A DNA stretch of 34,993 nt from a virus, in the IMG/VR virus record IMGVR_UViG_3300032241_001214, positions 1-34,993 of that record; one strand, given 5' to 3'. This document shows, piece after piece, positions 1-34,993 of the stretch; within the stretch, counting starts at the first letter, position 1; each line of letters opens with the position of its first letter. A program made the position numbers and the translations under genes. Under the pieces are notes generated by a model. The model made no database searches. It saw nothing but the letters and a program-made list of their open reading frames with translations, and had not been told where the DNA came from.

Positions 1-520
1 CACCATAAACATTATGAGGACGAATAATACAATAATCTAAACCATGTTGTTCATTAGCTATTTGAATATCCATTTCACAAGCATACTTAGCTACACCATA
101 TGGATCAATTGGTTTAGGTACTTGAATTTCATCAAATACACCTCCACTTCCGTGACCATAAACAGCTAACGTTGATGTAAATACTAAACGTTTAACATCA
201 TGTTTAATACATTGATTAATAATTCTAGTAGTTGCTACTAAATTATTTTCATAATTATATTGTCTAATAAATGGAGATAATCCCTCAGCAGCGTATGCAG
301 CAAAATGAAATACATAATCAATATCTCTTTTAAAAATAGGATCTAATTCTGAATCCACTAAATTGCGTTTCCAAAATTCTACTTTAGGGTTGACATTTTC
401 TCTGTACCCTCCAGATAAATCATCTGTACCAATAACCTCTACTTCAGGTTTATTTTCTACTATCCAATCTGCTAATCTACTGCCTAGTAGGCCGGCAACG
501 CCTGTTATTAGTACTTTCAT
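1..520 (-). CDS. NAD-dependent sugar-nucleotide epimerase/dehydratase (extended SDR), 3' end outside window
   Basis: The first 173 codons read from an ATG at 520 and the gene continues past base 1. The protein starts MKVLITGVAGLLGSRLADW, which contains the Rossmann GxxGxxG dinucleotide-binding motif (GVAGLLG). Further on it has an FHFAAYAA segment, FTSTLAVYG, and the catalytic YxxxK (YGVAK), followed by an RPHNVYG segment. This order is typical of extended short-chain dehydrogenases such as UDP-glucose 4-epimerase or GDP/dTDP-sugar epimerases and dehydratases; the substrate cannot be told. Its ATG overlaps the stop of the radical SAM gene upstream by one base (TAATG), so it is probably translationally coupled. 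It sits at the end of a glycosyltransferase cassette, which suggests it makes or alters the nucleotide sugar used there. Confidence 0.9.
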   Translation of the reverse strand, partial: MKVLITGVAGLLGSRLADWIVENKPEVEVIGTDDLSGGYRENVNPKVEFWKRNLVDSELDPIFKRDIDYVFHFAAYAAEGLSPFIRQYNYENNLVATTRIINQCIKHDVKRLVFTSTLAVYGHGSGGVFDEIQVPKPIDPYGVAKYACEMDIQIANEQHGLDYCIIRPHNVYG

Positions 521-1986
521 TAAATTAATTTTTTAATTGCTTTTGGTTGTGTAGGAGCAGGAACCGAATACTCTCCTCTTTCAAAGTGAGTTATCGCTCC
601 TTCTCTCATAGGTACATATTCTATATTTAAATCTACTTCTATTTTATTATACCAATCTGCTAATTCAGGAAAGGTAGCTTGAAAATTTTTATTTCTTCTT
701 ACATCATATTGCGTATAAAAAGATTTAAAATCGTGTATCAATAAATCATTATCATCTTCAGTATTATTATGGCCTTTCTTAACTATTTCAATATAATCAA
801 TTAATCTTTCAATTTGTGCTTTTTCACCAGCATTAAATAAAGGATTTTTCTTATTTCTACCATACCATAACTTTAGCTTAGTATGAAGTGGTTTTTTAAT
901 TTCATCTGGTAATGTTAGTGGAGACATAAATCCTGGCCATCTAAGTATGTTTAAGTCTACCATTGGTCTATTAGCTCCATATTTAGCCTTTAATTCTAAC
1001 ATATCATCTAAAAATTCATCAATGCTAAATAAACACAAACTATTAATAGTCATCATTACTGTTATAGATCTAAAATTAGCATTTTTAATGAATTTAACTA
1101 AATTAGCTCTCCATGCTTGATAATTTAAACCATCACGAATATATTCAGCTTGAGCTCCATATGCTTCATTACTAGTGTATAAATCAAATGCTTTAATATC
1201 AATTTCTTTAGTCATTTGTATTACTCTATCTAACACTTCATCTTTCATTCCTAAATTAGAATTGACAGCCAATACCATGTTTTTAGCAGGATATTGTTTT
1301 AGTGTTTCTATAAAGTTCCAAAAATTAAAGCTGGCACTTGGTTCACCACCTGTAACTCTTACTTCTTGTAATTCTTTAGATAGTTCAGGCCACCATGCTA
1401 AAAATGCTTCTACGTAAGGATTAAATTGACTATTCTTACCAAATTTATCAGCCCAATCTCCATTATTTTGATACGCTTGAGCAGATACAGATTTAAATTT
1501 TTGATAAGGACCATGTTGATTTATATCTTTTCCCCAAGTTGAACTATATCCTGCATTACAATAGCTGCAAGCAAAATTACAAGTTCTATCAAAACTAATT
1601 TCTACTGTTCTTAAATTAACATCTTGATGATATGGGGTTTTTGAAATACGTCTTATATCTTCGTCTGAGTATATAATGCTTTTATAAACACGATCTGTAA
1701 CGTTGTCGCGGCCAATATCTTCAATTTTCCAACAATAAGAGCACTCTGCGGGACGTTTACCATCTAGCATCATTTTTCTCATTTCTTTTTTATGAGAAGT
1801 ATTATGTAACGCTGATGGTCTTTTTTTAATTTCCTCTAAATTAATTGGGTGAGGTAAGGGTAAATGGCATGAATTAGTAAAACCATGTCCTAAGTGCAAA
1901 CTAGCATTTAACCACTTTGCAGCACAGAAACTTGGACTTACTTTATTTAATCTACTATCCCTCCACAACCTTAATTCTTCAGACAT
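520..1986 (-). CDS. Radical SAM protein with N-terminal twitch/SPASM-like cysteine region
   Basis: 488 residues. The radical SAM cluster motif CxxxCxxC is seen as CNFACSYC (Cys136, Cys140, Cys143), followed by a GGEP motif (VTGGEPSASF) that in this superfamily contacts S-adenosylmethionine. Before the core lies a second Cys set: Cys21 (SFCAAKW), Cys40 (NSCHLP), and Cys82/Cys85 (ECSYCWKIED). That pattern is like the twitch/SPASM auxiliary-cluster regions, here placed N-terminal to the barrel. Such proteins are often found in phage and marine metagenome glycan clusters; the substrate is unknown. It lies between the GT7 pair and the epimerase. A TATAAATA sequence just before the start overlaps the upstream stop codon, but the gene probably belongs to the same transcript as its neighbours. 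Could act on a sugar or on a peptide. Confidence 0.85.
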   Translation of the reverse strand: MSEELRLWRDSRLNKVSPSFCAAKWLNASLHLGHGFTNSCHLPLPHPINLEEIKKRPSALHNTSHKKEMRKMMLDGKRPAECSYCWKIEDIGRDNVTDRVYKSIIYSDEDIRRISKTPYHQDVNLRTVEISFDRTCNFACSYCNAGYSSTWGKDINQHGPYQKFKSVSAQAYQNNGDWADKFGKNSQFNPYVEAFLAWWPELSKELQEVRVTGGEPSASFNFWNFIETLKQYPAKNMVLAVNSNLGMKDEVLDRVIQMTKEIDIKAFDLYTSNEAYGAQAEYIRDGLNYQAWRANLVKFIKNANFRSITVMMTINSLCLFSIDEFLDDMLELKAKYGANRPMVDLNILRWPGFMSPLTLPDEIKKPLHTKLKLWYGRNKKNPLFNAGEKAQIERLIDYIEIVKKGHNNTEDDNDLLIHDFKSFYTQYDVRRNKNFQATFPELADWYNKIEVDLNIEYVPMREGAITHFERGEYSVPAPTQPKAIKKLI

Positions 1987-1995
1987 ATTTTTTAT

Positions 1996-3429
1996 TTATA
2001 ACGTTACGTTAATCATTTTCGCTTTTGGTGTTAATTCCTCAACACTAACTAAATTATATTTTAAGGTATTCATACCATCTTTTTTATAATCTATTTTTCC
2101 CTGCTGCATACCCATTATATACCTATATTCATTTTTAGCAGTTGTTTCACCTTTAATCCATTTTCCTTCATTATATCCCTCATCAGGATGTTCTAAACAA
2201 TCCATTCGTCCTGGTGTTCTATAAGGAACAATAGTATGAGGTACTTTAATTTGTTCTTCAAGTAGTTCACAGTTTATTACTAAACCATTATTGTTATTGC
2301 CCGTTGAATCCTTTAATAACCTATCATGATCAACTTCATAATCTAATACTAATCCATCAGAAAGAGTATTGTTAAATGAATTTATTATTTCTTCATTGCC
2401 TAAACACCTATTCCATATCATTAACTTAGCTATGTCACCTTTAAAATATTTAGCAGGATCTTTATCATCTAAAAAATAAGATATTCCTAAATAATAATCA
2501 GTATCGTATTTTCTTAATCCACCGTTGTATTTAGCAGGTGAATCACTTCCTGTTCCAGAGGATGTTTGTGATTCAATTCCGTTCATATAAACATGAATTA
2601 ATTTAGCATCAATATCAACAGTAAATGTAACCCAACTCCATTGATTTTCATAACGTTTCATCCATTGGTATGTAGGTTGGTTCCACATGTCCCAAAGCAT
2701 TACTGTATATGCTCTGGAGTTATTGTAAGATAAACCGTAATCATATCCTGGTCGTCTAAATATTGGGTATTCAATGTATTTTTTATCTTGTGATCCTATT
2801 AAGTAAATAGGCATTTTATCTTCTTGATGAAATGCTCTTACTAACATAGAAACAGTATGTGATTTATGAGTAAGATCGTTTAATGTTGGACTGTTAAGAA
2901 TTTTAACATATGAACCATTCCCATTAAATCTTAAAAATGATTTTGTTTTATTATAATCAACATAACTTGTATTAACATATCCTTCTAATACACATCTCCA
3001 AAATAAATCATCATCTTCCATTCCCCAATCCCAATAATCATTTGAATATCCGTTAGTACGTTCTACTTGTTCTTTTGTAAACAAAACAGCACCTCCAAAG
3101 TAATCTTCGTACTTTAAATGGTAATTATGTTTTGAAATATTAACAGCAATATGTCTTGGATTGTCAGCAGGATATGAATAATCACAAGCATCATCTTCAG
3201 GTATCATATCAATATCATGCCAAACTATATAATCACAACCATCTTTAAATGCTTGTTCAGCAGCTACATTTTTCATAGCTCCTCTATTAAATAATTTGTC
3301 ATCTACTTGATGACCAAAATACATACAGTAATCTATACCTCTATCCTCTAAAAATTTACCTACACGAGGAATAAATTCTTTTAAATGAGTTTCTCTATTT
3401 CTATATGGTACACATACTCCTAATTTCAT
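1996..3429 (-). CDS. GT7-type galactosyltransferase with inserted LamG-like domain (copy 2)
   Basis: 477 residues. The N-terminal part matches the beta-1,4-galactosyltransferase family: PYRNRETHL (8-16), FNRG (47-50), the metal-binding HDID (71-74), YFGG (110-113) and the hallmark WDWGMEDDD (133-141). From about 164 a LamG/concanavalin-type domain begins (SFLRFNGNGSYVKI), with a WVTFTVD..HVYMNG core near 266-284 and an LMIWNR..GNEEI strand near 336-347. The segment after about 400 returns to GT7: a DCLEH motif (410-414) and DGMNTLKY (451-458), comparable to the MIRH and DGLNSLTY parts of vertebrate enzymes. So the lectin-like domain seems inserted in the catalytic domain. In the metal site Cys411 is where Met is usual. 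The start overlaps the upstream paralogue by four bases. Expected to transfer a hexose from a UDP-sugar; acceptor unknown. Confidence 0.85.
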   Translation of the reverse strand: MKLGVCVPYRNRETHLKEFIPRVGKFLEDRGIDYCMYFGHQVDDKLFNRGAMKNVAAEQAFKDGCDYIVWHDIDMIPEDDACDYSYPADNPRHIAVNISKHNYHLKYEDYFGGAVLFTKEQVERTNGYSNDYWDWGMEDDDLFWRCVLEGYVNTSYVDYNKTKSFLRFNGNGSYVKILNSPTLNDLTHKSHTVSMLVRAFHQEDKMPIYLIGSQDKKYIEYPIFRRPGYDYGLSYNNSRAYTVMLWDMWNQPTYQWMKRYENQWSWVTFTVDIDAKLIHVYMNGIESQTSSGTGSDSPAKYNGGLRKYDTDYYLGISYFLDDKDPAKYFKGDIAKLMIWNRCLGNEEIINSFNNTLSDGLVLDYEVDHDRLLKDSTGNNNNGLVINCELLEEQIKVPHTIVPYRTPGRMDCLEHPDEGYNEGKWIKGETTAKNEYRYIMGMQQGKIDYKKDGMNTLKYNLVSVEELTPKAKMINVTL

Positions 3430-4775
3430 ATTCCTACTATTACGTGGGTTTGTTTATCTGTTCTTACGTGAGAATGTTCTTTATATTTTAAATTAGATAA
3501 ACCATCTAATTGTTCGTCTCTATGTCCTTTAATTACCTCATTAGCATAACGTAATTGATTATATCTTGTATTTATATCCTTCCAACTACCATTTACATAC
3601 CCTCCTTCACTATGAGAAATACAATCAAATTCTGATTCTCTTCTAACTGGAATAAATACAATTTCTGATTCTTTGTAGTCATAAGGTACTAGTTCACAGT
3701 TGTAAATATGCCCTTTATTTCCATGACCACTTAAATCTATTAATTGATAATTTTTAATAAATTTAGCATCATAATATGTTTTTAAACTATATGAATTTTT
3801 ATAATTTCCAAAATCTTGAGTTAATCCAAAATGTTTATTTTGTGATATCTCTTTTATTTCCATTTCATGTAATACCTCATTATACATTGCTAATGAATGT
3901 ATAAGTCCTTGATATTTGTCTCCTAAATAGAAACAATTATCATCGTTATTATCTAAATCACTCAATTCCGTAAATCCTATTGATTCACCATCTTGATATA
4001 ACTCTAATACATTTTCATTTAGTGTTATAACTAAATTAGTTTTGTAAGGATGTGATCTTTCCGAATTAATATAAAATATTTTTCCTTTACTATTAGTAAC
4101 AGTTACTTTATATTTTTGAAATGAATCATAAGATATCTTTAAATTTATCTTTGGTAAAGAGAATATAACAAATTCATCATCATACGCCTTATAATCTAAA
4201 ATTAAGTCTTTTACCTCAAAAGATACAAGTACAGTCATGTTTTTAACACCAACTTTATTTGTTGCTTTTACTTGAGAATCCATACCATTAAATCGTAAAG
4301 CAGCAGTATGACTATCAGGAATTTTTATTTCTTTCTTATCTAAGAATAAATTATGTGATTGACATCTATAAAGTAAATCATCATCCTCAAACCCCCATCC
4401 CCAATATTCATTTGAGTAACCATTTATTTTTTTAAATAATTCTACTGGGAACATAGTTACACCTCCAAAGTATTCATCAAATGATGCTCTTTGAGAGGCT
4501 AAATGAACGGGAATAGCTGAGTATGAATAGTCTACATTTATAGGTAGCATATCAGCATCATGGAATACTACATAATTACAACGTAATTTTTGAGCATAAA
4601 GAAATCCTATGTTTAATAGCATTCCTCTATTAAATAGTTTTCCATGATCTTGCTCTATAATAATTAGTTCAAAATCGATACCTTTAGCAGTTAAATAGTC
4701 CGATATAGACTTTTTAAATGCTTGAAGATGTTCCCATCTAGCCCTATAAGGTACAATTACTCCTAATTTATCCAC
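3426..4775 (-). CDS. GT7-type galactosyltransferase with inserted LamG-like domain (copy 1)
   Basis: 449 residues, a diverged paralogue of the next gene with the same architecture. GT7 motifs: PYRARWEHL (9-17), FNRG (48-51), HDAD (72-75), YFGG (102-105), WGWGFEDDD (125-133). A LamG-like insert runs from about 158 (AALRFNGMDSQVK) to about 360, and its last part has DLSGHGNKG, a common LamG edge. GT7 sequence resumes with DCISH (384-388) and DGLSNLKY (424-431). The start codon is GTG at 4773-4775 and overlaps the TAG of the small upstream gene by one base (TAGTG), so translation is probably coupled to it. The low identity between the two copies, especially in the LamG part, suggests different acceptors. 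Enzymatic class is well supported; exact sugar is not. Confidence 0.85.
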   Translation of the reverse strand: MDKLGVIVPYRARWEHLQAFKKSISDYLTAKGIDFELIIIEQDHGKLFNRGMLLNIGFLYAQKLRCNYVVFHDADMLPINVDYSYSAIPVHLASQRASFDEYFGGVTMFPVELFKKINGYSNEYWGWGFEDDDLLYRCQSHNLFLDKKEIKIPDSHTAALRFNGMDSQVKATNKVGVKNMTVLVSFEVKDLILDYKAYDDEFVIFSLPKINLKISYDSFQKYKVTVTNSKGKIFYINSERSHPYKTNLVITLNENVLELYQDGESIGFTELSDLDNNDDNCFYLGDKYQGLIHSLAMYNEVLHEMEIKEISQNKHFGLTQDFGNYKNSYSLKTYYDAKFIKNYQLIDLSGHGNKGHIYNCELVPYDYKESEIVFIPVRRESEFDCISHSEGGYVNGSWKDINTRYNQLRYANEVIKGHRDEQLDGLSNLKYKEHSHVRTDKQTHVIVGI

Positions 4776-4954
4776 TATTTTTGAGAATTTTTAAGCCATT
4801 CAGCTAAGTAAAATTGAACTCTTTCACTCCATTCTGCTTTATCTATGTCTTCAAACCACATAGTTAGAGTATCTAGATTAGTAGCAATTCGCTCTAATGC
4901 TTTAACTTTGCGTTGTTCTAACAACTCAGCATCTATTTTCTTTTGATCTGTCAT
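4775..4954 (-). CDS. Small helical protein, 59 residues, unknown
   Basis: Reads from ATG at 4954 (MTDQKKIDAELLEQRKVK) to TAG at 4775. It is rich in charged residues and predicted by eye to be mostly helical, with an aromatic C-terminal half (MWFEDIDKAEW, QFYLAEW). It fills the gap between two glycosyltransferase genes exactly: one base separates its ATG from the stop of the upstream gene, and its stop overlaps the GTG of the downstream gene. This packing supports a real gene. No family recognised; it might be a partner of the GT7 enzyme whose translation it would drive. Confidence 0.65.
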   Translation of the reverse strand: MTDQKKIDAELLEQRKVKALERIATNLDTLTMWFEDIDKAEWSERVQFYLAEWLKNSQK

Positions 4955-4955
4955 A

Positions 4956-5801
4956 TTATATTGATTGTATTAAGTTCCAAACTTTGTTCCAATTATAATG
5001 ATTATAACCCCAAGGTCCTGCCTCCTCAAATCTAAAGTTAGGGTTTGTTATATCTATTTTAAAATCATTTTCTTTTAAGGCGTCATACATTAATTGGTAT
5101 TCCTTAGAAAAAGACCAAGGTGTAGAGGTATCTGCTACATCTTTAATTCGTTCTATACAAGTTGAATCCCATTTTAAATGGTGAACTTGAACATAATATC
5201 TGTTTGTAGGTGCAATCATTGGATGATTCCATCCTTGCCATCTCCAAGTTGTATGTCCATCTATTTTAGCGTAATGTTGTCCTGGTGTTAGTTCTATATA
5301 GCCTTTCATTATACAAACCTTATTAGGACAAGCACCGGATAATGGATATCTAAAAAATCCTGATAATGGAAATTGATCAAGAATAGGTTTATCATCTGTA
5401 ATAACAGGGAAAGTTCCATCAGGGCCTATTCTATCTACAAAACCACCTCTAACTAAATCCCAACCATTATGCTCACAATCTTCTATAATTGTATCTAAAA
5501 ATTGTGAATATAAATGAAATTCATCATCATCAGCAACAACCCACCAATCATTAGGATGCATGTACTTTATCGTATTATACATAAAAGTTACAGCACTCCA
5601 GTTGTATTTATCATGAGTTTCTTGGCATACAATTCGTGCTTTAGGAAATTGTGCTACTATTTCTCTAATTTCAGATATAATACTTTTTTCTTCCCATTCA
5701 TACACACCAATATAAATCTCATCTACTATGTTTGAATAGTATTTTAAGAAATGCGGTAGTATGTTTGTTCTAGAACCAACAACTGTTGCTAATCGAATCA
5801 T
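4956..5801 (-). CDS. Glycosyltransferase, GT2/GT92-like (DDD motif)
   Basis: 281 residues. The N-terminus (MIRLATVVGSRTNILPHFLKY) followed by VDEIYIGVYEWEE fits the first half of the GT-A fold seen in GT2_4/GT92-like enzymes, which describe a person-to-site 'leave home' arrangement of short strands and helices. The acidic metal/nucleotide-sugar motif is DDDEFHLY at 91-98, after WWVVA. The C-terminal half has many His and Trp residues (HTTWRWQGWNHP, VHHLKWD), as in this group. The gene overlaps the methyltransferase upstream by four bases (ATGA), so the two are likely coupled. Donor and acceptor are unknown. Confidence 0.75.
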   Translation of the reverse strand: MIRLATVVGSRTNILPHFLKYYSNIVDEIYIGVYEWEEKSIISEIREIVAQFPKARIVCQETHDKYNWSAVTFMYNTIKYMHPNDWWVVADDDEFHLYSQFLDTIIEDCEHNGWDLVRGGFVDRIGPDGTFPVITDDKPILDQFPLSGFFRYPLSGACPNKVCIMKGYIELTPGQHYAKIDGHTTWRWQGWNHPMIAPTNRYYVQVHHLKWDSTCIERIKDVADTSTPWSFSKEYQLMYDALKENDFKIDITNPNFRFEEAGPWGYNHYNWNKVWNLIQSI

Positions 5802-6520
5802 TTTTTGTTAATTATAGTGATACCACTTGATGATGGCTTAACACTAAAGGTATGAAAATTAAATAAGTTTACCAAATTCCATTCAGTACTTTCTTTTAAT
5901 TCTTCAACCAAACGAGATGGACCATCAAAACGATGGAAATCGGCTTTTGCGTCTTCAGACACAATTAATGATGCTTCATAATTAGCATCTGTATCATGCA
6001 GTATTATGATTCCATTTGGTGATAATATTTTAGAGTATAAATCAAAATCTAATTTTACTCCTTCATATGAATGATCACCATCAATAAACAAAACATCAAT
6101 TTTAATATCTTGCATTACAAAAAATTTGTAATAAGCATCTTCAGAAGTAGCCTTAATAAAACGTGGATAGAAATGAGTTCTATAAAATGAATCTTTATCT
6201 TCTAAATCATTAGGTCCACCTACTCCGTTACAAGCATCAACAACGTATGTTGCCCCTATATCACCCCAATTAAATTCATTATTACCTTCAAATATCTTCT
6301 GCTCATATAAATCGCGTCTTGCTTGCGTCATTATTCTTGGAATAAAGCCCCCGCCTGAGCCAATACACACGCAGTTTTTGGCCCTTAAATGCTGAATAAG
6401 CGCATATACTATAATACCGTCACCCATATGAAGGTCAGTAGCACCATGAGTCCATCTATAGGGGACTGGTGTATCTCCATTGTTAGTAATATTGGATTTT
6501 ATGTAATCTAAATTAAACAT
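5798..6520 (-). CDS. Class I SAM-dependent methyltransferase (Methyltransf_24-like)
   Basis: 240 residues. Motif I is VCIGSGGGFIPRIM near residue 51, the glycine-rich S-adenosylmethionine loop. Further down VLFIDGDHSYEGVKLDFDLY and LSPNGIIILHDTD form the motif pair typical of Methyltransf_24 and CmcI-like O-methyltransferases, where the Asp/His residues can bind a metal. In sugar cassettes such enzymes often methylate hydroxyl groups on glycans, which is the inferred role here. It overlaps the upstream gene by eight bases and the downstream one by four, so it is a central member of one operon. Confidence 0.82.
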   Translation of the reverse strand: MFNLDYIKSNITNNGDTPVPYRWTHGATDLHMGDGIIVYALIQHLRAKNCVCIGSGGGFIPRIMTQARRDLYEQKIFEGNNEFNWGDIGATYVVDACNGVGGPNDLEDKDSFYRTHFYPRFIKATSEDAYYKFFVMQDIKIDVLFIDGDHSYEGVKLDFDLYSKILSPNGIIILHDTDANYEASLIVSEDAKADFHRFDGPSRLVEELKESTEWNLVNLFNFHTFSVKPSSSGITIINKK

Positions 6521-7385
6521 GACCTGTATTTAATAAGTTTGCTATGTTTTGACTTAAATGAGGAAACAATCTAAAGAATGTTTCTAATATATATTGTTTA
6601 TGATCTTTATGATATCCATCACTATCATCTAACGATAATCTCTTTCCTGGGCCTAAGTGGCAAGCGTAATTGTATTGTTTTTCTTTAGCAAATAAACCTA
6701 AACCATTTTCAATCCATTGGTCTTTGCTACAATATAACGTTTCGTTAAATAAATAACGATGATTTAAATTATATTTTTTAATAATTTGCCACAACAATTT
6801 CTGTTCACAAAATACCATATGTAATCCATTAACCATTGGGGCTTTATCATTCATTTCTTGCATCATTCCTAAAGCCATTTCAGCATATTCCTTTCTAATA
6901 TTATCATCCTTAATATATAAGAAAGCAACATTAACTGCTTTATCATCCCAATCCATATCAGGTAATGACATATATTTTTTTATTTGATAAGGTTCAGGAT
7001 AATGATGTGTAGTAATTTCCATAAAATTACCTATAGTATCATTTTCCCAATAATCCGCAGGAATAAAGTCTTGTTTTAAATATAAATCTAAATCTAATAA
7101 AACAAATGGTGCCTGTATTTCATTTATAACTTTTAGTTTAGATGAAGCCCAAAACGCTTTTTTATCTAAATTGTATTGTTTTTTATTTAATACCTCTGTA
7201 TTGATATTATCCCATAAATTAATAATGCCAATTTCCTCTATTATTTGTTTACTTTCAGTATCACAATATAAATGAGTTGTATCATTAGGATAAAAATGCT
7301 TCCATGTAAGGATGGAAGTATATAAGAATGCCTTTTCTAAATTAGAATAAAAGGACATATGTTCTGCACACCAATAAACATTCAT
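6513..7385 (-). CDS. Putative glycosyltransferase (GT-A-like, DLD motif)
   Basis: 290 residues. I do not recognise the family with certainty. The first 110 residues resemble GT-A enzymes: a start MNVYWCAEHMSFYSN, a segment HLYCDTESKQIIEE, then KKAFWASSKLKVINE and LLDLDLYLKQDF, with DLD at 98-100 as the likely metal and nucleotide-sugar site. The C-terminal part has several aromatic and His residues (ACHLGPGKR). It leads the run of overlapping glycosylation genes. An alternative is one of the DUF families of Bacteroidota built on the same fold. The start ATG at 7385 follows an AT-only leader with no Shine-Dalgarno. Confidence 0.6.
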   Translation of the reverse strand: MNVYWCAEHMSFYSNLEKAFLYTSILTWKHFYPNDTTHLYCDTESKQIIEEIGIINLWDNINTEVLNKKQYNLDKKAFWASSKLKVINEIQAPFVLLDLDLYLKQDFIPADYWENDTIGNFMEITTHHYPEPYQIKKYMSLPDMDWDDKAVNVAFLYIKDDNIRKEYAEMALGMMQEMNDKAPMVNGLHMVFCEQKLLWQIIKKYNLNHRYLFNETLYCSKDQWIENGLGLFAKEKQYNYACHLGPGKRLSLDDSDGYHKDHKQYILETFFRLFPHLSQNIANLLNTGHV

Positions 7386-7400
7386 AACAATTTTAATTAA

Positions 7401-7895
7401 TTAAACAAACACGGCAATAATAGTTGTATAGTTACTAGCATCCGTTGTTGTAAGGTTATAAGTATAAACAATTGGAGATGCTGCTGTACCATAAGGTTGG
7501 TTTGCACCTGTTGTAGTACCAGTAGTTAAAATGTGTGTTCCACCAGCACCTGATACTGACCAATACTGGAAAACGTGAGGGTAAATAGAAGTTGCTACTA
7601 TAGTCATGTAGGAATATACTTTAGATATTACAGCATATCCTGTTCCTGATCCTTGTCCTGAAACACTAAAAGGGTAGGTAATAGAAACTGTACCATAGGA
7701 TGTATTACTACTTTGTAAGTTAGTAGTAAATAAACTAGTACTACCTAACATTGTATTTTCTGATATAGGAGAGGATGTTGGGTATCTAGGATACGTTATC
7801 CCACCTACAGTACCTAAGGACTGAGGAGAAGCTCCCGTAAATACGGCAGCTGTGTTAAGTGAAATGCTAGTAGAACCTTGTGTACTTATACCCAT
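7401..7895 (-). CDS. Hypothetical protein, probable virion-associated, 164 residues
   Basis: Rich in Ser, Thr, Gly and Tyr, with few charged residues. It begins MGISTQGSTSISLNTAAVF and ends in a run of short beta-type strands (IVYTYNLTTTDASNYTT IIAVFV). The composition is like fibre-associated or surface beta-sandwich proteins. The middle holds GYAVISKVYSYMTIVA and a His near HVFQYWSVSG. Its ATG overlaps the previous stop by one base (TAATG). Placed after two tail-fibre genes, it might be a fibre accessory or adhesin tip, but no domain is recognised. Confidence 0.6.
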   Translation of the reverse strand: MGISTQGSTSISLNTAAVFTGASPQSLGTVGGITYPRYPTSSPISENTMLGSTSLFTTNLQSSNTSYGTVSITYPFSVSGQGSGTGYAVISKVYSYMTIVATSIYPHVFQYWSVSGAGGTHILTTGTTTGANQPYGTAASPIVYTYNLTTTDASNYTTIIAVFV

Positions 7896-8428
7896 TATTC
7901 GTCGACTATATTTTCGTTACCAAATATTTTACCATATTCTGCTTTAACTAAATTGTAAGCAAAAGCATAAACATTACCTTCAGCTTGTGCTACATCAACT
8001 TTATATTTAATTATAGTTTCTGTTCCTGTTTGTACAGATTTAACAACATCTTCTGTTCTTGTTTTTTCAACAATATTTCCAGTATCATCAAAATCGTAAT
8101 AAGTACTTGTTTGAGTTGTAGTAGTTGTTTCAAATACAGGTTGTTCAATTTGAACTGATGATGTCATCGGGAAATAAAAATATGTTGGATATTCCATTTC
8201 CTGATCATTATAGGTAATGTTTACACCTACATTTTGTGAAGGTTTTGTTTGTGATTCACCAAAATATTCAGGAAAACTATCAGCGGCTCCTTGTTTACTT
8301 GGATACATACAAACAGTAGTATGTAAGTATCCGTTAAATACATCAACGCGATACATTTCAATTCTAACGTAAGCTTCTGTCAATATGCCTTGATTAGTTT
8401 CAAGAGGTTGTTTAATTATGAATCCCAT
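7895..8428 (-). CDS. Hypothetical protein downstream of S74 fibre, 177 residues
   Basis: Unknown family. Begins MGFIIKQPLETNQGILTEAYVRIE and has mixed alternating polar/hydrophobic segments consistent with beta structure (VDVFNGYLHTTVCMYPS, TYFYFPMTSSVQIEQPVF). A Thr-rich stretch FETTTTTQTSTYYDFDD occurs near residue 100, and the C-terminal part is helical (VYAFAYNLVKAEYGKIF). Its start is three bases after the stop of the S74 fibre, so they are co-transcribed; position suggests a virion component or fibre assembly factor. Confidence 0.6.
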   Translation of the reverse strand: MGFIIKQPLETNQGILTEAYVRIEMYRVDVFNGYLHTTVCMYPSKQGAADSFPEYFGESQTKPSQNVGVNITYNDQEMEYPTYFYFPMTSSVQIEQPVFETTTTTQTSTYYDFDDTGNIVEKTRTEDVVKSVQTGTETIIKYKVDVAQAEGNVYAFAYNLVKAEYGKIFGNENIVDE

Positions 8429-8431
8429 AAC

Positions 8432-11245
8432 TTATTTATTTAATAATTGATTAACTAATGTTTTTAATTCTTCAATTTGTGTTTGTTGTTCTTTAATTGC
8501 CTCAATTAATAAAGGTACTAATTTTTCATATTGTACTGTTATATAAGTACCTGTTTTATCAAATGGAGCATCTTTAATAGCATGAGGTAATATAACTTGA
8601 ATTTCTTGAGCCAACACACCTACTTTTTCATCTTTATCTTGTGTTGCTCCTAATTCAACAGCTAAATCATTTGGATTATAAAAATAACCACCTATTTGCA
8701 TTACTTTAGATAAAGCATTTTCTATTGGTCTTATATTTGTTTTTAAACGTTTATCTGAATAATAAGCTATAACATCACCTGTAAAATAACCAGTTGAACC
8801 ATATACAACTCCTGCTGTGGTATTTGTTTGTGTTACATTAGATAATGTAGTAGCAAATGATACAGACCATCCTGAATTCCATGTAGAAATGCCATAGTTA
8901 TTATAACCAGCTTGAAAATCAGTTACAAATACTTGAGGGTAATTCCATGTTGAGCTTGTTTCCCCAATATATATACAACAATAAGTACCATCAAAACCAA
9001 AACGAACATTCATAGGTGAACGTGCTCCAGTAGTCATATCAGCAAATGTATTATACCATGATGATCCAGGAGTGTAGTTATATCCACCAAGATTTATTTC
9101 ACACCCTTGTCCATCATAGGTATAAATTTTAACAGTCATACGCATCATTGTACTCGTATAACCTTGAGGAAGTGTAATTTTAATAGCACCTGTTGCAGTG
9201 GGAGAGGAAGTTGCATATGATGCTCCACCAGGGCTAACAATTCTTAAGGCACTTGCTGTTCCACTAGTGTCATTTAAAACAGTAGCATTACCTGTAATGT
9301 TAATACCCCATGTTCCTGAAGCACCTGTACCTGTTAATGTGGGTGAGTATGAGTTGTAGTTATTACTATCTAATAATTTTATCCATGAACCCCAAGTGGT
9401 ATTAGATCCATATCTATGATAAATATTACCACTATCTGTAAATCCAACTTCATGAGCACCACCACCTGTCCAGTCAGTAGATGAACCATACTTTCTAAAA
9501 TACATAACACCATTAAATGAACCGCCATCACTTAAACCATTTGTACTATTTGATTTAAAATCAAATCTAATACCTTGAGAAGCGTCATTAGTTTGTGGAG
9601 TAGACGCTGTACTTCTGGTATCTTGTGAAGGCATATATGTAGATACAGTAGCACTGGTTGCTGACGTAGCACTAGTTGCAGTAGCGGCATTACCACCAAT
9701 TGATAATGATGATGCTGTTCCTGTTAAACCTGTACCTGCTCCTGAAAAAGATGTTGCTGTTAAAGTACCATTTAAAGTTGTATTATTATTTAAAGTAATA
9801 GCGGCGGCACCATTGTTTAAATAGTTGTAAATATTTAAAGTAGTACCTGTGTGGTACAAATACCCAGCAGCAGCGTTATTAATTGTTAAACCAAATATAG
9901 ATGTTGAAGTACCATTAACTTCAACATTACCTCTACCGGAACTAGTAAATATACCAGTACTACTAATATTACCTACTATTAAATTAGTTTGCCCTGTACT
10001 ACCTATATTTGTAACTCCTCCTGATCCGCTAATATACATTACTGGTGTAGTAGATCCACTGTAGTAAAATCCAAAATTACCATTATTTCCTGTGTTAAAT
10101 TCAAATAATCCACTAGAAACACCTAAACCATATATGTTATTAGTTGCATCGAATAATCTTAATTTATAGTTACTTCCTACAGCATTTGTACCAAATGTAT
10201 TACCTAAATCTATAAAAGTGGGGGATGTTGTACCTGTACCACCACCGGATGTAGAACCTAAATATAAATTACCTGTTAAAGGAGAACCACTACCTGCTGC
10301 TAAGGGTAAATAGTTAGGAGCAGAGGTTGCTGTAGAAGCGTATGAAGCTGAAGTTGCAGTAGCGGCATTACCACCAATTGATAATGATGATGCTGTACCT
10401 GTTAAACCTGTACCTGCACCTGAGAATGATGATGCTGTTACACTACTACCAAATGTTACATTTCCGTTTGTAGTATTAATAAGTATATCTCCATAAGCTC
10501 CATTACCACCATTAAATCTACCTATGTAAATATTTCCACTATATGTAGTTAATACAGCAGTATCTGTTCCGTTATTACCTGAAAATTTAATAGCAGCGTA
10601 ACCAGATGTTCCTGTTTGTGTTATATTAAGAAGTGGTGAAGAAGTGCTATTACCAGATATTGAAATAGGGGTAGATGTACTAGCACCTCTACCTGTTACA
10701 GTAGCTAATGTTTCACTTGTATTTGCAGCATATGATGCTGAAGTGGCTGTTGTTGCGCTAGTTGCGCTAGTAGCATTTGTAGCATTTGTAGCATATGATG
10801 CTGAAGTAGCAGTTGCTGCACTAGTTGCGCTAGTAGCGTTAGTTGCGTTAGTTGCATATGATGCCGAGGTAGCAGTTGTAGCACTTGTAGCACTAGTTGC
10901 ACTAGTAGCAGTAGCAGCATTACCACCAATTGATAATGAGCTAGCAGTACCTGTTAAACCAGTACCTGCACCGGTAAATGAAGTACCTGTTATAGTACCT
11001 ACTGTATTTAATGAACCTGTTACTAAAACAGATCCTGTAAATTGTTGTGTGTTTGTAAGTGCATTACCAAATACGTTACTACCACTACTATACTCTTGAG
11101 AGGCAGTAACGGTTTGAATGTATAAGGTTTGGGCTGTGATTGTACCTGGTGTAGTTATATTGCCTGTTACGCCTAAGGAACCTGTTACTTGTACATCACT
11201 AAGAGAAATTACGCCATTTCTAGCTACGAATTGATTTATTGCCAT
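8432..11245 (-). CDS. Tail fibre with C-terminal peptidase S74 (intramolecular chaperone) domain
   Basis: 937 residues. The last 110 residues form an S74 chaperone: SDKRLKTNIRPIENALSK, with Ser830 and Lys835 in the positions of the endosialidase self-cleavage dyad, then GVLAQEIQVILPHAI and a final coiled coil (LIEAIKEQQTQIEELK). In this family the chaperone trimerises the fibre and cuts itself off just before the Ser, so the mature fibre would be about 829 residues. The shaft has Ala/Ser/Thr repeats, three tandem 21-residue units around residues 110-172, and three copies of a GAGTGLTGTASSLSIGG module. Near the N-terminus (about 30-85) is a module shared with the giant fibre. A candidate promoter and a leader hairpin lie upstream. 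Likely receptor-binding or side fibre. Confidence 0.9.
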   Translation of the reverse strand: MAINQFVARNGVISLSDVQVTGSLGVTGNITTPGTITAQTLYIQTVTASQEYSSGSNVFGNALTNTQQFTGSVLVTGSLNTVGTITGTSFTGAGTGLTGTASSLSIGGNAATATSATSATSATTATSASYATNATNATSATSAATATSASYATNATNATSATSATTATSASYAANTSETLATVTGRGASTSTPISISGNSTSSPLLNITQTGTSGYAAIKFSGNNGTDTAVLTTYSGNIYIGRFNGGNGAYGDILINTTNGNVTFGSSVTASSFSGAGTGLTGTASSLSIGGNAATATSASYASTATSAPNYLPLAAGSGSPLTGNLYLGSTSGGGTGTTSPTFIDLGNTFGTNAVGSNYKLRLFDATNNIYGLGVSSGLFEFNTGNNGNFGFYYSGSTTPVMYISGSGGVTNIGSTGQTNLIVGNISSTGIFTSSGRGNVEVNGTSTSIFGLTINNAAAGYLYHTGTTLNIYNYLNNGAAAITLNNNTTLNGTLTATSFSGAGTGLTGTASSLSIGGNAATATSATSATSATVSTYMPSQDTRSTASTPQTNDASQGIRFDFKSNSTNGLSDGGSFNGVMYFRKYGSSTDWTGGGAHEVGFTDSGNIYHRYGSNTTWGSWIKLLDSNNYNSYSPTLTGTGASGTWGINITGNATVLNDTSGTASALRIVSPGGASYATSSPTATGAIKITLPQGYTSTMMRMTVKIYTYDGQGCEINLGGYNYTPGSSWYNTFADMTTGARSPMNVRFGFDGTYCCIYIGETSSTWNYPQVFVTDFQAGYNNYGISTWNSGWSVSFATTLSNVTQTNTTAGVVYGSTGYFTGDVIAYYSDKRLKTNIRPIENALSKVMQIGGYFYNPNDLAVELGATQDKDEKVGVLAQEIQVILPHAIKDAPFDKTGTYITVQYEKLVPLLIEAIKEQQTQIEELKTLVNQLLNK
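10728..10916 (-). repeat. Three 63-bp tandem repeats in S74 fibre
   Basis: Units start at 10728, 10791 and 10854, with base differences among them. Each codes 21 residues rich in Ala, Thr and Ser. Confidence 0.9.
10998..11160 (-). repeat. Fibre module, shorter copy in S74 fibre
   Basis: Codes TPGTITAQTLYIQTVTAS through LTNTQQFTGSVLVTGSL, clearly related to the giant-fibre module, but lacks the NQTSSMSV end. Boundaries approximate. Confidence 0.82.
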
Positions 11246-11253
11246 ATATTAAT

Positions 11254-11275
11254 CCTTGATTCACTATCCTCAAGG
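11254..11275 (-). promoter_or_regulatory. Leader hairpin before S74 fibre
   Basis: CCTTGA (11275-11270) and TCAAGG (11259-11254) form a perfect six-pair stem with a ten-base loop on the minus strand, between the candidate promoter and the start codon. No U-run follows. Confidence 0.45.
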
Positions 11276-11286
11276 TGGGGTTTAAA

Positions 11287-11294
11287 ATAAATAT
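11287..11294 (-). promoter_or_regulatory. Candidate late promoter motif, S74 fibre
   Basis: ATATTTAT on the coding strand, 41 nt before the S74 fibre ATG; its first base is the last base of the upstream stop codon. A hairpin lies between it and the ATG. Confidence 0.45.
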
Positions 11295-11470
11295 TAACTT
11301 AATTGAACTACTCTGTATTGTCTACCAGTAGTATCAGCGTTTTGTAATGTTGTTGCCTCAGCTTGAGCATCGGCTTCGTTATCATAATTATAAATAGGAT
11401 CTGTCGGATTTAATTGAGCTACCCATATCTGATCAGATCCAGGAATAAATTGCATTTGTACTTGATACAT
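11294..11470 (-). CDS. Small protein between the two fibres, 58 residues
   Basis: Reads from ATG at 11470 (MYQVQMQFIPGSDQIWVAQ) to TAA at 11294. The C-terminal half has NEADAQAEATTLQN followed by RQYRVVQLS, giving a plausible strand-helix-strand pattern. It has its own candidate promoter motif 19 nt before the ATG, and the motif for the next gene overlaps its stop codon by one base. No family recognised; similar short proteins often sit beside fibre genes in related phages (inference). Confidence 0.65.
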   Translation of the reverse strand: MYQVQMQFIPGSDQIWVAQLNPTDPIYNYDNEADAQAEATTLQNADTTGRQYRVVQLS

Positions 11471-11487
11471 AGATTGTTATTTGTTTA

Positions 11488-14400
11488 TTATAAATATGTT
11501 GCTGTTCCTTTAATACTCCATGTTCCTGTTGTATTAACTATAATATTAAATTGTGCTTGACCACTTACTATAGCAAATGAAGCTGATATAGCTGCTGTAT
11601 TACCAATATCTGTTGTTGAATATTCAGTATAGTTTGCAGTACCACCAGCCCAAACTGCCATTACATGTCCTGATCTAGCATTACCTCCACTATATGCGGT
11701 GTAATTAAAGAAGGCTGATGTAAATGAACCAGTATTATTTTGGAATAATCCTGTTGTTGAACTACCAGGGTTAGAAGCACTATTATAATATATTTGTGTA
11801 CCACCTATTGTATATCCAACAGTTGCTGTTGATGTAGCATATGATGAAGTAGAAGCATAAGATGCACTTGTTGCTGTTGTAGCACTTGTAGCACTTGTAG
11901 CATTTGTTGCATATGAAGCACTTGTAGCAGTTGTAGCATTTGTTGCGTTTGTAGCATTTGTTGCATATGAAGCACTTGTAGCAGTCGTAGCATTTGTTGC
12001 GTTTGTAGCATTTGTTGCATAGGAAGCAGTTAATGCATAAGAAGCAGTTACTGCCGTTGTCGTATAGGAAGCACTGACTGCATTAGATGCTGTACCGAGC
12101 AGTGAGCCGGTATAACCACCTAGTGCTGTAGAACTACCACTTATAATTAAAGCATTATTAATTCTAGTACTTCCACTAACATATAAATTACCTTTAACTT
12201 GTACTTTATCTGTTGTTAAAGCACCACCAAGAGTACTTTGTCCATTTCCGATACCAGGTCCAATTAGTACATTACCATAAATTTGTTCTGATACAAATAT
12301 ATAATCACTACCCGCATTGGATGGATTACCTATTTCGAAAAATGAAGATGTTTGATAGGGTAGTAATCTAAAAATATTAGCAGAAAGATTAGTCGTATCA
12401 AAGCTAACTTCAAATTTTTTAGTGCTACTCTGTAAAAAATATAATGCATTAATATTAGCACTTGAATCTATTCCTACACTAGCATCACTTGCTGATGAAG
12501 AAATATAAAGAGGGTAAGAACCTACTGGAGATGTGCCTATTCCTACTTGGTATCTAGCTGTAAAATTATCCGCTGATGAAGCTGTTGCTGCGTAGGATGT
12601 ACTTACTGCATTTAAAACATAAGAAGCAGTTTGCGCTTGTATAGCATCTGAAGAGGTTACTGCATAAGAACTACTCAATGCATACGATGCTGAAGTTGAG
12701 TTGTTTGCGTATGAAGCACTTACTGCTTGAAGAACATATGATGCAGTTTGTGCTAATGTTACATAAGATGCTGTTTGAGCATAAGAAGCACTTATTGCTG
12801 TTCCTGATCCAGGAGTATATGATGCTGTTAAAGCATATGATGATGTTAATGCTTGAGTTGCATATGAAGCACTTACTGCTTGTAATATATAAGATGCTGT
12901 TTGTGCATTTAATACATAGCTAGCTGTTTGAGCTGTTACTACATATGATGCTGTGTAAGCATTTTGAGCATTAGTTGCATATGAAGAAGTTCCTGAGATA
13001 GAAGCACTAATATAATTAGAAGCAATCCATTTAGATGTTGAGTTTTGCCACATTAGAGGGTAACCATCTATTGATGATCCTTCTGTAATGTTAACATCAG
13101 ATAAGTTTGATAATGATGTTGCTGTTATAGTACCACTTCCACCACTAATACCACCTATACTTCTAAACAATCCACTTGGTATAATAGCGTATGTACTTGA
13201 GTTAGTAAAGCTAGCGTTATTTTGAACTAAAATTGCACCTAAATAAACAGCGTTTGCTGCTGTATTTGGAGCTTCAACAAAGTTTTCTGTGTTAAGGTTT
13301 GCTAAAGCGGTTGGTTGGTCTGCGTAAGTTGCATTGCCATAATAAACTACTATTGCTTTAGTTGTGCTATTAGGGAACCAATATGCTCTTTGAATTGACC
13401 ATTGTCTATTAGATCCATTTCCTGGTACTGCTGTTAAAGTACCATTATTTGAATATTGTGTAGGATCAATTGCAGTATAACCTGCTCCTCCATTTGTATT
13501 ATAAACCCAACCTGAACCAGATTGATAATATCTGAATATTTTAGATACTGTTGTACCTTGGTCTGTTGATTCATAAGCTGGATTATTTGGATCTACAGTA
13601 TAGTTTGCACCATCATCAAATGATGTACCTGCACCTACTACTAAACCACCTGTTGAAGAACCACTTGGTGATAATGCAAATCCAGATAATTTTAAAGGAC
13701 CAAATGCTTTAATAAACACGTTTGATCTTTGTTTCCAACCGTATGCTAATGAAGGTTGGGTTTTAACACCATTTATTGTAGATCTATTTTGATGTAATAC
13801 AACACCAATTGGAATTAAATTATCATATTGACCATCATTATATGGAGTACCTTGAACATATATACTTCCTGTACTATTAATAGCAACAAATGATTGATCA
13901 TAAGATGCACTTAAAGGAGCAATACTTGCTGATAATGTAGGCCAACTTACATATTGTGTAGTTGGGTATGGATCACTACTAGCTGTAAAGGCATTTAGGT
14001 TTACAATAATACCTGTACCTGCTGATATTTGATAAACAGTAGATGATGATTGAGATATAATACCTCCACTTAATAAACCTGTATATAAGTTACCTTCAAT
14101 CCAACGTAAACGAGTATTGTTAGTATATCCATTAGCGTTTTGAGCAAAATATAAATCTTGTGTTGAACCAGAAACATAAACATAAGATGCTGAAATAGCA
14201 GTATTGATGTTTGTAGTTACTGGATTAAATTGCATAAAGCCATTTACATTTATATCTCCATAAATTTGAATATTAGCGGCACCTGCACCTTGTGAACCAG
14301 ATATAGTTACACTACCTGTTAATAAAGTATTACCAGATAAAGTATTATTACCAATTTGTGTAGTAGAACCTGTAATAATTAATGATCCAGTATGTGTTGT

Positions 14401-17400
14401 AGTTCCAGTAAATGTTTGTGAGCCACTTACTAATAAACTACCACTTAAAACGGTATTACCAATTAAAGTATTACTACCTATTTGTGTAGTAGAACCAGTT
14501 ACATTCCAAGAACCTGTTAAATATCTATTACCTACAGTTGTTTGACTACCTGATATATTAAGTGAACCTGTTATTGTTTGAGTACCTATAAATGTATTTG
14601 AACCTGTAGTTGCAAATACAGATGATGCTGTGTTATTTAATAATTGAGCATTTAATGCATATGAAGCGCTTGTTGCATTTGCAGCATAAGAGGCACTTGT
14701 CGCATTTGTAGCATATGAAGCACTAGTTGTATTTGATGCATATGAAGCTGATAATACAGACATTGAAGATGTCTGGTTGCTTGTTATAGCTGAATATCCA
14801 TTTACAGATAAGCTACCTGTTACAGTAACTGAACCTGTTAATTGTTGAGTATTTGTTAAGCTATTACCAAATATATTTGAGCCACTAGCATAATCAGTAC
14901 TTGAAGTAACTGTTTGTACTATTAATGTTTGAGCTGTTAATGTACCTGCAACTGTTAAATTAGTTGCATATGAAGCAGTTGCTGCTGTAGTTGCGTTTGT
15001 TGCATATGAAGCACTTACTGCTTGTAACACATAAGATGCTGTTTGAGCAGTTACTACATATGAAGCAGTTGCTGCTGCAGTTGCGTTTGTTGCATATGAA
15101 GCACTTGTAGCATAAGAAGCACTTGTAGCAACAATAGCATAAGAAGCACTTGTGCTATTATTAGCATAAGATGATGTTAATGCTTGTTTTGCGTATGATG
15201 ATGTTCCTAACAATGAACCAGTTAAGTTACCATTTATACTACCAGTAACATATAAACTACTGCTGATATAAACGTTAAAGTTAGGAGCAATTTGAAAACT
15301 TGGATTATGATCACCTTGGAATCCTGTAAATAAGAATAATGATTGACCACTAGTATAATTACCTAAATAGAAATTATTTCCTACATTATATAAATAGCCA
15401 TCATTTGCTTGTCCAGGACCATATGCTACACCACCATCAAAGTTTTGTCCATTAATACCCATATCAACATAATAATTGTTTTCATTACCATTATTAGCTG
15501 TAGCTACAACGTCTGATGATACTGAATTACCACTATTTAAATTTTGGATATTTAATTGTAAGTAGTTATTTAAGTTACCTTTACCACTAATTACATTGAA
15601 TGAACTTGTTGAAGGCTGCCAAGCAAATAATGCTTCAGGATTTGCTGTAGTATAACTAGTTTGGTTAATTACTATAGTAGATCCTGTTTGGTATACTATG
15701 CTAGGAGTTAGAGATGTATTTGTATTAAATACTGGAAGGTAGTTTGTTGTACCACCTAATATATTTGAAGCTGTTAAAGCATAAGATGCTGTAGTAGAGC
15801 TTGGTGTATAAGATGCTGTTGTAGCATTAGCAGCATATGAAGCGCTAGTTGCGTTTGATGCATATGAAGCGCTAGTTGCGTTTGATGCATATGAAGCGCT
15901 AGTTGCGTTTGATGCATAAGATGCTGTTTGTGCATTTAGTGCATTTGATGCAGATTGAGCATTATAAACATATGAAGCTGTTTGAGCCGTAGTTACATAG
16001 CTTGCTGTTTGTGCTAACGTTACATATGAAGCTGTTTGGGCGTTTTGAACGTAACTAGCTGTTTGTGCTAATGTTACATAAGATGCTGTTTGAGCATTTT
16101 GAACATATGAAGCAGTTTGTGCATTTGCTACATAAGATGATGTTAAAGCATAAGATGCACTAGTAGCATTCGCTGCATAAGATGCACTAAACGCATATGA
16201 ACCAGAAGTACTATTTGGAGTGTAACTTGCAGTTAAAGCGTATGATGATGTAAGTACAGACATTGATGATGTCTGGTTACTTAATATTGCGTTAGAACCG
16301 TTAACTGCTAATGAACCAGTTACTGTAACGCTACCTGTTAATTGTTGAGTATTAGTTAAACTACTACCTAAAATGTTAGATCCGCTACTGTATTCTTGAG
16401 ATGCAGTAACAGTTTGTATTATTAAAGTCTGTGCTGTTAAAGTACCAGCTACAGTAAAATTATTTGCGTATGATGCTGTTTGAGCATATGAAGCGCTTGT
16501 TGCGCTATTACTATTAGTAAATATATTACCATTTACATATGAAGCACTTACAGCTTGTAATACATAAGATGCAGATTGCGCATTTTGTACGTATGAAGCT
16601 GTTTGAGCGTTTAATGCATTTGAAGCAGATTGAGCATTATAAACATATGAAGCTGTTTGAGCATTAAATGCTTGAGTTGCATATGACGCACTTACTGCCT
16701 GTAACACATAAGAGGCTGTTTGTGCATTAGCTACATAGCTAGCCGTTTGGGCGTTTGCTACATAAGAGGCTGTTAGGGCATTTGATGCAGTTGTAGATAA
16801 AACAGCATATGCACTGTAAGATGAACTTACAGCGTTTAATACATAACTTGCAGTTTGAGCAGTTGTTACATAAGAAGCTGTTTGAGCATTTACTACATAA
16901 GATGCTGTTTGAGCATTTAATGCATTTGAAGCAGATTGAGCATTTAATACGTAACTTGCAGTTTGGGCAGTTATTACATATGATGCAGTTTGTGCATTTA
17001 GTGCATTCGATGCAGATTGTGCATTATAAACATATGAAGCCGTTTGAGCAGTTGTTACATATGATGCTGATTGAGCGTTTTGAACATAGCTAGCTGTTTG
17101 AGCATTTGATACATATGAAGCTGTGTTTGCGTTTTGAGCAAGATTAGCATAAGATGCACTTATAGCATTTTGTACATAAGATGCAGTATAAGCATTTTGA
17201 GCTTGATTTACATATGAGGCTGATTGAGCAAAATTTACATATGATGCTGTTAAAGCATTTTGAGCTTGATTTACATATGATGCGGATTGAGCAAAGTTTA
17301 CATATGATGCTGTTAAAGCATTTTGAGCAGTTTGTACATAACTAGCTGTTTGAGCTGTTACTACATATGATGCTGTACCTGCATTTTGAGCAAAGTTTAC

Positions 17401-18171
17401 ATATGATGCTGTTAAAGCGCTTTGCGCAGTTGCTACATATGAAGCAGTATTAGCTTGATTTGCTAGTGAAGCACTTACAGCATTAAAAGAATTAAAGGCA
17501 TAAGATGCACTTACTGCTGTTTGTACATAAGATGCTGTTTGAGCAGTTCCGGCATTAATAGCATAGGATGCAGTTGCAATGTATGCTATATAAGAAGCAG
17601 TTACAGCGTTTTGAGCATTGAAAGCGTATGATGATGTAAGTACAGACATTGAAGATGTCTGGTTACTTAATATAACGGGATTTCCGTTTACTGTTAAACT
17701 ACCTGTTACTAAAACAGATCCTGTTAATTGTTGAGTGTTAGTTAAACTATTACCTAATATATTCGATCCTGAACTAAATTCAGTTGATGCTGTTACTGTT
17801 TGTACTACTAATGTTTGAGCAGTTAATGTACCTGCAACAGTAAAGTTATTTGCGTATGATGAAGTTGCAGTATAAGATGCACTTATTGCAGTTAATGCAT
17901 AAGATGCAGTTAATGCTGTTGTTGCTAAATTGGCTGTGTTGGCTGTATTTGCGTTTTGCGCTGTTAAGGCAAAAGTAGCATAAGATGCACTTGCTACAGA
18001 CCCAGAAGATGATAGGCTAGCAATTTGAATTATTGTTTGGGTACCATTATCCTGTTTAAAGAATAATTTACCGTCATAGGTGTTAAGGGCTAATTCTCCT
18101 AATGATAAATCCGTTGTTTGAGGGACTTTACCAGGGACAGAACTGCGCTTCAATTCAATTTTTGTAGCCAT
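11488..18171 (-). CDS. Giant repeat-rich tail fibre, 2227 residues
   Basis: Begins MATKIELKRSSVPGKVPQTT; residues 5-40 (KRS..PGKVP....LSLGELALNT.DGKLFFK) match the N-terminal domain found in the major tropism determinant and many fibres. Three copies of a ~75-residue module (TVAGTLTAQTL...NQTSSMSVL) lie at about 107-180, 569-642 and 1069-1142. Between them are long runs of nine-residue TASYVxxAQ units with occasional 12-residue units. Two regions lack repeats: about 800-980 and about 1320-1670 (the latter with QRSNVFIKAFGPLKLSGF and IPIGVVLHQN); both look like folded domains. The last ~110 residues (NARSGHVMAVWAGG...GTWSIKGTATYL) look like a beta-rich tip. No S74 chaperone is present, unlike the next fibre. 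Probably a long tail fibre; host range role inferred. Confidence 0.88.
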   Translation of the reverse strand: MATKIELKRSSVPGKVPQTTDLSLGELALNTYDGKLFFKQDNGTQTIIQIASLSSSGSVASASYATFALTAQNANTANTANLATTALTASYALTAISASYTATSSYANNFTVAGTLTAQTLVVQTVTASTEFSSGSNILGNSLTNTQQLTGSVLVTGSLTVNGNPVILSNQTSSMSVLTSSYAFNAQNAVTASYIAYIATASYAINAGTAQTASYVQTAVSASYAFNSFNAVSASLANQANTASYVATAQSALTASYVNFAQNAGTASYVVTAQTASYVQTAQNALTASYVNFAQSASYVNQAQNALTASYVNFAQSASYVNQAQNAYTASYVQNAISASYANLAQNANTASYVSNAQTASYVQNAQSASYVTTAQTASYVYNAQSASNALNAQTASYVITAQTASYVLNAQSASNALNAQTASYVVNAQTASYVTTAQTASYVLNAVSSSYSAYAVLSTTASNALTASYVANAQTASYVANAQTASYVLQAVSASYATQAFNAQTASYVYNAQSASNALNAQTASYVQNAQSASYVLQAVSASYVNGNIFTNSNSATSASYAQTASYANNFTVAGTLTAQTLIIQTVTASQEYSSGSNILGSSLTNTQQLTGSVTVTGSLAVNGSNAILSNQTSSMSVLTSSYALTASYTPNSTSGSYAFSASYAANATSASYALTSSYVANAQTASYVQNAQTASYVTLAQTASYVQNAQTASYVTLAQTASYVTTAQTASYVYNAQSASNALNAQTASYASNATSASYASNATSASYASNATSASYAANATTASYTPSSTTASYALTASNILGGTTNYLPVFNTNTSLTPSIVYQTGSTIVINQTSYTTANPEALFAWQPSTSSFNVISGKGNLNNYLQLNIQNLNSGNSVSSDVVATANNGNENNYYVDMGINGQNFDGGVAYGPGQANDGYLYNVGNNFYLGNYTSGQSLFLFTGFQGDHNPSFQIAPNFNVYISSSLYVTGSINGNLTGSLLGTSSYAKQALTSSYANNSTSASYAIVATSASYATSASYATNATAAATASYVVTAQTASYVLQAVSASYATNATTAATASYATNLTVAGTLTAQTLIVQTVTSSTDYASGSNIFGNSLTNTQQLTGSVTVTGSLSVNGYSAITSNQTSSMSVLSASYASNTTSASYATNATSASYAANATSASYALNAQLLNNTASSVFATTGSNTFIGTQTITGSLNISGSQTTVGNRYLTGSWNVTGSTTQIGSNTLIGNTVLSGSLLVSGSQTFTGTTTHTGSLIITGSTTQIGNNTLSGNTLLTGSVTISGSQGAGAANIQIYGDINVNGFMQFNPVTTNINTAISASYVYVSGSTQDLYFAQNANGYTNNTRLRWIEGNLYTGLLSGGIISQSSSTVYQISAGTGIIVNLNAFTASSDPYPTTQYVSWPTLSASIAPLSASYDQSFVAINSTGSIYVQGTPYNDGQYDNLIPIGVVLHQNRSTINGVKTQPSLAYGWKQRSNVFIKAFGPLKLSGFALSPSGSSTGGLVVGAGTSFDDGANYTVDPNNPAYESTDQGTTVSKIFRYYQSGSGWVYNTNGGAGYTAIDPTQYSNNGTLTAVPGNGSNRQWSIQRAYWFPNSTTKAIVVYYGNATYADQPTALANLNTENFVEAPNTAANAVYLGAILVQNNASFTNSSTYAIIPSGLFRSIGGISGGSGTITATSLSNLSDVNITEGSSIDGYPLMWQNSTSKWIASNYISASISGTSSYATNAQNAYTASYVVTAQTASYVLNAQTASYILQAVSASYATQALTSSYALTASYTPGSGTAISASYAQTASYVTLAQTASYVLQAVSASYANNSTSASYALSSSYAVTSSDAIQAQTASYVLNAVSTSYAATASSADNFTARYQVGIGTSPVGSYPLYISSSASDASVGIDSSANINALYFLQSSTKKFEVSFDTTNLSANIFRLLPYQTSSFFEIGNPSNAGSDYIFVSEQIYGNVLIGPGIGNGQSTLGGALTTDKVQVKGNLYVSGSTRINNALIISGSSTALGGYTGSLLGTASNAVSASYTTTAVTASYALTASYATNATNATNATTATSASYATNATNATNATTATSASYATNATSATSATTATSASYASTSSYATSTATVGYTIGGTQIYYNSASNPGSSTTGLFQNNTGSFTSAFFNYTAYSGGNARSGHVMAVWAGGTANYTEYSTTDIGNTAAISASFAIVSGQAQFNIIVNTTGTWSIKGTATYL
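11490..11497 (-). promoter_or_regulatory. Candidate late promoter motif, 58-residue gene
   Basis: ATATTTAT on the coding strand, 19 nt before the ATG at 11470; it overlaps the last codons of the giant fibre (TAT TTA TAA). Confidence 0.45.
11900..12007 (-). repeat. Two 54-bp tandem repeats near giant fibre C-terminus
   Basis: Units at 11900-11953 and 11954-12007 differ by one base; a partial third begins at 12008. Each codes 18 residues of NATNATTATSASYA type. Confidence 0.9.
14746..14963 (-). repeat. Fibre module copy 3 (~75 codons)
   Basis: Third copy of the module in the giant fibre, coding LTVAGTLTAQTL to NQTSSMSVLS. Boundaries approximate. Confidence 0.85.
14757..14775. repeat. Perfect inverted repeat within fibre module 3
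   Basis: CAGACAT and ATGTCTG arms with spacer TGAAG, as in module 1. Confidence 0.7.
15834..15914 (-). repeat. Three identical 27-bp tandem repeats in giant fibre
   Basis: Three exact copies of a 27-base unit (starting at 15834, 15861 and 15888), each coding nine residues of the type SNATSASYA. Identity at the DNA level implies recent duplication. Confidence 0.93.
16246..16463 (-). repeat. Fibre module copy 2 (~75 codons)
   Basis: Second copy of the TVAGTLTAQTL to NQTSSMSVLT module in the giant fibre; it is preceded and followed by TASYV repeats. Boundaries approximate. Confidence 0.85.
16257..16275. repeat. Perfect inverted repeat within fibre module 2
   Basis: CAGACAT and ATGTCTG arms are identical to those of modules 1 and 3; the spacer differs by one base (TGATG instead of TGAAG). 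Confidence 0.7.
17632..17853 (-). repeat. Fibre module copy 1 (~75 codons)
   Basis: Codes NFTVAGTLTAQTL through NQTSSMSVLT. Two more copies lie in the same gene, and a shorter one in the S74 fibre at about 10998-11160. Boundaries approximate. Confidence 0.85.
17643..17661. repeat. Perfect inverted repeat within fibre module 1
   Basis: CAGACAT and ATGTCTG, seven pairs with a five-base spacer, coding part of NQTSSMSV. The same structure occurs at 16257-16275 and 14757-14775. Confidence 0.7.
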
Positions 18172-18209
18172 ATTTATGGATCTTTAAGTGATATATATCT
18201 TGATACTTA

Positions 18210-18223
18210 GGCTTATGTAAGCC
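18210..18223 (-). promoter_or_regulatory. Leader hairpin before giant fibre
   Basis: GGCTTA and TAAGCC form a perfect inverted repeat (GGCTTACATAAGCC on the minus strand) in the leader of the giant fibre. No U-run follows, so it is not a terminator. Confidence 0.45.
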
Positions 18224-18227
18224 ACGT

Positions 18228-18235
18228 ATAAATAT
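18228..18235 (-). promoter_or_regulatory. Candidate late promoter motif, giant fibre
   Basis: ATATTTAT on the coding strand, 56 nt before the giant-fibre ATG, immediately after the stop of the 71-residue gene. A small hairpin lies between it and the ATG. Confidence 0.45.
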
Positions 18236-18238
18236 CGA

Positions 18239-18454
18239 CTAGTATGATCCTCCGTCCATTGGGTTACCATTATAGGTACCGCTTGCTACATTAGTTGCAT
18301 CAACTAAGTTGAATGAACCTGAAACAGTTAAAGCGTAACTTGAAGTTGCTGGGTTTATTTGTTGAACATTAAGTGAACCAGATACAGTTAGTATACCACT
18401 TCCTGTGTCATATCTTAATGGGGCTAATATTTGGTCTAATGTTATAAGTGCCAT
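18239..18454 (-). CDS. Small fibre-like protein, 71 residues
   Basis: Starts MALITLDQILAPLRYDTGSG and contains the fibre-type words LTVSGSLNVQ, SSYALTVSGSFNLV, and a Gly/Asn-rich end (YNGNPMDGGSY). These words resemble the GSLxVxG and SSYALT segments of the giant fibre just downstream, so it may be a fibre attachment or baseplate-to-fibre connector, or a remnant duplication. It starts one base after the stop of the gp15-like gene and ends three bases before the candidate promoter of the giant fibre. Confidence 0.6.
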   Translation of the reverse strand: MALITLDQILAPLRYDTGSGILTVSGSLNVQQINPATSSYALTVSGSFNLVDATNVASGTYNGNPMDGGSY

Positions 18455-18455
18455 A

Positions 18456-19727
18456 TTATTGGAATTTACCTACTGCTATTATAGTTTTACCTGTTAAATA
18501 ATAACCTAATAATGTTGGGTTAATTGTTAATACCATATTACCACCTCCATCAGAAACAAATGATACAATTTCATCCGTTGTTATAGGTAAGCTATTAGCA
18601 TAGAAACTAAAATTAGCTAATGATGTAGCAGGTAATGATGAACCAGTAGATGGTTGTAGTATACTTGTTGAATTAAATGTTGCTGTAGTATTTGTTACTG
18701 TATTGGCAACTACAGTTTTATTTGTATTTAAGTATGCTAAATCATTTACATTTAATGTTGGAGATATAGTGTTAGTAACATTAATACCACCACCTATAAA
18801 TGCTGTTGATCCAATTGAATTTTGAGCAGGAGTACTATTAGCAAACATTAAAGATTCTATGCTTGTTACATCACTAGATGCATCTATTACTTCCATGTCA
18901 AATACAATTTGAGATTTAGTATAGAATTTACTACGAGTAGCTGCTAAGTCTTTATTTACAGTATCAGGTATAATATATCCACCTAATTTAATATTAAATG
19001 TTGTTTTTGCTGCTCTATCAGCACCATTCTCTATAATAGTTGTAGTTGAGAATGAATCAATACGCGCTTTAAATTTAAAACGGTTTACATCACCCCAATG
19101 TGAATCAGAAGCATATTCAATTGCCTCTACTATTTTATTATTTTGTTCAACAAAGTTAGTAAAAATAATACAATTGTATGTAATATCTACATAATCAGGA
19201 ACAGCAGTAACATAATATTGTTGAGATGCTTGTCTGTTATTTAATATACTAAATTTATCGTAAGCGTTTCTGTGGTTATATTTTGTGCCAACAACTTGAT
19301 AGTTGTGAACAATATTGCCATCTAATTTATTACCCGCAGTTCTGTTTTTTGAAACTTCACCACGTTTAATCATTATAATAGGAACTGTAATTTGGTTGTT
19401 TGAGTCTCTATAAAAACCATCTTGTTGTACTGATTTCCAACGTTCAGGATTACCATATATTACTCTTACAGCCATTCTATTATCATCTTGTATAACAGTA
19501 GGTTTAATAACATTGTTAAAGTAGTACATTACTGCTTCATCAATATCTTGTAAACCAATAGAAATATCCTTTACCTTATCCCCTCTCATAGACAACTCAT
19601 TACCACGATTGAATGATAATTCAGAATCGCTTACTGGTAATCCACTTCCTGTTAAATAAGGAGTGAAGAGTACAGTCTGATCGTTTTCAAGGATACTTTT
19701 AGGTACCGGTTTTCTATCTCTAGGCAT
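18456..19727 (-). CDS. Probable tail completion/sheath terminator protein (T4 gp15-like)
   Basis: 423 residues. The segment RMAVRVIYGNPERWKSVQQD followed by ITVPIIMIKRGEVSKNR is like the gp15 family pattern in T4 and cyanophages, where a R-x-P-V-x-Y-G segment is followed by a 'P.i.f...r' strand. FKFKARIDSFSTTTIIENG and TFNIKLGGYIIPDTVNK resemble the strand-rich half of that protein. T4 gp15 is 272 residues; the extra ~130 residues at the C-terminus (from about 295) are Ser/Thr/Asn-rich and look like a surface-exposed addition. Position after gp13- and gp14-like genes agrees with the T4 order 13-14-15. Weak by sequence alone. Confidence 0.5.
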   Translation of the reverse strand: MPRDRKPVPKSILENDQTVLFTPYLTGSGLPVSDSELSFNRGNELSMRGDKVKDISIGLQDIDEAVMYYFNNVIKPTVIQDDNRMAVRVIYGNPERWKSVQQDGFYRDSNNQITVPIIMIKRGEVSKNRTAGNKLDGNIVHNYQVVGTKYNHRNAYDKFSILNNRQASQQYYVTAVPDYVDITYNCIIFTNFVEQNNKIVEAIEYASDSHWGDVNRFKFKARIDSFSTTTIIENGADRAAKTTFNIKLGGYIIPDTVNKDLAATRSKFYTKSQIVFDMEVIDASSDVTSIESLMFANSTPAQNSIGSTAFIGGGINVTNTISPTLNVNDLAYLNTNKTVVANTVTNTTATFNSTSILQPSTGSSLPATSLANFSFYANSLPITTDEIVSFVSDGGGNMVLTINPTLLGYYLTGKTIIAVGKFQ

Positions 19728-20086
19728 TATTTAATATTCTGTTGATGCAATTTAATCATTTTATCTAAATCTAATAATCTAGCACTTACTCTACTTACAG
19801 CAACGCCTAAAGCAGTAGCTAATTTAGCTATATCTTCGTTTTTAGATAATTTAAGAGGTTGTAAATTTTTACCTATTGCCGCTAAATCTTTACGCATTTG
19901 ACCAAAGCTAGGTAAATATTCTACATCACTAGTACTAGTATTAGTTGATAAATTTATTTTTGGTTTTCCTAACTTATAACCTTTTTTAAGTAATTCATCA
20001 TCAGAGTCAATAGCAGGACCTCCTCCCGGAGCATATATGTTTGTAGGTTTTTCTAATTCTAATATTAGAGAAGATAATTTAATCAT
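19727..20086 (-). CDS. Unknown protein with short hydrophobic N-terminus, 119 residues
   Basis: Starts MIKLSSLILELEKPTNIYAP, then a Gly-rich segment and a C-terminal helical half (MRKDLAAIGKNLQPLKLSK, KLATALGVAVSRVSARLLDLDKMIK). The opening ten residues, MIKLSSLILE, resemble those of the LRR protein (MIKLIDILKE) and recall T4 capsid-targeting peptides that end in a Glu cleaved by the prohead protease. Its stop overlaps the gp15-like ATG by one base. No family recognised. Confidence 0.6.
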   Translation of the reverse strand: MIKLSSLILELEKPTNIYAPGGGPAIDSDDELLKKGYKLGKPKINLSTNTSTSDVEYLPSFGQMRKDLAAIGKNLQPLKLSKNEDIAKLATALGVAVSRVSARLLDLDKMIKLHQQNIK

Positions 20087-20087
20087 A

Positions 20088-20414
20088 TTAATAATTTTTC
20101 ACTGCTTTTATTGTTTGATATCTTGGTATGAATTGTAATAATCCATCTATTCTAGTTGTTATTAAAGCCTCTTTTTTTATTTCATCAATACTAACTTTAG
20201 GATCACCATTGTTAAGATATTTAATGTGTAATAAAGAGTATTCAAATTGATTTGTAGCTTTAGTATCTAAGAATTGACTTTGCTCTACAGTAACAACAAC
20301 AACTCCCTTAACTGCTCTAATTTCGTTATATACTTCAACTTTGTTACTAGCAGCAGACGTTTTGATTAAAACGTCTATCTTACTCATATTAAGTTGTTCT
20401 AATAATTTTATCAT
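20088..20414 (-). CDS. Unknown protein, probable ferredoxin-like fold, 108 residues
   Basis: Starts MIKLLEQLNMSKIDVLIKTS. The order of predicted elements is helix, strand (IDVLIKTS), helix (NKVEVYNEIRAVKG), strand (VVVVTVEQ), strand (FEYSLLHIKYL), helix (DEIKKEALITTRIDGL), consistent by eye with a small alpha/beta sandwich. It overlaps the gp14-like gene by four bases (ATGA), so it is made in coupling with a neck protein and may be a tail or neck component. An internal ATG lies at residue 10 (MSKIDV), which could be the true start. Confidence 0.6.
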   Translation of the reverse strand: MIKLLEQLNMSKIDVLIKTSAASNKVEVYNEIRAVKGVVVVTVEQSQFLDTKATNQFEYSLLHIKYLNNGDPKVSIDEIKKEALITTRIDGLLQFIPRYQTIKAVKNY

Positions 20415-20983
20415 TGATAATATTCTATTAAATTAAGTTTTGTTATTCTTGTTAAATATCCTGTCAATACATATGTTAATATGTACCCAGTAGTACCTTG
20501 AGCGCCTTGAGTTAAACTACCTGGTGCTGTTACAAATTGGCTATCTATGCTATTTACTTCATAAAATAACTCTCTATCCATCATTATATCACCAACCTCA
20601 GGTTTAAAATTATATTCTTGTATAATAGCATCAGGTATTGTTACTGTTATACTTTGAGCTGTTCCAACACCAAATTCATCTTCACTATTAGCAATAGTAC
20701 CTCTTGCTACAATACATCTTACTAATACTTGAGGATAATACCATTTTTCTGTTGCCTCACCATATATATTAGTTTTAGTAGCTTCAAGATTTATTTTGAA
20801 GTACTGAACATTCATATTGCTAAAATTAACAGATGCTACTAGAGCATTACTACCAGGAGTGCTAACTATAGGGGATCCATTACTAGCAGGCGTACCTGTT
20901 TGTGGAGTTGGAGTTGGTGGAATAGGTGTATTCCCGCCTCCATTATTTATAATTTGAATGCCTACTGGTGGAAAACGTCCCAT
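20411..20983 (-). CDS. Probable neck protein (T4 gp14-like)
   Basis: 190 residues. After a Pro/Thr/Ser-rich N-terminal tail (about 1-45), the core has KTNIYGEATEKWYYPQVLVRC, which is like the 'D/N-IYGE...K' start of the gp14 core, then DEFGVGTAQSITVTIPD and YNFKPEVGDIMMDRELFYEVNSID, like the family's 'P..GD.i.......FEI' region. T4 gp14 is 256 residues. Context is good: it directly follows the gp13-like gene with a two-base gap, and the gp15-like gene is downstream. gp14 joins the head neck to the tail. Sequence support is moderate. Confidence 0.6.
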   Translation of the reverse strand: MGRFPPVGIQIINNGGGNTPIPPTPTPQTGTPASNGSPIVSTPGSNALVASVNFSNMNVQYFKINLEATKTNIYGEATEKWYYPQVLVRCIVARGTIANSEDEFGVGTAQSITVTIPDAIIQEYNFKPEVGDIMMDRELFYEVNSIDSQFVTAPGSLTQGAQGTTGYILTYVLTGYLTRITKLNLIEYYQ

Positions 20984-20985
20984 AA

Positions 20986-23016
20986 TTACATTATATATAT
21001 GTTTAAAGGAACATTTTGTAATGTATCACGTGTAAATCCAGCCTCTTGTTGCTTACGCTCCAATTGACCTCTACGAGATACTTCATTTAACATTTCCTTT
21101 AATTCTTCAATTAAATTTTGTTTTTCTGTTCTAGCATCTGCTATTAATTCATTACCTTGTAATGGACCAATACCAGCTACATTCATATTAGACATTTGAA
21201 TACGAATATGTGCTTCAATTTCTCTACACACTGCTAAACAATATTTGAATATCCAAGTTCTACCAACAGTGTTAATATTAGAATATGTTGGGTTTCTATA
21301 AGGAACATTCATTATGTCTGTTACAACATTTTTTCTAGTATCCCTTACTACTTGAGATTTTTGGCTTATAGTAACATATTCAAAGACCATTGGTAATCCA
21401 TCTACTGAATTATCTGGTACAGGGAATATTTTTAATTGGTTGTTTCTTAAATCAAATGAGAAATCCGATTTTCTAATCTGATCATTTAGTTCAATTGCTT
21501 GAACTTTCATTACATCAAAGAATATTGGTTCTAATAAGAAGTTAATACCAGGAGACATTTGACCAAAACCAAAAGTTTCAAGTAATGATTGAATACCAGT
21601 ACCTGTACCTGCATATGGGTCAAAATAACGAACAATCGCTGGTGGTTCTTCATAAAATATTCTACGAATTTCTATTGCATCTCCATCTTCTAAATTTAGG
21701 TTACTAGCAGCCCAAGCATTTAAATCATAGTTTTGAACACTTGCTGTCATTATAATACTACCTGTTTGAACATTATAATGTCCACCAACATTAGCTTCAG
21801 CAGCATAATCATCAGCAATACGAGAAGTAATAGTTGTTAAGTTATTACTTAATAATTTGTTATTTAATGATGGCTCTAAATTAGATTGAATATAAACTGT
21901 TGGAATAGATTGTGTTACAGAAGCAGATACAAAGAAATTAGATCCACCTGATATAAGAGGATTTGTAGTATAGAAATATACATAATTACTTCCTGTTGAA
22001 ACATTCAAAGTTGAACCTGATGTTACATTTGTAAATAATTGAGTTGTATTAACTTTAAAGTTATTTATATTATAGTAAGATAAAGATGAAGTAAAGTCAA
22101 TTGTTGTTGGTGTAGCTGATTCAGTTACTGCTAACAATTGAGTACCCCAAGTACCATAAGATATAGTTGTAATAGTATTAGCTATGTTATTAGCAGTAGT
22201 ATTTACTGTACTTCCAGTAGGAATATAATACAATACTGCTGAACCTGTTTGAGTTAAAGATGAAGTAACAACAAATTTAACCGCTATACCATTACTACCA
22301 GTAATAGCAAATGTGCTATTGTCTGATGTATAAGGAGCAAAGCTAAATGAAGCACTGTTTGAGTTCCAATATTGAGTATATACAGTTGCTCCTGCTACTT
22401 GGTTAAATTGATTATTAACAAATGAACTTAAATTATAACTAGAACCTTCAGTATAACTATAGTAGTTATCTGCTAAGTTAAATGATTTAATAAAATTAAA
22501 ATCCGGAGTAATAAAATTAGATATAGAAGCTGATATAGCATATACTCTTTGATCTACTACAGATTGAGAGAAAGCAGTATCAAGACCAAGTTCTGACCAT
22601 GTTGCCGGTCTAGCCGCAGACCATGATACAGGTAATCCTACATCATTACTATTAACGTATGTAATAGTATTATTAAAGAAAGGTAAAGTATCTGAACCTT
22701 CAATATTAATATAATTATCTCTAATTTTGTATTGGTAAACCATGTTACCATAAGTGGTAACAGCTTCTTCAAAAGCAGCATATACTGTTAAGTCAGTAAT
22801 ACTTAATGCAGCAGGGCTAGCATTATATGTTGTCCCATTATAGGTAGGACCAGTAACGCCTAAACGTTGTGCTACAAATCGTACTACACGTAATGAATCT
22901 TGTGAAAATTCAGGATCATTTGTGTAATATTCAAAAGGTGTATTGCCTTTAATTGGGGTTAGCTGCGTAGGGTCACCATTATACTTATCGTATAGATCTT
23001 TAAGATTAACTGCCAT
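20986..23016 (-). CDS. Probable neck protein (T4 gp13-like) with a large inserted region
   Basis: 676 residues against about 309 in T4. The last ~230 residues carry the gp13-type pattern: FFDVMKVQAIELNDQIRKS, LKIFPVPD, VFEYVTIS, then WIFKYCLAVCREIEAHIRIQ, LIADARTEKQNLIEELKEML, i.e. an alpha-helical 'kYalA.cKe..g.iR' core with a ligand helix. The first ~150 residues (EFSQDSLRVVRFVAQRLGV, YAAFEEAVTTYGNMVYQYKIR) also fit. Between about 165 and 420 is a Ser/Thr/Asn/Tyr-rich beta-type stretch that looks like a surface or whisker domain. The ATG at 23016 follows a candidate promoter motif by 22 nt. Role: connects the packaged head to the tail. Confidence 0.68.
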   Translation of the reverse strand: MAVNLKDLYDKYNGDPTQLTPIKGNTPFEYYTNDPEFSQDSLRVVRFVAQRLGVTGPTYNGTTYNASPAALSITDLTVYAAFEEAVTTYGNMVYQYKIRDNYINIEGSDTLPFFNNTITYVNSNDVGLPVSWSAARPATWSELGLDTAFSQSVVDQRVYAISASISNFITPDFNFIKSFNLADNYYSYTEGSSYNLSSFVNNQFNQVAGATVYTQYWNSNSASFSFAPYTSDNSTFAITGSNGIAVKFVVTSSLTQTGSAVLYYIPTGSTVNTTANNIANTITTISYGTWGTQLLAVTESATPTTIDFTSSLSYYNINNFKVNTTQLFTNVTSGSTLNVSTGSNYVYFYTTNPLISGGSNFFVSASVTQSIPTVYIQSNLEPSLNNKLLSNNLTTITSRIADDYAAEANVGGHYNVQTGSIIMTASVQNYDLNAWAASNLNLEDGDAIEIRRIFYEEPPAIVRYFDPYAGTGTGIQSLLETFGFGQMSPGINFLLEPIFFDVMKVQAIELNDQIRKSDFSFDLRNNQLKIFPVPDNSVDGLPMVFEYVTISQKSQVVRDTRKNVVTDIMNVPYRNPTYSNINTVGRTWIFKYCLAVCREIEAHIRIQMSNMNVAGIGPLQGNELIADARTEKQNLIEELKEMLNEVSRRGQLERKQQEAGFTRDTLQNVPLNIYIM

Positions 23017-23038
23017 TATTAACTAGTATTTTACCCGT

Positions 23039-23046
23039 ATAAATAT
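23039..23046 (-). promoter_or_regulatory. Candidate late promoter motif, neck gene unit
   Basis: ATATTTAT on the coding strand, 22 nt before the ATG of the gp13-like gene, in the gap after phoH. Confidence 0.5.
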
Positions 23047-23055
23047 TGGAAATAT

Positions 23056-23724
23056 CTATTTTCCATATTCATAATCGAGTATCTTACCAACTAAATCGGA
23101 TCTATGGTTAGTAGCTAACTTAATCCACTTGATCTCTTCGATTTTTTTGGATAATTCGATTATATAAGTTAAACCGTTTATCTCGCCTGTATGTGTTTTT
23201 ATATCGCTTTGTTCGTTGTCACCGTTAATTACAATTTTACCGCCTTTACCTAAACGAGTTAATATGGCTAACATTTCACCCTTAGTAAGGTTTTGTGCTT
23301 CCTCTACAATAAGGATATCATCAATTGTTTTACCACGAATAAATTGAACGGGAAGTGCTTTAATTTTTTCGTCCTGTACTAGTTTATTTACTTCATTTTT
23401 ATCTGAGCAGCATTTAGCTAAATTTTCAAGTAATGCTTCCATATATGGATCAAACTTTTCACTTAATGCTCCAGGTAAATAACCTAAGCTTTTGCCTACT
23501 TCAATAGCAGCGCGTGTATTATAGATGCAATCTATTTGTTTTTTCTTAAGAAAATCTAGTGCTGCTTGGGCACATACTAGTGATTTACCACTACCTGCTC
23601 TACCCGTAACTACTACTATTTGATTTTCAACTATTAACCTCTTTGCTTCTTTCTGTTCTTCATTTAATTGAACAGCATTGATTGACTTAATATCGGATTT
23701 GCGTTCACGATTAGGTTCTCTCAT
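23056..23724 (-). CDS. phoH: PhoH-family ATPase
   Basis: 222 residues from the ATG at 23724. Walker A GRAGSGKS (41-48), then GYLPG (81-85), Walker B ILIVEEAQN (137-145), and the NGDNEQ (167-172) motif, the standard order for PhoH. A TTG start two codons upstream (23730) is possible, but the ATG is preferred since it is 19 nt from the candidate promoter motif, the same spacing as at other genes. PhoH-like genes are common auxiliary genes in marine phages; the role in infection is not established. It sits between the capsid terminator and the neck genes, as a short unit of its own. Confidence 0.93.
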   Translation of the reverse strand: MREPNRERKSDIKSINAVQLNEEQKEAKRLIVENQIVVVTGRAGSGKSLVCAQAALDFLKKKQIDCIYNTRAAIEVGKSLGYLPGALSEKFDPYMEALLENLAKCCSDKNEVNKLVQDEKIKALPVQFIRGKTIDDILIVEEAQNLTKGEMLAILTRLGKGGKIVINGDNEQSDIKTHTGEINGLTYIIELSKKIEEIKWIKLATNHRSDLVGKILDYEYGK

Positions 23725-23743
23725 GTACAACGATTTGTTTTCA

Positions 23744-23751
23744 ATAAATAT
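23744..23751 (-). promoter_or_regulatory. Candidate late promoter motif, phoH
   Basis: ATATTTAT on the coding strand, 19 nt before the ATG at 23724. It directly follows the U-run of the capsid terminator. Confidence 0.5.
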
Positions 23752-23753
23752 AT

Positions 23754-23780
23754 AAAAAAAGCCCGAACTTGCGTTCGGGC
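23754..23780 (-). terminator. Rho-independent terminator after major capsid gene
   Basis: On the minus strand an eight-pair perfect stem (23780-23773 with 23768-23761, GCCCGAAC with GTTCGGGC) has a four-base loop and is followed by seven U residues (23760-23754). It lies 24 bases after the capsid stop codon. Confidence 0.93.
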
Positions 23781-23803
23781 TCTTTATTATCCTTTAGTTA
23801 AGA

Positions 23804-25465
23804 TTAGATTGTATCTAAACCGTTAACGTAGATCTTACCGTAGTAGTCAGGACGGATCATTTTCTTCGCGTAACGAGTCATTAAACCTTTACGTGGAGTG
23901 AAGGTATTTGGATCGTATAATAGCGGAGTCATGATTAATGGAACATATGGAGCAAATACAGCACCACACTCTAAGAATTGAGCACCTTTGTAACCCATTA
24001 AGATGATGTTCTCAGTCATGTAAGGGTTTTTATACACCTTATAACGGCTGTTTAAAGCACCAACTTTTTGGATACCGAAGTTGAATTCAAATTTCTCACC
24101 ATCACCATCAGAAGCAAATCCTGGGATTGATTCTAATACAGTTGCTACTGTAGGAGAAGTAACGATGAAGTTTGCACCACCTCTTAAAGATAACTGATGG
24201 ATTTTGTTAGAAACTTTCTGTAATTTAGTACCTAAAGTTTGGAACCAACCACCTTGAGTATTGTAGAAGTTACTGTTTGCAGCTACAAATCCAGAAGAAG
24301 CATTGCTATATACTGTATTGTTTTGAGCACTCCAGTAATCAACTGTGTAAGCGTTTTGGATTAACATATCTAAGATCTCTAAATCAATTTCCATAGAAAT
24401 GTATTGAGATAAGATACCAGTTAATTCAGCTTCAGCATCAACACTATGGTAAGCGTTTAAATCCTGAGCAAATTCCGGTGTCCATTGAGCCTTTAATTTA
24501 CTAGTTTTAGCAACAATTGGTTCAGATTTTAATTGAACGTTAATTTCTGGGATAGAAATTGGAGAAGATGCAATCGGAGATTGACCACCTGCGTTTGTTG
24601 TTTGACCAGTACTGAAAGTGTCTTCAAAATCACCTCTATCTGCTGGAGTAGGTTGTACTGCATAGTAGATAGTGTAGTTAGCTGCAGATCCTAACACTAA
24701 GTTAGTAGCTGAAGAACCAGTTAAGATGAAAGTGAAAGTACCGTTTGTGTTGTTGTAAGTAGTGAACTGTTGTAAGATATCAGAAGCAGCAACTACAGAA
24801 CCTGAAGTAACTACGAATGATCTGATAGCGTTAACGTCCATAGAAGCAGTGATACTATTAGCAACTACGCTTAATGTTTTTAAACTAGCAGTAGCATAAG
24901 TACTATCAAAGTTAATTTGAGCAAATGTTGGAACACCAGCGTTAGAACCAGTTGTACCAGTTAAAGCAGATGCTGTGTACGTATTGATAGAATAAGAGAA
25001 ACGACCTGCTCTGTAAAGAGAAGCTGTACCATTAATATCAGTTACGTTTGTGTTAGGGTTAGCACTGTAAAGTGAATCACCAATACGGAAAGGTTGATCA
25101 GTTGTACCATATTTGAAATCTAGATAGAATACAAGACCTGAAGGTAAGTTCATAGGTTGTACACTAACGAATTCTTTAGCTGCGATTTCACCAAATACTC
25201 TACGTACTAATGGTAAAGCTACACCAGCCCAGTTCTCTGAAGAATATCCACCACCTGACATACTTGTAGTACCACCAGATGTTGATGCTTCTGTTACTAA
25301 TTGTTTAGCCTGATTTTCCAATAGCATAGCCATTGTATTGCGATCAGTTTCGCCTTTGATACCTTCTAATAGACCAGATTTGATCCATTTGTTAGAAAGT
25401 TTTTTAGCATCATCCATTACTACTTTGTATTGGTTTGAGCTTTCTAATAATTGTTGTACGTTCAT
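23804..25465 (-). CDS. Major capsid protein (T4 gp23-like)
   Basis: 553 residues. The core starts near residue 78 with WAGVALPLVRRVFGEIAAKE, then FVSVQPMNLPSGLVFYLDF, the typical gp23 sequence, and ends with RYAKKMIRPDYYGKIYVNG. A beta-type stretch between about 150 and 285 is probably the insertion domain that decorates gp23. The N-terminal ~60 residues are helical and acidic and would be removed on maturation: LVTE|AST gives Glu59-Ala60 as a possible protease site, near the place of the T4 cut (Glu65-Ala66). It follows the scaffold gene after 27 bases with an A/C-rich leader lacking Shine-Dalgarno, and ends at a strong terminator. Codons here are visibly less AT-biased than those of neighbours, as expected for a highly expressed gene. 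Confidence 0.95.
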   Translation of the reverse strand: MNVQQLLESSNQYKVVMDDAKKLSNKWIKSGLLEGIKGETDRNTMAMLLENQAKQLVTEASTSGGTTSMSGGGYSSENWAGVALPLVRRVFGEIAAKEFVSVQPMNLPSGLVFYLDFKYGTTDQPFRIGDSLYSANPNTNVTDINGTASLYRAGRFSYSINTYTASALTGTTGSNAGVPTFAQINFDSTYATASLKTLSVVANSITASMDVNAIRSFVVTSGSVVAASDILQQFTTYNNTNGTFTFILTGSSATNLVLGSAANYTIYYAVQPTPADRGDFEDTFSTGQTTNAGGQSPIASSPISIPEINVQLKSEPIVAKTSKLKAQWTPEFAQDLNAYHSVDAEAELTGILSQYISMEIDLEILDMLIQNAYTVDYWSAQNNTVYSNASSGFVAANSNFYNTQGGWFQTLGTKLQKVSNKIHQLSLRGGANFIVTSPTVATVLESIPGFASDGDGEKFEFNFGIQKVGALNSRYKVYKNPYMTENIILMGYKGAQFLECGAVFAPYVPLIMTPLLYDPNTFTPRKGLMTRYAKKMIRPDYYGKIYVNGLDTI

Positions 25466-25492
25466 TTTAATAAATGTTTTGTTTGTTGTTTG

Positions 25493-26812
25493 TTATTTAA
25501 TAATGTTTGCAAGTTTTTGCATACGAGAAATCACATCATTAGATTCAACTATTGTTCTGTTAGGAGCGATTCCTGCAGCTTTTGAAGCAAATCCTAAAGA
25601 TTCTTTAATTGCTTTTTTAGCTGGAGTTGAAATGGCATTGTTTAATGATTCAAACACCATTTTAGCTTCTTTAACGTTAGTTGCTTTATCAAATGAAGCA
25701 ATAACTTTTAATTTTTGTGATTCAGTTAAGTTTTTAGATTTGAAGATCTTATTAACATAAAGTAATTTAGCATTTAATAAATTAACTTCGTTTAATTCAT
25801 TTCTAAGAGTATTAATCGTAGAAATTGCTTCTTCCATTTCTTCTTTTTCTGTTTCATTTAAGTTAGAAGGTAATTTAGTATATCCTTTTTCAGCATACTT
25901 TCCACCTGGTTTAACGCTTTTTGGAGAGATTTCAGTATCGTAATACTTCTTTAATTTAGCTAATTGATCAGCAGACAATGAAGCTGCTTTTTTAACGAAA
26001 TCACTAACGCCTTCTTCCATTTCTTCTTCTTCTTTAAGTTGTTTTTGAACACCGTTTTTAGCACCAGCTTTATCAAAGTTGGATTTTTCACCTTTAGCTG
26101 TTGTGTAACCTTTAAGACCTTTTAATGCACCAGAGAATTTAGAATTGATTTTTTTAATAGGAATCATTACTTCTTCTAGTTCTTCGTTTTCCATTTCTTC
26201 TTCTAGTTCAGCTAATAATTCATCTAAATTAATTTCTTCTTCGCCTTCTTCGTGACCCATTTCATGTTCTTTTTCGTGTTCTTCATCAGCAGGTGTTTCT
26301 TCTTCTTCAGCTTCAAGTTCTTGATCGATAATGCCTTTAATAAGATCTTTTAATTCTTCTACAGACATATCTTTCACTTCTTTTTCTTCTTCTTCTTCTT
26401 CTTCGCCTTCTTTTTCAGCTTCAGCCATGTAAGGTTCTTCTTTTTCGCCATAGGTTTCTTCAGCTTCTTTTTCAGCAGCTTTGCTACCCATTACTTTTTT
26501 CTTTTTAGCTTCTTCCATTTCGTCAGCTTCTAATTCAGCTAAGATTTCAGATAGATCGAAATCTTCTTCTAAATCGTTTTCTTCAAGATTAAAATCTAAA
26601 TTTACACCATCAGACTCTTCGTGTGATGTTGCAAATGTTTCTTTTAACTCATCCTCATCATGCTCCATTTCTTGTAATTTTTTAGATAACATAGATTGAA
26701 GTTGTGGAGTTAGAGCTTCTTCAAGAGCAATTTTTGCGTTCTTAAGAGCAGCTTCACGCACAGATTTAGCGTCAGCAATAGCCTCTTTGAACAAATTTTT
26801 GTTTGTACTCAT
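25493..26812 (-). CDS. Prohead scaffolding core protein (T4 gp22-like)
   Basis: 439 residues, very acidic. A long Glu/Asp-rich centre (about 90-220, e.g. EAEKEGEEEEEEEKEVKD and EEETPADEEHEKEHEMG) lies between helical ends. The C-terminal ~120 residues are like gp22: ISTINTLRNELNEVNLLNAK, KLLYVNKIFKSKNLT, KVIASFDKATNVKEAK, and a final SNDVISRMQKLANIIK. It is located between protease and capsid gene, as in T4. The ATG at 26812 has a strong Shine-Dalgarno, AAGGAG, eight bases upstream; most other genes here have none. gp22 builds the prohead core and is then digested by the protease. Confidence 0.85.
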   Translation of the reverse strand: MSTNKNLFKEAIADAKSVREAALKNAKIALEEALTPQLQSMLSKKLQEMEHDEDELKETFATSHEESDGVNLDFNLEENDLEEDFDLSEILAELEADEMEEAKKKKVMGSKAAEKEAEETYGEKEEPYMAEAEKEGEEEEEEEKEVKDMSVEELKDLIKGIIDQELEAEEEETPADEEHEKEHEMGHEEGEEEINLDELLAELEEEMENEELEEVMIPIKKINSKFSGALKGLKGYTTAKGEKSNFDKAGAKNGVQKQLKEEEEMEEGVSDFVKKAASLSADQLAKLKKYYDTEISPKSVKPGGKYAEKGYTKLPSNLNETEKEEMEEAISTINTLRNELNEVNLLNAKLLYVNKIFKSKNLTESQKLKVIASFDKATNVKEAKMVFESLNNAISTPAKKAIKESLGFASKAAGIAPNRTIVESNDVISRMQKLANIIK

Positions 26813-26923
26813 TTTGTTTTCTCCTTAAATTTAATTTTGGAAATAAGATTATTAAGAATCTTAATATAGTGGTTTGTAATACCAAGTTACCATATAGAGG
26901 GAGGTAACTATTATAGGTTATCC
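26813..26923 (-). promoter_or_regulatory. Structured 5' leader of scaffold-capsid unit
   Basis: The leader between the candidate promoter and the scaffold ATG has two perfect inverted repeats on the minus strand: AGTTACC/GGTAACT (26909-26903 with 26891-26885, 11-base loop) and TAAGATT/AATCTTA (26863-26857 with 26850-26844, six-base loop). It ends with AAGGAG (26826-26821) and an A-rich spacer before ATG. Neither stem has a U run, so these look like leader structures rather than terminators. Confidence 0.55.
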
Positions 26924-26931
26924 ATAAATAT
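26924..26931 (-). promoter_or_regulatory. Candidate late promoter motif, scaffold-capsid unit
   Basis: ATATTTAT on the coding strand, 111 nt before the scaffold ATG and just downstream of the protease terminator. One of nine intergenic copies; promoter function is inferred from position. Confidence 0.5.
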
Positions 26932-26953
26932 ATGCAAATATACCAAAACGCAG

Positions 26954-26981
26954 AAAAAAAACGCTTCCTTTTGGGAAGCGT
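26954..26981 (-). terminator. Rho-independent terminator after prohead protease gene
   Basis: On the minus strand ACGCTTCC (26981-26974) pairs perfectly with GGAAGCGT (26968-26961) across a five-base loop, followed by seven U (26960-26954). It lies 31 bases after the protease stop codon. Confidence 0.92.
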
Positions 26982-27011
26982 CGGATTGGGGGTATGGATA
27001 TTGAAAATATA

Positions 27012-27620
27012 TTAGCAAAGTTGGCAAACGCCCGTTGTAGTACAGATAATTTCTGTAATTAACCCGTTTACCTTACTATAATCTTTAGTTCCTTTATGTT
27101 GTTTACCTTCAGATAACGTCATGTATGCGTTGGGTGTTGATGGTACAGATACTAAATCCCAACATAATAATTCGAAATCGTCTTGTACCTCTACTGTTTC
27201 ACCAATTTGTCTAACTGAGCCCATACCGCGAGAAGATATACCTAATGGAATACCCGCTGCAATAATTTCTTGAGCAATTTTACCTGATGGTGTATTTAAT
27301 AATTCTAATTCGCCCATTAAATCATTACCTTCCCACCATATTTTTTTAATATTGTGAGATACGTTATTTAAGTTAACAATAGTTGATTCAGGGTGATCTA
27401 ATTCACCCATTGCAGTATTGGTTTTAATAGGACCTTCCATATATTTTTGCGCTTCACGCTCTAATACTTCTTTAGGATAAACACGTCCATTACCGTTTTT
27501 TACTTCGGATTCTTGTAATTTACCCTTAATACGCATTCTTCCATTAGGAACCCCTTTGGATTCAGATAGTGTAAGTTTAGCTACTTGGAATGGAATATGG
27601 TCAATTAATAATTGTTTCAT
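27012..27620 (-). CDS. Prohead core protease (T4 gp21-like, serine peptidase)
   Basis: 202 residues. RMRIKGKLQESEVKNGNGR (29-47) leads into MGELDHPEST with catalytic His76, and then GIPLGISSRGMGSV (123-136) with the catalytic Ser (Ser129 or Ser130), followed by LLCWDLVSVPSTPNA. This His/Ser arrangement is typical of the herpes-type prohead proteases of T4-like phages. The last 25 residues, ending CQLC, are probably removed on self-activation. Expected to cut scaffold, capsid and internal proteins after Glu in (I/L)xE-like sites. It begins six bases after the gene upstream and ends at a terminator. Confidence 0.93.
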   Translation of the reverse strand: MKQLLIDHIPFQVAKLTLSESKGVPNGRMRIKGKLQESEVKNGNGRVYPKEVLEREAQKYMEGPIKTNTAMGELDHPESTIVNLNNVSHNIKKIWWEGNDLMGELELLNTPSGKIAQEIIAAGIPLGISSRGMGSVRQIGETVEVQDDFELLCWDLVSVPSTPNAYMTLSEGKQHKGTKDYSKVNGLITEIICTTTGVCQLC

Positions 27621-27626
27621 ATAATA

Positions 27627-28895
27627 TTAATAAGCGTTATTATCAAAATAAGTGTCATCATTATCATCAGTCATGTTGTCTCCACCATAAACTCCTGATG
27701 ATTCTTCCATGATATCTCTTACCATTTGAATTAATCTTTCTTTAGTTAATTTTTTCTTTTCTAATTCAGCTGGGCTATTTTTAGTTAACCATTGAGCAAC
27801 ACCTACACCTGAATCTTGTGGTTTACTAGGTGCTGGAGGATGAAGCACATTGTCAACAGCTGATTGAAGGAATTTTTCGTTGTAGAATTTAGATGAAACA
27901 ACTGTTTTAACTGTTTGATCTGGTTCTTCTTCTTCCTCTATTTCAACATCGGGAACTATATGTCTTAATTTGGCAACTTCTCCGTCTTTAAACCAGCCAT
28001 TAAACATATATTCACCACCTGCCTCATTTAAGTTTTTTTTTACAACTTTTTCTTTTTCACCTGTAGGTTCCATTTTCTTAACACCTCTAACCGTTTTAGG
28101 TACTAAAGACATTAATTCAATTTTTTCTCCTTTTACAGTTTCTTTTTTAGCTTTATTAGCATCTGCCTTAGCATCTTTAAATCCTTTAACAGGTTTCATT
28201 ACGTTAGGCTTGTCAATTAAATTTTTCTCATTAAAAAATTTCATTTTATAATCCTCAGGATTAACATTATCCATGTATTCAGGTTCATATCCTTTAACAC
28301 CAGATAATTTCCAATTTGTATAGTAGTTAGGATCTTTCTTTAAATTTTTATATACTAAATTAGTTATTTTATTGTAAGGCATATCAGGAAAGCATTGATG
28401 TTCAATTGCAATACCTGTTACTATTTCCTGGAAGTTTAAGTTTTCTCCTTCAGGAAATTCATCGTATAATTCTTTACCGCTATTGCCTTTAGGCATTTTT
28501 TCTTTAGCTTCATTTATTGCACTGTGTCCATCAGCTTGAATGCTATTTGGATCAACATGAATCATATTTGAATGAGGATCAACGCTAGTTACTTCACCAG
28601 TATACTCATTTTGTTCTTCATCATATAATTTAGCAGTATCACCTACATTACTTGCGCTTTGTGGATCAATTTCTAATTTTTTTCCTTCATAATCATATTG
28701 AGTTTCACTTCCAACTTCAGTACCACCCATTGATTCATTTAAAATACCCTTATTTTTAAGGATTTTAATTGTATCATTAAATGATGTTACATTAGTTACA
28801 TACTGAGGTAATGACATGCGCACATTTCTCATGAAATTTGCTTGTGACATTTTACCTTCTTTCAAATCACGATATTGATTTTGTATACTTTTCAT
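27627..28895 (-). CDS. Probable prohead core/head-associated protein, 422 residues
   Basis: No family recognised. The N-terminus is charged and helical (MKSIQNQYRDLKEGKMSQAN), with an acidic/Gly middle, a Lys-rich patch (KAKKETVKGEKIELM), an acidic run (VEIEEEEEPDQ) and a helical end (KERLIQMVRDIMEESSG). The order is that of a low-complexity internal core protein. Location between the small basic protein and the protease, in the same transcript, suggests it is a core or internal head protein of the prohead (T4 has gp67/gp68 in this place). Function is inferred. Confidence 0.6.
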   Translation of the reverse strand: MKSIQNQYRDLKEGKMSQANFMRNVRMSLPQYVTNVTSFNDTIKILKNKGILNESMGGTEVGSETQYDYEGKKLEIDPQSASNVGDTAKLYDEEQNEYTGEVTSVDPHSNMIHVDPNSIQADGHSAINEAKEKMPKGNSGKELYDEFPEGENLNFQEIVTGIAIEHQCFPDMPYNKITNLVYKNLKKDPNYYTNWKLSGVKGYEPEYMDNVNPEDYKMKFFNEKNLIDKPNVMKPVKGFKDAKADANKAKKETVKGEKIELMSLVPKTVRGVKKMEPTGEKEKVVKKNLNEAGGEYMFNGWFKDGEVAKLRHIVPDVEIEEEEEPDQTVKTVVSSKFYNEKFLQSAVDNVLHPPAPSKPQDSGVGVAQWLTKNSPAELEKKKLTKERLIQMVRDIMEESSGVYGGDNMTDDNDDTYFDNNAY

Positions 28896-28906
28896 TTATA
28901 TTTATT

Positions 28907-29041
28907 TTATCTTCCTTGACCTCTGTATGCTTTAGGTTTAGGGCTGTGTTTGTTATATGATTTTTTTCCTGATCCTGGTCCTTCTTTTCTTTTACCAAAC
29001 GTTAGTTTTTCGCTGGTGCCAGCTGATTTAGCTTTTGCCAT
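28907..29041 (-). CDS. Small basic Gly/Lys/Ser-rich protein, 44 residues
   Basis: Reads from ATG at 29041 (MAKAKSAGTSEKLTFGKRKE) to TAA at 28907. Highly basic: 14 Lys or Arg in 44 residues, with the middle GPGSGKKSYNKHSPK and the end YRGQGR. It fits exactly between its two neighbours, two bases after one and eleven before the other, and lacks hydrophobic segments, so it is likely disordered and DNA- or core-binding. It may be packaged with DNA or help the core assemble. Confidence 0.7.
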   Translation of the reverse strand: MAKAKSAGTSEKLTFGKRKEGPGSGKKSYNKHSPKPKAYRGQGR

Positions 29042-29043
29042 TA

Positions 29044-29673
29044 TTAATTTAAATTTTTAATTTTATTATTTAAACTATTTACCATTTCAGAAATAGTATT
29101 AATATTATTTTGGGTTGCTTTCCAATAATTTAAACCACCATCTTCACTTAATTCTTGTTTCATGCGAGAAGTATATTCAACAATACGATCTATTTCTTTC
29201 AATTTACGTTTTACTTCACGAATTGCTTTATGTAATTGTTCAGATTTAGTTCTAAAACTAACTTCTTTTTTAAATTTACTATATGATCCTTCGTTTAATA
29301 ATTCTTCTTTAATTATTTTGTTTAATGCTTCTTTCATACTTTCTGCTGCTGTGTATTCACTTTTTTGTAGATATAAACTTGGACGTGATGATGGGGATGC
29401 TGCTGAATATTTACTTGATACGTTTGATATAGAAGCTTTATCATAGTCACTTTCTTTCCATAATTCTTTGTAATCTACTACTTTAGATTTTTTAGGCTTT
29501 TTAGCCTTAGTGTATCCTTCACCCTCAGCTGCTTTAGTAGCAGCATTATCACCCTTTTTATTACCTCTAAATGCAAATGGAGTAGAGTAAGCACCAGCAT
29601 CACCTGATACTGATTCTTCATCTAATTTCTTAGTAATAAGAGATTTAATATATTCTTTTAATTTATCCGACAT
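29044..29673 (-). CDS. Head-module protein of unknown function, 209 residues
   Basis: Starts MSDKLKEYIKSLITKKLDEE, then SVSGDAGAYSTPFAFRG, a Gly/Ala-Tyr-x-Thr-Pro segment that I think is frequent in phage head-region proteins. A Lys-rich patch (KAKKPKKSKVVDYKE) is followed by a Ser-rich part and by a helical half with coiled-coil look (QLHKAIREVKRKLKEIDRI, ISEMVNSLNNKIK). The N-terminal helix ends in LDEE, a possible protease site. Overlaps the upstream gene by 11 bases. Likely an internal or core protein, by position. Confidence 0.6.
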   Translation of the reverse strand: MSDKLKEYIKSLITKKLDEESVSGDAGAYSTPFAFRGNKKGDNAATKAAEGEGYTKAKKPKKSKVVDYKELWKESDYDKASISNVSSKYSAASPSSRPSLYLQKSEYTAAESMKEALNKIIKEELLNEGSYSKFKKEVSFRTKSEQLHKAIREVKRKLKEIDRIVEYTSRMKQELSEDGGLNYWKATQNNINTISEMVNSLNNKIKNLN

Positions 29674-30517
29674 TTTTTATCTCAGATATTAATTCGTGAA
29701 ATTGCAATAATGCTATAATATTATCGTCTTTTACGTTTTGGTTTTTGTCCAATGGTTTTAACAAATTAACTACCTCATTAATTTTAATTTGAGTAGTTTT
29801 ATCTGTAATACCTTTATTTAATTTTATTAATTCTGCTTTAATAGATGCAAAATTATTATTAACGAATTCTTTTAATTTAACAGTATTAGAGATATTATTA
29901 ATATATTCTTTTAATACAGTTTTTTGATTATCAGATAAATTAACATATTTGTTATTAAATCTTTCTAATAACATTTTGTATGCTAGGATACGTGTACCTT
30001 TATCCATTTTAGTGTATTCTTCTAATACACGATCTTTAACTACATCCTTATCAATTGCTTTTTGTGATATATGCTCTAGTAAATTTATTTTATTTTCAAT
30101 AATTTGAGCAGGCTCAATAAATTCAGATGAATTGTGAGCTTCAATTAAATTATACGTAGCGGCGTATTGTGGATAATTATTAATTTTAGATTTAAAGAAT
30201 TCTTCTAAACTATAAGCTTCAGAAATTTCTTTAATAATATTATATTTTTCTTTACGTAAAGACGTTTTACTTAAACGTTTAGATAAATCAAGAGTTGTAT
30301 TAATTAACTGCTCAGCTTTACCCTCAGATATTGTTTTAGACGAAATTAAAGTTTGGTATAATTTGTATTCTTTAGATAGTTCGGTTTTGTTAAAATATTT
30401 TTTAACAATACCAATAGCGGCAGAATCCTTACCAGATACAGTATCTGATGCGATTTGACGCACTAATAGCTCAAATAATATCCCTGTATTTTTAAATTTG
30501 TTATGTTTTATTTTCAT
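29663..30517 (-). CDS. Unknown all-helical protein of the head module, 284 residues
   Basis: Starts MKIKHNKFKNTGILFELLVR. Nearly the entire chain is predicted by eye as helical with many Lys, Glu, Asn and Ile, e.g. KAEQLINTTLDLSKRLSK, INLLEHISQKAIDKDVV, TRILAYKMLLERFNNKY. No motif is seen. It starts 21 nt after a candidate promoter, begins the transcript that leads to the protease, and overlaps the next gene by 11 bases. The position between portal and protease suggests a core-related role. Confidence 0.6.
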   Translation of the reverse strand: MKIKHNKFKNTGILFELLVRQIASDTVSGKDSAAIGIVKKYFNKTELSKEYKLYQTLISSKTISEGKAEQLINTTLDLSKRLSKTSLRKEKYNIIKEISEAYSLEEFFKSKINNYPQYAATYNLIEAHNSSEFIEPAQIIENKINLLEHISQKAIDKDVVKDRVLEEYTKMDKGTRILAYKMLLERFNNKYVNLSDNQKTVLKEYINNISNTVKLKEFVNNNFASIKAELIKLNKGITDKTTQIKINEVVNLLKPLDKNQNVKDDNIIALLQFHELISEIKNVG

Positions 30518-30538
30518 AGTGAATAATATACACTACCT

Positions 30539-30546
30539 ATAAATAT
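30539..30546 (-). promoter_or_regulatory. Candidate late promoter motif, core/protease unit
   Basis: ATATTTAT on the coding strand, 21 nt before the ATG at 30517, in the short gap after the portal gene. Confidence 0.5.
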
Positions 30547-30553
30547 GTAGTTG

Positions 30554-32443
30554 TTATATGTTCTTAATGTTTTTTTCGTCTAGCAGTGTAGATTCTTGTT
30601 CGGATTCGTATATCATCTGTTTTTTAGCAAATGGTATAGATCTTAACATATCTTTATATCTTAATGTTTCAGCTAATGCTAATGGTGAACCACCCTTTGG
30701 TGTTCCATTTTCATCAGGTATGTTAGCAGTGTATAAAGTATTATTATCTATTTTACCAGTTCTATCTTTACCTAATGGATCATTTTGTGTTCCTAATATT
30801 GAACTTTTTTCTGTAGGACGTCCAACTGGGCGAGTTTCATCATATCCACCTGGTACCTCAGCATGTTGACCCATTCTACCTGCACCATATAATGCTGCTA
30901 AGTCGTGTGGTGTACCATATGATTTACCTGATTTAGCTGGATCGTTACCTTCATTCTCTAATTGAGATAAACGGAAGGTACGTTTCATATCTTCGTTTAC
31001 TAAGTCACGATATTCTTTATATTCATCTTCGCTGAATTGGAATATTTTGTCATAAATCCAATCTGAAGGCATTAATTTTGTTTCTTGTACTTGACGAGCT
31101 AAGTCAATTTTTTCTTTCCAAAGCGCAACTTTCTCTTGTTCATATACAATAGAAGGTGTAGTTAAATTTAACTCAAAGTTATTTAAAGCAGCACCATCAT
31201 AGCCTTGTACATATAAATGCACTAATGCCATTTTATATAATTCAGATAATACAATACGTTGGATACGTTCAACTGTACGAGCGAAACGAATATCTTCAGC
31301 AGCTAATGTAGCTTTACCTTGTAAATCTTTTTCAAATCCAAAGAACGCTTTAGGTACCTTAAGTGCAGCTAACATTTCATCTCTTAAGAAGTTAACGTCA
31401 TCAATAGCATTATATTCTAATCCTTTAATTGTATCAATCTTAGTATTACTAGTAGCACCACGTTGAGGAATATAGAAATCCTCCATCACGTTCATTTCAT
31501 TATACTTCATATTATAATCACCTGTTGTAGGATCCATATATGGAGTTTTCTTCATTTTTTGTTTTAAACGCTCCATGTATCCATCAACCTCATTTGGAGG
31601 TAAATTACCAATATCAATATAGAATACGCGTTTTTCCGGGGCACGAGTTACACGATGTAATAACATCGCATCCTTCATTAAAATGTATTGTTTGTAAGTT
31701 TTACGTGCTGGTTCGATAAATGCTCTACCATAAGGTAAGTAGTTAGCATCTGTTAATAAACGGAAGTGAGCAACTTCGTAGTTTTCAAATTTAATTCTAC
31801 CCTCTCTGTCTGTAACACGACTATTAATACCGCCAGAAGCGATAACCATAGGATCGATTTTAAAACACACATAAGATGGGTTTTGAGGGTCCATACCCTC
31901 TTCACGTACCATATCATAAACTGATAATGGTGTAACGTTATATATACCAAATTTTTCAGCAATTTCTAAGTGTAAATAAAAGTCACCATATTTACACATA
32001 TTTCTAATCCACATCCATAAATTAAATTCGATGTTTAATACATCATAAAATAAGTTATATAGGATTTGTTGAATATTTTCGTCTGCGGAGATAATATGAA
32101 TTACCTCTTTATTTTCATTTTTAAGTGTAGATTCATCTGCTATGATATCTAGTGCAGATGCAATGATAGATTCAGTATCCATTGCTTCATAGTCAGTGTA
32201 TAACTGAATACGAAGTGTTTGATAGTTCATCGTTGGGTTGTATGGCATATTTGCCCCGTAGCGATGTAACTTAGTGAATCTGTCGATTAAGGCGTTTGTT
32301 TTTACGTTACCATATGCTTGGATACGATCAACGTCTGTTACTTTTAATTGGTCACCACCAACATTTCTTATAATAACGTCAGTACCAAATAAACGTTTCA
32401 GTCTACTAAACAAACCACCGCCAGAATTTATATCTTCAGCCAT
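30554..32443 (-). CDS. Portal vertex protein (T4 gp20-like)
   Basis: 629 residues. The N-terminal part GGLFSRLKRLFGTDVII leads into YDPTMNYQTLR-like sequence (YNPTMNYQTLRIQLYTDYE), then YGDFYLHLEIAEKFGIYNV, and the portal wing/clip sequence ARKTYKQYILMKDAMLLHRV, TRAPEKRVFYIDIGNLPPNE, followed by AALKVPKAFFGFEKDLQGK and ATLAAEDIRFARTVERIQR. These are strong gp20 markers. T4 gp20 is 524 residues. It forms the dodecameric ring at the vertex through which DNA is packed. It starts 21 nt after a candidate promoter. The C-terminal ~100 residues (GRMGQHAEVPGGYDETRP onwards) are an extra disordered-looking tail. Confidence 0.94.
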   Translation of the reverse strand: MAEDINSGGGLFSRLKRLFGTDVIIRNVGGDQLKVTDVDRIQAYGNVKTNALIDRFTKLHRYGANMPYNPTMNYQTLRIQLYTDYEAMDTESIIASALDIIADESTLKNENKEVIHIISADENIQQILYNLFYDVLNIEFNLWMWIRNMCKYGDFYLHLEIAEKFGIYNVTPLSVYDMVREEGMDPQNPSYVCFKIDPMVIASGGINSRVTDREGRIKFENYEVAHFRLLTDANYLPYGRAFIEPARKTYKQYILMKDAMLLHRVTRAPEKRVFYIDIGNLPPNEVDGYMERLKQKMKKTPYMDPTTGDYNMKYNEMNVMEDFYIPQRGATSNTKIDTIKGLEYNAIDDVNFLRDEMLAALKVPKAFFGFEKDLQGKATLAAEDIRFARTVERIQRIVLSELYKMALVHLYVQGYDGAALNNFELNLTTPSIVYEQEKVALWKEKIDLARQVQETKLMPSDWIYDKIFQFSEDEYKEYRDLVNEDMKRTFRLSQLENEGNDPAKSGKSYGTPHDLAALYGAGRMGQHAEVPGGYDETRPVGRPTEKSSILGTQNDPLGKDRTGKIDNNTLYTANIPDENGTPKGGSPLALAETLRYKDMLRSIPFAKKQMIYESEQESTLLDEKNIKNI

Positions 32444-32464
32444 TTATATATTTTGATTATATCA

Positions 32465-32472
32465 ATAAATAT
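32465..32472 (-). promoter_or_regulatory. Candidate late promoter motif, portal
   Basis: ATATTTAT on the coding strand, 21 nt before the portal ATG and immediately after the terminase stop codon. Confidence 0.5.
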
Positions 32473-32475
32473 TTA

Positions 32476-34065
32476 TTACCCTAACAACCATGTCAAGTTT
32501 TCAACACCATGTTGTGTTTCCATTTGATATGGGTTAGCTTGTCCATTAGGTAGGTGAGCTGATTGCCCGTTATACACTCCTCCTGTTTTAGAGAAACCAC
32601 CTAATGAAGCTCTTGTTAAATCCATACCTTGTTGGTGGAATTTAACACCAGTATCTCGAGTAAACAAACCTATTCCTAAAGACATTACTAAATCATCATT
32701 ATATCCACTTTGCGCTTGTGCTTTACCATGTAACCAAATGAATACACGTAATTCTTCTAGTAAACGCTTAGAATGGAAAGTAAAGTGCCTATCGCGAATG
32801 TACGACTCCATTTTTGATATAACAAGGGGTCTTGTTTTTTGTGAGGTAGTAAAACCAGGAACTGTTTGTTCAGTATCCATTTTATGCATCCATTTATCTA
32901 TATTTAATTCACCATAAGAACGAGGAGAATAATATAAATTTTGATATCCTTTTTCAATAACTGTATTTACAACATCCCATCCAATATTAGCGTTTTCTAC
33001 TACTAGCAAGGCATTATTATATTCACTTGCTACTGATACTAACATATTACCAAACGTTCTAGTATCTACTTGTGATTTATATTCAGCCACTTGCTCACAG
33101 TTTTCAACATCGATGATATGGAAAGCCGAGTAATCGCTACCATCACCGCGAGCGACGTCAGCACACACAATATAAGACTTGCTATAATCAGGATATTGCC
33201 AAATCCAAAAATCGCCACCCATAAAGCGACGTTCAACAGGCTCTTGGATATAAGTTTGTTCATAAAATGCTAAATTATCTGGTTCGATTAATGAATTACC
33301 TGATCCTAAAAAGTCACAATCATATTCTTGAGCAAACTCACGAGGTGACATGTTATCACGTTCATTTCGTTCCCATTTTTCATCTCTATCTGGGTGTAAG
33401 TTCCAAGGTAATTTAATTGCTTTAAAGTCATTTTTACCAATTTCTGCTTCAGTATACATTTTATGGAACCAGTTACCTACGCCATAAGGAGATGATAATG
33501 CTATAATTCCTCCTCCGGTTGCAATTGTAGGTTTAATGCTCGTATAAATACGATCAATGCCCTCAATAAACGCGGCCTCATCCACTATCAACAAAGATAC
33601 TGCATAAGATCTACCTGCGTCAGATGCGGCTGATGTTGCGACTATTCTGGAGTTGTTAGCTAATTGGAATGATAATTTGTTATTAGTTATTGGTTTTTGG
33701 TTACCCTTTAGCCATGAAGGTAGATTTTCATACATAAATTGTACTTTCTCAACCATACCTCGGGCTGTTTCTTGCTTAGTAGCTATACACAATACTGTTT
33801 TATCTTTATTAAACATCATTGTCCATAACGCAAAACCAGCGGATAATGTAGAAATACCTAACTGTCTTGATTTATTGATAATAGTAAAGCGATGATTTCT
33901 AAAATCGGACAATACGTCCTCTTGAAACGGATATAAATGAAATAATACTCTACCTTTTACAGGGTGAGTAATATAACAAAACTTGCGAAAGAAGTGTACA
34001 GGATCAGTAGCACATTTAATGTACTCCTGCTTGATTATTTCTTTAATATTTGCTTGTTGACTCAT
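32476..34065 (-). CDS. terL: Large terminase (T4 gp17-like)
   Basis: 529 residues from ATG at 34065 (MSQQANIKEIIKQEYIK). ATPase: Walker A SRQLGIST (66-73), Walker B LLIVDEAAF (158-166), motif III LSSPYG (190-195). Nuclease: YIVCADVARGDGSDYSAF (298-315) with Asp303 the likely first metal ligand; YNDDLVMSLGIG holds the last. An in-frame extension to 34110 exists, but that segment contains a terminator hairpin and a U-run, so the shorter start is chosen. It packages DNA into the prohead and cuts the concatemer. No small terminase is seen in the window. Confidence 0.96.
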   Translation of the reverse strand: MSQQANIKEIIKQEYIKCATDPVHFFRKFCYITHPVKGRVLFHLYPFQEDVLSDFRNHRFTIINKSRQLGISTLSAGFALWTMMFNKDKTVLCIATKQETARGMVEKVQFMYENLPSWLKGNQKPITNNKLSFQLANNSRIVATSAASDAGRSYAVSLLIVDEAAFIEGIDRIYTSIKPTIATGGGIIALSSPYGVGNWFHKMYTEAEIGKNDFKAIKLPWNLHPDRDEKWERNERDNMSPREFAQEYDCDFLGSGNSLIEPDNLAFYEQTYIQEPVERRFMGGDFWIWQYPDYSKSYIVCADVARGDGSDYSAFHIIDVENCEQVAEYKSQVDTRTFGNMLVSVASEYNNALLVVENANIGWDVVNTVIEKGYQNLYYSPRSYGELNIDKWMHKMDTEQTVPGFTTSQKTRPLVISKMESYIRDRHFTFHSKRLLEELRVFIWLHGKAQAQSGYNDDLVMSLGIGLFTRDTGVKFHQQGMDLTRASLGGFSKTGGVYNGQSAHLPNGQANPYQMETQHGVENLTWLLG

Positions 34066-34069
34066 ATAT

Positions 34070-34077
34070 ATAAATAT
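34070..34077 (-). promoter_or_regulatory. Candidate late promoter motif, terminase
   Basis: ATATTTAT on the coding strand, just after the U-run of a terminator and only four bases before the terminase ATG. If transcription starts a few bases on, the message would be leaderless or nearly so. Confidence 0.4.
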
Positions 34078-34079
34078 AT

Positions 34080-34110
34080 AAAAAATGCCCAACCTTACAG
34101 GGTTAGGCAT
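34080..34110 (-). terminator. Rho-independent terminator after LRR gene
   Basis: On the minus strand ATGCCTAACC (34110-34101) pairs with GGTTGGGCAT (34094-34085) over ten positions with one U-G wobble and a six-base loop, followed by a short U-run (34085-34080). It lies 40 bases after the LRR gene stop and before terminase. Confidence 0.88.
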
Positions 34111-34150
34111 TGCGCATGGGAAGCAAGGGTATAGAATTATTACTATTTAG

Positions 34151-34804
34151 CTATACATAAATACCACCTTTAACTCCAGGTACCATTTTTCTAATTTGAT
34201 CTTCAGTGTATTTTTTAGCAAGTGGAGTACTATTTAACCAAAGATTACCACCAACTTTTAGATTGTCAGGTAGTGATGTAATTGGAGTATCACTCAAATA
34301 AAGACTACCACCAACTTTTAAATTGTCAGGTAGCGATGTAATTTTAGTACTGCTCAAATAAAGATTACCACCAACTTTTAAATTGTCAGGTAGTGATGTA
34401 ATTGGAGTACCAATTAAATAAAGATGACCACCAACTTGCAAATTATCAGGTAGAGAGGTGATTTTAGTACTGCTCAAATCAAGATTACCACCAACTTTTA
34501 AATTGTCAGGTAGTGATGTAATTGGAGTACCAATTAAATAAAGATGACCACCAACTTGCAAATTGTCAGGTAGAGAGGTGATTTTAGTACTGCTCAAATA
34601 AAGATTACCACCAACTTTTAAATTGTCAGGTAGTGATGTGATTGGAGTACTATATAAATCAAGATCACCTTCTTCTCCGTTTTTTATATATTGTTGTATT
34701 TTTTTTTGGGCAGTAATAAGATGATTTTTTTGACGTTCTTCAGGAGAGCGTCTTGGAACTAAGATTTTACTACTTTCTTTTAATATGTCTATTAGCTTTA
34801 TCAT
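34151..34804 (-). CDS. Leucine-rich-repeat protein with capsid-targeting-like N-terminus
   Basis: 217 residues. Seven tandem 20-residue units, ITSLPDNLKVGGNLYLSSTK and variants, span residues 55-194 (bases 34642-34223). The pattern LPDNLxVGGxLxLxxTxI is a leucine-rich repeat of the bacterial type, a binding scaffold. Units alternate between two versions (NLKVGGNL..SSTK and NLQVGGHL..IGTP), so the array grew partly by duplicating pairs. The N-terminus MIKLIDILKESSK is short, hydrophobic, and ends in LKE before Ser, similar to T4 internal-protein targeting peptides cut by gp21. Its ATG overlaps the upstream stop by four bases, and a terminator follows the gene. Function unknown; might be packaged in the head or act in the host. 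Confidence 0.85.
   Translation of the reverse strand: MIKLIDILKESSKILVPRRSPEERQKNHLITAQKKIQQYIKNGEEGDLDLYSTPITSLPDNLKVGGNLYLSSTKITSLPDNLQVGGHLYLIGTPITSLPDNLKVGGNLDLSSTKITSLPDNLQVGGHLYLIGTPITSLPDNLKVGGNLYLSSTKITSLPDNLKVGGSLYLSDTPITSLPDNLKVGGNLWLNSTPLAKKYTEDQIRKMVPGVKGGIYV
34223..34642 (-). repeat. Seven tandem 60-bp LRR units
   Basis: In-frame 60-bp repeats inside the LRR gene. Two unit types alternate through most of the array, so a 120-bp higher-order repeat is visible. Confidence 0.92.
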
Positions 34805-34993
34805 GAAATGCCTATAAGTTCTGTGTATTTTTTAATATCTTTACTACTCATTTGCTTATCTAATCCATCATACCCATCTATTTTACCATCCTCTAAAATG
34901 GCTAACGCTACAACTTCTAGTTGTTTGTATGTTTTAGGAAACTGTTTTTTTAATTTACTAATTAGTTCTGGTGATTTTACTCTAATGTAATAA
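34801..34993 (-). CDS. Unknown protein, N-terminal part outside the window
   Basis: The last 63 codons of a gene that enters at the window's edge. It reads YYIRVKSPELISKLKKQF, then a helical segment KTYKQLEVVALAILEDGKI, DGYDGLDKQMSSKDI and ends in TELIGIS. The TGA overlaps the ATG of the LRR gene by four bases, which supports it as a real gene in the same transcript. No family recognised. Confidence 0.65.
   Translation of the reverse strand, partial: YYIRVKSPELISKLKKQFPKTYKQLEVVALAILEDGKIDGYDGLDKQMSSKDIKKYTELIGIS

Follow-up and report, generated by a model that had tools for sequence, protein, structure and literature searches.

Our computational analysis shows that two adjacent genes of an uncultured virus code for GT7 glycosyltransferases, here called A and B, in which the GT7 fold is in two parts, with a LamG domain inserted between them and conserved catalytic and metal residues before and after it. 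The window analysed is the whole stretch of 34,993 nucleotides of IMG/VR record IMGVR_UViG_3300032241_001214. Many uncultured T4-like phages of aquatic origin share the conserved pair. Its domain architecture is new for this known enzyme family, and nothing relevant on a GT7-LamG protein was found in the open-licence literature.

Domain composition of proteins A and B

The genes of A and B are neighbouring minus-strand ORFs that share 4 bp (Table 1). In both proteins the Pfam models GT7N (5e-18 in A, 8e-18 in B) and GT7C (3e-19 and 3e-18, respectively) were found over their curated cut-offs, scoring 65-69 bits where 27 and 23 are required, while Laminin_G_3 (PF13385) reached 51.3 bits in A and 29.7 bits in B with a cut-off of 27.6. 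The series of GT7 motifs that the earlier note had read from the letters (PYRxR, FNRG, HDxD, YFGG, W(D/G)WGxEDDD, DCxxH and DGxxxLKY) was found complete in A and B. The LamG-like stretch that it had put at ~200 residues is present, but it is somewhat longer, at ~220-240 residues (~160-397 in A and ~155-374 in B). A phmmer search of PDB sequences matched A to human and bovine beta4GalT1 (1.6e-30), and since this match was restricted to residues 2-151, any claim on the C-terminal part needed profile or structure tests. The NCBIfam search assigned no family to A or B, and the PHROGs search gave weak glycosyltransferase and virion-LamG matches only.

Table 1. Coordinates in the window of the two GT7-LamG genes, their parts and the neighbouring cassette genes
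Feature	Position	Strand	Evidence and remarks
GT7-LamG protein A (477 aa, ATG start)	1996..3429	-	Pfam GT7N + GT7C + Laminin_G_3; AF2 model
A, GT7 N-terminal part, residues 1-158	2956..3429	-	Donor site; HDID (DxD); WDWGMEDDD (xED catalytic base); phmmer, residue conservation
A, inserted LamG/pentraxin-like beta-sandwich, residues 160-397	2239..2952	-	Laminin_G_3 1.9e-13; VIA
A, GT7 C-terminal part, residues 398-477	1996..2238	-	C411, H414 (C-His metal ligand), DGxxxLKY; hhalign, VIA
GT7-LamG protein B (449 aa, GTG start)	3426..4775	-	Pfam GT7N + GT7C + Laminin_G_3; AF2 model
B, GT7 N-terminal part, residues 1-150	4326..4775	-	Pfam; hhalign vs contiguous GT7s 100%
B, inserted LamG, residues 155-374	3654..4313	-	Laminin_G_3 8e-7; VIA Z 20.9 to PAPP-A
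B, GT7 C-terminal part, residues 375-449	3426..3653	-	H388 invariant; hhalign 98.2%
NAD-dependent epimerase/dehydratase, truncated by window end	1..520	-	Pfam Epimerase 4.3e-32
Twitch-domain radical SAM protein	520..1986	-	NCBIfam NF033640 5.7e-90, 302 bits vs cut-off 170
GT2-like glycosyltransferase, weak match	4956..5801	-	Pfam Glyco_tranf_2_3 1e-4, under cut-off
Methyltransferase (Methyltransf_24)	5798..6520	-	Pfam 2.4e-13
DUF6734 protein, in a subset of relatives (31 loci)	6513..7385	-	Pfam 1.1e-9

Structure models and the split GT7 fold

The input alignments for AlphaFold2 comprised 44 sequences of the A type and 54 of the B type, for which IMG/VR was the main source, and the resulting models were confident, with a pLDDT of 92.6 and a pTM of 0.86 for A, and 94.3 and 0.89 for B. 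Using VIA-align 2, the A model (1..477) superposed on chain residues 180..398 of bovine beta4GalT1 (1tvy; Z 28.1, 1.9 A, 214 residues), and the B model (1..449) on human beta4GalT7 (4irq; Z 26.7, 1.9 A, 202 residues). Both outer parts of the two models superposed on beta-1,4-galactosyltransferases, covering the whole catalytic domain of the GT-A fold. With Foldseek, the alignment to most GT7 rows ended at ~150 columns, as expected where an alignment runs into a large insert. In hhalign profile comparisons, the segment after LamG matched the C-termini of ten contiguous cellular GT7s at 97.1% for A and 98.2% for B, compared with less than 5% for controls in which LamG or the C-terminal part was paired with the wrong parts. 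That the C-terminal ~80 residues finish the GT7 fold, one of the two points on which the earlier note had beforehand let its proposal stand or fall, is thus borne out by superposition and hhalign. The opposite view, that these residues are unrelated to GT7, was considered because they gave no significant phmmer match, and it was rejected, as profiles and structure show GT7 homology.

The middle of A (160-397) was most similar in the PDB to PAPP-A (Z 21-22), 4dqa (Z 21.3) and pentraxins (~18-19), and that of B (155-375) to the LamG domain of PAPP-A (Z 20.9) and the Bacteroides protein 4dqa (Z 19.4). Over both middles the values were Z 20-22 for PAPP-A LamG and 16-19 for pentraxins, with ~170-199 residues aligned and an rmsd of mostly 2.2-3.2 A. 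In agreement with the second of the two points, a beta-sandwich in this region, both models therefore contain a complete sandwich of the concanavalin/pentraxin (LamG) type. It differs from Laminin_G_3 domains and pentraxins in being embedded in an enzyme and in carrying an LxYDF...DxSGNxNxG motif at the domain end. A circular permutation of LamG was suspected at one stage, but the strand order matches that of pentraxins and we make no such claim. Profile comparison showed that the insert of A is a homologue of that of B (hhalign 100%, 25% identity).

In a residue-by-residue comparison, the insert stands at what we take to be residues ~331-336 of bovine beta4GalT1, and H414 of A presumably corresponds to H347; the numbering was anchored by the mutant names M344H and C342T in the structure matches. 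The insertion site is the loop that joins the strand after the xED helix to the C-His strand, at the base of the C-terminal acceptor-side region. The beta-1,4-galactosyltransferases are animal relatives of these proteins and include the lactose-making enzyme. Proteins A and B share with beta4GalT1/7 (CAZy GT7; PF13733 + PF02709) the catalytic fold, DxD, W-loop, xED base, C-His and the C-terminal DGxxxLxY, and they differ in that a LamG domain of ~220-240 residues replaces ~six residues, that no N-terminal stem or membrane anchor was seen in the ORFs, and that the acceptor loop after C-His is different. Contiguous bacterial and viral GT7s (e.g. L161 and L288) have the same GT7 parts, and query A4 matched them at 41-59% identity; unlike A and B they are ~190-290 aa long or fused to other domains, and they contain no LamG. 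The contiguous catalytic domain of the usual GT7 architecture is absent from A and B, where LamG lies between the parts. Since a complete fold remains when the insert is disregarded, we regard both proteins as a variant architecture and not as non-members of GT7. Taken together, Pfam order, models and the hhalign comparison of the C-terminal part uphold the earlier proposal of a LamG inserted within the GT7 catalytic fold of both proteins.

Conservation of catalytic and LamG residues

Conservation was scored over 155 A-type and 129 B-type relatives. In both types the Asp of DxD and the Asp of xED were kept in 99-100%, C-His, which lies beyond the insert, in 98-100%, and the Tyr that corresponds to beta4GalT1 Y289 in 97-99%. 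In the animal enzymes a Tyr of this kind goes with UDP-Gal. These residues suggest that A and B are probably Mn-dependent transferases, with UDP-galactose as the predicted donor. The metal site is thus split by the insert at the C-terminal acceptor-side base, yet conserved.

A third set of GT7-LamG paralogues (n=31) was heterogeneous, with more degraded catalytic motifs; examples of such erosion are L054:2768-4258, L131:4204-5679, L087:4222-5700 and L146:4239-5711. In the first of these DxD is lost and FHSPYFIP stands in its place, and from its sequence it may be a pseudoenzyme. The loss of DxD in some third copies would fit the view that A and B are themselves GT7-like lectins without catalysis, but with DxD, xED and C-His at 98-100% in both types we consider this very improbable.

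LamG was less conserved than the GT7 parts. Near-invariant residues were nevertheless enriched at residues 219-264 of the A-type LamG (16/31, p 1.6e-5), a patch that may serve for ligand binding or as an interface between domains and that is not matched in detail in B. LamG and pentraxin folds bind proteins too, and the fold does not imply a lectin function.

Relatives and origin of the insertion

When IMG/VR viral contigs were queried with the GT7 part, 498 relatives were obtained, the best 80 of which were retrieved for analysis. Over all ORFs collected, the lengths of GT7 ORFs were sharply bimodal. LamG lay between the N and C parts in all 313 of the 313 full-length long relatives in which N, C and LamG were recognisable, which is far beyond chance, and it was absent from all short GT7s (42/42). 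The gap between the GT7 parts had a median of 243 residues in all long GT7 ORFs, as compared with 1.5 in the 42 short ones. The choice of queries biases the set of long proteins, although a contiguous cellular GT7 query retrieved both kinds. The few long GT7 ORFs without LamG were either GT7s joined to the end of other domains or distant proteins of the GT2 type. In L163:4975-6678, L307:2329-3654 and L349:2323-3642 a contiguous GT7 comes after 220-340 residues, which in L163 look GT2-like by eye; this layout is reminiscent of the two-domain chondroitin polymerases. Chance or misassembly as the source of the architecture is ruled out by the hundreds of relatives.

A tree of 106 N-terminal parts obtained by a free quick search required two changes of the insert label and placed the A-type apart from the B-type, with weak inner support. 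This topology is what an independent, convergent insertion of LamG in A and in B would produce; however, the two inserts are homologous and their insertion point is identical, and when all insert-bearing rows were held as one clade the likelihood rose 9.2 log units above that of the free quick tree, with a p-AU of 0.62, so that the one-clade tree scores higher and is not rejected. We therefore judge two separate insertions to be improbable. The claim of the earlier note that the insertion is older than the duplication is favoured by the shared position, the homologous inserts and the one-clade tree, and it falls short of proof in that the free tree needs two changes; a single insertion preceding the duplication is the favoured reading of the sequences.

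The gene cassette

The GT7-LamG genes lie in a conserved cassette composed of a methyltransferase, a GT2-like glycosyltransferase, two or three GT7-LamG genes, a Twitch radical SAM gene and, in many cases, a stand-alone LamG gene. This wider cassette, the stand-alone LamG gene and the third paralogue of some phages go beyond what the earlier note had described. Of 106 non-identical loci, 98 have the radical SAM gene directly behind the last GT7 gene, 83 have the last two GT7 genes side by side, 47 show the 4-bp overlap, and 29 carry three GT7 genes. In 100 of 105 loci the GT2-like gene lay at most two genes upstream, and in 98 of 105 the methyltransferase lay at most three genes upstream. Genes related to the NAD-dependent epimerase/dehydratase occurred in 73 of 140 loci, and NDP-sugar epimerase, dTDP-sugar isomerase, TPP-enzyme and cytidylyltransferase genes were frequent additional members.

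The gene after radical SAM belonged to the stand-alone LamG family c4 in 63/95 loci, and this family was homologous to the inserted LamG across nearly its full length (hhalign 99.7%). Family c14, which followed in 21/95 loci, is more distant and probably related to c4. Stand-alone LamG genes right behind the radical SAM gene are seen, for example, at L127:8557-9291 and L039:8850-9689; in the window no such gene follows radical SAM, and the epimerase is present there.

Proposed function and alternatives

We propose that A and B are inverting, metal-dependent GT7 transferases of the GT-A fold, with UDP-galactose the probable donor, and that LamG would sit on the acceptor side, holding the glycan or glycoprotein to be extended. 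The two enzymes may work one after the other on a single glycan built by the cassette, the stand-alone LamG encoded in related cassettes would bind this glycan as well, and the product would most likely decorate a late phage product, e.g. a tail fibre, or else the host envelope. This reading, from competent transferases to late-product decoration, is one in which we place moderate confidence as a whole. In GT-A enzymes, acceptor sites are formed by loops inserted at a few positions together with residues near xED and the C-terminal tail, and large expansions at the acceptor regions have been read as a sign of acceptor recognition (PMC7185993, PMC7948508). As LamG stands at the base of the C-terminal tail, where such sites form, it is most simply, and most likely, an acceptor-holding module, the role that the earlier note had suggested for a glycan or virion acceptor. 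The proposal as a whole is also supported by a bacterial copy that adjoins GT2, ABC exporter and HlyD genes.

LamG could instead be a docking module that binds a partner protein (the tail fibre, other cassette enzymes or the paralogue) and anchors the transferases, possibly on the assembling virion. Protein binding is frequent among LamG and pentraxin folds, PAPP-A and pentraxins are among the best PDB matches, LamG recurs across several cassette proteins, and it is known in phage virion proteins (PMC7824862; phrog_8510). A docking module would, however, be expected at a terminus, whereas the insert lies in the C-terminal acceptor-side region, and the near-invariant polar and aromatic patch in A is compatible with either view; we consider docking unlikely. 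As for the glycan, the cassette might remodel an O-chain or capsule of the host envelope late in infection and so exclude other phages, with GT7-LamG extending a lipid-linked glycan. Glycosyltransferases in the host-recognition clusters of T4-like pelagimyophages and cyanomyophages have been read as modifying the host O-chain (PMC7029224, PMC7824862), and many cassettes carry the NDP-sugar epimerase, dTDP-sugar isomerase and cytidylyltransferase genes named above. On the other hand, the neighbourhood of the phage cassettes showed no recognisable flippase, polymerase, ligase or export gene, and the cassette has the same orientation as the late structural genes and, in the window, comes immediately after fibre genes, one of them with a Peptidase_S74 domain, which leans towards the virion as the site of the acceptor. 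Envelope remodelling thus appears somewhat unlikely. A further suggestion, which we put forward only tentatively and hold to be doubtful, is that the cassette is self-contained and reuses the LamG module, in two or three GT7s and the stand-alone protein, as a common handle by which a phage-specific glycan would be passed between enzymes, including the radical SAM modifier.

The current view of GT-A enzymes is that they acquire new acceptors via loops at few fixed positions (PMC7185993, PMC7948508); in A and B the addition is an entire binding domain. The proteins offer a natural test of whether domain insertion can change acceptor choice and a possible template for enzymes carrying a built-in acceptor handle. 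They also mark an undescribed glycan cassette in an apparently common lineage of uncultured aquatic T4-like phages. The pelagimyophage host-recognition clusters resemble the window in belonging to T4-like phages and in having glycosyltransferase and radical SAM genes near tail fibres, but the paper that describes them names GT8 as the main family and mentions neither galactosyltransferase nor laminin (PMC7029224).

Phages and bacteria that carry the genes

The terminase of the window belongs to the T4-like group, its closest matches being those of Flavobacterium phage immuto (56%) and of Microcystis phage Mel-JY01 (48%). Among 18 contigs bearing the cassette or a relative, 15 had a terminase 48-82% identical to that of the window. 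In the records behind L078 and L036 (G182 and G178), the terminase matches contain one in-frame TAA, which may reflect a break of the frame, an intervening sequence or an error of assembly. Neither A, B, the radical SAM protein nor the GT2-like protein had a match in 50,697 cultured-phage records, and the contiguous cellular GT7 query likewise had none there.

Beyond the phage-like contigs, full GT7-LamG genes turned up in two MAGs of a Fibrobacter-type genus, with a single copy per MAG. The first copy (L157:5941-7431) is flanked by helicase and kinase genes and, at its opposite end, by genes for GT2, an ABC transporter and HlyD, and in the second (L156:409-1884) the gene lies beside a GT2 gene. 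Among 168 Fibrobacterota genomes the full protein was absent beyond those two, the other matches being partial and in the LamG region. Gene exchange between phage and bacterium is a possible source of these single copies.

Two further features of the window were observed. Positions 11488-18171 code for a 2227-aa protein of TASYxxxAQ-type repeats, which is probably a long fibre; composition probably accounts for the Pfam match of this protein to Plasmodium HRP. Positions 34151-34804, beside the terminase gene, code for a small leucine-rich-repeat-like protein with DNA repeats of 60/120 bp (93% matches at period 120), a pattern that suggests a recent repeat expansion.
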